DNA of 64,000 nt from Diplonema papillatum (taxonomy: Eukaryota > Euglenozoa > Diplonemea > Diplonemida > Diplonemidae), in the NCBI GenBank assembly GCA_030068145.1, contig JAPJBO010000135.1, forward strand, positions 62,001 to 126,000, read 5' to 3'. Of this stretch, positions 1 through 64,000 are shown piece by piece. The translations under genes and the position numbers were made by a program. The first letter of the stretch is position 1. The number at the start of each line of letters is the position of its first letter. Under the pieces are notes generated by a model. The model saw only the letters and a list, made by a program, of their open reading frames with translations. It searched no databases and had not been told where the DNA came from.

Positions 1-820
1 GGTCCCTTGCCAAAAAGTTTTCACCAGAAATCCCCATGGTTCAAAAATCTTTTTTCACCGGCCTGTTTTCAGAATTTTTTTTTTTTTTTTTTGGTGAAAA
101 AAAATTTTTTTAACCGTACAGGATAATCCCTGCGTTGCTCGGACTTGGTCCGAGCACCAGACCCATATTGCCCTTGGTGCAGGCAGGGGTTTTCCTGGCC
201 CCCGAGAATATGGGTTTTTGCCGGGGAAAAAGTAAAACGATGCTGCAAATTTTTTTTTAGTAGTACATCTGTACGAAACTTTTGCCTTGTCATTTTCATC
301 ACCTTTGGTCAGTTGATGCTGATCGTCCGTTGCTTCGTTTATCAGTGCAAGCCCCAACTCCGGAAATGTTCTTTCGGTTTTTGGTTGCTGTGGCGACGCT
401 GCACCCGCCTTACCAGCCTCCAGTTTCCGCCCTTTAGCAGCACAAGTACAGCAGCAGCATCCGAAGCGGGAGAAAACTGCTAAGCAACACGGTTTAGCGC
501 ACCGACGGGCAAGAACATCGAAGAGCATACGCACCAGTTTGTTCAGCCAGAAGTAAGTGGCCGCTTGCTTTTCAGCTTTGGGCCCTGCCAGTTCGCATAG
601 TCGAACTGGAGCTGGTCATCGCGAGGGGTATTGCGCGGCGTCGCAGAGAACCAAATTTGGCAAGAGACATCGTCGTTTTGTGTAGAAAATTTGAGCCGAC
701 CACCCTTCCCCGGCCGTTTGTCCCTGTGTCGTTCGTGCAGTGGACTAGCCAACCCACAGGGAAAAAACGACTTTTGCCGGGGAAAAAACAAATTTCCCCG
801 GGCCACTTTTTGTTTTTTTT
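1..820. other. Non-coding stretch with AT-rich hairpins and an F3 repeat fragment
   Basis: No credible gene. About 277-372 is an inverted copy of the block at 14015-14110 (family F3). An 8-bp stem with a 3-nt loop lies at 137-155 (gctcggac/gtccgagc). Runs such as gtgaaaaaaaattttttt (about 95-113) and ggggaaaaaacaaatttcccc (about 779-799) form short AT-rich palindromes. The open frames here are short and cross homopolymers. Confidence 0.6.
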
Positions 821-960
821 TTTTGTATAAGCACCTGCTTTGTAGGAAATGCTTGAGGAGACTGCCAGTTGCGATAGATCAAAGGAGGTAAATGTGCTGT
901 AGCCCACACGAAACACAGGTAACCCTGGGTTTAGTGGCGGGCGTAAGCGTTCAACAAAAA
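821..960 (+). repeat. Left split direct repeat A1 of YR retrotransposon 1
   Basis: About 140 bp, from ttttgtataagcacc to gcgtaagcgttcaacaaaaa. It recurs almost unchanged at about 5284-5424 (A2). Its last base is the A of the gag-like ATG. The final 20 bases (941-960) occur again at 5188-5207 and 5405-5424, so the same short block sits at the left internal junction, before B1 and before B2. A shared core of this kind is expected for a recombinase acting on a circular intermediate. Confidence 0.85.
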
Positions 961-2453
961 TGCCGAAGCAACTCGACAGGTCGGGCGCGGTGAGTTGGGT
1001 GAAGAGGGTGGTCGGGACTGATGTCCCGTCCCTTTTTTCCTTCACCGCGAACAACCGCCGTCTCTCGACGGTGTTGAAGGTCGCCCGCGAGGTCGAGGGC
1101 ACCGCGGAAGCCGGGCTGAGGCGCCTCCTGGGCGCCTTGGGCTACACCAACGAGGAGGCCCCCCCGGAGGGCGTCGCCCAGTGGGTACTGGCGTGGCTCG
1201 CAGTCGCGTCGGCGCCTTCCGCCACCGAGGGCGAGTTCGCAGACCTGTTGCGCTCGTCCCCGAAGGCCGCGCCCCCGCCACAGACGCCGGGGCACATGCC
1301 GCTCCCCGCCACCCCCACCGACTCTACCGCGGCCCTATCTCCGCCGGCGGCGCGCCGCGTTTCGTTCGCTGAGAGCGACGACCCGGGTGATGGCGACCTC
1401 AGGGACTGCGGCTCCACCGAGGGCAGCCGGGGCGGCGACTCAGACCGCATGGACCGCCTGCAGCGGCAGGTCGAGCGCCTCACCGAATTGGTGATGGCGG
1501 CTCTCCCGACGCGCGACTCGCCGCGGCCTGAGCCTGTCCCCGCGGCGACGACTCACCCCGCACGCGACGCGCCTCCTGGTTGCCCCGCGCCTCCGCCGGT
1601 AGCGATGCCCGTTGGGTCCTTCCCCGCCGCCGCGGCCACGCCGCTGGACTCCTGTCCCTGCCCAGCGCCCCGTCAGGGGCCGCTCGCAGGCCAGCTCCCG
1701 CCACCTCCGCCTCTTATCGACGTCTCTCGGTTACCCCGGGCTGTCCTGCTGCCGGGCTCCTCCTGCGGCCTCTTGCGGGCCATCGAGGACGCCGCGCCGC
1801 CAGTGTACCGACACCATCCGTACGCTGAGCTCTACCAGCCCCGCGCCGAGCCCCCCCAGCCCTACGCTGGGTCTTCACAACCCCTTCCGGATTTTCCGGA
1901 GGGCCCGCCTTCGCTGGGGGAGGGCGGGTCGGTCCAAGGCTCCCCCACGCTCCTCTCCCCCGGGCCAGAGCTCCTCGACCCCCAGCTCTGGGTCGGCCTC
2001 AGCCCCATCGAGAAGTCGCTGGCCCTGGTGCACATCCGCGACTTTTTCGCCGACATCCTCGATGCCATCCCGAGCGTCGCCAACGACGCCCAACATCTCA
2101 CCAACCACGTCACCACCATCATGCGACTGATGGACGACACCACCGACCCAGACGCCCTCGTCCAGCTGGGAAGGGACACCATCCACCGGATGATGGTCCT
2201 GAAGACGGCTCTGAAAGCCGGGTGGTCTCTTGCAGGCAGCCTCCAGCACCGGCATCAGCACGAGGCCGGGTTTCCTCCGTTTCTACGGAGCGTCTTCCAG
2301 GCTCTACAGAAAGCCGAGGAGCAGCCCGCCTCGAAGCCGCCCAGGAAGCGCAGCCCGAGGCCCCGCACCCGACACTCGGGCGAAGCTCTTCCCCCCGACG
2401 CTCCCCAGGCCCCTCAGCGGACGAACGCAACCAGGAGCAAGGCCAAGCAGTAG
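960..2453 (+). CDS. Gag-like ORF1 of a VIPER-type YR retrotransposon
   Basis: 497 codons, starting at the first base after the A1 repeat and ending TAG. Three zones are visible: a compact helical N-terminus (about residues 1-110), a long Pro/Ala/Ser-rich middle (about 110-345) with a short predicted coiled coil near 165-185 (MDRLQRQVERLTELV), and a helical conserved-looking block (about 345-450) before a basic tail rich in Lys, Arg and Pro. There is no CCHC zinc knuckle. By position and composition this is the Gag/nucleocapsid equivalent that would package element RNA, but assignment rests on context because Gag proteins diverge fast. It overlaps the recombinase ORF by up to 232 nt in another frame. 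Confidence 0.7.
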   Translation: MPKQLDRSGAVSWVKRVVGTDVPSLFSFTANNRRLSTVLKVAREVEGTAEAGLRRLLGALGYTNEEAPPEGVAQWVLAWLAVASAPSATEGEFADLLRSSPKAAPPPQTPGHMPLPATPTDSTAALSPPAARRVSFAESDDPGDGDLRDCGSTEGSRGGDSDRMDRLQRQVERLTELVMAALPTRDSPRPEPVPAATTHPARDAPPGCPAPPPVAMPVGSFPAAAATPLDSCPCPAPRQGPLAGQLPPPPPLIDVSRLPRAVLLPGSSCGLLRAIEDAAPPVYRHHPYAELYQPRAEPPQPYAGSSQPLPDFPEGPPSLGEGGSVQGSPTLLSPGPELLDPQLWVGLSPIEKSLALVHIRDFFADILDAIPSVANDAQHLTNHVTTIMRLMDDTTDPDALVQLGRDTIHRMMVLKTALKAGWSLAGSLQHRHQHEAGFPPFLRSVFQALQKAEEQPASKPPRKRSPRPRTRHSGEALPPDAPQAPQRTNATRSKAKQ

Positions 2454-3394
2454 ACGCCGTGAACCGCTTCCCTCCTCCGGTCTCGGGGCGATGCGGACGT
2501 CCCCTCCTCTCGGAGCCCCCTCTCTCACCCGGCGAACGGAACCGTCTTGTCCGGACTGCGAACGCGTACGTGGCGGATGCACTGGCGCTGTCCACACGAC
2601 GCGGGATCCACTCCGTGTACCGGCGCTTTCTGGAGTTCCGACGTCACTGGGATGCAGAGGCAGATTCGCAGCTCGATGTCCCGACGGCGCTGGTCTTGTT
2701 CGTGACCCGTTTGCTCTCTCGTGGAGACATCTGCGCGGCCTCGGCAGTACAGTACGTCGTCAACGTACAGTCGGCCGAGAAGCGGTTGGGGCGGCCTGTC
2801 GACAGCCAGCTCGTCAGGGACTTTGTCAGGTCTCTGAAACGGGCCGGCGCGATGAAGCCGTCGAAGCAGGCTGTACCGGTGACGAAGGACGAGCTGCATC
2901 TTGCCGTTGCCCTGGAAGCGGACCCCAGGGTGCGTGTTGCGCTGGCTTTGGCCTGGCAGGGTGCCGCCCGCGTGGACGACGTGCTGACGAGAAAGGCAGA
3001 GCACGTCACCGAAAGTGCTGGTTTCTGGGCGGTGAACTGGGTGGGCTCGAAGTCGGATCCTTTCCGTCTCGGCCAGGTGACAGGAGTGATTCTTCCTCCA
3101 GCCCAGGACCAGGAGCTCCGGACGCTGTTGTCGCAAACACCTCCGGGACGCCTCCTGTTCCCGGACCTCCCTTTCCGACGAGTTGTGACCGCGCTGAAGC
3201 GCGCGAACATTTCACTCTCCGGCCATTCTCTCCGGCGGGGCGCCCTGTTTCATCTCCTGAGAAGCGGGATCGACCTGAAGGTGATCCAAAGTGTGTCGCG
3301 CCATACGACGCTGAGTGCGCTAATGCGATACCTTCCGGAGGCCGAGGTTCCGCTCGTCCGGAACACCGCGAGGGCGTCGGCGTCCCTTCTCTAA
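2222..3394 (+). CDS. Tyrosine recombinase (YR) of retrotransposon 1
   Basis: 390 codons if the first ATG is used. That ATG lies inside the gag ORF, so the real start may be later or reached by frameshifting. The catalytic set is visible: Arg I in GAARVDDV (codon near 2968), a beta-strand Lys in VGSKSDPF, the H-x-x-R box GHSLRRGA (near 3222), a second His in SRHTTLS and the nucleophile Tyr in LMRYL (codon near 3329). This family cuts and religates DNA through a 3'-phosphotyrosine and, in DIRS/Ngaro/VIPER retroelements, integrates a circular cDNA without an integrase. The gene lies upstream of RT, the order described for VIPER, whereas DIRS and Ngaro have YR last. All key residues are present, so the protein could be active. 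Confidence 0.88.
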   Translation: MVSCRQPPAPASARGRVSSVSTERLPGSTESRGAARLEAAQEAQPEAPHPTLGRSSSPRRSPGPSADERNQEQGQAVDAVNRFPPPVSGRCGRPLLSEPPLSPGERNRLVRTANAYVADALALSTRRGIHSVYRRFLEFRRHWDAEADSQLDVPTALVLFVTRLLSRGDICAASAVQYVVNVQSAEKRLGRPVDSQLVRDFVRSLKRAGAMKPSKQAVPVTKDELHLAVALEADPRVRVALALAWQGAARVDDVLTRKAEHVTESAGFWAVNWVGSKSDPFRLGQVTGVILPPAQDQELRTLLSQTPPGRLLFPDLPFRRVVTALKRANISLSGHSLRRGALFHLLRSGIDLKVIQSVSRHTTLSALMRYLPEAEVPLVRNTARASASLL

Positions 3395-3507
3395 CCCTTC
3401 GTCTTGAACCCCCTTTCCCGTTTAAGCCGCCCAAGAAGTTCCCCGACCCGTTGGCTACGTTCTACCAGGGGCCGGGAGAGGGTCCCGAAGAAGACTTGCC
3501 CCCCTCG

Positions 3508-5193
3508 ATGTTCACTCCCTTTGTTGGTGTTGCTTACGGGGGTGAACTCCTCATCAACAACCTCACGGCCGTCCCTACGCAACGCAGAATCGGCGAGGCT
3601 CTCGCGCCCATCTCGTCATCGTTCATGAACCTTGAGAGGTTGACGGCGCTGGACAGCCGGGGGCTGCTGCGCGGTGTGCTGGACGTGGTCCGTTCGTGGG
3701 AATCCTTCCGGTCCGCCCTGCTCCCGGGGGCGGAGGAAGCGCTGATGGCATCGGCGATCACACGAACGACGTCGAGGCGCATGCTACGCCACTTCCCGGA
3801 TCTGGTGAGATATGGCGTGGCAGAGGTCGCATCGGGCGGGTTGAGGGTCGTCCTCCCCGCCTTCACTGTCGACAAGAAGAGCGGTGGGCAGAGGTTCGTG
3901 TGTGACGGTCGCAAGCTCAACGCGATCATGGCGCGCCCGCCTCCAATGCTGCTCCCTTCGGTTCACGAGGTGATCGACCGCGTGTTGGCCTCATCGGTGG
4001 TGTTTCTCGCGGACGCCCGGAGCTATTTTTATCAGTTCCGGCTCGACGCAGACATCCGACCGTATTTTGGCATGCACCTGGCAGGGCCGCGGGGCCGTTT
4101 TGTACAGGCACAACTCGCCGCAATGTGCATGGGGTGGAGCTGGGCTCCGGCGATAGCTCAGAGGGCCTCCCGGGTGCTCCTACCGGAGGCTGACGGTCTA
4201 CCCTGGGTGGACAACTTTGTCGTCGTGGGAAGCTCGTTGCGGGAGGCAACTTCGCGGTTCGACTCTTTCGTGCAACGCTGCAGGGACGTTAACTGCGAGC
4301 TCAACGAAGACGACGAGCAGTTTGGAGCCCCCCTCAGGGAGTTCGACCTCCTAGGACTCCATTTCGAACTCTCCCGGTTCGACCGCCCCGCCCGGTATAG
4401 GATGGCAGAATCGTGGGTGTCGAAATTGCTTGGTTCCCCCGAGCTCGCCATGGTTCGGCTTGGAGGAGTATCCCCTCGCCAGTTCTACCGGGTGTTCGGA
4501 TCTTTGGTCTGGTTCGCGTACACGACACGTTTCCGACTGGCCTACGCCCGATGTTCCTTGTCGTTCCTGCAGAGGCTGGCCTCGACTCTGGCATCGGATC
4601 CAGCTGCCTGGGATGTGACGAGGGCTGTGCCGCCCTCGACGGTGCGTGAGGTCGAGCATCTTGTTTCCCTTGTGGAAGAGAATCGCTGGGTCAGTCGGTC
4701 AGAATCCTTTCCCTCATCGGTCACTCTCTGGACAGACGCCTCGTCCAAATGGTGGGCTGCGGTCCTCGAAGGGGAATCTGAGCGCGTGTCACAGGGCCCC
4801 TTTGTGGAGTTGAGTCACACCCACATCTTTTTGAAGGAACTCTTTGCAGTCCTTCGGGGCATCGAGATGACCGCCAGTTTCCATTCGAACGTCCGCGTAA
4901 GGCTCATGGTAGACAACCTCCCGGCGGTCCATTGTCTCAACAAGGGACACTCAAAGAATTTTGCGGCCAATGTCCTTTTGACGAGGATATTCGACGCCGC
5001 ACGGGCTGCCGGCCTTGTCATCAGTGCCGAGTGGGTTCCGACCGATGCGCAAAGGGCCGACCCCTACACCCGCGGGGTGCTGGCCCTGGTGAGCGACACG
5101 CCAGAGAGTGTCTGGTCGCCTCATGCAGAGGATCTAGCTCCGCCCTCAGATTTGGTGTGCCACTGCGTGGTCCCTGGGGGTCCTGATGCGTAA
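3508..5193 (+). CDS. Reverse transcriptase-RNase H of YR retrotransposon 1
   Basis: Third frame of the element. It is open from 2230 across the whole YR gene, but homology-like content starts only after the YR stop. 3508 is the first Met after that stop; frameshifting or reinitiation is equally possible. RT motif A is ADARSYFYQF (Asp near 4011), motif B MCMGWSWAPAIAQ (near 4124) and motif C WVDNF (4204-4218). RNase H follows with TDAS (near 4730), LKELFAV, MVDNLPAV and a distal DPYTRG. It would copy element RNA to DNA and degrade the template. Motif C has Asn where YxDD enzymes have the second Asp, so this copy may be impaired or the lineage may differ. The stop TAA (5191-5193) lies in the 20-bp core that precedes B1. 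Confidence 0.85.
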   Translation: MFTPFVGVAYGGELLINNLTAVPTQRRIGEALAPISSSFMNLERLTALDSRGLLRGVLDVVRSWESFRSALLPGAEEALMASAITRTTSRRMLRHFPDLVRYGVAEVASGGLRVVLPAFTVDKKSGGQRFVCDGRKLNAIMARPPPMLLPSVHEVIDRVLASSVVFLADARSYFYQFRLDADIRPYFGMHLAGPRGRFVQAQLAAMCMGWSWAPAIAQRASRVLLPEADGLPWVDNFVVVGSSLREATSRFDSFVQRCRDVNCELNEDDEQFGAPLREFDLLGLHFELSRFDRPARYRMAESWVSKLLGSPELAMVRLGGVSPRQFYRVFGSLVWFAYTTRFRLAYARCSLSFLQRLASTLASDPAAWDVTRAVPPSTVREVEHLVSLVEENRWVSRSESFPSSVTLWTDASSKWWAAVLEGESERVSQGPFVELSHTHIFLKELFAVLRGIEMTASFHSNVRVRLMVDNLPAVHCLNKGHSKNFAANVLLTRIFDAARAAGLVISAEWVPTDAQRADPYTRGVLALVSDTPESVWSPHAEDLAPPSDLVCHCVVPGGPDA

Positions 5194-5506
5194 GCGTTCA
5201 ACAAAAAAGACCCACTTTGTAGTTGTATTGTTTTCTCCCCCTCTAGCCTCCTTCGAAATGAGCACAAGGCAGTCCCTCGAGTATTTTTGTATAAGCACCT
5301 GCTTTGTAGGAAATGCTTGAGGAGACTGCCAGTTGCGATAGATCAAAGGAGGTAAATGTGCTGTAGCCCACACGAAACACAGGTAACCCTGGGTTTAGTG
5401 GCGGGCGTAAGCGTTCAACAAAAAAGACCCACTTTGTAGTTGTATTGTTTTCTCCCCCTCTAGCCTCCTTCGAAATGAGCACAAGGCAGTCCCTCGAGTA
5501 TTTTTT
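5188..5506 (+). repeat. Right split direct repeats B1-A2-B2 of YR retrotransposon 1
   Basis: After the 20-bp core (5188-5207) come B1 (about 5208-5284), A2 (about 5284-5424) and B2 (about 5425-5506). B starts agacccactttgtag and ends ctcgagtatttt. A2 matches A1 at 821-960. A1-ORFs-B1A2B2 is the split direct repeat layout described for PAT, Ngaro and VIPER elements, and it marks both element ends at about 821 and 5506. Confidence 0.88.
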
Positions 5507-5549
5507 TTTTTTTTTGGGGAAAAAAAAATTTTCCCCTGTGTAGGAAAAT

Positions 5550-6373
5550 CCCTGGGTGCAGGGTATTAGTTTGAAGGCTTCCGGGGTTTGCAGATTTAGA
5601 CCGTTACTATGGGGTGGTTTTGGGCGGTGTTTCGGTGCCGTTTTCGCCGATGTACGGCGTCTTGGGGCGGAGCCGACACATCTCCACAACTTCGTTCGGC
5701 AAAAGAGGGGTCTTCATGGGTCCTTTATGGGTCAATTATGGTCACCCCGTCAGTTTGGCGACACATTTTGCGGGCGTTTTTTCAACGTACACCAGCCTGG
5801 ATCAAGCTTTTCGGGGTTTTCCGAATGCTTCTGGGTTCCCTGTGGGGTTGGACGCGCTCCAAAAACAGTCAAAAACGTAAACAGACAGTCTCGTCAGGCA
5901 GCTGAAGGGGGGTGACCTGGGGACCTATTTTCCTATGATTCCTATGATAATAGGTCCACGGTTTTGGTGTGCACCGCCGTGCTTACAACAACATTTTTAG
6001 CGTTATTTTTAGCAACATCGCGCCGAAGGCGCGACGGAAAATTTGGGCAAAAATAACTCCGCCCCCCTGTATCATGTGTGGGCAACTCTTAGCTCGTGTG
6101 TGGATACTCAACTGTCAAACAGGACCTTGGCCCGGTAATGAAGCACAGTGGCTGCCGACCCGAAGCTGAACACAATTGAACAGCGGCTGGGTCTCAGCAG
6201 CGGAGGCTCAGCAGCCTTCCAGCACCTTCAGCACACTGCTAAAACACCACACCCCCCGCCTATATTTACTTTGAACACCGTTTTTTGAACATTTTTTTTT
6301 TTTTCCCGGCCAAGTCCGGTTTGCAGATTTAGACCGTCGGTCTAAATCTGCAACGGAAACTAATCCCCTGCCT
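5550..6373. mobile_element. Non-coding inverted-repeat element with gcagatttagaccg termini
   Basis: The left end holds cagggtattagttt and then, after a gap, ttgcagatttagaccg (about 5588-5604). The right end carries the inverse, cggtctaaatctgcaa, then aaactaatcccctg (about 6337-6370). The right end also has a head-to-head extra copy, giving a palindrome at about 6330-6354. The interior has no credible gene. It is best read as a non-autonomous DNA transposon or foldback element; target duplications were not clear. Confidence 0.5.
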
Positions 6374-7376
6374 TGGTGGCTGCTGATGTATAGCAGGGTA
6401 TTGGGTTGCTTGCACTAGCTGCTGATCTGCTGTGAGGGTATTCGGTTAGCAATGCGGAGCTCTGAGACAGTTGCACAGCGCTGTACCATGAGCAAGTAGG
6501 TTTCGATGTAGGAGCCGGCAGGCCTTACGTTCAGCATGCTGGACGTACTGATGTCAGCACGTTAATTTTAGCGTTCTTTGTGGATTAGAAGGTCGGTATT
6601 TTAAAGTCTCCGGTTGACCGTAGAGGCTTGAGTATGGCGGGGGGTTGAGAAAAGTAAGAGGGTGCAGCTCGTTTCGGGTGTTGTGTCACTCCGTTGTGAA
6701 ACCTTGTGGAGTCCCCTAACGCGTTTAGAGGGTGCTTGGGATTGGGTAGGGTGTATCGTTCTGCTACGGCGTGAAAAGCCAGGGAGTTTCGACGCTAATC
6801 TTCGACTCTTGATTATGTTCACCGGGTTGCGAAGATCCCGGTGCCTGGCTTTTCTTCTGGATGGTTTCGTGTTGCTCGGCGGCTGTGTGTTACGAGGCAC
6901 GGATTAGGAGGGATTTTCATAGTTTCTTTTTGTATCAGTACGTGTACATGTGCTGAAATCAGTACGTTATCAGCGCGTACTATCTTTTCTGCAGATTCAT
7001 CTGGGGAATCAACCACAGTACCGGCGCCAATCCGAGCGCACAGCAGCAGTGACGCGTCGGCAGTATTTGCACTTCCGGATGGGGCTGCCGCTATGAGCGT
7101 CGACGGCTAGCGAGTGTCGGCAGAGGGTGCAGTGGTCGGAGCAAGCTTGTACGTGGCAGGTCGGTGATGAACAAATGAGTTGGTCGATGTGACACCTTGG
7201 GGGGGGTGGAGAAATGTGAAAACGGGTTTTTGCCTAGAGGTTTTTCGTGTTATTCTGCAGATGCTTTGGGCTATCTTTGTGTCTATGCTTTCAGTTGTCT
7301 TCTTAACCATGGTTAAGTGCGCAAATGGTGTCAGCCGAAGCTGGTAAAGCTTCGGCTCCGCCCGCGTTATGTTTGT
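6374..7376. other. Unassigned intergenic DNA
   Basis: No recognisable gene. About 7200-7275 (gaaatgtgaaaacggg, then cctagagg and a ctgcag block) is related to about 33200-33255 beside the Lys/Ala/Asp-repeat gene, so it is a dispersed sequence. The short open frames at 6601-6907 on both strands overlap each other and show no domain. Confidence 0.4.
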
Positions 7377-7441
7377 TTAGCATTGAGTTCTTTTAAGTAC
7401 ATGAACCACACGGATTAACATGCACTGCCTTGAAAGTCAGG

Positions 7442-8738
7442 TTATCGGATGACGTCGTCACCTGCCATTGCGTCGTCAAGGTCGAGCATTTGTGGAGCTA
7501 GCGGGGTTTGGCTTTCTTGCGATTCCAGAGACTGAGTCGGCGAGTACGAGGGCGGGCACGTGTGCCCGTTTTTCACTTTCGAGGGCATTGGCGTGCCCGT
7601 GGTCCCCGGTCGTTTCTGAGAGCTGCTTGCCCTCGGAACCTTCTTCTTCCTTCGATGCACCCCTGAGTCGGGGGTGGTCGCCTTCGTCTTCTTCCGCTTG
7701 CGGCCGGCGATCGGGCCTTCCTTCGGGGTGCCAAGCACCCTCTCTTCAGCGCTGGTCGTTCGCTGGTTCCTGGCGTTGGTGGCGGCCTCTTGGTCGCCCG
7801 TCCGGTGCCGCCGTCTCCCTTTTCGTTGCCGCGAGCGGCGCTCGCGCCGCCCGCTTTCCTAATGGCGTCTGCCGCTGTACGTCCACCTGGGTGGGTGAGG
7901 AGGGCCTCTTCTTGTTGCGTCCGGGGTTGACTGGACGTTCGGCTTGTTGGACTGGTGGTGGCCGCGGCTGCAACATGCCGCCGGTCGCCTCTGCGTCAGC
8001 GTAGGGAGCCTTTTGCACTCTTGGCAGGTTCCTCTGCCATGCGTGCGGCAGGCATGATGCCCGCTGCGGCAACACGCCGCCGCCGTCTTGCACTCGCCGC
8101 ACTTCGTCGTGCTGTGCTCTGTGCACACCGCGATCGGCTGCCCATCGTTCGCGTGGTGATGGTGCCGGCAGCACATCTCTACCGTGGGAACGTCCCTTCG
8201 GACGAGTGCTCTGCACGCCTCACACTTCCCTTTGTGATGGGTCGCGCACGTGACGAGTGCCTTCTCTATATCGACACCCGGCATATGCACGGGGTCTGGG
8301 TGCAGTTGTGGTGGGGCAGGCAGGGCCCACCTCGCCGCTCTCCCGATCGTCCAGTCAGGGTACGCCGGGCACTGCGTCCCTACATCGCTTCCTTTCACTT
8401 GTTCCTCAAGTATCGTCCCCGTGTGTGCCTCGCGAAAGCGTGGCCTGGGCCGTATACCCGATATCCCCGTGATGCCCATGAAGGACAGCGACGTCGTCGG
8501 GCACACCCTCTCCCCTCTCATGCAGCTTCCCAGCCCTTGCTGTGCCGCCAGCTTGTCCAACGCGCTCATCATGCAGCGCAGGACGTTCCCCCGTTCTCTC
8601 ACCCCCTTCGGCGCATTCCCGTGCAGCGGCATGCTGAGGCCCGAGAAGAGTTCAAAGTCGATCGCAAGCTCTAGCATTGACACCTGCCCGCTCTCGGTCC
8701 ACTGCATGTCAGACAGCCACGCTACCAACGCATAAAAC
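7442..8738 (-). pseudogene. LINE C-terminal Cys/His-rich and basic tail (fragment)
   Basis: The upstream part (8728 to 7859, 289 codons) keeps the frame from the post-RT region into a Cys/His-rich module. Three similar repeats follow the pattern C-x2-H-x(4-5)-C-x2-C, then CC-x(2-3)-HH (for example CTEHSTTKCGEC, CRTHGRGTCQEC, ACCSRGHH). A frame change near 7860-7900 separates it from the Lys/Arg/Pro-rich tail ending in the acidic LDLDDAMAGDDVI. The Cys/His repeats probably bind zinc and nucleic acid. This copy shows the link between RT region and finger module that a 23-nt deletion breaks in the copy at 37.5 kb. It is a relic, cut off from its RT by inserted DNA. Confidence 0.75.
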
Positions 8739-8739
8739 G

Positions 8740-9292
8740 TCGGTGCGAGGGGAAGCTGGCCCCGATCTCAACTTCTCGTCTTAACTTTGATGCGCTCGTT
8801 TGCCTGGACACAGAGGGCGTTCTAGTCGGCGTGCTGGACGTTATACGGTCTCGTGAGGCTTTTCTAGGGGCCATGCGCGATGGGGCGCGTCCCATCCTGG
8901 ACGGAGACCCCGGGCTCCCGAGGGGGCTCTCTCGATTCATGCTGCGCCACCTTCCGACGTTGGAGTCGTACGGCGTGGTGCGGGCGCGTACAGACGCCTG
9001 TGTGGTCTTGCCAGCTTTTACAATTGAGAAGAAGTCCGGGGGGCTTCGTCTGGTCGCGGATGGCCGGAAACTCAACGCACTGATGAAGAAGCCCCCGGCC
9101 ATGCTTCTTCCCGGCATCGACGATGTTGTGAGCAGGTTCCTCGCGTCGAAGTTTGTAGCGCAGGCGGATGCTGTGAGCTGGTTCTACCAGTTCCCCCTCG
9201 AGGAGTCGGTCTCGCGTTTCTTTGGCATGAACCTGTCTGGCCCAAGGGGTCGATTTACGAAGGTTCAGCTCTCCGTGATGTGCATGGGCTGG
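8740..9292 (+). pseudogene. Fragment of a VIPER-type RT lodged in the LINE
   Basis: The reading frame from 8831 gives an RT fingers/palm segment close to element 1: FTIEKKSGGLRLVADGRKLN, then motif A QADAVSWFYQF and the start of motif B, MCMGW. It stops there and runs into antisense LINE sequence. Flanks are plain LINE on both sides, with only about 2 bp of LINE missing, and no A or B terminal repeats are present. It is a partial copy, diverged from element 1, and cannot be functional. Confidence 0.8.
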
Positions 9293-9459
9293 TCCCCAGG
9301 TCTTGTTTCGCTCCCACGTCCACGCCGGGGCAATCCGCGCAAAGGGTGGTCAAATTTCTCGGCAGGCATCGCATCCGCTCTCGACCAGGGGGTCGTGGGG
9401 TTCCTGGCTACCCCAGCCACGTGCTTCGAGCCCTGCCCGTTCCGCAAGGATTTCAGCCA

Positions 9460-11217
9460 TCATCTCCTGGAGCCGCCTCGATAAGTGGGCGTTCTCCGGT
9501 ACAACCACACCATGTTCCAGCGTGCATCGGGGCCACCCGGTTCGGCCGCCATCAGCCCGGCGTATGCTTCCCGCCGGCGAATGTGTGAGTATGCGTCGCA
9601 GTCCCAGTAGATATGCTGTTCGTTCTCCGTCACGCCGCTCCCACAGTGCTTGCAGCTGGGCGCCTGCGGCTCAGCTCCGGCCTGCCTCATCCGCGACGTG
9701 AACTCCGCCGTGTTCACACCCCCCGCAATCGCGACTCGAATTAGCTTCGCCGTGTGCGCGGAACATTCCCTCGTCTTCCAGAACGCATTCGTGCGCTCCA
9801 AGTCGGCTCTTTCCAGCCCCTGATATCCTGGCCTTCTCGCCATCAGTCGGGCCCACGTCCTCGTTCTCAGGTCCGCCCTCACTTCGTGCCCCCTCTTCGA
9901 GGGCGACGAGGCCAGCGGGTCGAACACTGCACCATTCCGTCGTAGCGTGCGAGATAGGGGCCCAGGTTCCCATATGTGTCCACACTCCTCCATGCTCCTC
10001 ATCGCCAGCCCGACTGGGCCGAGGGGTTGGTCCCCCTCGGCGTACCGCCCCCGGATACTCTCCATCAGAGGTAGCAGTCGCGGTAGCCTCTCGCACGCCG
10101 CGTAGAACGCCGTCGTCACCCGGTACGCTAAACACGTACCGGGGTCCGTCAGGTGGCCCTTCTCCTGGAAGTTCAGGACCATTTCTCTCGCGCGCTTCGG
10201 GTTTGCTCCACCCCAGATCAGACCCATCACCGACGTCGTCAACCGCTTCATCGCCACCTTCGACACCGGCGCGAAGGAGCAGCCTGATAGCGCTGCCGGC
10301 AACACATTCGACTGCACAATACGGACCCGCTTTTCGTACCGGAATGGCGCGTGGCGGAGGCCTTCCGCTAGGGCCGCCGCCCTCTCTACCCTCTTAGAGT
10401 CGGACCTCTCCTTTCTGTTCTTCGCCGTTGAGACTAGGGCCCCCAGACACGTGACGGACTTGCTAAATCGCAGCAGCGCATTTCCGCTTCGGAGTCTGAG
10501 CGTCGACTGGTGCCTCTGCCTCGTCGAGAATGCGATGGTCTTCTCGAGGTTTAGCTGCATTCCGGTGAGTGTGCAGAACTCGTCAACAATGTCGACTCCC
10601 TTTTGCAGTGCGGCCTCCGACAGCCTGGACAGTAGTGTGGCATCATCCGCGTACGACTTAGGACTCACACCCTCAGCTTCTTTCTTGACCGCTTTCATCA
10701 CTACCGACAGTAGGGCATTGATGAGTATGACGGACACAGGGCACCCTTGAAGGATACCGTTGGTCACACTAAACTCCCTGCCCACCCCTAGCGGCAACTT
10801 GAAGCGTCTCGCGAGCAGACTGTAAATCGCCCTCAGCGGCTTGAGAACCCGACCGTGCAGTCCTAAGTCCTCAGCCAAGCGTAGCACTACCTCTCGCGGG
10901 ACCATGTCGAAACACTTCCGGAAGTCCAGCGCCACTCCGTAGAGCGGCTCTCCGTCCAGCAAGGCGTCCTCCACCTCGAGCCCTATCTCCATCAAGACGT
11001 CCTCGATCCGGTGGCCCGGCCGAAAGCCTTTCTGTCCTTCTTCGATCCACCCCTCCTGCCACAGGACAATGTCCGCAAGCCTGCGGCAGGCCCACAAGCG
11101 GTACACGGCGGATGTGACGGTTATCGGCCTCGTGTGCAGCGGGTCCTGGCTCTCATCTTTCGGCACCATCGACACCAGCGCAGTTGTCATGCTTGCCGGC
11201 CAGTCCCCAGTCGCCCG
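9460..11217 (-). pseudogene. LINE reverse transcriptase segment (5'-truncated)
   Basis: 576 codons are open from 11190. RT core motifs are intact: VALDFRKCFDM (motif A), NGILQGCPVS (motif B) and YADDATLL (motif C). The CCHC-type finger CKHC...H...C follows. Very similar to residues about 840-1400 of the LINE ORF at 37.4-42.3 kb. The endonuclease, 2A and AlkB regions are absent, so this is a 5'-truncated copy. The truncation point at about 11215 abuts the sequence ccgttaagca. Confidence 0.85.
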
Positions 11218-11580
11218 TTAAGCAGTGTGAACTTGAAATGCAGGTACCACAGGGGTAAGCTTGCATTGGTCATAGGCTAGGGTTATTTGACCGTTAAGCA
11301 GCGGCTGCCGGCTTATCCCGTGACACCTTTTATATGTACATTATTGAAAGAGTAGCGTTGGCACTCTTACAGGTTGGGCCCCTGAGTCGGGGGTGGTCGC
11401 CTTCGTCTTCTTCCGCTTGCGGCCGGCGATCGGGCCTTCCTTCGGGGTGCCAAGCACCCTCTTCTTCAGCGCTGGTCGTTCGCTGGTTCCTGGCGTTGGT
11501 GGCGGCCTCTTGGTCGCCCGTCCGGTTGCCGCCGTTCGCGCCGCTCGCGGCAACGAAACGCGGCTGCCAAACATCCCGTG
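11218..11580. repeat. LINE tail fragment and dispersed flank
   Basis: 11218-11370 nearly repeats 51704-51850 (tgtgaacttgaaatg through ccgttaagcagcggctgccgg to ggcactcttacagg). 11377-11545 is a minus-strand piece of the LINE basic tail, matching about 36826-36985. No gene of its own. Confidence 0.6.
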
Positions 11581-12371
11581 ACACCGCGCGAGGTGGTAGA
11601 ACGCTCTTTTCTTTTCTTTTCGATTGCTTTTGATGGGGCATGCAGGCCTGAAATGCAAGAATGGAAAGGAGACGGGGGAAAAAAAGGAAAAGGTTTGTGC
11701 CCTCGTAGCTCGCCGGGAAACAAATACAAATGGGTCTCGCCCTCGGGGACGCCGCTAAACCGATATGGACCTGTGTTTCGTGTGGGCTACAGCACATTGC
11801 ACATTCCTCTTTTGAGACTCCGCAACTGGCAGCGTCTTCAAGTATTCGTCAAACCAGGTGTGTCGATTCATCGTGGGAATGCTAAGCGCGTAACGAACCA
11901 CTCACTAGGAAGGTGTTGGGCACCGAATTTCAAAGGAATCGGACAACAGAAGTTGGGCTAGCCTGTTCTTCTCACCATTCAGCGGCTATCTCGGGGGGTT
12001 TATTCCATCGTATCTGCAATTCGTTTAGTTTTCTTCCTTTCACGTTATCATTGAATTCGTCAAGGTCGTCACCGAGTGAAGCGCACAAAGCATTCTGTCG
12101 ATTCATCGTGGGAATGCTAAGCGCGTAACTAGGAAGGTGTTGGGCACCGGATTCCAAAGGAGTCGGACAACAAAACTTTCCAGCCACCCACACCGGTTTG
12201 CTTGTCTTGTTTTTCGTGTCCGCGTTCAGCGCGAGGTCCAGGGGACCTGGGTTCCCGCCCTCCGTCCCCCATGACCTCCTGGGCTAGCCTGTTTCTCTCA
12301 CCATTCAGCGGCTATCTCGGGGGGCTACCCCATCGTAAGTGCAATTCGTTTAGTTTTCTTCCTTTCGCTTT
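11581..12371. repeat. Tandemly repeated non-coding block with an F1 fragment
   Basis: About 11752-11860 is a degraded F1 terminal repeat (cctgtgtttcgtgtgggct onward). The block beginning tgtcgattcatcgtgggaatg occurs at about 11867 and 12095. The block beginning gggctagcctgtt occurs at about 11955 and 12282, indicating local tandem duplication of about 230-330 bp. No gene seen. Confidence 0.5.
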
Positions 12372-12640
12372 CGGTACCAGGAAAAGCCTGCTACACGGGA
12401 GCCAAGCTTCACGTGTTCGGCGGTACTGCAGAGCCACGGGCCTACGGGTCAAGTGGCTGCCGATTTCCCGAACTAAAGCATCAAGGCGTGGCGCACCTTG
12501 GGGCTTGGTGCTCGCGCTGAACATAAGCTCGTCGAGACGGTCAGCCGCAGGGCAGAGCGGATAGGGTTGTAGCTCTGTGCTGCCTCCGACTCAAGCTTTG
12601 CAAGCTGTGGTTGACCGTCACGTTCCTGGAGCAGGAGCGG
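12372..12640 (+). repeat. Dispersed repeat F4
   Basis: About 265 bp, beginning gaaaagcctgctacacggga and ending near gttcctggagcaggagcgg. Related copies lie at 43.6-45.5 kb (tandem) and 48.69-48.95 kb. Each is preceded by a pyrimidine-rich tract ending in cag. No coding potential recognised; origin unknown (terminal repeat or SINE-like). Confidence 0.6.
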
Positions 12641-12894
12641 CCTTTTTCTTCTTCTTCTCTTCTTCTTCCTTTCGCGTTCATTTCATTGAATTAATCAAGA
12701 TCGGCACGCACAAAGCATTCCCTAGACAAAAGGAAAGGTCGAAAAGGCGAAAATGGTCCACGTCTCATCGTTCACGAAAAGTCTTCAAGAGTCGTCGGAA
12801 AGAAGGAAAGGGCAGTTTTCCTGAGGAAGGCGCGTCAGCAACCCAGTTATGCGGCTGCCGTGTCCACACAGCGCGGAAGAAACGCTTCCGCAGT

Positions 12895-13262
12895 TGGGCT
12901 TGCACATGACAAAAACGGAGAAACCAACGATCAGCATGCGACTGACCAACGATGGCTGAAAACGAGGAGGCCAAAAATACTCGACGTAGCTGCTTCGACT
13001 CCGAATGGAAGGGAGGAAATATAGAGGTAGAGGGGGCAAACACAATGATGGCTATCTGATTTGTTCTTCGCTTACATCATCATGTTCAGGACCATTGACC
13101 TGTTGTGTTCGTGTGATTTGTCGTGTAGGGGTAGACCCGCATGACCTCACGTCCGTTGAACACGTGGTTCGGTAGTTACAGCATTTGGGATCCCTTCTGT
13201 TCTTTGTCGGACAGCATCGTCGAGCACTTCCTGTCAAGCTGGCGCTTATATAAAACACTGTT
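12895..13262. repeat. F3 fragment followed by F2 solo terminal-like repeat
   Basis: 12895-12970 resembles F3. About 12973-13258 is an F2 copy, from aaaatactcga to gcgcttatataaaa. The F2 ends resemble those of F1 (F1: aaaatactcga...ggtgcttatacaaaaa), which suggests F2 is the terminal repeat of a sister element family. Confidence 0.6.
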
Positions 13263-13792
13263 GGCGTTCTCCGGCACGGGGAATACACGTGAGGCTCCAC
13301 TACGTTTTCAGAGTTGGTACCCCCGAAACCCCCGTATGCGCGTAGTTCCCGCGTAGTTCGTGCGTATAAGTCGATCTTTGAGTGCGTGAACCCCTCCGAA
13401 GAAAGGTCCATCACACTAGTTCTAGGCTACTTAGCCCGGGTCTCTGGGTCGCGTCCCCCTCCTTCTCTTGGTCGCCTGTTCTTGCGTCTTGTTGGTCCGT
13501 CCGGGCTGGTCGCTTCGCGCTTCCCCTTCGTCTTGCATCACCTCGTCTCCACTCCCTGCCGCACGGGTAGTTCCCCCGCACGCGTAGTTCGTGCGGGTTT
13601 TGTGAAAAGGCGAGGCTACACTTTAGTAGCGTACTGGACTCTCTCTTGCCGCAGTGGCAAGTTATATAAGCCCTGTCATCGTCGTTGGTTTCACGTGCAA
13701 CCGTAGTGCGGTGCCAGAGTGATTATTCGTTGTGCAACCGTTGTTCCAGAAACGTTCCCCTCAGCACAGCTGTACCCCGACAGAGAAAGGAA
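13263..13792. other. Non-coding DNA
   Basis: No gene recognised. The phrase gtgcaaccgttgttccagaa at about 13732 belongs to family F3, seen again at about 14408 and 14762. Confidence 0.4.
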
Positions 13793-14015
13793 GGAAAATA
13801 CTCGAGGGGCTGCCTTGTGCTTACTTCGAATGAGGCTAGAGGGGGAGAAAACAACACAACTACAAAAGTGGGTCTTTTTTCGTTGAACGCTTACGCCCGC
13901 CACTAAACCCAGATTTACCTGTGTTTCGTGTGGGCTACAGCACATTTACCTCCTCCGATCTATCGCAACTGGCAGTCTCCTCAAGCATTTCGTACAAAGC
14001 AGGTGCTTATACAAG
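13793..14015 (-). repeat. Solo F1 terminal repeat (B+A) of YR element 1 type
   Basis: About 220 bp, the reverse complement of A2-B2 of element 1, from aaaatactcgag to ggtgcttatacaa. No retrotransposon ORF lies next to it. It fits a solo repeat left by recombination between terminal repeats. Confidence 0.75.
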
Positions 14016-14815
14016 AACATTTCCGGAGTTGGGGCTTGCACTGATAAGCGAAGCAACGGACGATCAGCATCAACTGACCAAAGGTGATGAAAATGATAAG
14101 GAAAAAGTTTCTTGTTCTTCGCGTGTACACTCTCGAGGGACCCCCTGGGCCCCATCAGAGACTCGAGAGCATCTTGAGTGCTCTGAGGGACGGAGAAAGG
14201 ATGCGTCGAGGGCATCCCCTAAGGATCGGCACACTGCAGGTTCGTAGGAACCCAAAGAATCGTCAGTGCAATGTCAAAGCGGTCCACAGTGGCAAATAAC
14301 CTCGTCAGGAGGTGATCACCTGTTTTGTTCTTCGCGTGTACAGGGTATAAACCTCTCTGGGGGGGGTTCCTGTAATAGCACTTTTTCGTTGGCTTCGTTT
14401 TCTCTTCATGTGCAACCGTTGTTCCGGAAATGTTCCCGTCAGTACAAATGTGCTAGTAAAAAAAAAAACAGCAAACTCCGATCTTCGAGAGAAAAAAAAA
14501 GAAGAAAGCGCAACTCCGCAGACAAGTGCTTGCACCTGACAGCCAAAATGTTGGACGATCGGCATCCAACTCACCAATGACGCGTGAGGATGATGAGGAA
14601 AAAGATTCTTGTTCGCACAATACAGCGAATATCCCCATGGGAGCAAATCTTAGTTTAATGTTGAGAGAGAACCCTACCGCTCGTGCATGATTGATGCTAG
14701 CTGGGAAGGGGGTCCTGGAATAGCATGAATTGATTGGGTTAGGGTTCGTTGACTTTCTCATGTGCAGCTGTTGTTCCGGAAACGTTCCCTTCCGTGCAAC
14801 AGTACTACAAAGACG
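14016..14815. repeat. Two F3 repeat units
   Basis: Units at about 14016-14460 and 14520-14812 share a start near ggcttgcac, an internal gaaaaag..tcttgttc block and an end at gttgttccggaaa(t/c)gttccc. A partial inverted copy lies at 277-372. No ORF longer than expected by chance. Confidence 0.5.
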
Positions 14816-16365
14816 AAAAAGAAGAAACGAACCCGCATTCAATTCAGACCGTTTGCCTGTGTGTTAAGAAGCCGGTCATGATTTTGCACATGTGCACCGC
14901 GCCCGGACATCATGTCTTGACTTTTGCATTTTCATTGTCACATGACCGATTCAGTTTGCATTCCCTCCATGTCTTTCGAGCATGTGGTGTGTCATTCATA
15001 TGCATTCTAATCGGCATCTCTTCTTGAATCGCGAACGATCCTTTCCGTGGAACGTTGACACCGCCATTTGAGATTTTCGAGGCCACACACTAAGTCATTA
15101 ACTCTTGGCAGCGGCAGCAACAGCGGCAGCGACATCGACAGCGGCGACGTCGCGAGGACCCGCGGCACAGCATCAGTCCATTCCCCACGCGGGGGGATGG
15201 CCGTGGAACCCTCCCCCGGGATGACGAAGGCCGGGGAGAGCCGGGGGCAGTAGATTCGGAAAGCCCTGTCCTCGGCGGATTCAATCGTGTCCTCAAAATC
15301 TTGAAACCGACCGTTTCGCACATACAGATGGCAAAATCGGCAGAAAGCCACAAAAAGTCGTTTTTTTTATTTTATGACACTTTTTCGAGCAAGCGAGGAC
15401 AAACGCCTGGGGACGCGCCCCAGACCCGGGCAGTGAACAAAGTCAGACTAGAGTCAAACTCAACAGGGTCTTCTTTCCCCGCTGACAGTTTCAAGTCCGT
15501 TCCCTTGACTGCTGCTTCGCCAGATAGTAGGTAGGGACAGAAGGAATCTCATTGGTCCATATAGCCGGCCAACGTTGAAGCCAACCCAGGGAGGACGCGA
15601 CGGTCGATGCATGGGTGACGCGAGGACAAACGCCTGGCCGCATCGGCTACAGAGGTAGTACAGTAGTAGGTAGATGCCACATATTGCGTAGGTGTGTATA
15701 CTAGCTACCAGTATCCTCTCAGGATGACCTCGTGGTCCTAACGAGCTCGTGGATGCAATCCTCAGCTACTCGTGGACCGTACGAGGAGTGGTATCTACCA
15801 CATACCACTACGTAGTACCACCACGTAGTACCACCACGTAGTACCACCACGTAGTGAACATCGAGGTCCTCGTCACCACGTAGTACCACCACGTTGTACC
15901 ACAGGTACTACAGGGCAGTGAACATCGAGGTCCTTGTCACCGTGCCAGCTGTACCTCGACCGCTTCTTCACCGCGCGCAGCCCAGCCCGCGACGTCTACA
16001 GCGCGATCTAGTCATTTACCAGTCAATTCACTACACACGCAAGAATGACCAGTCAGAATGACTAGTCTTGACTAGCAAGAACTCACCAGCAATGATAAAG
16101 TAGTTTTCACTGGAAATAAGAACACTGGTTTCCCTATGACTCGTGCACCGTGTACGCATAAAATACCCGATGGCCGGAAGGAGTGAGTTGCACGAGCGCG
16201 CTCGGAATCGATGGGTGCACGATACCGTGCCGTATATTCGGTCCTTTGAGGCCACGGACACATTAGGCAGACCTTCATGGAGCCCGAGTGTCTGCAGACA
16301 GGACGGTCGTGTGAGTCGATTGTGCACTGCGCACAGGGAGGGGGGTGGAATCGGAACGAACAAGA
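14816..16365. other. Non-coding DNA with a short tandem repeat
   Basis: No gene recognised. A cacgtagtacca repeat of about 13 bp runs through 15790-15900, partly duplicated. The phrase gcgaggacaaacgcctgg appears at about 15391 and 15618. Confidence 0.45.
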
Positions 16366-16760
16366 CAAAATACGTCGAGGGGACTGCCCTGAGCCTATCT
16401 CGAAGGAGGCTAGAGGGGGGAGAAAAACAATACAACTGCCAATAATGGGTCTTTTTTTTTTTATGAACGCTTACGCCCGCCACTGAATGAACCCAGACTC
16501 TTCCTGTGTTTCGTGTGGGCTACAGCACATTTACCTCCTTTGAGATTGGACTCCTTTTTTGCAATTAGTGGTACGGCCAAAGGACCGTACCACTAGAGTG
16601 AGCCAATGCCTCTCAACTCACCTTTAAAACACGGCTGAGTCACGCATGCTCTTGACAGACGCTAGCGTCCGACATCATCGGCATGCTGATGAGCTCCACA
16701 CACATATTGACCTTTGAGATTTCGCACCTGGCAGTGTCCTCAAGTATTTCCTACAAAGCT
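16366..16760 (-). repeat. Solo F1 terminal repeat split by a small insertion
   Basis: F1 sequence runs 16366-16546 and resumes at about 16712. The inserted piece of about 167 bp is listed separately. The outer ends match F1 solo repeats elsewhere. Confidence 0.65.
16546..16712. mobile_element. Small hairpin-rich insertion in F1 repeat
   Basis: The phrase cctttgaga occurs on both sides of the insert (about 16540 and 16711) and looks like a 9-bp target duplication. Inside, agtggtacgg pairs with ccgtaccact (10-bp stem, about 16567-16595) and gacgctagcgtc is a palindrome. No coding capacity. It resembles a MITE or SINE-sized non-autonomous element. Confidence 0.5.
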
Positions 16761-16768
16761 CAGGGAGC

Positions 16769-17035
16769 AAACTTTTCAAAGGCCGCGGAGGTCAGCGGAC
16801 CGAAGCTACCGGAGAGGGTGTATGCGTTGTGTGGTAACCTGATACGTGTGTGTGTGCGATGATGTGGGTTTGTGTGGCAGCCTGATACGTGTGCGCTGGC
16901 TGTTACACGAGCTTGATGCTCCGCATGGATGCTTGGTGCCGTGTGCCGTGGGCACCGCCCGCTGCACACGGGGATTCGTTTGCGACAATAAAATCTCGGG
17001 AGGGAAAAAGACTGCGTGTTTATCCCACTCAGTAA
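16769..17035 (+). repeat. Dispersed repeat G, copy 1
   Basis: About 260 bp, from acttttcaaaggccgcggag to gcgtgtttatcccactca. Nearly repeated at about 22482-22745. It abuts an F1 repeat on the right. Confidence 0.65.
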
Positions 17036-17253
17036 AAAATACTCGGGACAGCCTTGTGCTCATTTCGAAGGAAGCTAGAGGGGGGAGAAAACAATACAAC
17101 TTCAAAGTGGGTCTCTATGTTGAACGCTTACGCCCGCCACTAAACCCAGATTCACCTGTGTTTCGTGTGGACTACAGCACATTTATCTCCTTTGATCTTT
17201 CGCAACTGGCAGTCTCCTCAAGCATTTTCCTACAGAGCAGGTGCTTATACAAA
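17036..17253 (-). repeat. Solo F1 terminal repeat
   Basis: Complete B+A unit in reverse orientation, from aaaatactcggga to ggtgcttatacaaaaa. No adjoining element ORFs. Confidence 0.75.
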
Positions 17254-17469
17254 AAAGAAAACAACAAACCCCGCATGTTTGTGAGTGAATTGAGGCTTGT
17301 ACGGAGGGGACACAATTTCTTTCACGTGCAGCAGGCGCCCCGAAGAAGAAGAACACCCGTTGCAGAACGGGCAAGAGGGCCAAAGGACTCGCATCTTCCT
17401 TTCGTTTTCTTTCGTTGGAGGCCAATGATGTATAACGGGAGGGTTGCGCGGGGGGTCGCCCCACGATTC

Positions 17470-17800
17470 AAAAATACTCGATGTAGCTGCTTCGACTCCG
17501 AATGGAAGGGAGAAAATATAGAGGTACCTACCCCCCCCCGGGCACGGGGTAGGTAAGGTGCAAATACAATACAAACACAATCTGATTTGTTCTTCACTAT
17601 ATACCACCGTGTGTTGTTTTCTCACTCAGGACTTTGACCTGTTGTGTTTGTGTGATTTGTCGTGTACGGCTAGACCCGCATGACCTCACGTCCGTTCAAC
17701 ACGTGGTTCGGTAGTTACAGCACTTGGGATCCCTTCTGTTCTTTGTCGGGCAGCATCGTCGAGCATGTCCTTTCAAGCTGGCGCTTATGTAAAAAGAAAA
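17470..17800. repeat. F2 solo terminal-like repeat
   Basis: Starts aaaatactcgatgtagc and ends ctggcgcttatgtaaaaa. Same family as about 12973-13258, 22038-22310 and the tandem copies at 47.3-48.3 kb. Confidence 0.65.
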
Positions 17801-18884
17801 ACGGGAATGCTGGGCCAGTGCCATTGGGGTGATCCACCTACTGTTTAGCAGAAATCTTCACAACTAACCAATGCTGACCCATAGTTCTGCAGAGTTCTGC
17901 AAAGCTCTGCAAAGTTGCGAAAGGTTGCAACAGGTTGTAGTGTGGTACTCATTTGCATGCAAATGACTCCCCACTAACGCAACAAGAAAAACAGGTCGTG
18001 AAAAGTTGTGTATTGGTTTGTGTTTCCGACGATCCCGAACGAGCGTACAGATTGGTGTCTTTCGACCTTTTGTGTTTGCGAAGTTCAGCTTTGTGCGTGC
18101 TTGTGGTGATCGGCGGGGTTCCCAAAAGAAATGTTTTGTTTTTTATCGTATCTTCGAGCTGTGCTTGAAAGTGACCCCTTCTGGAGCCACGTAGCAAAAA
18201 GCTGGCGTAGTGTGGTATGCAAACGACTCCGCACGAACGCGTATTGATCTGAGTTTCTGTGAAGTTTTCTGCTAGAAAATAGGCGGATCCCCTCAACGGT
18301 GGAGTAATATTCCCCTGCTACTTCTGCTACGCAGCTCTCACGTGTGTGAAAACGCCGCAAAATTGGGCTGGACGGAGCCGGTCCGTCCCTATCTCGCATC
18401 GAAGCGCCTGCCGCTGTCTATCACAGTGAATCACGGTCCACCACGGTCTATAGGTCCATCCCCAGTCCCTAGAGCTGCATAGAATTGCCCGGTGCTGTAT
18501 TCTTCGGTCTATCACGGTCTACCAAGAGGGGATGGCCTCAGGCTACACTTCTACTGGACTGCGTCACGGCACGGCAGCTTCTGCCTCCTTTAACAAGCTC
18601 CTATACCACACTGGGAATGCACACTGTAACTAAGAAAGGGCCACCCCCGCGCGTGTAGTGGAGATGTCCACAGTACCCAGATTTCCATGAAATCCCGGCG
18701 CTCCTTGGAAAGGTTTCGTGGCACATCTCTTCACGGCAGCAAGCATTGATCCCTTTCGACGCGTCTTTTACTCTGGAAGCAAAGTGTCCGAACCCCAGCG
18801 CGGGTCCTGGCATTTTCTAGCGTTATTGCGGTTATTGCGGTTTAGAAGTTTCGACATAAACACATGTCGCCCGTCCGAAAAGCC
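17801..18884. repeat. F5 repeat and unassigned DNA
   Basis: 17822-18000 and 18165-18300 relate in part to 52230-52510 (ggggtgatccaccta, the tgcaaatga block and an inverted match around gtcattt). 18410-18530 carries a loose tctatcacggtc repeat. No gene recognised. Confidence 0.4.
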
Positions 18885-19082
18885 TCGTGCTTCCTTCGAA
18901 GGAGGCTAGAGGGGGAGAACACAATACAACTGCAAAGTGGGTCTTCTGCAGAGTTATAGTTTTTGTTGAACGCTTACGCCCGCCACTAAACCCAAATTGA
19001 GCTGTGTTTCGTGTGGGCTACAGCACATTTCCTCCTCTGGCAGCCTCAAAGGGTTTCCTACAAAGCGGGTGCATTTACAAGA
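18885..19082 (-). repeat. Solo F1 terminal repeat (degraded)
   Basis: From ccttcgaaggaggctagag to gggtgcatttacaag. Internal indels relative to element 1. Confidence 0.65.
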
Positions 19083-19689
19083 AAAGCGCGGGAACGCAGG
19101 CACGTTTCGTTCTTCGGACTGTTTGGGGCTGGTACGAGCGCAGGCCTTAGCTTCGTCCGGACTTTACCACCCTGGCCGTAGCTAGCTCGTGCCCGAACGG
19201 TACGAGCGCAGAACTGTCCCCGTACTCGGTGGGTGTCGGGGGGGGGGGGGGGGGGTCCGGGGGGAATGCAAGAACGTGCTTGGAATGGGTATGTGCTCAA
19301 CACCGCACTGGTCCCGTCTGCGCCGTGTTTCGGTCCTTTAAGCCACGGACACATAAGGCGGACCATCATCAGCGCGGAACCTGAGTGTCTGCAGACAGGA
19401 CTGCGGTGTGAGTCTGGTTTGTCAGGCGGCTGTTCGTAGCTCGTACACAGCCAGGACCACCCGTGCTACTAGAGCACAAGAGAATCCGTCACGGGGAGAA
19501 GGCCCCTACAACCGTGTCTGAGCAATCAGTTAAAAAACTCAGGGCACTCGCCCTGATTGTGACTGCGGGGGGTCCGGGTACGAGCGCAGAACTTAGCTTC
19601 ACCTCGAACTTTACCACATTCGGTGGGTCGAACATGCCTCGGAGGGCGCCCCCCCCCTCGGCGGGCCCCTGGGATCGCTCTGCCGCTGC
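19083..19689. other. Non-coding DNA with a poly-G tract
   Basis: A run of about 19 G lies at about 19239-19257 with further G runs close by. The phrases catggagcccgagtgtctgc (about 16276) and its relative at about 19372 show repeat content shared with the 16.2 kb region. No gene recognised. Confidence 0.4.
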
Positions 19690-21130
19690 ATGGCGGCAGC
19701 TACGACGCAGGTTCAGCTCCAGCTTGATGCAGTGGGCCCGTAAGCGTGGCCTCGCAGCGTCGGCATGGACTTGCCATTGGGGCAAGTGCGCGTCTTTTAC
19801 AAATGACTGCGATCCGGGCTGTCCTTGATGCTGCTGCCGCTGCATGGCGGCAGCGACGAAGCAGGTTCAGCTCCCAGCTTGATGCTGTGGGCCCGTAAGC
19901 GTGGCCTCGCAGCGTCGGCATGGACTTGCCATTAGGGCAAGTGCGCGTCTTTTACAAATGACTGCGATCCGGGCTGTCCTTGATGCTGCTGCCGCTGCAT
20001 GGCGGCAGCGACGAAGCAGGTTCAGCTCCCAGCTTGATGCTGTGGGCCCGTAAGCGTGGCCTCGCAGCGTCGGCATGGACTTGCCATTGGGGCAAGTGCG
20101 CGTCTTTTACAAATGACTGCGATCCGGGCTGTCCTTGATGCTGCTGCCGCTGCATGGCGGCAGCGACGAAGCAGGTTCAGCTCCCAGCTTGATGCTGTGG
20201 GCCCGTAAGCGTGGCCTCGCAGCGTCGGCATGGACTTGCCATTGGGGCAAGTGCGCGTCTTTTACAAATGACTGCGATCCGGGCTGTCCTTGATGCTGCT
20301 GCCGCTGCATGGCGGCAGCGACGACAGGTTCAGCTCCCAGCTTGATGCTTCGGGCCCGTTTGCGAGACTCGCAGCGTCGGTATGAACTTACCATTGGGGC
20401 AAGCGCGCGTTTCTTGCAGATGACCTTGATGCTGCTGCCGCTGCATGGCGGCAGCGACGAAGCAGGTTCAGCTCCCAGCTTGATGCTGTGGGCCCGTAAA
20501 CGTGGCCTCGCAGCGTCGGTATGAACTTACCATTGGGGCAAGCGCGCGTTTCTTGCAGATGACCTTGATGCTGCTGCCGCTGCATGGCGGCAGCGACGAA
20601 GCAGGTTCAGCTCCCAGCTTGATGCTGTGGGCCCGTAAACGTGGCCTCGCAGCGTCGGTATGAACTTACCATTGGGGCAAGCGCGCGTTTCTTGCAGATG
20701 ACCTTGATGCTGCTGCCGCTGCATGGCGGCAGCGACGAAGCAGGTTCAGCTCCTAGCTTGATGCTGCGGGCCCGTAAACGTGGCCTCGCAGCGTCGGTAT
20801 GAACTTACCATTGGGGCAAGCGCGCGTCTCTTGCAAATGACTGCGATCCGGGCTGTCCTGATGCTGCTGCCGCTGCATGGCGGCAGGTTCAGCTCCAGCT
20901 TGATGCTGTCGGCCGGCCTCGCAGCGTCGGTATGGACTTAAGCGCGTGTCTCTTGCACATGACTCTGGCCGCTGCATGGCGGCAGCGACGACAGGTTCAG
21001 CTCCCAGCTTGGATGCTGTGGGCCCGTAAGCGCGGCCTCGCAGCGTCGGCACGGACTTGCCATTGGGGCAAGTGCGCGTCTTTTACGACCGGAACTGCGA
21101 CCCGGGCTGTCCTTGATGCTGCCGCTGCAT
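19690..21130. repeat. 155/139-bp minisatellite derived from a polyQ-gene segment
   Basis: Units start at 19824, 19979, 20134 and 20289 (period 155), then at 20425, 20564 and 20703 (136-139), before decaying to about 21130. On the minus strand each unit holds codons reading MQRQQHQGQPGSQ, which match the end of the glutamine-rich exon at about 21.6 kb (QQRQQHQGQPGSQ). The array thus looks grown from that gene segment. The 155-bp period breaks frame, so it is not a coding repeat. Confidence 0.8.
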
Positions 21131-21579
21131 GGCAGCGGGGATGAACGGTTGCCCCGGTCACGGCATCGGCTGCCACCTGCTGTTGCTGTTGATGCTGGTG
21201 CTGCGTGTTGTGGCTGCTGCTGCTGCGGGAGCTGCTGCTGGCGTGCTTGCTCCAACCGTGGCTCATGCCACCATCGCCAGATAGTCGTAGTTAGATTAGC
21301 TTACCCTAAGGCTGCTAAACTGTCTGTCGTTAAAGTTCATCAGTCGAATCAGATTCGAACGTTGGAGTGGCGGCGACAATCATCAATTCAATCTCTTAGT
21401 GTCATGTAGAAGGCACCACCAACGAAAAGCTGATGGAACGCAGACTGCTGCTGCTGCTGCTGCGGCAGCGTGGCGGCACGGACGAGCTCCCAGCGTGATG
21501 CTGTGGGCCCGTAAACGTGGCCTCTCACGCGTCGGCATGGACTTGCCATTGGGGCAAGTGCGCATCTTTTACGACCGGA

Positions 21580-22009
21580 ACTGCGACCCGGGCTGTCCTT
21601 GATGCTGCTGCCGCTGCTGCATGGCGGCGGGGAAGAACGGTTGCCCCGGCCGCCACGGCGTCGGCTGCCACCCCCCAGCCTGCTGCTGCTGCTGCTGCTG
21701 CTGCTGTTGGTGCTGGTGCTGCGGTTGCTGCTGCTGGTGCGGTTGTTGCTGCTGGTGTTGTTGTGGCTGCTGTTGCTGCGGGAGCTGCTGCTGGAGGGGC
21801 TGCTGCTGCTGCGGCGGCGGCTGCTGCAAGGGCAGCTGCAGCCCGGGGATGCCTGCGACCTGCGTCGGCGCGCTGAGCTTCTGAGCTGGATTCTGCGGCT
21901 GCGCCTGCTGTCCGGGCAGTCGAATCATGCCTTGGGATGCGAGGTTGTAAGGCGAAAAGTTCAAGTATGGGTTCGGCTGACCGAGCATTCCCGGGTACGC
22001 CTGCTGCAG
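21580..22009 (-). CDS. Glutamine-rich protein, downstream exon
   Basis: The minus-strand frame reads GLQQAYPGMLGQPNPYLNFSPYNLASQ, then a Gln/Pro/His-rich stretch of about 100 residues built on CAG codons. A plausible acceptor, cacacacag followed by GGCCTGCAG, sits at about 22010. Together with the upstream exon at 22756-23582 it would form one low-complexity protein, perhaps a transcription or RNA-binding cofactor; no domain is recognised. The 3' limit is unclear because the 155-bp minisatellite starts nearby and repeats part of this exon. Exon joining is inferred. Confidence 0.5.
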
Positions 22010-22755
22010 GCCCTGTGTGTGGATTTCGTTGTTTTCTTGACTTCGACTCCGAATGGAAGGGAGAAAATAAAGAGGGAGAGGGGCAAATACAATAACAAAC
22101 ACAATCTGATTTGTTCTTCGCTTACACCACCGTGTGTTGGTTTCTCACTCAAAACTTTGACCTGTTGTGTTTGTGTGATTTGTCGTGTAGGGGTAGACCC
22201 GCATGACCTCACGTCCGTTCAACACGTGGTTCGGTAGTTACAGCACTTGGGATCCCTTCGGTTCTTTGTCTGACGAGCCTTTCCTTTCAAGCTGGCCCTT
22301 ATGTATAAACCGTACACCGCGAGAGAAGGAGAAAATAGAAAAGGGAAACTAGATTTTTCGTTGACCGCACTACCCTGAGCCCAAATCCTGGACGTGGTTT
22401 CACGTGGCAAATTTGGCAAATGGTCATGATCAGCAGGTCCTACTTGGGCGGTTCAGTTTCCTCACACATTGCATGTGTGAGGAAACTTTTCAAAGGCCGC
22501 GGAGGTCAGCGGACCGGAGCTACCGGAGAATGTGTGCTGATTAACCTGATACGTGTGTGTGTGTGTGCGATGATGTGGGTTTGCGTGGCAGCCTGATACG
22601 TGTGCGCTGGCTGTTACACGAGCTTGATGCTCCGCATGGATGCTTGGGCCGTGTGCCGTGGGCACCGCCCGCTGCACACGGGGATTCGTTTGCGACAATA
22701 AAACCTCGGAGGGAACAAGACTGCGTGTTTACGCCACTCAACAAAAAAAAAACGC
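22010..22755. repeat. Probable intron filled with repeats F2, inverted repeat arm and G
   Basis: 22038-22310 is F2. About 22300-22485 is the left arm of an inverted repeat whose partner lies at 23655-23840. 22482-22745 is repeat G. A perfect 15-bp hairpin (22455-22469 with 22473-22487, loop tgc) marks the boundary. Intron status is inferred from the Gln-rich frames on both sides. Confidence 0.5.
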
Positions 22756-22955
22756 ACCGAAATCCCGTATTGCTGCTGCTGCTGCTGCTGCTGCGGCTGA
22801 GGAGGCGGTTGCTGCTGCTGCTGCTGCTGCGGCTGCGGCTGCTGCCTCTGCGCGTGGTGGGACAGGCGGCCGCCCTGCTGGTTCTGCCCCCGCTGGTGCT
22901 GCTGCTGCTGCTGCTGCTGCGGTTGCTGCTGCTGTTGTTGTTGCTGCTGTTGGGA

Positions 22956-22989
<34 letters not shown>

Positions 22990-23582
22990 GGCGGCGGCGC
23001 CGGCGGCTGCTGCTGGAAGAACTTCGCCATGTCCGGCAGGTTCGCGGGGCCCCCTCCCCCGAAGGGCGCCAGGCCGGCTAGCGGGAACCCAGCCATGCTG
23101 TCGAACGCGAACGGCATCCCGCCCATCGGCCCGAACTGCTGCGCGCCGATCAGCCCCGGCTGCGCCAGGCCCCCCGGCACCGCCGGGGCTCCGAACGCGT
23201 TGAACAGCGGCTGCTGTTGCTGCTGCTGCAGCGGCGGCTGCTGCTGCTGCAGCGGCGGCTGCTGCTGCTGCTGCCCGAGCTGCTGCTGCTGCTGGTGCTG
23301 GAACAGCGGGGACGGCTGGAACTGCGGCTGCGGGAGCTGCCACGGGGCAGGCGCGAACTGGCCGGCTGGCGGCGACGCGCCGTTGGCGGACGACGACTTC
23401 TTCTTCTTGTGCTTGACCGGCGGCTGCTCGGGGGGCTGCTGGAAGGCCGCGGCCTGCGAGAACTCCGCCGGCACCCGCGGCTGGGGCACGGGCGGCGGCG
23501 ACGGCGGATTTGGCGGCATCATGTTCAGCTCCGTCAACCCCGCCGCGGGCTGCTGCTCCGGCGTGTCGAATGGCAACAACAA
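22756..23582 (-). CDS. Glutamine/proline-rich protein, upstream exon
   Basis: ORF from 23582 starting MLLPFDTPEQQP. Features in order: a Pro-rich N-terminus, a basic patch (VKHKKKKSSS, about residues 57-66), Gln runs separated by Pro/Leu, a Gly/Ala/Pro/Met-rich middle with phenylalanines (FGAPAVPGG to LPDMAKFFQQQ), and long Gln tracts to about 22765. A possible donor (ggatttcg then gtgcgt) follows the last Gln codons; without splicing the frame runs into repeat G. Composition suggests an intrinsically disordered nuclear or condensate protein, but no family is recognised. Antisense and shifted frames are also open because of the repeats. Confidence 0.6.
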
Positions 23583-23654
23583 GTCTGTGTGCGGGTGGTA
23601 TTATTCGAGAGAACTGCGAACATGCAAGAATCTCTTTTACAAATCCTTTTACGA

Positions 23655-23845
23655 AAAAGTTTTTAGCCACATGCAATGTGTGAGGAAACTGAACCGCCCA
23701 AGTAGGACCTTCTGATCATGATCACTTGCCAAATTTGCCACCTGAAACCACGTCCAGGATTTGGGCTCAGGGTAGTGCGGTCAACGAAAACTCTAGTTTC
23801 CCTTTTCTACTTTCTCCTACTCTCGCGGTGTACGGTTTTATTCTA
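23655..23845. repeat. Right arm of long inverted repeat
   Basis: Inverse of about 22300-22485 over roughly 180 bp (tagccacatgc to the gcggtgtacggtttta block). A third, single copy lies at about 49410-49540. The two arms enclose the upstream polyQ exon. Confidence 0.65.
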
Positions 23846-23876
23846 CTTCGGAGCCGTTGGCGCCGACCGGTGTGCG

Positions 23877-24013
23877 AATTAATTGACATTTCAATGAGAA
23901 CCCTCAGGATGGAATTGAAAGAAGATTAATTATCTGATAACTCTCGGCGACGTCGAAGGACACCGGACGAGAGCAACAGCTCAACTCCCTCGCAGCAAAA
24001 GCGAGAATTTTTT
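23877..24013 (+). repeat. Left module P1 of YR element 2
   Basis: From aattaattgacatttcaatg to agcgagaattttt. The same module (P2, with about 65 extra bases) lies at 29023-29224 just before the YR gene. Its role could be terminal repeat, promoter/leader, or both. Confidence 0.75.
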
Positions 24014-24069
24014 GTCCTGGATGTGGCACGGGACAGATAAGGAAGACGTGAACGCAGGAAGGCAGATGA

Positions 24070-25215
24070 GAAGAGGTGCCGGGCGTCTGGAATCAGGCCC
24101 GCGCACGTTGGCCCGCTGGCCGTCATGCGTCTGGAATCAGGCATGACATTGGTCAGCAGTACCGAGCGTCTGGAATCAGGCTCGAGTACGGGTCAACGCT
24201 CCGATCGCCATGTGCTGGAATCAGGCATGCGCGGGAGGAGGTGCCGGGCGTCTGAAATCAGGCCCGCGCACGTTGGCCCGCTGGCCGTCATGCGTCTGGA
24301 ATCAGGCATGGCATTGGTCAGCAGTACCGAGCGTCTGGAATCAGGCTCGAGTACGGGTCAACGCTCCGATCGCCATGTGCTGGAATCAGGCATGCGCGGG
24401 AGGAGGTGCCGGGCGTCTGAAATCAGGCCCGCGCACGTTGGCCCGCTGGCCGTCATGCGTCTGGAATCAGGCATGGCATTGGTCAGCAGTACCGAGCGTC
24501 TGGAATCAGGCTCGAGTACGGGTCAACGCTCCGATCGCCATGTGCTGGAATCAGGCATGCGCGGGAGGAGGTGCCGGGCGTCTGAAATCAGGCCCGCGCA
24601 CGTTGGCCCGCTGGCCGTCATGCGTCTGGAATCAGGCATGGCATTGGTCAGCAGTACCGAGCGTCTGGAATCAGGCTCGAGTACGGGTCAACGCTCCGAA
24701 CGCCATGTGCTGGAATCAGGCATGTGCGGGAGGAGGTGCCGGGCGTCTGAAATCAGGCCCGCGCACGTTGGCCCGCTGGCCGTCATGCGTCTGGAATCAG
24801 GCATGGCATTGGTCAGCAGTACCGAGCGTCTGGAATCAGGCTCGAGTACGGGTCAACGCTCCGAACGCCATGTGCTGGAATCAGGCATGTGCGGGAGGAG
24901 GTGCCGGGCGTCTGGAATCAGGCCCGCGCACGTTGGCCCGCTGGCCGTCATGCGTCTGGAATCAGGCATGGCATTGGTCAGCAGTACCGAGTGCCTGGAA
25001 TCAGGCTCGAGTACGGGTCAACGCTCCGAACGCCATGTGCTGAAATCAGGCATGTGCGGTAGGAGGTGCCGGGCGTCTGGAATCAGGCCCGCGCACGCTG
25101 GCCCGCTGGCCGCTGGCCGTCATGCGTCTGGAACCAGGCATGGGAATGGTCGGCAGCCGAGCGTCTGGAATCAGGCTCGAGTGCATGCCCAGCGCAGGAG
25201 CTGTAGCAGTCATGT
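24070..25215. repeat. 165-bp minisatellite upstream of RT gene 2
   Basis: The unit starting cgtcatgcgtctggaatcag recurs at 24121, 24286, 24451 and onward, about 6.5 units. Each unit holds several spaced copies of ctggaatcagg. Because 165 is a multiple of three, several frames stay open (one reaches 369 codons), but a pure repeat translation is not evidence of a gene. It lies between P1 and the RT ORF. Confidence 0.85.
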
Positions 25216-25257
25216 GCGGGAGGGTCTTGAGTAGAACGAGCTGGCCCGCTAGCCGGC

Positions 25258-28200
25258 ATGCATCTGTATTCAAGTGCCACCACCTCGAGCAGGAGTGAAG
25301 GAACTAACTACGAAGGAAGAATGGAGTCGATAACGGAAGATCAATGGCGGAAAAGGCTTCTGCCGGCGGATGGAGCCCTAGGAGTCGCCTCCGACATGAG
25401 ACAGGCGTACGACAACCTTGGCTTGGATCCGGCGCAGCCGCTAGCGCCGGCAGATAACTTGTCTGCGGAGCAGAGGCGCCAGCTGATGACGACAGTGTTC
25501 TACGAGGTGGTGACTGCGGGGAGAGCGACCGGGTCCGACGCCTTCTTCTGTCGGGAGGGCTTCAGGGTACTTCTTCGGACTCTCGTGAAAGTTGCGTGCC
25601 TGAGCGTCACCGAGTTCGTTTCAGTGTACGAGGCTGCGGCGGACATGCGCCACGAAGGCCTGAAGCCGAAGGAGATCTCGGTCTGCCTCAAGATTAGGAA
25701 GCTGGTCGAGAGGTTCGAGGTGCAGAAGAGGGACGCCGAGAGAAAGCTCTCCAGCAGCAGGAAACTTCCGGTTCGGCGAGTTCTGGTGGAGGAGGCTTGG
25801 CCCAAGATGGAGCTGACGGCGGTGTACGGGATGTTGAAGCCGACGCAGGAGATGGTGGACACCGTCAGGTGCAAGCAAGAGCAGGAGGAGAGGAGCTTTC
25901 CCCTGGTCGACTTAAAACGCGCGCCTTGGGTCCCAAGAGATAGGGACTGGAAGGACCCGGAGAACGGCAGCTCCACTCTAGACAGAGGGGACAAGGAGCT
26001 CTTCTGGGAGAGCGTCGGCCGGGAACTCGAGAACTCTGCGGACGGAGCGGTCGACCGGGCGATCAGCACGTCCCTGATGAGAACCGCGCAGAAGGAGAAC
26101 GGGGTGCGGCTCCCGTTCAACATGCAGCTTGCAGCGCTGCAGAGGCTGATTGTTTGCTGGGGGGTAACGGGCTGCTTCGCCCAGGAGACGACGGGCGTGC
26201 ACTCAGTGAACCACGGGAGCAGGACACTGGGGGCGGCGCTGAGCTACTCGGCGGTGCTGGAAGAGCTCGCATCGCGGGTGAGCCAGGCTGTAGCGGTGGA
26301 GTATGACGCAAAGCTGAGGCGCAGGCTGTCATTGACGACGACTGATGAGGACGCATGGCGCATGCTGGTCAGCCTCGACAGAGAAGTGTTAGACCAGATC
26401 AGCCTCAAGCGCCAGTTCGCTCCAGGAACCGAGGCGCCGGCTGCGAAGACGCGACGGACGGAGGAGCCTCAGTCGGAGGCGCCTCTGCCCCCATTACCGA
26501 AGACCACATTGAAGGTAGGAGGCAAAGGTATGCAAGCCACAGAGGGGGGGGTGCGTGAGTTGCCTGCAGTCAATGCGCTGAAGTCAGCTGGGAGCCCGGA
26601 GTGCGGTAAGCAGAGAGGCCTGTATGAAACGATAGCGGGGGCAGTGAATGAGAGTGATCACGTGCACAAGGCGGTTGAGGCGCTACCGGTGATCTTTGGA
26701 GCGCAAAAGTGGAAGGTGGAACCAGATATCCGCGAGGCGATCGAGAGGGCGGCGGTGTTGACGAGGGCGGAGTTACAACGAGGAAGGAAGGCCGCGATCG
26801 AGCTCTGGAGGAGAAAGGGCGCGGCCCTTTCCCACCGGGAATCCGAAGGCGTCTTCACGGACTTGCTCCTGGAGATGATGCGGGAGACTGGAGTTTGCGC
26901 AGAAGCAGAGGGAGTACCACAGCTTATTCGGAACCTGAGAGAAGGCTGCCCCATGACGGGAGTGATAGGATATCCTGAGTACTGGCCCTCAAGAGAGGAG
27001 AGTGTTCCAGAGATATCCGTGGAGGAGCTGCTGCGGGAGCAAGATGCTGTGCACAGGAGGGCTGTGAGAGCCATCGACCAGGACGGGCAACAGGAGAGAG
27101 AGGCTGTTTGGAGATCCGTAGAGAAGGACGTTTTGGAAGGGCACGCACACGAGGTGGCCCAGTCGCAGCTGCCAAGGAATGCGGTGTTCTTCAGGAGATT
27201 TGTGATACAGCAGCTGAAACAGGACCAGAGCGGGTGGGTCTACAAGACCAGAGGCTGTGACGACGGGAAGAGAGCGGGGATCAACGAAGCTGTTGCCGTC
27301 GAGACGAAGGTGTCGCTACACACGATTGACAAGTTCGCGGAGGTGGCCAGGCTGTTTGTGTGGATGGTAGGGGCTGCAGGCCGGCGTCATTTTAAGTGTG
27401 TCAAACTGGATCACAAAGATGCGTACCGACAGGTCAAGGCCTGCAATGACGAGGTAACGAGGATTATTGTCGCCAAAGACCCCCAAGGGATGCTGCGATA
27501 TTTTGTGATGGATAAGTTGACCTTCGGTGAGAAAGCGTCGGTGCCGCATTACAATGCGTTGGCGACGGTCCTATGTAAGCTGGTTAGGAGGATCCTGTGG
27601 ATTCCGTTAGTAGCATACTTTGACGATTTCATTACCCCTGGTGACGGAGAGGATCGGTATCTGAAGGACGACCTGTGCGTATTCCTCGGCGAGATCTTGC
27701 GAACGAGGTTCAAAGAAGACAAGGTGGAGGATGGTCAAGTGGTAACTTTCCTCGGTTTAGTGACAAGAGTGACTAGGGGAGGAGTCGAGTTCTCTTTGAG
27801 TGGTCCGCGGAAGGAGAAGCTGAGCTGGAGTGTAGGACGGCACCTCCGAGACAACAGGATGTCGACCGGCGAAGCGGAGAGCCTGGTAGGGAAGCTTTTG
27901 TTTGCATCTAGCGCCCTTTTTGGGAGGTGCGGGAGAGCCATGCTGAGCGCCCTCTACCGGAGAGCGGGCGCGAAGGAGGCGTGGTCCACGCTCAACGGTA
28001 ACCTCAGAGACGCCCTCGAATGGTGGGCGTCCCTGCTCAAGAACCCGGAGATGTGCTTCTCACGGACCGTTGGAGCTCGGCAGAGGCCTCCAGTGAGGTA
28101 CATCATCTACACGGACGCGAGCGAGATCGGCCTCGCGGGGATCCTCTGCGACGAGAAAGGCGTCGCGCAGGAGTTCTTTCAGGAGGAAGTGCACGATGAG

Positions 28201-28521
28201 GGCCCGAACATAGCTTTGCTAGAAGCCGAGGCTGTTGAGATGGCTCTGTGGGCTTGGGCACAACGGCTGGAGGGCTGCCAGGTACTCGTTGTCGTTGACA
28301 GCACGACGGTCCAAGGCAGCATGGTGAAAGGTGCGTCTAGAATGGAAGCGATGAACCCTCGCATACATCGTCTGTGGTTTTTGGCCGCGCAGAGACGGAT
28401 TGAGTTGTGGTTCGAGAGGGTTCCGAGCAAGCTCAACCCGGCGGACCCTCCGAGCAGGAGGCGACCGTTGACTCTCGACGGGGCGGAAGGCGCGCGAAGG
28501 GTACGAGTAAGACGCTTCTGA
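25258..28521 (+). CDS. Reverse transcriptase-RNase H polyprotein of YR element 2
   Basis: 1087 codons from 25258; a second Met at 25321 (MESITEDQW) is as likely a start. The first about 600 residues have no recognised domain and may hold a Gag-like region. RT follows: motif A KLDHKDAYRQV (near residue 718), motif B FGEKASVPHYNALA and a canonical motif C YFDDF (near residue 787). RNase H is complete by eye: YTDASEIG (near 951), LLEAEAVEMAL, VVVDSTTVQG and the C-terminal NPADPPSR. This is the DIRS-like RT/RH type and would make element cDNA. No recombinase is fused; a YR gene lies 735 bp downstream behind modules Q1 and P2. No frameshift or stop is seen, so the copy may be active. Confidence 0.88.
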   Translation: MHLYSSATTSSRSEGTNYEGRMESITEDQWRKRLLPADGALGVASDMRQAYDNLGLDPAQPLAPADNLSAEQRRQLMTTVFYEVVTAGRATGSDAFFCREGFRVLLRTLVKVACLSVTEFVSVYEAAADMRHEGLKPKEISVCLKIRKLVERFEVQKRDAERKLSSSRKLPVRRVLVEEAWPKMELTAVYGMLKPTQEMVDTVRCKQEQEERSFPLVDLKRAPWVPRDRDWKDPENGSSTLDRGDKELFWESVGRELENSADGAVDRAISTSLMRTAQKENGVRLPFNMQLAALQRLIVCWGVTGCFAQETTGVHSVNHGSRTLGAALSYSAVLEELASRVSQAVAVEYDAKLRRRLSLTTTDEDAWRMLVSLDREVLDQISLKRQFAPGTEAPAAKTRRTEEPQSEAPLPPLPKTTLKVGGKGMQATEGGVRELPAVNALKSAGSPECGKQRGLYETIAGAVNESDHVHKAVEALPVIFGAQKWKVEPDIREAIERAAVLTRAELQRGRKAAIELWRRKGAALSHRESEGVFTDLLLEMMRETGVCAEAEGVPQLIRNLREGCPMTGVIGYPEYWPSREESVPEISVEELLREQDAVHRRAVRAIDQDGQQEREAVWRSVEKDVLEGHAHEVAQSQLPRNAVFFRRFVIQQLKQDQSGWVYKTRGCDDGKRAGINEAVAVETKVSLHTIDKFAEVARLFVWMVGAAGRRHFKCVKLDHKDAYRQVKACNDEVTRIIVAKDPQGMLRYFVMDKLTFGEKASVPHYNALATVLCKLVRRILWIPLVAYFDDFITPGDGEDRYLKDDLCVFLGEILRTRFKEDKVEDGQVVTFLGLVTRVTRGGVEFSLSGPRKEKLSWSVGRHLRDNRMSTGEAESLVGKLLFASSALFGRCGRAMLSALYRRAGAKEAWSTLNGNLRDALEWWASLLKNPEMCFSRTVGARQRPPVRYIIYTDASEIGLAGILCDEKGVAQEFFQEEVHDEGPNIALLEAEAVEMALWAWAQRLEGCQVLVVVDSTTVQGSMVKGASRMEAMNPRIHRLWFLAAQRRIELWFERVPSKLNPADPPSRRRPLTLDGAEGARRVRVRRF

Positions 28522-28816
28522 CTTCTGCAACGAAGGGCTCCCAGTCTGATGCAGCGCGTGGCGAAGTGAACGAGTCAATGAAAACCACACAGGGCACGGC
28601 AAAGGCATGCAGAAAGGAGGTAAGGGGAGCGCAGGAAGTAACAGACGCTAGGTGCTGGCCGAACTTCGCTGTCTCGGGACTTCAGGAGTGTCCGTTTCTT
28701 CGTCATTTCTCCTTTTCTCTGCAGATCAGGACGGACCCCTTTCACGTTGACCCTTCACGTGTGGTGGAAGAGCGGGCCTCTCGGACGGCGATGGGAACGA
28801 GGCCCGGGTCAGCGAT

Positions 28817-29027
28817 GGGAACGCCGCTCGGCACCTGCCCCGCTCAAGCGCGGCTCCACCTGGAAAGAGACAAGGCTAGCGAGCCGAGCAGGCCTGCTAG
28901 CTTTCCAGGCCAGCGGCTTACCCGGGCCGTCGACTTCCCAACGCGTAGTAAGGTAGCTAACGTCGAGTGATAGTGGGATACTATGGCAACCGCCTCTTTC
29001 TGCCTGAGGGAGTTGAGAGAAAATTAA
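28817..29027 (+). repeat. Right module Q1 after the RT gene
   Basis: 211 bp, from gggaacgccgctcggc to gagttgagagaaaattaa. By eye it is identical to Q2 at 30394-30604. It overlaps the start of P2 by the shared aattaa. Confidence 0.9.
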
Positions 29028-29224
29028 TTGACATTTCAATGAGAACCCTCAGGATGGAATTGAAAGAAGATTAAGAGAGAGAGAGATTAGAGTGCAGGGA
29101 CCATCTCTCCGGGGAGTTTCCGGTCTCCTCACACAGATTAATTATCTGATAACTCTCGGCGACGTCGAAGGACACCGGACGAGAGCAACAGCTCAACTCC
29201 CTCGCAGCAAAAGCGAGAATTTTT
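29023..29224 (+). repeat. Left module P2 before the YR gene
   Basis: Same as P1 but with about 65 bp (starting gagagagagagattag) between two agatta repeats; P1 may have lost this piece. A related piece lies at about 49787-49845. P2 ends about 30 bp before the YR start codon. Confidence 0.85.
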
Positions 29225-29255
29225 CCCACCCGCCCGCCCGGAGCATTCATCAGGA

Positions 29256-30299
29256 ATGGGGAGGAAGGTGAAGTCATGTACCGAGAGAGGAGTCGCGAAG
29301 CGAGGCGGAGTCGCGGAAGGGAGCCTTCTCGAGAGGATGGCGGTCTTTTCGACGGAGGAAGCGCGGGATGCGATACGGAATGGAATGCATGCTGTTTCCA
29401 CATGCTCCGCTCGCCGCTCGGCTTTGACAGCCTATGAAGGCTTCTGTGAGCTGAAGGAGCTGGTGCCATGGCCGACGTCAGCGAGGAAGCTGGAGGCTTT
29501 CGGCGGAGCCATGAAGCTTTGCGGCCACCCTACCACGGGAAAATGCTACATATCGCATGTACGCACATGCTACATATCGCATGTACGCACCCACAGCGCC
29601 CTCAACTTCCAAGGGATGCCCGCGGCGGACCAAGACTACCTGAAGTTCGTCAACCAGTCGCTCAAGAGAGGAGCCGGAGAGGAAGACTGCTGGCCGATCG
29701 GGACAGAGATGATCGGGAAACTGGCGTTGGCGGCTGTGACGAGAGAAGACCATGAAGTCGTCTCTGCGAGCGTGGTCATGTTCTTCTTCCTCATGCGGGT
29801 CAGCGAGTTCGTCGAAGCGGACATGATGGTGGACGACGTCCAGAAGGTTGTGTCAGTCCGAGTGTGCAGGAGGAAGAACGACCAACAGGCTATCGGTAGA
29901 ACTGTTGCAATGAAGGCGATCGAGGAGCCCGAGCGATTTGGGAGACACGCCATCTGTCCGTACGTGGCAGCAAGCATCTGGGTGAACACCAAGGCCAAGA
30001 CCAACCCCGACCGGTTCCGAAGAGGACTTTATCGGCTTCTGGGACAGGCAGGCTTCGGGAATTCCCAGGATGGACGCAAGCGGCAGCTGTACTCTCCACA
30101 CTCACTCAGGAAGGGAGGAGCGCAGAGCTACGTCCTTGCGGGAACCCAGCGGGACCTGGTTCAGAAAATCGGAGGATGGAGCTCCGAGGAAAGTCTGAAG
30201 CGGTATGAGGACGAGGTGATGTTGAACCCCTGTGTTCAACCGATCAGGCCGCCTCTGAAGTCCTTGTCGACGAAAGATGCGGACTCTCGTCCCCAGTAG
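29256..30299 (+). CDS. Tyrosine recombinase of YR element 2
   Basis: 347 codons, starting MGRKVKSC. The catalytic signature is visible: Arg I in FFLMRVSEF (codon near 29797), a Lys in CRRKNDQQ, the H-x-x-R box PHSLRKGGA (near 30098), Trp in GGWSSEES at the second His/Trp position, and Tyr in LKRYEDE (near 30204). Such enzymes integrate circular DNA in DIRS-like retroelements and in Crypton transposons. The gene is separate from the RT gene and carries its own P and Q flanks. A 24-bp direct duplication near 29540-29587 repeats the peptide CYISHVRT in the N-terminal DNA-binding half; it keeps frame but may disturb the fold. Confidence 0.85.
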   Translation: MGRKVKSCTERGVAKRGGVAEGSLLERMAVFSTEEARDAIRNGMHAVSTCSARRSALTAYEGFCELKELVPWPTSARKLEAFGGAMKLCGHPTTGKCYISHVRTCYISHVRTHSALNFQGMPAADQDYLKFVNQSLKRGAGEEDCWPIGTEMIGKLALAAVTREDHEVVSASVVMFFFLMRVSEFVEADMMVDDVQKVVSVRVCRRKNDQQAIGRTVAMKAIEEPERFGRHAICPYVAASIWVNTKAKTNPDRFRRGLYRLLGQAGFGNSQDGRKRQLYSPHSLRKGGAQSYVLAGTQRDLVQKIGGWSSEESLKRYEDEVMLNPCVQPIRPPLKSLSTKDADSRPQ

Positions 30300-30393
30300 A
30301 ACGTTGTTCTCTTGCACGTCGGTATGCAAAGTTGTGCACTCACCAGTGATGCGTCATTCGTATCTATCGCTCGACCTGCCTTACTCGGCGGCC

Positions 30394-30604
30394 GGGAACG
30401 CCGCTCGGCACCTGCCCCGCTCAAGCGCGGCTCCACCTGGAAAGAGACAAGGCTAGCGAGCCGAGCAGGCCTGCTAGCTTTCCAGGCCAGCGGCTTACCC
30501 GGGCCGTCGACTTCCCAACGCGTAGTAAGGTAGCTAACGTCGAGTGATAGTGGGATACTATGGCAACCGCCTCTTTCTGCCTGAGGGAGTTGAGAGAAAA
30601 TTAA
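30394..30604 (+). repeat. Right module Q2 after the YR gene
   Basis: 211 bp, identical to Q1 by eye, ending gagagaaaattaa and followed by unrelated actcatgttt. It marks the right end of YR element 2. Confidence 0.9.
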
Positions 30605-31320
30605 ACTCATGTTTAATGCGCTGTTCTACCAAACGGACCACGGCAAAATGGAGGGATACTGTTTGGAAACTTTCATTCCTGCCGACGCTTGCACAACATT
30701 AGCTGACACTAAGCCTCCAAACAAGAGCAAAGCGCATTGCCATGAGAGCACGACTCCCCACTCAAAGCCCTGAACTTAAACACACACACATACACAAGAG
30801 CAGGAGAGTGGCGCAAGCACCTGTCCCTCCCAGGGAGCCACCCCGGAACTAGCCTAGCCCACCTGACGGGGGCCCACACCCTTTGACTTGTTTTGATGTG
30901 TTCTCGGGAAAAGGTCAGCGCGGTAGTGATGACCACAAGAACACGTACAGGTGGGTGGGGAGAGGCCACAGGACTGTATCCCTGTCCCTCCCACGGAGCC
31001 ACCCGGGAACTAGCCGAAGCATGTTGCATCCCTGCATACCTACGAGGTGTGTATACACAACCACGAGGACGCAGGAGCACGCAGGAGCAGCTGTGGTGCT
31101 AGTAGCAGCACATACCATACGCCACCCCGAACCGACTTCAGGAGAATTCAGGATGGAGCTGGGTTTTCGGTGACTGAATATTATCCGGCAGCACTCACAA
31201 ACTAGCCCGAACCGACAGGATCAAAGAATGTCAGTCGCACCTTCCTCATTCTTGTTCCCACCCTCCATCCCCCGCGTTACTTCGTCCCGGCGGCAGGAGA
31301 TGCTCGCGCAGGATAAGCCG
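30605..31320. other. Non-coding DNA with two copies of a 130-bp repeat
   Basis: 30865-31010 belongs to the tandem family of 32.46-33.06 kb (cacaccctttgacttg, tgatgaccacaagaac). No gene recognised. Confidence 0.5.
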
Positions 31321-32310
31321 GACTCACTGACTACCCATTGACTGTGATCCGCCTCGGCTTCGACTGCTTTGAAAGAGGGACTGCTGACTGCCCTGCAAGA
31401 GACATGCCCGCCCAGGGGCCTGGGTGAGAGAGCCACGAGCTCCCCCGGTTGTGAAGGGAAAAGACAGATGCGAGACGGTCGCTAGCCCGGTGGATGGTGG
31501 ACTGCCCTGCGCCGGCGCGCGCGCCTCCTCTGTGTCCGCTTGTTTGCTGTGCTGTGACGGCCCGCTCGTCCGGCGGCGTAGCCCTGGAACGTGGCGTGCT
31601 CCCGCGTCGCTGCGCCGGATGCCGAGGCGGATCACAGTCAATGGGTAGTCAGTGGGTGCTGAGCATTGTCCCTTGAAGGGCAGTCAGCACGAAGCAGAGC
31701 ACAGGCCCTCTTCCAAAGCGGTCGGCCTGAGCGGATCACAGTCAATGGGTAGTCAGTGAGTGCTGAGCATTGCCCCTTGCAGTCCCTCTTTCAAAGCAGT
31801 CGAAGCCGAGGCGGATCACAGTCAATGGGTAGTCAGTGGGTGCTGAGCATTGTCCCTTGAAGGGCAGTCAGCACGAAGCAGAGCACAGGCCCTCTTCCAA
31901 AGCGGTCGGCCTGAGCGGATCACAGTCAATGGGTAGTCAGTGAGTGCTGAGCATTGCCCCTTGCAGTCCCTCTTTCAAAGCAGTCGAAGCCGAGGCGGAT
32001 CACAGTCAATGGGTAGTCAGTGGGTGCTGAGCATTGTCCCTTGTAGGGCAGTCAGCACGAAGCAGAGCACAGGCCCTCTTCCAAAGCAGTCGAAACCGAG
32101 GCGGATCACAGTCAGAGAGAGCTGAGCATTGTCTCTTGTAGGGCAATCAGCACGAAGCAGAGCACAGTCCCTCTTTCAAAGCAGTCGACGCCGAGGCGGA
32201 TCACAGTCACCAGGTAGCCAGAGAGTGCTGAGTGTCTCTTGTAGGGCAGTCAGCACGAAGCAGAGCACAGGCCCTCTTCCAAAGCGGTCGGCCTAAGCGG
32301 ATCAGAGTTA
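31321..32310. repeat. Tandem repeat of about 95 bp in a higher-order 183-bp pattern
   Basis: Units carry gcggatcacagtcaatgggt, ggtgctgagcattg and caaagc(a/g)gtcg. Starts lie near 31629, 31733, 31813, 31915, 31996, 32100 and 32196. Alternate units are most alike, giving an approximately 183-bp higher-order period. No gene. Confidence 0.75.
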
Positions 32311-32459
32311 GTTGGGGTCAGAACCACGCAGCCGGGCACACCCGTTGCACCGGTACTCTGCGTACCGAGTGCAAGAAGTAAACCCGCGAGCTGAGGGCAG
32401 CATGCCGCGGTACGCGAAGTCCTACTGGAATGGGGAAGCGGCGTAGCTTCCGCTTCCGC

Positions 32460-33062
32460 GGTCACGTGTCACTCTTTGACTTGTTTTGATGTGTTCTCGG
32501 GAAAGATCAGCGCGGTAGCGATGACCACAAGAACAAATACAGGTGGGTGGGGAGAGGCCCTCGGACTGCTATCCTGTCCCTCCCAGGGAGCCACCCCGGA
32601 ACTAGCCTAGCCCACCTGACGGTGGGGGCCCACACCCTTTGACTTGTTTTGATGTGTTCTCGGAAAAGGTCAGCGCGGTAGTGATGACCACAAGAACACG
32701 TACAGATGGGAGGGGAGAGGCCCTAGAACTGCTATCCCTGTCCCTCCCAGGGCCACCTGACGGTGGGGGCCCACACCCTTTGACTTGTTTTGATGTGTTC
32801 TCGGAAAAGGTCAGCGCGGTAGTGATGACCACAAGAACACGTACAGGTGGGTGGGGAGAGCTGCTATCCCTGTCCCTCCCAGGGCCACCTGACGGTGGGG
32901 GCCCACACCCTTTGACTTGTTTTGATATGTTCTCGGGAAAGGTCAGCGCGGTAGTGATGACCACAAGAACACGTACAGATGGGTGGGGAGAGGCCCTAGA
33001 ACTGCTATCCCTGTCCCTCCCAGGGCCACCTGACGGTGGGGGCCCACACCCTCTGACTTGTT
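32460..33062. repeat. Tandem repeat of about 130 bp
   Basis: Four to five units with cacaccctttgacttgtttt, ggtcagcgcggtagtgatga and gtccctcccagggccacctg. It is open on both strands through repetition only. Confidence 0.75.
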
Positions 33063-33312
33063 GATTGCAAAACGCGACCATTTTTATATTTCATGTTAAT
33101 TCTACAGAATCTGAGATGCTTTTGGTGTTGTACTAGTGTCTAAGTTGTCGCACGTCCCAACCACAAACAAACAATCGGGTTTGCGGGGACAGCAGGGGCA
33201 GAAATGTGAAAACGGGTCACTGCCTAGAGGCTTTTCATGTTAGTCTGCAGGTACTTTATTAGCGACTTTCCTCCAACATTTCATGTGTTAGCAACAAGAA
33301 ACGTACAAGAAA

Positions 33313-33338
33313 ATGTGAAAACGGGTCATTTCACATTT

Positions 33339-33344
<6 letters not shown>
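33313..33344. other. Perfect 12-bp hairpin beside 3' end of the Lys/Ala/Asp-repeat gene
   Basis: gaaaatgtgaaa pairs with tttcacattttc around the loop acgggtca. It lies about 25 bp past a likely splice donor of the minus-strand gene; an RNA role is only a possibility. Confidence 0.45.
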
Positions 33345-36011
<2,667 letters not shown>

Positions 36012-36286
36012 CGTGCGCCCCGCCCCCCTTCTTCCCCAAGAAAAAAGGGGCAGTTTTATTTTGGTTTCGCTCTTTCTTTCCAACTCCCCTTTGCTTTTTC
36101 ACTCCCTCTCGATCGGTCCTTCTGGGGGTTTTCGGTATTAAGGTGAGAGTCTCCTTTTTAGAGTGAAAGTTCGCTTGAAATTCCGGGGTTTTAGGGCTTC
36201 TTGTGTAGAGTTGCGTGGCACTGCTATTCTGCTTCAGACTGCTTTTATGACTCCAACATTCCTACATCTTGTCACAGCAGCAAACG

Positions 36287-36475
36287 GCTTGCTCCTTGGC
36301 TTTCGGCTTGTCCGGCTTCCCGCCCTGCTTCCGATTCCCGACGGCGCCCGCGTCCACCGGCCACCCCATGATGTTCGCCACCCATGACGCCACGAACCAC
36401 CGCCAGGCGAGGACCGCCTGGTGCCCGAGACCGTCCATCGTGCGCCCCGCCCCCGTTCTTCCCCAAGAAAGTCGA
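36287..36475 (-). pseudogene. Duplicated first exon of the Lys/Ala/Asp-repeat gene
   Basis: The minus-strand frame from about 36436 reads MDGLGHQAVLAWRWFVASWV and continues into GKPDKPKAKEQA, matching the start of the neighbouring gene with small in-frame gaps. Upstream bases (ggggcggggcgcacgatgg) are shared too, so promoter-proximal DNA was copied along. It runs out after about 50 codons; no repeat region follows. Confidence 0.8.
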
Positions 36476-36477
36476 AG

Positions 36478-36538
36478 TATGGCTAAAGATAAAGTGGTGT
36501 CACCTGTGGGGTAATCTCAGGGCCGCCCACGTGATAAG
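36478..36538. repeat. Sequence shared by two LINE 3' flanks
   Basis: gtatggctaaagataaagtg through acgtgataag lies next to the LINE 3' end here and, nearly unchanged, at 50368-50428. It is absent from the copies at 7.4 and 42.3 kb. Either a repeated target or transduced flank. Confidence 0.6.
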
Positions 36539-36607
36539 CCGTTAAGCATTGAGTTCTTTTAAGTACATGAACCACACGGATTAACATGCACTGCCTTGAA
36601 AGTCAGG

Positions 36608-37471
36608 TTATCGGATGACGTCGTCACCTGCCATCGCGTCGTCAAGGTCGAGCATTTGTGGCGCTAGCGGGAATTGGCTTTCTTGCGATTCGAGAGACTG
36701 AGTCGGCGAGTACGAGGGCGGGCACGTGTGCCCGTTTTTCACTTTCGAGGGCATTGGTGTGCCCGTGGTCCCCGGTCGTTTCTGAGAGCTGCTTGCCCTC
36801 GGTACCTTCTTCTTCCTTCGATGCACCCCTGACTCGGGGGTGGTCGCCTTCGTCTTCTTCCGCTTGCGGCCGGCGATCGGGCCTTCCTTCGGGGTGCCAA
36901 GCACCCTCTTCTTCAGCGCTGGTCGTTCGCTGGTTCCTGGCGTTGGTGGCGGCCTCTTGGTCGCCCGTCCGGTTGCCGCCGTCTCCTTTTTCGTTGCCGC
37001 GAGCGGCGCTCGCGCCGCTCGCGCCGCTCGCTTTCCTAATGGCGTCTCCCGCTGTACACCCACCTGGGTGGGTGAGGAGGGCCTCTTCTTCTTGTTGCGT
37101 CCGGGGGTTGACTGGACGTTCGGCTTGTTGGACTGGTGGTGGCCGCGGCTGCAACATGCCGCCGGTCGCCTCTGCGTCAGCGTAGGGAGCCTTTTGCACT
37201 CTTGGCAGGTTCCTCTGCCATGCGTGCGGCAGGCATGATGCCCGCTGCGGCAACACGCCGCCGCCGTCTTGCACTCGCCGCACTTCGTCGTGCTGTGCTC
37301 TGTGCACACCGCGATCGGCTGCCCATCGTTCGCGTGGTGATGGTGCCGGCAGCACATCTCTACCGTGGGAACGTCCCTTCGGACGAGTGCTCTGCACGCC
37401 TCACACTTCCCTTTGTGATGGGTCGCGCACGTGACGAGTGCCTTCTCTATACCGACACCCGGCATATGCAC
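36608..37471 (-). pseudogene. LINE Cys/His-rich and basic C-terminal domain, out of frame
   Basis: 287 codons open in a different frame from the main ORF, overlapping its last about 70 nt. It holds three Cys/His repeats (CATHHKGKCEAC, CTEHSTTKCGEC, CRTHGRGTCQEC, each followed by CC...HH), then a Lys/Arg/Pro/Thr-rich tail and an acidic end (LDLDDAMAGDDVI). The copy at 8.3 kb shows 23 extra bases near the junction that keep the frame, so this copy lost them by deletion (near 37519). The domain may bind element RNA or DNA. Confidence 0.75.
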
Positions 37472-40400
37472 GGGGTCTGGGTGCAGTTGTGGTGGGGCAG
37501 GCAGGGCCCACCTCGCCGGTCGTCGGGCACTGCGTCCCTACATCGCTTCCTTTCACTTGTTCCTCAAGTATCGTCCCCGTGTGTGCCTCGCGAAAGCGTG
37601 GCCTGGGCCGTATACCCGATATCCCCGTGATGCCCATGAACGACAGCGACGTCGTCGGGCACACCCTCTCTCCTCTCATGCAGCTTCCCAGCCCTTGCTG
37701 TGCCGCCAGCTTGTCCAACGCGCTCATCATGCAGCGCAGGACGTTTCCCCGTTCTCTCACCCCCTTCGGCGCATTCCCGTGCAGCGGCATGCTGAGGCCC
37801 GAGAAGAGTTCAAAGTCGATCGCAAGCTCCAGCATTGACGCCTGCCCGTTCTCGGTCCATTGCATGTCCGACAGCCACGCTACCAACGCATAAAACGTCG
37901 GTAGTCCCCAGGTCTTGTTCCGCTCCCACGTCCATGCCGGGGCAATCCGCGCGAAGGGGTGGTCAAATTTCTCGGCAGGCATCGCATTCGCTCTCGACCA
38001 GGGGGTCGTGGGGTTCCTGGCCACCCAGCCACGTGCTTCGAGCCCAGCCCGTTCCGCAAGGATTTCAGCCATCATCTCCTGGAGCCGCCTCGAGAATTGG
38101 GCATTCTCGGGTACTACCACACCGTGTTCCAGCGTGCATCTGGGCCAGTCGGCCCGGTTGGCTGCCATCAGCTCGGCATGTGCCTCTCGTCGCCGTATGT
38201 GCGAGTACGCTCCGCAGTCCCAGAATACGTGTTTCTCGTCCTCGGTGTCGCCGCTTCCACAGTGCTTGCAGCTGGGCGCCTGCGGCTCAGCTCCGGCCTG
38301 CCTCATCCGCGACGTGTACTCAGCCGTGTTCACCCCCCCCGCCAACGCTACACGTATAAGCCTCGCGGTGTGCGCGGGACATTCACGCATCCTCCAGAAG
38401 GAGTTCGTCCGCTCCAGGTCGGCTCTCTGTATGCCCTCAAATCCCGGCCGCCTCGCCACCAGTCGGGACCACGTCTTCGCCCTCAAGTCCGCCCTAACTT
38501 CATGTCCCCTCTTCGAAGGTGCCGAGGTTAACGGGTCATATGTTGCACCATTCCTCAGCGTGCGAGACAGGGGCCCGGGTCCCCATACGTGTCCACACTC
38601 CTCCATGCTCCTCATCGCCAGTCCAACTGGCCCCAGGGGTAGGTCCCCCTCGGCGTATCTTCCCCGGATGCTCTCCATCAGAGGCAGCAGTCGTGGCAAC
38701 CTCTCGCACGCCGCGTAAAACGCTGTCGTCACCCTATATGCTAGGCATGTACCGGGATCCGTCAGGTGGCCCTTCTCCTGAAAGTTTAGGACCATCTCCC
38801 TCGCGCGCTTCGGGTTGGATCCACCCCAGATCAGTCCCATCACCGACGTCGTCAGCCGTTTCATCGCCACCTTCGATACCGGCGCGAAAGAGCAGCCTGA
38901 CAGCGCCGCCGGTAGCACATTCGACTGCACAATCCGGACCCGCTTTTCGTACCGGAACGGCGCATGGCGGAGGCCTTCCGCCAGGGCAGCCGCCTTCTCC
39001 ACCCTCTCCGAGTCGGACCTTTCCGTCCTATTCTTCGCCGTCGAGACTAGGACCCCGAGGCACTTGACGGATTTGCTAAACCGCAGCAGCGCATCCACGC
39101 TGCGGAGTTTGAGAGTCGACTGATGCCTACGTCTCGTCGAGAACGCGACCGTCTTCTGGAGGTTTAGCTCCATCCCGGTGAGTGTGCAGAACTCGTCTAC
39201 TACGTCCACTCCCTTTTGCAGGGCGGCCTCCGACAGCCTGGACAGCAGTGTGGCGTCGTCCGCGTATGACTTTGGACTCACACCCTCCGCTTCTTTCTTG
39301 ACCGCTTTCATCACTACCGACAGCAGGGCATTGATGAGTATGACGGATACAGGGCACCCTTGAAGGATACCGTTGGTCACACTGAACTCCCTGCCCACCC
39401 CTAATGGTAGCTTGAAGCGTCTCGCGAGCAGTCTGTAGATAGCCCTCAGCGGCTTGAGAACCCGATTGTGCAATCCTAAGTCCTCGGCTAAGCGCAGTAC
39501 TATCTCTCGCGGGACCATGTCGAAGCATTTCCGGAAGTCCAGCGCCACACCGTAGAGCGGCTCCCCGTCTAACAAGGCGTCCTCCATCTCGAGCCCAATT
39601 TCCATCAAGACGTCCTCGATCCGGTGACCCGGTCGAAAGCCTTTCTGTCCTTCTTCGATCCATTCCTCTTGCCACAGAACTATGTCCGCCAGCCTGCGGC
39701 AGGCCCATAAGCGGTACACGGCGGATGTGACGGTTATCGGTCTTGTGTGCAGCGGGTCTTGACTCTCATCCTTCGGCACCATCGACACCAGCGCAGTTGT
39801 CATGCTTGCCGGCCAGTCTCCAGTTGCTTCGACCAGGTTCATGACGTCTGCAAGTGCATTCAGCAGGGGGAGCGGCAACTCCCGCAGTTCAGCCATACGC
39901 CAGCCATCCACCCCTGACGCGCTTTTCTTCGGCTTCTTCCTCAGCAGAATTCGCAGCTCCTCCCCCGTGATTGTTCCGGCTTCCATCATATGTGGGCCGA
40001 TGTGATCCCGGAACCGATCCCGAAACGGCTCGTACTCCGGCTCTGGCCCGTCCTTGTACTTACGCAGGATAGGGTCCCACGCAGTGTTCAGCACCTCGTC
40101 CATCTCGTCAACATTTGCAGTCACTCCCGCCCCCTTTCGCAACACCCCCGACGGCTCAGCGCGTCCGGCGCAGATGGTTGTCAGACATCGTCTGCTCGCA
40201 TCGGCCCTCTCGTTCAGCTTGTCTCGGTATTTCGTAAACCTGGCCGCCGATCCTTCCTTTCCGAGCCTGCTCGTCTCTTCCCGCAATGCCGTGAGAAGCT
40301 GCTTCGCCTCCTCATGATCCGGGAATCCTTCTGTCCCTTGGCCATCTTTCATGCACGCCTGTGCCAGCCGCCTGCTGTTCTGCCAGCAACGGGATACCTC

Positions 40401-42335
40401 ATGCGGAACTGCCTCCGGCCCGCGCCGTTGCGCAAGGTAGCTGCAGATGCGTTCCATCCTGTGGATGGCCTTCCGGAGCCGTAGCTGTCTGCTGTTCGCC
40501 GCCCCCGACCCGTCGCTCGCAGTGCTTGCCGTGATACAGACTCTTTTAGGTGACGTCTTTATCCCCCGTCCCGTACTTCTTCCCCTTTCTTCCGCAGGGA
40601 TTCCGAAGGCATCCTGCAAGTACTGCTCACTGACTCGTGACCACTCGAGCCAGGCCTCTTCCGCTCGCTGTGCTGCCAGCCGTTCCGCGAAATCGGAGTT
40701 GGCCAGTCTCTGTACGGCTTCCCTGTAAGCTTCTGTGTCCGAGAGGCCCCACTTGGGTCCCCCCTCCGTAGAGATTTCCCGCGGTACTTTAAATCGCCAC
40801 ACGATTTGGCGCAGCGCCGCAATGTCCAGGGTCATTGTCACGAGCCGGTGTCCCGGCACGTTCACCGCGGTGGTGACGCATTGGCGGAAAGCTCCCGTCG
40901 TTATTCGGTTGAGGAGTATGCGGTCGATCCTCGTGCCCGATGTCCGGGCGCTGGTAAAGGTCGGTGGCGGTGGTGTGTCGGTACGCGCATGGTGCAGTTC
41001 CGCTGCGTCGGACCATCCATTCCTTAGTGCCTTCCGCAGTACAGGGGACCGGTCTTCTTCTGTGTTCAGGTCACCCATCACCATTATGGGGACGTCACCG
41101 AGGCTATCCGCCGCTGCGAAGAGGATCTTCTCCAGCATGTCCTCACGCTCCTCGCTCTCCGCCCTCCCGTTTCCGGAAGGGCAGTAGACATTGAACACGT
41201 GCACGAACGTGTTGCCGGCCCCTGTTGCTACTACCGTATGGCTCACTCGGTCCGGGGACCGTATTGCTGCGTGCGAGAGCGCCGTCATCGTATCGTACGC
41301 CGGTATCGGTCTCAGTACTAGAGTGGAGAGCCCTCCGTTCGCGGCGTTCATCGTCGAGCGACTACCGGAGTTCCTACAGAGTCTTCCGGGTGGTGGCAGA
41401 CCCCAGTGGCAGCACCATTTCCGCAGGTATTCCTCCGCCTGCACCCGTTTGCACGGAAGGAGTGTCACCTCCTGGCAGCAGAGAAGATCCGCTTCCACCG
41501 CGTCGGCCGCTGGGAGATACTGTAGTAGGTTGGTTACGTTTAACGTCGCGAACCTCATCTCCGCGCGGCCGGGACCAGGGTTTTGTTCGACGTCCCCCGC
41601 GGTTATCAGCCGCTGTCTTGCTGATTCTTTGATTGATTGTAGAGTTCTTTGGTGATGAAGCAAAAGTGTCCGTGGCGCGGGGCTGGACTGATGTTGGGGG
41701 GGTGCAGTGGATGCCTGAGGGCTGGGCGGGGGGGGTATGGGAGTTTCTTGCGGGGTGTCCCGGCCTTGCAAACTTTGGGAGGCGGCCTCGCGCACGGCCC
41801 TGTAGGTCAGCGAGACCCGGTCGCGTGCGACATCATCGGGACGAATCCCGTGTGTCCACAGGTTCCTGGCCTCGCCTTCCATGTGGCACAGTGTGCCGAC
41901 CGGCAGAGGGGTTCTCACTCTCCGGCTCCCCCTCTCCCATTCCATGACCGTGTCGCTCAAGAGCGATATGGTCGCTACCCTCGGACCCAGTTCTCTCTGG
42001 TCTTTGTGGGGGTTGATCCCCACTCCCCTCCGGTACCAGTTGGCCAGCAACTGGTCCGGTTCCCAACCAAGGCGGTCACGTATGAGATCCGCCGCTTCTT
42101 TCAGGGGCCCCTCGGGGATACCCCGTTCCAGTCTGATCGGGGGTTCACCTAGTCGATAGGCGTGCCCCCATTGCTGGGTTTCCCTGCTGTGTCCACCCCC
42201 CAGCCTTCCCCATGGGGCTTCCGGGTTGAGCTCGGGTGCTCGGCTCAGTCTATCCAGAAGATCCCGAGGGATCGCCTGGAAACTAACCGTTAAGCATTGA
42301 GTTCTTTTAAGTACATGAACCACACGGAGTAGCAC
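37401..42335 (-). CDS. LINE polyprotein: AlkB-like dioxygenase, 2A, APE endonuclease, reverse transcriptase, CCHC finger
   Basis: 1644 codons. The first about 16 residues come from the tail of the upstream LINE copy. Residues about 18-180 match the AlkB Fe(II)/2-oxoglutarate fold: NWY at 99-101, HKD at 110-112, distal His 162, and R-x5-R at 173-179 (RVSLTYR). AlkB enzymes remove alkyl groups from nucleic acid bases. After a Pro/Gln/Ser linker comes 2A, GDVEQNPGP at 247-255, where ribosomes skip a peptide bond between Gly254 and Pro255. The APE-type endonuclease spans about 260-505: Asn266, Glu289, Tyr384, GDLN 421-424, Asp471 and His496. RT spans about 800-1100: LDFRKCFD (Asp933), GILQGCPVS and YADD 1024-1027. 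The finger C-x2-C-x9-H-x4-C is at 1356-1374. The extreme C-terminus is shifted by a deletion. All other catalytic residues are present. Confidence 0.9.
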   Translation of the reverse strand: MLLRVVHVLKRTQCLTVSFQAIPRDLLDRLSRAPELNPEAPWGRLGGGHSRETQQWGHAYRLGEPPIRLERGIPEGPLKEAADLIRDRLGWEPDQLLANWYRRGVGINPHKDQRELGPRVATISLLSDTVMEWERGSRRVRTPLPVGTLCHMEGEARNLWTHGIRPDDVARDRVSLTYRAVREAASQSLQGRDTPQETPIPPPPSPQASTAPPQHQSSPAPRTLLLHHQRTLQSIKESARQRLITAGDVEQNPGPGRAEMRFATLNVTNLLQYLPAADAVEADLLCCQEVTLLPCKRVQAEEYLRKWCCHWGLPPPGRLCRNSGSRSTMNAANGGLSTLVLRPIPAYDTMTALSHAAIRSPDRVSHTVVATGAGNTFVHVFNVYCPSGNGRAESEEREDMLEKILFAAADSLGDVPIMVMGDLNTEEDRSPVLRKALRNGWSDAAELHHARTDTPPPPTFTSARTSGTRIDRILLNRITTGAFRQCVTTAVNVPGHRLVTMTLDIAALRQIVWRFKVPREISTEGGPKWGLSDTEAYREAVQRLANSDFAERLAAQRAEEAWLEWSRVSEQYLQDAFGIPAEERGRSTGRGIKTSPKRVCITASTASDGSGAANSRQLRLRKAIHRMERICSYLAQRRGPEAVPHEVSRCWQNSRRLAQACMKDGQGTEGFPDHEEAKQLLTALREETSRLGKEGSAARFTKYRDKLNERADASRRCLTTICAGRAEPSGVLRKGAGVTANVDEMDEVLNTAWDPILRKYKDGPEPEYEPFRDRFRDHIGPHMMEAGTITGEELRILLRKKPKKSASGVDGWRMAELRELPLPLLNALADVMNLVEATGDWPASMTTALVSMVPKDESQDPLHTRPITVTSAVYRLWACRRLADIVLWQEEWIEEGQKGFRPGHRIEDVLMEIGLEMEDALLDGEPLYGVALDFRKCFDMVPREIVLRLAEDLGLHNRVLKPLRAIYRLLARRFKLPLGVGREFSVTNGILQGCPVSVILINALLSVVMKAVKKEAEGVSPKSYADDATLLSRLSEAALQKGVDVVDEFCTLTGMELNLQKTVAFSTRRRHQSTLKLRSVDALLRFSKSVKCLGVLVSTAKNRTERSDSERVEKAAALAEGLRHAPFRYEKRVRIVQSNVLPAALSGCSFAPVSKVAMKRLTTSVMGLIWGGSNPKRAREMVLNFQEKGHLTDPGTCLAYRVTTAFYAACERLPRLLPLMESIRGRYAEGDLPLGPVGLAMRSMEECGHVWGPGPLSRTLRNGATYDPLTSAPSKRGHEVRADLRAKTWSRLVARRPGFEGIQRADLERTNSFWRMRECPAHTARLIRVALAGGVNTAEYTSRMRQAGAEPQAPSCKHCGSGDTEDEKHVFWDCGAYSHIRRREAHAELMAANRADWPRCTLEHGVVVPENAQFSRRLQEMMAEILAERAGLEARGWVARNPTTPWSRANAMPAEKFDHPFARIAPAWTWERNKTWGLPTFYALVAWLSDMQWTENGQASMLELAIDFELFSGLSMPLHGNAPKGVRERGNVLRCMMSALDKLAAQQGLGSCMRGERVCPTTSLSFMGITGISGIRPRPRFREAHTGTILEEQVKGSDVGTQCPTTGEVGPACPTTTAPRPRAYAGCRYREGTRHVRDPSQREV
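41571..41606 (-). other. 2A ribosome-skipping motif in the LINE ORF
   Basis: Encodes LITAGDVEQNPGP, matching the D-(V/I)-E-x-N-P-G-P signature of 2A/CHYSEL peptides. It would release the AlkB-like part (about 254 residues) from the endonuclease-RT part during translation. 2A sequences are established in trypanosomatid L1Tc/ingi-type LINEs. Confidence 0.9.
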
Positions 42336-42972
42336 GCACTGCCTCGAAAGTCAGGTTCTCGGATGACGTCGTCACCTGCCATTGCGTCGTCAAGGTCGAG
42401 CATTTGTGGCGCTAGCGGGAATTGGCTTTCTTGCGATTCCAAAGACTGAGTCGGCGAGTACGAGGGCGGGCAGGAGTGACTGTTTTCCACTTTCGAGGGC
42501 ATTGGTGTGCCCGTGGTCCCCGGTCGTTTCTGAGAGCTGCTTGCCCTCGGTACCTTCTTCTTCCTTCGATGCACCCCTGAGTCGGGGGTGGTCGCCTTCG
42601 TCTTCTTCCGCTTGCGGCCGGCGATCGGGCCGTCCTTCGGGGTGCCGAGCACCCTCTTCTTCAGCGCTGGTCGTTCGCTGGTTCCTGGCGTTGGTGGCGG
42701 CCGCTTGGTCGCCCGTCCGGTCGTCGCCGTCTCCTTTTTCGTTGCCGCGGGCGGCGCTTGCGCCGCTCGCTTTCCTACTGGCGTTCCCCGTTGTACGCCC
42801 ACCTGGGTGGGTGAGGAGGGCCTCTTCTTCTTGTTGCGTCCGGGGGTTGACGGGACGTTCGGTTCGTTGGACTGGTGGTGGCCGCGGCTGCAACATGCCG
42901 CCGGTCGCCTCTGCGTCAGCGTAGGGAGCCTCCTGCACTCTTGGCAGGTTCCTCTGCCATGCGTGCGGCAGG
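42291..42972 (-). mobile_element. 5'-truncated LINE copy (tail only)
   Basis: Holds part of the Cys/His repeats (CRTHGRGTCQECRR, ACCSRGHH), the basic region and the 3' tail, about 95 percent similar by eye to 36541-37230. Its 3' end is joined directly to the 5' end of the long LINE. Its 5' end abuts another LINE tail at 42973. Confidence 0.85.
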
Positions 42973-43012
42973 CCGTTAAGCACTGAGTTCTTTTAAGTAC
43001 ATGAACCGCATG
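42973..43012 (-). mobile_element. Extremely truncated LINE tail
   Basis: About 40 bp matching only the LINE 3' terminus (ccgttaagcactgagttctt to acatgaacc). Third member of a head-to-tail series with 42291-42972 and 36539-42290. Confidence 0.7.
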
Positions 43013-43560
43013 CACTTTTTCCGGGCTCCCTCTTTCAAAGCAGTCGAAAACCCTTAAGCAGCGGCTGTCTGTTGTCTTGTGACCACTGCATTGTTTGCGA
43101 TGCTGCTTCAGACCGCTTTTATGACTCCAACATTCCAACATGGGCTTCTTTGGGTGGATTTCGTGGCACATCTTTTCACAGCAGCAAATGGCCGGCTTCC
43201 CGCCCGTGTCACTTCAAACTCTGCCGCTTCGGTTTCGATGTCAGCTAGAACTGACTCTGTACTTTCCGCAGCTAAGCTGACAAAAGCTACCTGGGAGGGA
43301 AAAGGAGGAGTCCTTTCCGCAGCTCAGCTGACAAAAGCTACCTGGGAGGGAAAAGCAGGAGAACATGGCAGGGGTGCAGGGTACCGTGTAAGAAGCTGCA
43401 CCATTTTCTACTTTTCCCGCGCTCTGAACAGCTTTCTTGTCAGACTAGCACACCCAGGGTGGCTGTCTCCTTCTCAGGTTAGGGGGAGGGAAGGTCTCTA
43501 CCGTTCGGCAGTCGTGAGTTTAGAAATGATAGGCATTTTGTTTCTTCTCCACTCTTTTTA
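43013..43560. other. Non-coding DNA with dispersed repeat pieces
   Basis: About 43080-43200 shares gcttttatgactccaacatt and cacagcagcaaa blocks with 36220-36290, and tttcgtggcacatct with 18715. cagctaagctgacaaaagct is tandemly duplicated at about 43269 and 43319. No gene recognised. Confidence 0.5.
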
Positions 43561-45520
43561 ACGACTTTCTTTTGTGTTTCCGACGATCCCGAACGGGCGC
43601 ACGTTTTTTCTTTCTTTCAGGCTGGCTACGATTTCCCAAACTAAAGCATCAAGGCGTGGCGCACCTTGGGGCTTGGCGCTTGCGCTGAACACAAGCTCGT
43701 CGAGACGGTCAGCCACAGGGCAGAGCGGACGGGGTTGTGGCACTGTGCTGCCTCCGACTCAAGCTTTGCAAGCTGCGGCTGACCGTCACGCTCCTGGACC
43801 CGGTGCGGCCTTTTTCTTTTTCTTTCTTCTTTCAGAAGCAAGTGTTCCCACTTGGGCGTCTTTTTTTTTTTTTTTTTTTGAAATGGCTCCTGGATCTTTT
43901 TTGTTTTCGAACCAGTCGCTGCAGAGTTTCCGGGTTTCCTAGGAGAGCTTAAGGTTTTGCGGCATACCGGCCTCACCGGCTGGCTTATCACGGATTTTCC
44001 GAGGGAATCTGCGAGACGAGTCTACACACAGGGTGTCTGTTCTTCGTTCTTCGGGGGGAACATTTTGTATAACTCCAACGTAAGTTGTTATTCGGATTTA
44101 TCCATTCCTTTCTTTCTCTCACTCCAGGGAAAGCCTGCTATACGGGAGCCAAGCTTTCACGTGTTCGGCGGTACTGCAGAGCCACGGGCCTACGGGTCAA
44201 GCAGCTACCGATTTCCCAAACTAAAGCATCAAGGCGTGGCGCACCTTGGGGCTTGGCGCTTGCGCTGAACACAAGCTCGTCGAGACGGTCAGCCACAGGG
44301 CAGAGCGGACGGGGTTGTCGCCGACTCAAGCTTTGCAAGCTGCGGCTGACCGTCACGCTCCTGGACCAGGAGCGGCTTTTTTCTTTTTCGTTCTTCTTTC
44401 AGAAGCAAGTGTTCCCACTTGGGCGTCTTTTTTTCTTGAAATGGCTCCTGGATCTTTTTGTATTCGAACCAGTCGCTGCAGAGGTTCCGGGTTTCCTAGG
44501 AGAGCTTAAGGTTTTGCGGGCGTACCGACCTCACCGGCTGGCTTTTCACGGATTTTCCGAGGGAACCTGCGAGACGAATCTACATACAGGGTGTCTGTTC
44601 TTCGTTCTTCGGGGGGAACATTTTGGATAACTTCATCGTAAGTTGTTATTCGGATTTATCCATTTCTTTCCTTCTCTCTCACTCCAGGGAAAAAGCCTAC
44701 TACACGGGAGCCAAGCTTTCACGTGTTCGGCGGTATTGCAGAGCCACGGGCCTACGGGTCAAGTGCTACCGATTTCCCTAGCTAAAGCATCAAGGCGTGG
44801 CGCACCTTGGGGCTTGGCGCTTGCGCTGAACATAAGCTCGTAGAGACGGTCAACCGCAGGGCAGAGCGGACGGGGTTGTGGCACTGTGCTGCCTCCGACT
44901 CAAGCTTTGCAAGCTATGGTTGACCGTCACGTTCCTGGACCAGGAGCGGCATTTTTCTTCTTCTGTCCTCAGCATCAGTGGGCAGCAGCTGGATCTGGCC
45001 GAGGCTACGACAGGTCGGATGGCAGATGAGCAGCGACACCTCCTCTTAATGCGAGCACGGGTGTATCGGAAAGCCTGCTACACGGGAGCCAAGCTTTCAC
45101 GTGTTCGGCGGTCCTGCAGAGCGACGGGCCTACGGGTCAAGTGGCTACCGATTTCCCTAGCTAACGCATCAAGGTGCGGCGCACCGTGGTCGAGACGGTC
45201 AGCCACAGGGGCAGGGAGCGGACGGGGTTGCCTCCGACTCAAGCTTTGCAAGCTGTGGTTGACCGTCACGTTCCTGGACCAGGAGCGGCCGAGGGAATCT
45301 GCGAGGCTTGACGAATCTACACACAGGGTGTCCATTCTTCGTTCTTCGGAGGGAACATTTTGTATAACTCCATCGTAAGCTGTTATTCGGATGTATCCAT
45401 GCCGTTTCCTTCTCCCCCACTCCAGCAAAAGCCTGCTTCACGGGAGACAAGCTTTCACGTGTTCGGCGGTACTGCAGAGCCACGGGCCTACGGGTCAAGT
45501 GGCTACCGATTTCCCTACAG
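43561..45520 (+). repeat. Tandem array of F4 with about 560-bp period
   Basis: F4 blocks begin at about 43615, 44124, 44693, 45066 and 45426. The intervening block (gagggaatctgcgaga, ttcttcgttcttcgg, tccctttctctcactccag type) is repeated at about 44001, 44560 and 45293. Units vary in length by indels. No coding sequence recognised. Confidence 0.7.
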
Positions 45521-46635
45521 GGGGGGGGGGGGCTAAATACAATGGTGCACAATTGTATTCAAAAGCACACACGCCACAGCAGAACTTGAATAGAATTGTC
45601 TTGGAATGCAATGGTCTCTACAGAAGTCGCCTTGTCACGCGGCCAAGACGGAGACAGTCCGGCCCTCCGGGACTCCGGTCCTGGAGGGCGGAGTCCGGAC
45701 AACATGTAGCCAAGCTGCACAAGCCGCCGTTCCAAAATCACTCTACTTCTCCACTGATTTTGCGGGAGAATCTGCTACGGCCGGCAGAGATAGTCGGCGA
45801 CGCCACAGCACTGGGCGTCGCCCTTCGCCACCGCCGGCCGACTTACGACAAACAACGTCCCTGCCGGGTCATCACGCTACTTAGTACGCCTGCGCAGTGG
45901 CTCGTTATAGTCTACAAAGGTGTCACAACAGCCACTGGAAACTTGACGAAAGTGACCACCGGTCTCCAGACTGGATTCCAGTCTACCGGAGTCCAGTCTA
46001 CCGGAGTCTAGTCTACCGGAGTCCAGTCAACCGGAGTCCAAACCTGTTGTGGAGGGTCCACGATTAGAAACCGTGTGCACAATTGTATTTTCAAAGGACA
46101 CAATTGTATTCCAAGACAATGGTATTCAAAGGACACAATAGTATTCCAAGACAATTGTATTCAAAGGACACAATTGTATTCCAAGACAATGGTATTCAAA
46201 GGACACAATTGTATTCCAAGACAATGGTATTCAAAGGACACAATAGTATTCCAAGACAATGGCATTCAAAGGACACAATTGTATTCCAAGACAATGGTAT
46301 TCAAAGGACACAATTGTATTCCAAGACAATGGTATTCAAAGGACACAATTGTATTCCAAGACAATGATATTCAAAGGACACAATAGTATTCCAAGACAAT
46401 GGTATTCAAAGGACACAATTGTATTCCAAGACAATGGTATTCAAAGGACACAATTGTATTCCAAGACAATGGTATTCAAAGGACACAATTGCATTCCAAG
46501 ACAATGGTATTCAAAGGACACAATAGTATTCCAAGACAATTGTATTCAAAGGACACAATTGTATTCCAAGACAATGGTATTCAAAGGACACAATAGTATT
46601 CCAAGACAATTGTATTTAGCCCCCCCCCCTGTAAA
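45517..46635. mobile_element. Inverted-repeat DNA element with CAGGGG ends and internal 35-bp satellite
   Basis: The left end is ta, caggggggg.. then ctaaatacaatgg. The right end is the inverse, attgtatttagccccc..ctg then ta. TA on both sides fits a 2-bp target duplication. The interior has GC-rich foldbacks (about 45650-45700), four short ccggagtc repeats (45970-46045) and the 35-bp satellite. No transposase gene, so non-autonomous. Confidence 0.75.
46075..46620. repeat. 35-bp satellite, about 15 units
   Basis: Unit ggtattcaaaggacacaatt plus gtattccaagacaat. It is related to the element's own terminal sequence (acaattgtatt). The ORFs over it are repeat artefacts. Confidence 0.9.
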
Positions 46636-47130
46636 TCTTTTAAGGCAAAGAAAGGCCGAGCATTTTTTTCGGGTGCTTTTTAGAGGTAAAGTTCGTTTGA
46701 GATTCCGGAGGCTTAGGGTGGGTTCGCTCAGAGCAAGAACTTAGCATCGCCCGAACTTAGCTTCGCCAGAACTTTTCTGTTCCCCGAACTTTAACTGCTG
46801 CCTCCAGTCTCGCCCCGCGCCGTTCTTTAGCCGAGCGCACGTACTTTGAGGCAAAAAAAGGCCGAGCGTTTTTTTTTCGGGTGCTCTTTAGAGGTAAAGT
46901 TCGTTTGAGATTCCGGAGGTTTAGGGTGGGTTCTCTCAGAGCAAGAACTTAGCATCGCCCGAACTTAGGTTCGCCCGAACTTTTCTGTTCCCCGAACTTT
47001 AACTGCTGCCTCCAGTCTCGCCCCGCGCCGGTCTTTAGCCGAGCGCACGTACTTTGAGGCAAAGAAAGGCCGAGCGTTTTTTTTTCGGGTGCTTTTTAGA
47101 GGTAAAGTTCGTTTGGGATTCCGGGGGTTT
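46636..47130 (+). repeat. Tandem repeat of about 209 bp (2.4 copies)
   Basis: Units start at aggc-aaa-gaaaggccgagc near 46643, 46850 and 47058. Internal ttcgcccgaactt repeats occur. A related ttagaggtaaagttcgtttg block lies at 36150-36200 and 50055-50110. Confidence 0.7.
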
Positions 47131-47257
47131 TAGGGTCTCCGTGTGACCGTTGTCGAATGGGTTCTCTCAGAGCAAGAAAGGGCTATTTTTGGAGTGCGGG
47201 TTTGTACACCTTCGTTACGGGAAATGGCTAACCATGCTTTGTGGCCGACCACCATTT

Positions 47258-48260
47258 CCTTCGTTATTACACCACCGTGTGTTGTTTTCTCGCGCAGGAC
47301 TTTTGACCTGTTGTGTTTGTGTGATTTGTCGTGAAGGGGTAGACCCGCATGACCTCACGTCCGTTCAACACGTGGTTCGGTAGTTACAGCACTTGGGATC
47401 CCTTCTGATCTTTGTCGGCAGCATCGTCGAGCATTTCCTTTCAAGCTGGCGCTTATGTCTAACCACGGTTGAAACCGGAAAATGATGAGGGGGGGAATTG
47501 TTTTTCCCCGCCTGTGCGTAAATAGTAAGAGCCACGTCACTTTTTCGTTGAACGCTTTGCCCTGAACGTTTGTTTCTTGGTACAGGGCGCAAGGAAGCGC
47601 AATGGATGGATTGTGCCGCGTTCGTACTTCCTCCAACATTGCAGGTTTGTTCTTCGCTTACACCACCGTGTGTTGTTTTCTCACTCAGGACTTTTGACCT
47701 GTTGTGTTTGTGTGATTTGTCGTGTAGGGGTAGACCCGCATGACCTCACGTCCGTTCAACACGTGGTTCGGTAGTTACAGCACTTGGCTTCCCTTCTGAT
47801 CTTTGTCGGGCAGCATCGTCGAGCATTTCCTTTCAAGCTGGCGCTTGTGTCTAACCACGGTTGAAACCGGAAAATGATGAGGGGGGGAATTTTTTTTCCC
47901 CGCCTGCGCGTAATAGTAAGAGCCGCGTCACTTTTTCGTTGAACGCTTTGCCCTGAACGTTTGTTTCTTGGCACAGGGGCGCAAGGAAACGCCGTGGACT
48001 TTGACGCTATCGTACTTCCTCCAACATTGCAGGTTTGTTCTTCGCTTACACCACCGTGTGGGTTGCTTTCTCACTCAGGACTTTGACCTGTTGTGTTTGT
48101 GTGATTTGTCGTGTAGGGGTAGACCCGCATTGACCTCACGTCCGTTCAACACGTGGTTCGGTAGTTACAGCACTTGGGATCCCTTCTGTTCCTTGTCGGG
48201 CAGCATCGTCGAGCATTTTCATTGAAATTCAAGCTGGCGCTTTATGTAAACCAATTTCTA
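47258..48260. repeat. Tandem F2 array, period about 390 bp
   Basis: Two and a half units, each with caccaccgtgtg, acctgttgtgtttgtgtgat, the acacgtggttcggtagttac block, gcgcttatgt and a distinct 190-bp spacer (gttgaaaccggaaaatgatg onward). It is the same family as the solo F2 copies at 13, 17.5 and 22 kb, here amplified in tandem. Confidence 0.7.
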
Positions 48261-48689
48261 GTGCCATGAAAAGGCCTGAGCGGGAAGCAACGCACTGTTC
48301 ACAAGGGCTGGGCGGACGGTAATTGGCAGTGTAATCTTATTGGTTGTGTGTGCGCCTGGAGGTAAGAGAACGAAGGAGAGGGGGGTGGTCTCTTCAGCCA
48401 CCTAGAAGGTCGGTGGCTGTATAGACCGGTAGCAGGGCAGCAGTCAGGAGACTCACGCTGCTGACGAGTGATCACCGGCAGTTGGAACAAACGTTTCTTG
48501 ACTGTTTCTTGTAGTAAGCGGTCAGTTTTTTGAATTTTCGGCTTGACTTGCGAGGCGGGGGTCGTTGTATACTGGTTTAGCTTGAAGGGTATTGGAAAGG
48601 TTGAAAAAGGTTTTGGGGGTCACCGTCGGTTCGTGTTCTTTATTTTTTTTTCCTGTTTTTATTGACACGGAGACGTATTGGTACCAGGG
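48261..48689. other. Unassigned non-coding DNA
   Basis: No gene or repeat family recognised. Confidence 0.4.
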
Positions 48690-48955
48690 AAAGCCTACTA
48701 TACGGGAGCCAAGCTTCACGTGTTCGGCGGTACTGCAGAGCCACGGGCCTACGGGTCAAGTGGCTACCTATTTCCCAAACTAAAGCATCAAGGCTTGGCC
48801 CACCTTGGGGCTTGGCGCTCGCGCTGAACACAAGCTCGTCGAGACGGTCAGCCGCAGGGCAGAGCGGACGGGGTTGTGACACTGTGCTGCCTCCGACTAA
48901 AGCTTTGCAAGCTGTTGTTGACAGTCACGTTCCTGGACCAGGAGCGGCGTTTATC
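48690..48955 (+). repeat. Dispersed repeat F4
   Basis: Starts ccagggaaagcctactatac and ends gttcctggaccaggagcgg. Near the single copy at 12.4 kb in sequence. Confidence 0.65.
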
Positions 48956-50367
48956 TTTTTTCTTCTTCTTCTTTTCTCTGTTTTTATTTGGGGGTAATTA
49001 TTTTTTCGGGGGTTCGCGTAACCCTTCTTTTCCGGAAGATAACGTTATCTTTTCTTTTCTCTCTGGCGCTCTTTATCTCTCTCTTTGGCTAGCAAAGCGA
49101 CTATTGCGACCGACACCGACTTGCGAGGCGGGGGGGGAAGGGCTACTACTACTGTCTCCGGGTGACCATTGTCGTAAAGGGATCCTTTTAAGGTATCGGA
49201 AATTAGTAGTGTGTGCTTGTGCGTGTGTCTTTGTTGCCTGTTGCCGACGATTGGCGACTTGTTTTAGAGCGCGCTCTCATTTCCTCGTGTCTCGACAATC
49301 TCCGGGGTTCTTGCGACCGTCATCAAGATCACGTTCGGTAGGAATGCGATCTCGGGCCCCCCCCTTTAATCAGAAATGAGAAGCCCACCGGCACGCAAAG
49401 ACGACAACTCAGTTTTCGTTGACCGCACTACCCTGAGCCCAAATCCTGGACGTGGTTTCAGGTGGCAAATTTGGCAAATGATCATGATCAGAAGGTCCTA
49501 CTTGGTTTCAGTTTCCGCACACGTTGCATGTGGCTAAAAAGAATTTGTTTGTGCGCACGTCCTTCAAACCTGTTTTGTTCATCTAACATTGCATTTGTTA
49601 GACACGAAAAAAAAGGAAAAGCTGATCGGGCAGGCAGAGAAGCGCAGCAACAAGCGCGCGCCTGAACGCGACGATCAAGATGAGATGAGAGAGGGAGAAA
49701 GCATGACCCCATGACACCATGACCGCGAAGCCGGCGATGCAGCTTCTTGCCGCAGATTCGTTGTATTCGAATACAAAACAACTTAAAGAGAGAGAGAGAC
49801 GAGTTAGAGTGTAGGGACCATCTCTCCGAGGAGTATCCGGTCGCCCAACTACTATTCCGTACTACTACGGCGGGCGTAAGTCGTTGCGCCGTGGGCGCGG
49901 AGCGAGCCGTGGCCCAGTCAAAGATGATTGTTGCACCGATGGTGGCGCAGCCGGGGGAGTTCTGACTGGCGGACGAGACCGCCTGGCAGGCGTGTGTTGA
50001 CACGTTGTTTCGCGGGCTCTCCACCTTTTGGTAATAGCCCGCCTTAACTTAAATTTAGAGCGCAAGTTTACTTCGAGATCCGGGTGTTTTATTGTCTCCG
50101 GGTGACCATTGTCGTAAAGGCTCCGTTCAGGCATCATATATTTGTGTGCGTATCGTATCTGCGGTAAATCTCGTTGTTTACGGGGGAAGAGCGGTCGTTT
50201 GGATTGAACGAACCGAGACTGGCACAAAATGCTGACCCGGTAATGAATGCCGGGCAGGAGCAACTAGGCAATTTGTTCACGAGAGTCCCACTTTCCTGTT
50301 GAACTGTCTTTGCGAATAGCCCACTGCACTACCACAACCCAGGACAGCTGCTCCTAAGTGTGTTGCA
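48956..50367. other. Non-coding DNA with repeat pieces
   Basis: 49410-49540 is the single copy of the inverted-repeat arm seen at 22.3 and 23.7 kb. ttgtattcgaatacaa (about 49761-49776) is a perfect palindrome. 49787-49845 matches the extra piece of module P2. 50055-50120 relates to the 209-bp repeats. No gene recognised. Confidence 0.5.
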
Positions 50368-50428
50368 GTATGGCTAAAGATAAAGTGGTGTCACCTGAGG
50401 GGGTAATCTCAGGGCCGCCCACGTGATA
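50368..50428. repeat. Second copy of the LINE 3' flank sequence
   Basis: Matches 36478-36538 with only a few changes; see that entry. Confidence 0.6.
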
Positions 50429-51707
50429 AGCCGTTAAGCATTGAGTTTTTTTAAGTACATGAACCACGTGGATTAGCATGCACTGCCTTGAAAGTCAGGT
50501 TATTGGATGACGTCGTCACCTGCCATTGCGTCGTCAAGGTCGAGCATTTGTGGCGCTAGCGGGATTTGGCTTTCTTGCGATTCCAAAGACTGAGTCGGCG
50601 AGTACGAGGGCGGGCACGTGTGCCCGTTTTTCACTTTCGAGGGTATTGGTGTGCCCGGTCGTTTCTGAGAGCTGCTTGCCCTCGGTACCTTCTTTTTCCT
50701 TCGATGCACCCCTGAGTCGGGTGTGGTCGCCTTCGTCTTCTTCCGCTTGCGGCCGGCGATCGGGCCTTCCTTCGGGGTGCCAAGCACCCTCTTCTTCAGC
50801 GCTCGTCGTTCGCTGGCTCCTGGCGTTGGTGGCGGCCTCTTGGTCGCCCGTCCGGTCGTCGCCGTCTCCTTTTTCGTTGCCGCGGGCGGCGCTCGCTTTC
50901 CTACTGGCGTTTCCCGTTGTACGCCCACCTGGGTGGGTGAGGAGGGCCTCTTCTTCTTGTTGCGTCCGGGGGTTGACTGGACGTTCGGCTTGTTGGACTG
51001 GTGGTGGCCGCGGCTGCAACATGCCGCCGGTCGCCTCTGCGTCAGCGTAGGGAGCCTTTTGCACTCTTGGCAGGTTCCTCTGCCATGCGTGCGGCAGGCA
51101 TGATGCCCGCTGCGGCAACACGCCGCCGCCGTCTTGCACTCGCCGCACTTCGTCGTGCTGTGCTCTGTGCACACCGCGATCGGCTGCCCATCGTTCGCGT
51201 GGTGATGGTGCCGGCAGCACATCTCTACCGTGGGAACGTCCCTTCGGACGAGTGCTCTGCACGCCTCACACTTCCCTTTGCAATGGGTCGCGCACGTGAC
51301 GAGTGCCTTCTCTATATCGACACCCGGCATATGCACGGGGTCTGGGTGCAGTTGTGGTGGGGCAGGCAGGGCCCACCTCGCCGCTCTCCCGATCGTCCAG
51401 TCAGGGTACGCCGGGCACTGCGTCCCTACATCGCTTCCTTTCACTTGTTCCTCAAGTATCGTCCCCGTGTGTGCCTCGCGAAAGCGTGGCCTGGGGTGGC
51501 CCGGCCGAAAGCCTTTCTGTCCTTCTTCGATCCACCCCTCCTGCCACAGGACAATGTCCGCAAGCCTGCGGCAGGCCCACAAGCGGTACACGGCGGATGT
51601 GACGGTTATCGGCCTCGTGTGCAGCGGGTCCTGGCTCTCATCTTTCGGCACCATCGACACCAGCGCAGTTGTCATGCTTGCCGGCCAGTCCCCAGTCGCC
51701 TGTGAAC
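50429..51707 (-). mobile_element. LINE copy with internal deletion
   Basis: The tail and Cys/His/basic region (50500-51490) are joined directly to the pre-motif-A RT region (51497-51707), so most of the RT and the post-RT region are lost. A fused frame of 413 codons from 51741 reads through the junction. The 5' junction (gtcgcc then tgtgaacttg) equals that of the 7.4-11.2 kb copy except for 10 bases. This is a degenerate copy. Confidence 0.8.
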
Positions 51708-53231
51708 TTGAAATGCAGGTACCACAGGGGTACGCTTGCATTTGTCATAGGCTAGGGTTATTTGACCGTTAAGCAGCGGCTGCCGGCTTATCCCGTGACA
51801 CCTTTTATATGTACATTATTGAAAGAGTAGCGTTGGCACTCTTACAGGTTCGTTCCCTCGTAGCTCGCCGGGAACGGGCACTCCAGTGAAACTGGGTATG
51901 TTGCCGTTTCAGGTTTGGATTTTGGGAGCATTGCCTCATGTAAATTTGTTGCATTGGTGTGATTGTCAGGCCGTTTGAGGGAGCCGCGCTGATGATTGAT
52001 TGACTGGTTGTTTGATGGAATGGAGACGGAACTCTCGCTTCCATGCCCGCAAGTCTGCTCACTGGGTTGGGCAGGTCTCGAGGGCCCGAGAGCGTTTCGT
52101 CCTTGTCTGTGCGGAGCAGCTGAGCTTCAGCCTTTTCGTTGTTGGTGCATTAATTTTTTTTTTTTTTGGGGAACGTGTCAGTTATACTTTGGCCCATGTC
52201 GCAACAGCACGTGAGAGCCGCGTAGCAAAAGAACCAGACTGTGGGGTGATCCACCTATAATTTTCGCAAAAGACTGTCTGAAGTCTTCTCAGAATTTCAG
52301 ATCCACACGTCTTCTTATTGCGTTAGTGGGAGTGATAGCAAACGCCAGCTTTTCGCTAGGTGACTCCAGAAGGGTCACTCTTGCCGCGCTTTCGTCGTGG
52401 TGATCAGTACACAAGTTTTCACAACTTGTTGTCGTCTTATTGCGTTAGTTGAGAGTCATTTACAAGCAAATGCGTACCACACTATAACTTTTTACAACTT
52501 GTTACAGCTTGGGCATATCCTCTTTATGTCCTCCATACGCTCCAGTCGCCCCTTCCGGGCCCCCGATCCCTACACGAATGCAGGGAATAGACGCAGTTGC
52601 CTGCAACTGAAAGGGTCGGTTGGACATAAATAGGTTTGCATGCCGGCATCTGGCCCGTCAAAACAATATGTGCCGGCAAGTGTTCCCCAAGGTCTAACTG
52701 GGCACGTTCCCAAGGGTTATTGCCCTTTGACGGATCTCTCGCTCAATAGCTCAATAGACGGCCGTGTCACGCATATGTACGTTATAGAAAGAGTAGCGTT
52801 GGCACTCTTTTGCAGGTTCGTTCCCTCGTAGCTCGCCGGGAACGGGCACTCCAGTGAAACTGGGTATGTTACCGTTTCAGAAAATAGGTGTAGGTATGCG
52901 CAGCTGACGAGCTCATTCCAGGGAAGACACCGCTCCCCGTCTGAATAGGTGTGCTGTCGCTAGCGAGTTTGAAAGATCCTGCGCTCTTTCGGAGCGCTTG
53001 ACTGCATTTGCATGACGCCATAATATATATTGTACCATCCTTGGTTTAGTACCTAGCAGCACGGTACGGCGTATGTATAACCCGACACCTGGGCGGCCTC
53101 GTGGGTATGTATTGCAGCTGGATAGACGCCAGCCCCCGGCATTGTGTGTGTATCAATTTTCGGCCAGTGGACTTGGCACAACTAAAGGTCTTCCTTCTTT
53201 GTGCTGGAGACCAGGGACGCAAACTGGAAAT
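51708..53231. repeat. Non-coding DNA with duplicated blocks
   Basis: 51811-51920 and 52772-52880 are near copies (gaaagagtagcgttggcact, ctcgccgggaacgggcactc, gaaactgggtatgtt). 51708-51850 repeats 11220-11370. 52230-52510 is F5. About 52155-52166 is a poly-T run. No gene recognised. Confidence 0.55.
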
Positions 53232-53551
53232 TCACTCGAGGGACTGCCTTGTGCTCATTCCGAAGGAGGCTAGAGGGGGGAGAAGACAATACAACTACAA
53301 AGTGGGTCTTTTTTGTCGAACGCTTGCGCCCGCCACTAAACCCAGATTTGTATGGAACAACATACCGCACTGGACGTGTCAGTACAAAAAAGAAAGTTGG
53401 CGGCGTTGGAACCTGCCGTGTAAAGATACAAAACAGGTCCTTCGCATACACACGTGTTTCGTGTGGGCTACAGCACATTTATCTCCTTTGATCTTTCGCA
53501 ACTGGCAGTCTCCTCAAGCATTTCCTACAAAGTGGGTGCTTATACAAAAAA
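53232..53551 (-). repeat. Solo F1 terminal repeat with a 105-bp insertion
   Basis: F1 is interrupted between cccagattt and gtgtttcgtgtgggct by unrelated DNA at about 53350-53453. The outer ends match other F1 copies. Confidence 0.7.
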
Positions 53552-53705
53552 ATAGGAAATCAAAAAGCAGCGAAACGGCACGGAGAGAGCAAGCATAAAG
53601 CAGCAAACCGATCCAAAGCTGCCTGCGTTACCTCAGGCTGTCTTGGACCGGCCGCACTGCTGCCCTCAAGCCTTTGCCACACACGCTCGCTTGCCGACAA
53701 GAAAG

Positions 53706-53938
53706 GAAGAAAAACACTCGAGAGGCTGCCTTGTGCTTACTTCGAAGGAGGCTAGAGGGGGAGAAAACAATCACAACTACAAAGTGGGTCTTTTTTTGTT
53801 GAACGCTTACGCCCGCCACTGAACCCAGATTCACCTGTGTTTCGTGTGTGGCTGCAGCACATTTACCCCCTTTGATATTTTGTAGCTGGCAGCCTCAAGT
53901 ATTTCCTGCAAAGCAGGTGCTTGTACAAAAAAAAGCTA
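53706..53938 (-). repeat. Solo F1 terminal repeat
   Basis: Complete unit, from aaacactcgagaggctgcc to aggtgcttgtacaaaaa, 150 bp from the previous F1 copy. Confidence 0.75.
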
Positions 53939-53989
53939 GACCCCAATATACTGCACTACCAGCACACGGAGTTGCTGGCCACTCCTGGT

Positions 53990-56480
53990 TCGTACTTGAC
54001 CAACAGCTCTGTTGAATTGGCGTGGGCCCGCAAGCCTGTAGTAGTGTCCACTGATACGCTGTACTTGCTTACGCTGTACTTGCTAACTTGCTCATGAAGT
54101 GTAAGTCGTGAGCCCGCAAGCCTGTAGTAGTGTCCACTGATACGCTGTACTTGCTTACGCTGTACTTGCTAACTTGCTCATGAAGTGTAAGTCGTGAGCC
54201 CGCAAGCCTGTAGTAGTGTCCACTGATACGCTGTACTTGCTTACGCTGTACTTGCTAACTTGCTCATGAAGTGTAAGTCGTGAGCCCGCAAGCCTGTAGT
54301 AGTGTCCACTGATACGCTGTACTTGCTTACGCTGTACTTGCTAACTTGCTCATGAAGTGTAAGTCGTGAGCCCGCAAACGTGTAGTGGTGTCTATCGATA
54401 CGCAGTACTTGCTTACGCTAGCGTGCGGTTCTTGCACGCTGTAGTGTGCACTCACAGTACTGCTTACATGCAAACGTGTAGTAGTGTCCACTGTTACGCG
54501 ATACTTGCTCACGCAGTGTAAGTGAGTAGTGTCCACTGATACGCTGTACTTGCTAACTTGCTCATGAAGTGTAAGCCGTGAGCCCGCAAACGTGTAGTGG
54601 TGTCTATCGATACGCAGTACTTGCTTACGCTAGCGTGCGGTTCTTGCACGCTGTAGTGTGCACTCACAGTACTGCTTACATGCAAACGTGTAGTAGTGTC
54701 CACTGTTACGCGATACTTGCTCACGCAGTGTAAGTGAGTAGTGTCCACTGATACGCTGTACTTGCTTACGCTGTACTTGCTAACTTGCTCATGAAGTGTA
54801 AGTCGTGAGCCCGCAAGCCTGTAGTAGTGTCCACTGATACGCTGTACTTGCTAACTTGCTCATGAAGTGTAAGCCGTGAGCCCGCAAACGTGTAGTGGTG
54901 TCTATCGATACGCTGTACTTGCTTACGCTAGCGTGCGGTTCTTGCACGCTGTAGTGTGCACTCACAGTACTGCTTACATGCAAACGTGTAGTAGTGTCCA
55001 CTGTTACGCGATACTTGCTCACGCAGTGTAAGTGAGTAGTGTCCACTGATACGCTGTACTTGCTTACGCTGTACTTGCTAACTTGCTCATGAAGTGTAAG
55101 TCGTGAGCCCGCAAGCCTGTAGTAGTGTCCACTGATACGCTGTACTTGCTAACTTGCTCATGAAGTGTAAGCCGTGAGCCCGCAAACGTGTAGTGGTGTC
55201 TATCGATACGCTGTACTTGCTTACGCTAGCGTGCGGTTCTTGCACGCTGTAGTGTGCACTCACAGTACTGCTTACATGCAAACGTGTAGTAGTGTCCACT
55301 GTTACGCGATACTTGCTCACGCAGTGTAAGTGAGTAGTGTCCACTGATACGCTGTACTTGCTAACTTGCTCATGAAGTGTAAGCCGTGAGCCCGCAAACG
55401 TGTAGTGGTGTCTATCGATACGCTGTACTTGCTTACGCTAGCGTGCGGTTCTTGCGCGCTGTAGTGTGCACTCACAGTACTGCTTACATGCAAACGTGTA
55501 GTAGTGTCCACTGTTACGCGATACTTGCTCACGCAGTGTAAGTGAGTAGTGTCCACTGATACGCTGTACTTGCTTACGCTAGCGTGCGGTTCTTGCGCGC
55601 TGTAGTGTGCACTCACAGTACTGCTTACATGCAAACGTGTAGTAGTGTCCACTGTTACGCGATACTTGCTCACGCAGTGTAAGTGAGTAGTGTCCACTGA
55701 TACGCAGTACTTGCGTACACTGTACTTTTGCTAACGCATGCGTGCGATTATTGCGCTGCCGCGGCGCTGTATGTGTGTTCCCACTACTGTGTACATGCAA
55801 GCGGGTATCCCCTCTTACGCGGTACTTGCTCATGAAGTGTAAGTCGTGAGCCCGCAAATGTGTAGTGGTGTCTATCGATACGCAGTACTTGCATCCGCTT
55901 GCGTGCGGTTCTTGCGCTGCAGCGCTGTAGTGTGCATTCACAGTACTTTACATGATACTTGCTCACGCAGTGTAAGGCGCGTTGAAGCGCATGAGCCCGC
56001 ACGTTGGTAGTGACCACTGATACGCAGTACATTGCTTACGCCGTACTTGCTAACGCATGCGTGCGATTCTTGCGCTGACGCAGCGCTGTATGTGTGCTCC
56101 CACTACTGTTTACATGCAAGCGGGTGGGTATCCACTCTTACGCGGTACTTGCTCATGAAGTGTAAGTCGTGAGCCCGCAAATGTGTAGTGGTGCCCATCG
56201 ATACGCAGAACTTGCTTACGCTTGCGTGCGCTGCAGCGCTGCTGTGTGCACTCATCCAAACGTGTCCACTGACCACTGATACGCAGCATGATGCAGCGCT
56301 GCATGTTCATACTACTGTTTACTGGAAGCGGGTATCCACTGTTGCGCAGTCCTTGCTCATGAAGTGTAAGTCGTGAGCCCGCAAACGTGTGGTGATGTCC
56401 ACCGATACGCAGTACATGCGACCGCTTGCGTGCGGTTCTTGCGCCGCAGCGCTGCTGTGTGCACTCACAGTTCTGCTAAC
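53990..56480. repeat. 86-bp satellite with higher-order units of 182, 240 and 298 bp
   Basis: The basic unit (gtcgtgagcccgcaagcctg to tgctcatgaagtgtaa) repeats every 86 bp at 54105, 54191 and 54277, then alternates with a variant carrying gcgtgcggttcttgcac. 54.79-55.04 and 55.09-55.34 kb repeat at a 298-bp offset. Units decay after 55.7 kb. All share the short motif tacgc(t/a)gtacttgct. Minus-strand frames of up to 126 codons are repeat artefacts. Confidence 0.85.
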
Positions 56481-56482
56481 TT

Positions 56483-57380
56483 ACTTCTTCTCGGCAGTTC
56501 TCATCAGACAATGCGTAGGGCAAAGACTGCCGCTAATATGACTACTTGTCTACGCGGGCTTGCTGCAAATAGCGCCATGCACGCCACAGCCCACCAGTCG
56601 CAGTGGATGATGCAGGCACATTCGGTCACTTCCTGCAGCTGCCCGCGCCACCGGCGGTTCATGACCAGGACACCCAAGGCACCCGTCGCGACGATGACAG
56701 ACGGCAGGGCCGTCAGCACGCCGATATCCGCCTGCGTGCCGCCGGCATCCTCGGGCGGCTGCTGCTGCGCAGCCGGCGACGCGTCGGCCTCGTGCGGCCC
56801 CTTGCCCACCTCGACGAAGTAAGCCGCGCGGTCGTCCGTTCCGCCCAGCGGCGGGTACACAGCGACACGGACCGGCAGCGGAGGGGGCCTTCCCCCCGTA
56901 GGGCCGCCGGCCTGGCGCGAGCGTCTTCTTGCAAGAACTTCCGGCAGCATATCTCGAAGCAGTCGGCTCCTGCAGCGCCGCGCGTCGCGAGACACCTGGG
57001 CTGGACGGTGGATGGAAAGTGACCTTGCCCATCCCTCGTAATACGGGCATTCCCTTGCGCTAGCGAGGGTCTGTTACAAAAGACGTCTTCTTCTGTCTGC
57101 TTTTTTCTTGTTGGCAGTTCTCGCCAGACAATGCGTAGAGCAAAACCCTCCACTGACATGTCTACTTGTCTCTTGTCTACAGGCTTGCTGCACAACAGCG
57201 CCATGCACACCATTGTACACTACAACGACGTCTTCTTACCTCTGCTTTTCTTCTCGGCAGTTCTCGTCAGACAATGCGTAGGGCAAAGACTGCTACTAAT
57301 ATGACTACCTGTCTACGCGGGGTTTCTGCAAATAGCGCCATAGCACAGCGTACCCAAGCAGGGGATGACGCGGGCGGTTA
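56483..57380 (-). pseudogene. 3'-terminal copy 1 of the TP-rich membrane protein gene
   Basis: The unit from about 56621 repeats the last third of the gene at 58.9-59.6 kb: YPPLGGTDDRAAYFVEVGKG, the Ala/Gln linker, and the transmembrane end VLTALPSVIVATGALGVLVM. Upstream sequence resembling the Cys-rich domain (GAAGADCFEICC) is in a different frame, and no signal peptide is present. Probably a non-functional partial duplicate, unless used as an alternative 3' exon. Confidence 0.7.
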
Positions 57381-58140
57381 GTCGGTCACTTCCTGCAGTT
57401 GCCCACGCCACCGGCGGTTCATGACCAGGACACCCAAGGCACCCGTCGCGACGATGACAGACGGCAGGGCCGTCAGCACGCCGATATCCGCCTGCGTGCC
57501 GCCGGCATCCTCGGGCGGCTGCTGCTGCGCAGCCGGCGACGCGTCGGCCTCGTGCGGCCCCTTGCCCACCTCGACGAAGTAAGCCGCGCGGTCGTCCGTT
57601 CCGCCCAGCGGCGGGTACACAGCGACACGGACCGGCAGCGGAGGGGGCCTTCCCCCCGTAGGGCCGCCGGCCTGGCGCGAGCGTCTTCTTGCAAGAACTT
57701 CCGGCAGCATATCTCGAAGCAGTCGGCTCCTGCAGCGCCGCGCGTCGCGAGACACCTGGGCTGGACGGTGGATGGAAAGTGACCTTGCCCATCCCTCGTA
57801 ATACGGGCATTCCCTTGCGCTAGCGAGGGTCTGTTACAAAAGACGTCTTCTTCTGTCTGCTTTTTTCTTGTTGGCAGTTCTCGCCAGACAATGCGTAGAG
57901 CAAAACCCTCCACTGACATGTCTACTTGTCTCTTGTCTACAGGCTTGCTGCACAACAGCGCCATGCACACCATTGTACACTACAACGACGTCTTCTTACC
58001 TCTGCTTTTCTTCTCGGCAGTTCTCGTCAGACAATGCGTAGGGCAAAGACTGCTACTAATATGACTACCTGTCTACGCGGGGTTTCTGCAAATAGCGCCA
58101 TAGCACAGCGTACCCAAGCAGGGGATGACGCGGGCGGTTA
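57381..58140 (-). pseudogene. 3'-terminal copy 2 (760-bp unit)
   Basis: Nearly identical to copy 1 over the whole 760-bp unit, including the non-coding part with a cttttttcttgttggcag tract and tcgccagacaatgcg. Such identity suggests very recent tandem duplication or assembly-level repetition. Same frame break before the conserved C-terminal segment. Confidence 0.75.
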
Positions 58141-58885
58141 GTCGGTCACTTCCTGCAGTTGCCCACGCCACCGGCGGTTCATGACCAGGACACCCAAGGC
58201 ACCCGTCGCGACGATGACAGACGGCAGGGCCGTCAGCACGCCGATATCCGCCTGCGTGCCGCCGGCATCCTCGGGCGGCTGCTGCTGCGCAGCCGGCGAC
58301 GCGTCGGCCTCGTGCGGCCCCTTGCCCACCTCGACGAAGTAAGCCGCGCGGTCGTCCGTTCCGCCCAGCGGCGGGTACACAGCGACACGGACCGGCAGCG
58401 GAAGGGGCCTTCCACCCGTAGGGCCGCCGGCCTGGCGCGAGCGTCTTCTTGCAAGAACTTCAAGCAGTCGGCTCCTGCAGCGCCGCGCGTCGCGAGACAC
58501 CTGGGCTGGACGGTGGATGGAAAGTGACCTTGCCCATCCCTCGTAATACGGGCATTCCCTTGCGCTAGCGAGGGTCTGTAACAAAGACGTCTTCTTCTGT
58601 CTGCTTTTTTCTTGTTGGCAGTTCTCGCCAGACAATGCGTAGAGCAAAACCCTCCACTGACATGTCTACTTGTCTCTTGTCTACAGGCTTGCTGCACAAC
58701 AGCGCCATGCACACCATTGTACACTACAACGACGTCTTCTTACCTCTGCTTTTCTTCTCGGCAGTTCTCGTCAGACAATGCGTAGGGCAAAGACTGCTAC
58801 TAATATGACTACCTGTCTACGCGGGGTTTCTGCAAATAGCGCCATAGCACAGCGTACCCAAGCAGGGGATGACGCGGGCGGTTAG
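58141..58885 (-). pseudogene. 3'-terminal copy 3 (745-bp unit)
   Basis: Like copies 1 and 2 but lacking about 15 bp near 58460 (the catatctcgaag region), plus a few substitutions. The open frame of 169 codons from 58647 has no signal peptide; it includes the C-terminal membrane segment and ends LQEVTD. Confidence 0.75.
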
Positions 58886-59571
58886 TCGGTCACTTCCTGC
58901 AGTTGCCCACGCCACCGGCGGTTCATGACCAGGACACCCAAGGCACCCGTCGCGACGATGACAGACGGCAGGGCCGTCAGCACGCCGATATCCGCCTGCG
59001 TGCCGTCGGCATCCTCGGGCGGCTGCTGCTGCGCAGCCGGCGACGCGTCGGCCTCGTGCGGCCCCTTGCCCACCTCGACGAAGTAAGCCGCGCGGTCGTC
59101 GGTTCCGCCCAGCGGCGGGTACACAGCAATGGGCAGCAGCGGGGCCTCCGTCTCCGGTGCGGTCGTCGGCGCCGCCGGCACCCGCGGCGCCGCTGTGGGC
59201 GGAGCCAGCGTCTCGGGGGCTTGGGTCGGGGGCGCCGGCGTCGGCGGTGTGGCTGTGGCGCAGATCTTCTGGCAGACTTCGATGCAGTCGGCTCCGGACG
59301 CGCCGCACAACGGGCTGTTCGTCCCGCCTTCGTTGTACCCGAAAGCTCCTACCGACGGGATGTAGTAGCACCCGATCGGGTCGAGGTCGTTGTCCTGCTG
59401 GAGGACGAACGACTTGGCCCCGATCGCAAGCGCAGCAGCGGCGCACGTCGGGTGGTCCGGAACAACGGTCCAGCCCGGCTCCGACGTGCAAGAGCTGTTC
59501 GTCGGCGGAAACGCGACTTCGCCGGTGCACGCAAGCACAGACGCCGAGAGAGCAGCGTGAATCCAAAGCAT
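58882..59571 (-). CDS. Secreted-type single-pass membrane protein with Cys-rich head and Thr/Pro stalk
   Basis: 229 codons from 59571, chosen because MLWIHAALSASVLA forms a signal peptide; the frame opens 19 codons earlier. Next comes a head of about 85 residues with paired cysteines (ACTGEV, SSCTSEPG, HPTCAAAALAIG, DPIGCYYIP, SPLCGASGADCIEVCQKIC). The pattern C..AAA..LG...GCYY...FGYN is of a kind I recall in extracellular proteins of protists, with no named function. A stalk of TPAPPTQAP-type repeats follows, then a C-terminal membrane segment (ADIGVLTALPSVIVATGALGVLVM) and a short basic tail. Type I topology is expected, with a likely surface or endomembrane role. It is the only copy with all parts in one frame; no intron is needed. 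Confidence 0.75.
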   Translation of the reverse strand: MLWIHAALSASVLACTGEVAFPPTNSSCTSEPGWTVVPDHPTCAAAALAIGAKSFVLQQDNDLDPIGCYYIPSVGAFGYNEGGTNSPLCGASGADCIEVCQKICATATPPTPAPPTQAPETLAPPTAAPRVPAAPTTAPETEAPLLPIAVYPPLGGTDDRAAYFVEVGKGPHEADASPAAQQQPPEDADGTQADIGVLTALPSVIVATGALGVLVMNRRWRGQLQEVTD

Positions 59572-59629
59572 CTCCTTCTTCTTCACCCCCCTCCCTCCTG
59601 ATGCGTTGCAATAATTAAACTGTGACATT

Positions 59630-60031
59630 TCTAGCCTTTGAACTCAAAACACGCAGGATGGATTTTTCAGTGTGATTATTTGGTGTCGGGCAGACTTCAT
59701 AGACTACTGAGACTACTGGGGTAGACGTCACTTCGTTGTACCCGAAAGCTCCTACCGACGGGATGTAGTAGCACCCGATGGGGTCGAGGTCGTTGTCCTG
59801 CTGGAGGACGAACGACTTGGCCCCGATCGCAAGCGCAGCAGCGGCGCACGTCGGGTGGTCCGGAACAACGGTCCAGCCCGGCGCCGACGTGCAAGAGCTG
59901 TTCGTCGGCGGAAACGCGACTTCGCCGGTGCACGCAAGCACAGACGCCGAGAGAGCAGCGTGAATCCAAAGCATCTCCTTCTTCTTCACCCCCCTCCCTC
60001 CTGATGCGTTGCAATAATTAAACTGCGACAT
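59630..60031 (-). pseudogene. 5'-terminal copy of the membrane protein gene
   Basis: A 403-bp unit repeating the signal peptide and Cys-rich head (from MLWIHAAL, near 59974) with one visible substitution (SEPGW to SAPGW). After FGYNE it diverges to a different end (VTSTPVVSVVYEVC) and runs to the next unit; no stalk or membrane segment follows. It could be a secreted short form or an alternative first exon, but partial duplication is simplest. Confidence 0.7.
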
Positions 60032-60405
60032 TTCTAGCCTTTGAACTCAAAACACGCAGGATGGATTTTTCAGTGTGATTATTTGGTGTCGGGCAGACTT
60101 CATAGACTACTGAGACTACTGGGGTAGACGTCACTTCGTTGTACTCGAAAGCTTGTATCAGCGGGATGTAGAAGCACCCTTACGGGTCGACGTTGTTTTG
60201 CTTCTGGTGAACGAACGACGAGGACCCGACCGCAATCACCGCAGCGGCGCACGTCGGGTGATGTACGTAGAAGCACCTTCCTTTGGAACCGAGAAGCTGT
60301 CACGCAGCGGGATGTAGAAAAATTGGTTCGGGTCGGTGCTGTTGGGCTGGCCTTCAATGCATTGTATGGCAACCCGCATTTGTCAACACTAAAAAGACCA
60401 AACAT
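60032..60405 (-). pseudogene. Diverged second 5' copy
   Basis: The 60032-60140 part repeats the non-coding end of the previous unit (gtcgggcagacttcatagac). Beyond it, similarity to the head coding region is patchy (gcggcgcacgtcgggtg, agcgggatgtagaa). No signal peptide remains; an older decayed duplicate. Confidence 0.6.
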
Positions 60406-63160
60406 GGCCAGGCATTGGTGAATAGCACGTGGGGATGGGAGCCAGGTTCAAGATGGCAAGTGTCAGCAATTGTTGCAACACGAAAGAGAACGCTGGCAGT
60501 GTGTTTGGGAGAAGATTAGCCTATCGATCATATTCACTCACTATCAATCACTAACAGGCTAATCCTCCCCCGGCACGTACAAACAAAAGACGTGGTACCG
60601 TCATCAAGCACGCATGAGAGGGCAGTGTTCTACCCAAACATAAAACGAAGCACCTCCCGCCTGTTTTGCGGTGTTGGGATACTTCGGGGGACGGATAGAG
60701 CGTGGGAAGCTGTCAGCTTCTTCATCCGGCACTCGGCTCAAGACTTCTGTTTCTATCTTGCGGTGTTAGCTGCACGGGGGTTTCGGAACTGCTGAGTGTC
60801 TTTACACAGGCGGGCACATCTCACCCGAGGATGTGGCAAGCTCTCTCTGTAGCTGTTCCAAACTCCTGGTGCAAGCACCCGTCATGGTCGGCAGTCACTA
60901 CCTGGGTCACAGTTTTGAGTCCTGTTCCGAGACTCGCTCGCACAGGGAAGTGGCGCGAATCACTTGTCGCCAAGCATTCTGCAATGCTGACGACTGCTGC
61001 CCCTGTGTATGTGTGTGTGTGTGGAATTCATGTATGGGTAACCCCTGTTGCGGAGTATGGCCCAGGCCTTTGGCTTCTTCACGTCACAGCTGACGCTCCT
61101 TCTTGCTGCCGTGATGACCACGCGCTGTCCGGAACTGTAGCTTTGTTTGACAATGGCTAGTGTGTGTGTGTGTGTGTTGCGAACAGAAACGGAAACGGAG
61201 ACGATCACGGAAGAAACGTTCTTTGCTATTTGACCTTTGAACAGCTTGCTTGGATGTCCCCGTAGGAATGCGAGCCACGCAACATCGGAACAGTCGGAAG
61301 TACGCAGGAATGAGGGGAAAACTGGATACGCGCACGAAGCTCAAACGTCAATCACCGCTTACAGTGAAGTAAAGTTACACGGTCAAAAAAAAAAAAAAAA
61401 GCTTTGACCCATAAACTGACCTACCATACCCTGGTAGGACGCTGATTTGGCCTGGATGGAAAGAATATAGCCTGTCAACTGACTGGCCATGGCCTTGATT
61501 ACGTGAAAAATTGATCGAAGCCGTTCAGCCATGGCTTGGCCTGTCTACTGACTGGCTGACTGGGCGAGGACTGATCAAAGGACTGGTCAACCATGGCTTG
61601 GCCTGTAGCTCCCGATTCATCGAGGGAATCCTTGAGGCACCTAAACGTACAGGGTTGGTTTGGGCAAATCATTTTGCCTCGCAGTAACCATCTTCTCTCG
61701 CTCTCTAAGGCCTCTGCGGGGTTTACCATCGCTAGTAATGTCACTGCTCCTCTTTCTACCTTTCTTGGTTCAAAGTGACAAGTGCAAGGTGCCGAAGTAG
61801 AATTCCCTGACTGGACGAGGACGGACTGATCAAAGGATTGGTTGAAAATTGATCAAAGGACTGGTGGGCTAGCTGTGACAAGCCACCCCTGCGGTCCATC
61901 TGCTTTGATCCGTAAGTGCGACCGTTTAAAAATTTCCGCGCCTGCGGCGCAGGGGTCCTTTAAGAAACACAAAACCGCCACAAGAAGAGTTGCTGGGTCG
62001 GTGTTCCGGAGTTTAACGCTGGTTAAATTCTTCCTCGGTACGGTTGCCTTCTGAGCCGTCGTCGCCGAAACCGGCGTCCGAATTGAACTTCTGTTTTATA
62101 GCTTCTACCAAGCAAACCTCGAATACACTTTCACAAATGTGCCTCGGTTTGTGTTCCTTAACTGGATTGCTGGCTCGATACGCCACACGCACGCAGAAGC
62201 CAAAAGGGGCTCACCACCACAAAATGTGTCGCTGCGCGGGGCAGGTCTACCCCCCCTCCCGAAGCGTCAACACAGCCTACTGTGCGGGTCGGGGCTACAG
62301 TAGTTATTGGTGCTGGTTCTGCTTTCAATCCGTTCTCCGTTCTCTTTTCCTTCCCCCCCCCCCCAGGGGTGGCCCTAAGCGGCCAGATTGCGGAGTCGTT
62401 GGCAGAATCGGACCTGACCCCCCCCCCATATACAGGCTATTTTCACTGTGGAGGGGGGACGCTACCTGTCACTCTCTAAGGTGGTCACCACGGTGGGTGG
62501 TCAGAAAAAAAAAAATTTTTTTTTGGCCCAAATACCCAGGGGTTTTTCCACTCACCAGTTTCGGGCCAAACCCGTGGTGAAAAAAAATTTCACTCCGGCA
62601 GAAAAGTTTTTCTGCCGGTGTGGTGTGGTGTGGGTGCCAGTCTGTGTCTGTCTGTGTGTGGTACGCGTCGTTGACCTCGTAGCCCCATAAGCGGGGGTCC
62701 CTCTGGCCCTTCACCCCACTCAAGTTTGGGGTGCTAGCTCACTCCCTACCCTCTTGCTCCTCTTCAGATCAAGCAGGAAACGGATTCAGAGAACATGCAG
62801 AACAGCTACACATGATGCCGTGAACGATGTGAGTAGAAGAAGTTGCTGTAGTCATACTGGATGGTATCACTAGGGGGTTCTCTTTGTGATGGGCCAACAA
62901 AGCCGAAGGCGGTGAGTGACATAGTCTTTTTTGTGTCTCAACCCGGCTCTGGTGTGATGTAATGTGATGAATTGATTTGTGATTTTGTGGGCGCTATGCC
63001 TGAAAGGAGACAAGAACTTGTTCCGGTGGACACCAGGTGATGGAGCTGCCGCCATAAATCTCGTCAAATTGGACGCCAGATATCCGGTCGTTGAATCCGG
63101 TCGTCAAATCCGGACACTGGTTGACTCGATTTCCGCCTTGGATACGGTCCGCATCATACA
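60406..63160. other. Unassigned DNA at right side
   Basis: No gene recognised; open frames are short. gattagcct/aggctaatc (60514-60564) can pair. A poly-A run lies at about 61385-61400. Repeats of gatcaaaggactgg and ccatggcttggcctgt run through 61480-61870. cggcagaaaagtttttctgccg (about 62597) is an AT-cored hairpin; another AT palindrome is near 62505-62525. Confidence 0.45.
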
Positions 63161-63179
63161 GACCTGTTGTTGGGCCGCT

Positions 63180-63395
63180 TAAACCACACCCTGACCACAC
63201 ACAACACGCACCCACTTCACCACCAGCCCACCACCCACGCCCACCCACACTGTCCACCACAACCCGCGCCCTTACCACCCACAACCCACGCCCCGACCAC
63301 ACACAACACGCACCCACTCCACCACCAGCGCCCACCACCCACGCCCACCCACACTGTCCACCACAACCCGCGCCCTGACCACCTACACCCAGCAA
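63180..63395. repeat. C-rich tandem repeat of about 110 bp, two units
   Basis: Two units of cacacacaacacgcacccac, ccacgcccacccacactgtc and ccaccacaacccgcgccc. ORFs here are low-complexity His/Pro/Thr products. Confidence 0.7.
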
Positions 63396-63649
63396 CGCAA
63401 AATCCCTTTAGTGAAAAAAGTTTTTTCACCAAGCCCAGGTAGTCCGTGCTACCTCCTTTCTTTTACACTCGTTCTCTTCTCTACTCACTACTGTACGTAC
63501 TCTTTCGCTCTTTTTCTCTCTTTGGCTAGCCAAAACAAAAGACTTCTGCGACCGACACCACGAACACATTCGCAATGAATGTGGCCCTGGGCCCCCCACG
63601 TGCATACATGTTGAGCAGGGGTTGCCATGTAGCCCGTATCGGTCTAAGT

Positions 63650-64000
63650 AGAAGGGGGGGGGGGGGGGGGGGTCCCTTGCAAAGTCGTTGGGGGCTCTCA
63701 GGGTAGTGTCAGCACTGCCCCCCCCCCCCCCCCCCCCCGTGAATTACTTTTTACCCCCGACACGTACTTTCCACCCCCGAAAAACGGGGGGTAAAGAGTA
63801 TAAATCCGGGGGTATAGAGTATAAATCGGGGGGTATAGAGTATAAATCGGGGGGTATAAATCGATGTCGGGGGGTGGAAATTGTTGTCGGGGGGTGGAAA
63901 GTACTTTTCGGGGGGTGGAAAGTACTTTTCGGGGGGTGGAAAGTACTTTTCGGGGGGTGGAAATTTTTGTCGGGGGGTGGAAAGTATTTTTCGGGGGGTG
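63650..64000. repeat. Poly-G/poly-C pair and 21-bp G-rich minisatellite at window edge
   Basis: A run of about 18 G (63654-63671) and a run of about 20 C (63718-63738) face each other. From about 63780 a G-rich repeat (cggggggtggaaagtactttt and variants with gtataaatc) runs to the edge, with an opposite-strand start at 63752-63776. Strong potential for G-quadruplex structure. Not a telomere-type short unit. Confidence 0.8.

Follow-up and report, generated by a model that had tools for sequence, protein, structure and literature searches.

Plant flexiviruses, like the element described here, have AlkB in a mobile RNA-based genome, where the domain is part of the RNA virus replicase, but they are not LINEs. 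In the trypanosomatid LINE L1Tc the 2A peptide lies N-terminally. L1Tc and the ingi elements are, as is the element of Diplonema papillatum, Euglenozoan APE-type LINEs with an in-frame 2A (L1Tc 2A: PMC4981915), whereas in the D. papillatum LINE the 2A is preceded by an ORF1 whose stop looks leaky and by AlkB. INGI elements also have RNase H (PMC12278014), and none was found in the D. papillatum AlkB LINE: the INGI clade is marked by RNase H after the RT, and a profile search of P0001 to E ≤ 1 gave no RNase H family. An AlkB-family domain has been captured by an orchid Ty3/gypsy retrotransposon, but this is an LTR element with a separate ORF of the ALKBH5 clade that has m6A activity in vitro (PMC9289625), while the D. 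papillatum element is a LINE with an ALKBH8/Ofd2-like AlkB inside a UGA-2A polyprotein. The ilarvirus CP-RT has UGA followed by CU, an in-frame extension and no conserved AUG (PMC11166343); the UGA-CU of D. papillatum differs in lying between ORF1 and ORF2 of a LINE and in having no general 3′ stem-loop. In the Candida albicans retrotransposon Tca2 (gag-UGA-pol), an in-frame UGA likewise separates two ORFs, but Tca2 is an LTR element with a potential pseudoknot and its junction gave no readthrough in S. cerevisiae (PMC2194720). No prior report of an AlkB-2A-APE-RT LINE with related AlkBs in an R2-like LINE and Helitrons was found in searches of open-access papers.

We analysed a 64,000-nt stretch of D. 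papillatum DNA (the window). With APE and RT in one frame and 5′-truncated copies, the element in it is a copy of a high-copy APE-type (non-LTR) LINE family. Its features are as follows.

37401..42335, minus strand: AlkB-2A-APE-RT-zinc knuckle open frame of a truncated LINE copy (Pfam matches and motifs; knuckle by eye)
42286..42335, minus strand: in-frame 3′ tail of the neighbouring copy (residues 1-16), foreign to the window copy
42286-42324, minus strand: 39-nt tail repeat of the neighbouring copy
41793..42284, minus strand: AlkB (2OG-Fe(II) oxygenase) domain, residues 18-181 (Pfam, PDB phmmer, Foldseek of a weak model)
42000..42008, minus strand: HxD iron ligands, residues 110-112
41850..41852, minus strand: His162, distal iron ligand
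41799..41819, minus strand: R-x5-R, residues 173-179
41571..41597, minus strand: 2A motif GDVEQNPGP, residues 247-255
40905..41531, minus strand: APE endonuclease domain, residues 269-477 (Pfam Exo_endo_phos 2.9e-8)
39051..39752, minus strand: reverse transcriptase domain, residues 862-1095 (Pfam RVT_1 1.4e-20; PDB LINE-1 ORF2p 5.9e-21)
from residue 1356 of the window frame: zinc knuckle (by eye)
36608..37471, minus strand: Cys/His-rich and basic C-terminal tail of the window copy, shifted to another frame (frame break; comparison with P0003)
36538..36576, minus strand: the window copy's own 39-nt 3′ tail repeat, followed by its 3′ UTR
42286..42971, minus strand: 3′ end of a second, shorter family copy, comprising its Cys/His tail and 3′ UTR
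42972-43010: third 39-nt tail repeat

The initial annotation had described AlkB, 2A, APE and RT in a single frame, and all were located there, down to coordinates and motif residues. The window copy is 5′-truncated and inserted into the 3′ UTR of the shorter copy of the same family; other family matches begin at residue 17 at the earliest, C619 (residue 4) being the sole exception. For the 39-nt repeat that occurs at 36538, 42286 and 42972, a role as spliced leader or as target signal was considered and rejected: it is the 3′ tail of the family. Relative to copy L010, the frame of the window copy is broken by a gap near 37521. Its Cys/His-rich C-terminus therefore continues in the ORF at 36608-37471, and the copy is dead; many other copies of the family have open frames. 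All 150 matches scored with a piece spanning AlkB and 2A (643 candidates; 76–100% identity) were free of internal stops, which rules out a chance fusion in one copy, the outcome that absence from all other copies would have indicated.

The assignment to AlkB, first made from motifs, was confirmed by the Pfam profile PF13532 (2OG-FeII_Oxy_2). Its match to the entire frame has E 5.7e-12 (46.7 bits) and that to the isolated piece E 4.9e-13 (50.2 bits), where the cut-off is 31.2 bits. The PDB phmmer match is ALKBH8 (E 4.9e-7), and by sequence the domain is nearest ALKBH8 and Ofd2. Its structure model, made with regard to the jelly-roll fold of AlkB enzymes, is of low confidence (mean pLDDT 46; TM (query) 0.31–0.52), and a Foldseek search with it listed AlkB-family chains in 49 of 50 rows, including all 28 at E ≤ 0.001; for a few rows the family is presumed from the entry and not from its title. 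The listed sequence and fold neighbours were ALKBH8, Ofd2, ALKBH6, ALKBH3, ALKBH2, OsALKBH1 and AlkB, and a DNA N6-methyl adenine demethylase at E 0.1–0.3 only. The NCBIfam AlkB equivalog scored 14.6 bits against a cut-off of 231. The distal His and R-x5-R are retained in 33 of 33 occurrences in the examined loci (some places counted twice), a count whose underlying pattern already demands HxD and hence does not test it; R173 and R179 we take to be the 2-oxoglutarate/substrate arginines. Searching proteins with the AlkB piece alone gave a single match (32% identity), one scan of viral contigs with P0014 gave no confirmed relative, and a PHROGs search gave nothing at E ≤ 0.1.

Longer relatives of the window copy have the order ORF1, TGA CTN, spacer, AlkB, linker, 2A, APE, RT, zinc knuckle and Cys/His tail. 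ORF1 ends at TGA-CTN, and downstream reading continues in the same frame to AlkB. All 27 junction rows (23 distinct places, six sequence groups) have TGA-CT, always in frame; the rows are not independent, since the families are related, and the search used exact ORF1-end sequences and so missed divergent junctions. In the window, TGA followed by CT makes up 2.9% of stops. At the next base, A1 and family C have A; A2, A3 and the OTU-like family described below have G; and B1 and L013 have C. Type II readthrough is defined by UGA followed by CUA or CGG, in many cases with a 3′ stem-loop, UGA-CUA being a leaky stop context of this type (PMC11166343). Of the six junctions folded, only that of B1 gave a strong stem-loop on the 3′ side of the UGA (z -4.9 at 60 nt); z was -2.3 in A1 and -2.0 in A3, both at 110 nt, and about 0 or above in A2 and C.

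The GDVEQNPGP between AlkB and APE-RT fits the 2A consensus D[V/I]ExNPGP (PMC4981915), which is present in 21 of 21 AlkB-LINE occurrences in the examined loci, and 2A skipping would split APE-RT off. The initial annotation had proposed an N-terminal AlkB released by 2A. The AlkB and the consensus 2A ahead of APE-RT are real, but an N-terminal, free-standing AlkB product is not supported: copies that keep the upstream part have ORF1 and TGA-CTN before AlkB, so AlkB was rejected as the start of the polyprotein.

AlkB is not the only occupant of this position. Families B and C have the same junction and 2A without AlkB and still amplify, and another sister family has an OTU-like domain at the junction in place of AlkB, with TGA-CT in frame at 3 of 3 junctions. 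This OTU domain is below the Pfam cut-off (18.5 vs 23.3 bits), and neither the shorter L055 piece nor P0036 gave an OTU Pfam match; the name OTU-like comes from its alignment with P0064 (E 2e-5), which itself is above the cut-off (39.9 bits). Related AlkBs (42–77% identity) occur in the same genome at 23 places in an R2-like LINE and at 8 places in Helitrons, of which 2 were read, the Helitron AlkB being more distant but of the same kind. The R2-like LINE encodes a giant polyprotein with AlkB, OTU-like, R2-type RT and UCH domains; this content of its DNA led us to discard a reading of P0013 as a tyrosine-recombinase (TATE-like) element. Upstream of AlkB, the R2-like copy L040 shares 180 bp with the spacer of LINE A3 (78%). 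Probably, AlkB entered a readthrough-to-2A slot that already existed, and from there it later reached the R2-like LINE. A 12-row tree gives no firm joint group of the AlkBs.

Taken together, we consider it somewhat probable that UGA readthrough, 2A release and an ORF1-tethered AlkB combine to reverse N-alkylation of element RNA or cDNA. Most ribosomes would terminate at the UGA and yield ORF1 protein, while a minority would decode UGA-CUN as sense and yield ORF1-AlkB-2A. At NPG/P the chain would be released and APE-RT made separately. This would anchor AlkB to the ORF1 coat of the element RNP, where it could remove N-alkyl groups (m1A/m3C type, perhaps m6A) by direct reversal from the element's RNA or its single-stranded cDNA and so clear reverse-transcription blocks or host marks. 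Such demethylation is plausible. AlkBs in three kinds of mobile element of one marine protist suggest shared repair or unmasking of mobile nucleic acid, and their presence in Helitrons makes a role confined to RNA intermediates less general. Close to evenly balanced, in our view, is the broader proposal that one AlkB lineage serves the APE LINE, the R2-like LINE and Helitrons as a shared counter-silencing/repair module, and that a UGA-CUN slot, in several families followed by 2A, joins either of two interchangeable enzymes, AlkB or an OTU-like deubiquitinase, to a low and fixed share of the ORF1 protein.

AlkB might instead erase a mark by which the host regulates the element, either m6A on mRNA or N-alkylation of DNA, and not repair damage or clear blocks. 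The ALKBH5-like protein of the orchid element is an m6A demethylase in vitro (PMC9289625), the D. papillatum genome paper describes genes of AlkB type as well as genes for 5mC and base J (PMC10161547), and the Helitron AlkBs could target DNA marks or mRNA. However, ALKBH5 is absent among the listed sequence and fold neighbours of the LINE AlkB, and no m6A map of D. papillatum was found in the literature. We regard this as a serious but rather unlikely alternative.

Translation of AlkB on its own as a free protein, by reinitiation after the UGA or from a non-AUG start, is improbable. A post-stop AUG is found at residue 32 in A3 (2 of 2 copies), at residue 17 in one of two A2 copies and at residue 6 in the OTU-like family, as well as at residue 36 in C and residues 101 and 145 in B, which would allow reinitiation outside A1. 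Yet between the stop and the AlkB active site no AUG occurs in 12 of 12 A1 rows (9 places) or in the chimera L013, leaving the A1 subfamily without an AUG able to start an intact AlkB, and TGA-CT and the frame are nevertheless kept, which reinitiation would not require of the frame. With AlkB downstream of an in-frame TGA-CTN and no AUG in A1 or L013, ORF1-AlkB-2A is the likely product, and we infer that UGA readthrough yields it.

Multiplication of the sister families without AlkB would fit a functionless passenger, but dN/dS is 0.15–0.24 in AlkB and 0.43–0.80 in the flanks, the distal His and R-x5-R are intact throughout, and AlkB is present in two further element types; we think a passenger very improbable. 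Between A1 and A3, omega was 0.15 in AlkB (bootstrap 0.08–0.26), 0.15 in APE, and 0.80 and 0.71 in the flanks, and between A1 and A2 the intervals of AlkB and flanks overlap. In this high-copy LINE family AlkB is fixed and evolves under purifying selection.

A 39-nt sequence, presumed to be a spliced leader and distinct from the 39-nt 3′ tail repeat, is shared by the 5′ ends of L011-L014 (complete in three of the read copies, partial in the fourth), indicating that they were copied from processed mRNA. Although gene models P0038 and P0057 fuse ORF1-like and ORF2 sequence into one protein, these four copies retain the TGA at the junction, and loss of the UGA by cis-splicing, or its reading as selenocysteine or tryptophan, is hardly credible. 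An Rfam scan of 9 loci, the search that bears on a SECIS, gave nothing at the gathering score.

If tethered AlkB acts as proposed, nucleic-acid alkylation would be a pressure on mobile elements beyond plants and RNA viruses, and D. papillatum offers a testable case, since its genome paper mentions gene replacement in this protist (PMC10161547). As RNA-based and DNA-based elements both carry AlkB, a comparison of their substrates could show whether it repairs single-stranded intermediates or erases marks. The same paper counts a dozen AlkB homologues and takes them to indicate that demethylation is used in regulation (PMC10161547); among 150 scored PF13532 matches (250 candidates), all but ∼17 (by eye) fall at places assigned to mobile elements, and the AlkB content of the genome needs rereading. 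The UGA and 2A layout, if it works as we propose, would set three protein levels from one LINE mRNA.

All motifs that the initial annotation had listed in its AlkB-2A-APE-RT reading of the frame 37401-42335(-) are present at the residues it named, and profile searches bear out its AlkB call as well as the APE and RT domains. In a sequence search against the PDB the AlkB piece matched ALKBH8 and Ofd2 chains. Its structural model rests on an alignment of two rows and is of poor quality (mean pLDDT 46); when used in Foldseek it gave AlkB-family chains in 49 of the 50 listed rows and in 28/28 at E ≤ 0.001. Some of these chains have titles that do not name AlkB and were assigned to the family by their entry.

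Other AlkB-LINE copies match the window copy from residue 17 or later, with one exception starting at residue 4, and residues 1-16 are therefore foreign. They derive from the 3′ tail of a copy lying next to it. Such head-to-tail nests, in which a LINE copy sits inside the 3′ UTR of an older one, are frequent, and the window copy and the stretches L014, L015 and L018 are clear cases. Relative to copy L010, the frame of the window copy is broken by a gap near 37521, and its Cys/His tail is carried on in an ORF at 36608-37471. The window also holds the following features:

9460-11190(-), further RT-bearing frame (RVT_1, 1.7e-19)
2230-5193(+), further RT-bearing frame (RVT_1, 4.3e-5, below the family cut-off)
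29256-30299(+), tyrosine recombinase frame (Phage_integrase-like, 3.1e-6)
34600-35500, tandem repeats of GCT and 12-nt units

The AlkB-2A piece is stop-free in 150/150 scored matches (643 candidates), which have identities of 76-100% and many of which lie in frames of 1,980-2,046 aa. We define three AlkB-bearing subfamilies by identity, A1 (94-100%), A2 (86-89%) and A3 (76%). Eleven AlkB-LINE stretches were read (L009-L019). An ORF1 frame of 630-738 aa lies upstream of ORF2 in L011-L014, L016 and L018, where its C-terminal end has, by eye, a zinc-binding-like Cys pattern; in L009, L010, L015, L017 and L019 it is shorter, cut or broken. In one gene model for a host-like membrane protein (P0007) the C-terminal end is an AlkB piece with 95% identity to the LINE domain, which probably entered the model as part of a LINE fragment.

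Selection on AlkB was estimated with one sequence per subfamily. Between A1 and A3, omega for AlkB is 0.15 (0.08-0.26), the same as for APE, with 0.71 for the linker preceding 2A and 0.80 for the spacer preceding AlkB, the latter being alignment-dependent (0.50 in another run). The A2-A3 pair gives 0.15 (0.09-0.26) for AlkB, 0.49 (0.28-0.85) for the spacer and 0.46 (0.21-0.83) for the linker. The A1-A2 comparison is weaker, with omega 0.24 (0.10-0.51) for AlkB and an overlap of this interval with those of the flanks. All 33 occurrences that a pattern requiring HxD picked out in the loci analysed retain the distal His and R-x5-R; some places are counted twice.

ORF1 ends at a TGA followed by CTN and by ORF2 in the same frame in all 27 junction rows, which stand for 23 distinct places, as four of them repeat a place; as exact ORF1-end sequences served as queries, only junctions close to those read were detectable. 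This junction is found in A1, A2 and A3, in the AlkB-less sister families B and C, and in the chimera L013. In L025 it lies on a fragment that reaches a stop soon after. A further LINE family with an OTU-like domain, about 48% identical in RT (P0036), has an in-frame TGA-CTG junction in 3/3 copies (L055-L057). TGA followed by CT makes up 2.9% of the stops in the window; because the rows are related, we did not multiply junction probabilities. UGA-CUA is described as a leaky context with ∼1.5-2.9% readthrough by itself in PMC11166343. A strong 3′ stem-loop was seen only in B1, a member of family B, among six junctions folded, and the A1 and A3 folds at 110 nt have z of about -2.

In 12/12 A1 rows (9 places) and in L013, the stretch from the TGA to the AlkB active site contains no AUG. 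One of two A2 copies has one, at residue 17, and both A3 copies have one at residue 32; the A3 scan halted at a chance motif, and a separate reading up to the active site turned up no second AUG. Elsewhere, AUGs follow the stop at residues 101 and 145 in family B, 36 in C and 6 in the OTU-like family.

In families B and C the order is ORF1, TGA CTN, spacer, 2A and APE-RT, without AlkB. The OTU-like family (150 places scored of 1,082 candidates) has its domain in place of AlkB, at 18.5 bits (Pfam cut-off 23.3); the domain aligns with the protein P0064 at E 2e-5, and the OTU of P0064 passes the cut-off. No NPGP was found in P0036 of this family. Two relatives, P0025 and P0038, carry two NPGP motifs each ahead of APE. 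In L013 a B-type ORF1 with part of a B spacer is followed by an A-type spacer, AlkB and ORF2, and the frames of 2,043-2,046 aa among the AlkB-2A matches suggest relatives of it. From the AlkB-less families, the OTU-like occupant and the chimera we infer that AlkB was inserted into a pre-existing readthrough-to-2A interval.

A common 39-nt sequence is found at the 5′ end of L011, L013 and L014, and in shortened form in L012. We take it to be the spliced leader. The genome contains 427 occurrences of it, against 0 for the reversed control. Among ∼100 listed places, 20 lie, by eye, 2.2-2.6 kb upstream of AlkB-LINE matches and 2 lie 0.9-1.5 kb upstream of a second, R2-like AlkB type (C233, C364), all in the same orientation as AlkB. 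It equals in length the D. papillatum spliced leader exon, given as 39 nt in PMC10161547. If it is the spliced leader, the templates would therefore be trans-spliced mRNAs still carrying the UGA.

Two other kinds of element carry AlkB:

L032-L043, L037:787-3642 and L045:1-9429, R2-like LINE with AlkB, OTU-like, RT and UCH domains
L052:4037-7999 and L053:2-3997(-), Helitrons with N-terminal AlkB (domain search)

The R2-like type has 23 places with at least 81% identity to its own query and open frames of up to 4,088 aa; many copies lie near contig ends. Of these, only C1171 was read at length; its frame encodes AlkB, a domain weakly matching OTU (20.3 bits, cut-off 23.3), RT and UCH. The RT is closest to R2, and an RLE is suspected from inspection by eye alone. 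Over ∼180 residues the AlkB of this type shares 74-77% identity with the LINE AlkB, and a search of 12 loci gave no 2A within 220 residues of it in any. One R2-like copy, L040, also has LINE A3 spacer DNA, which favours a transfer from the LINE to the R2-like element. The third type (8 places) adjoins a Helitron domain in both stretches read (Helitron_like_N, 5.1e-30 and 5.2e-38) and is 42-49% identical to the LINE and R2-like AlkBs. A tree of 12 rows gives one supported group for the three LINE rows and another for the two Helitron rows; a joint group is left open, mixing with one bacterial and one host-like row. Pairwise identity makes one AlkB origin within mobile elements likely, which this tree does not prove. 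A frame in L051:1-1911 has an N-terminal ubiquitin and a C-terminal AlkB domain.

AlkB is listed for 0/78 proteins found with the RT region, a weak sign of its absence, since the annotated starts of even A-family proteins (P0002 and P0003, for example) lie beyond AlkB; OTU is listed for two (P0044, P0064), and several have NPGP motifs. A search with residues 17-560 gave 12 proteins, eleven of them carrying the name D. papillatum; AlkB is listed for three of the 12, all from D. papillatum. The closest known case is AlkB in orchid Ty3/gypsy elements (PMC9289625). In the text consulted from open PMC papers, we came across neither AlkB in either a LINE or a Helitron nor readthrough of a LINE stop codon.

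Judging from sequence, the ORF1 protein would most likely be the main product, with UGA readthrough giving a small amount of ORF1-AlkB-2A and 2A setting APE-RT free. AlkB on the RNP may then remove N-alkyl groups from the element's RNA or cDNA. Since Helitrons move via DNA, a substrate common to all three AlkB carriers would be single-stranded DNA, or mRNA.
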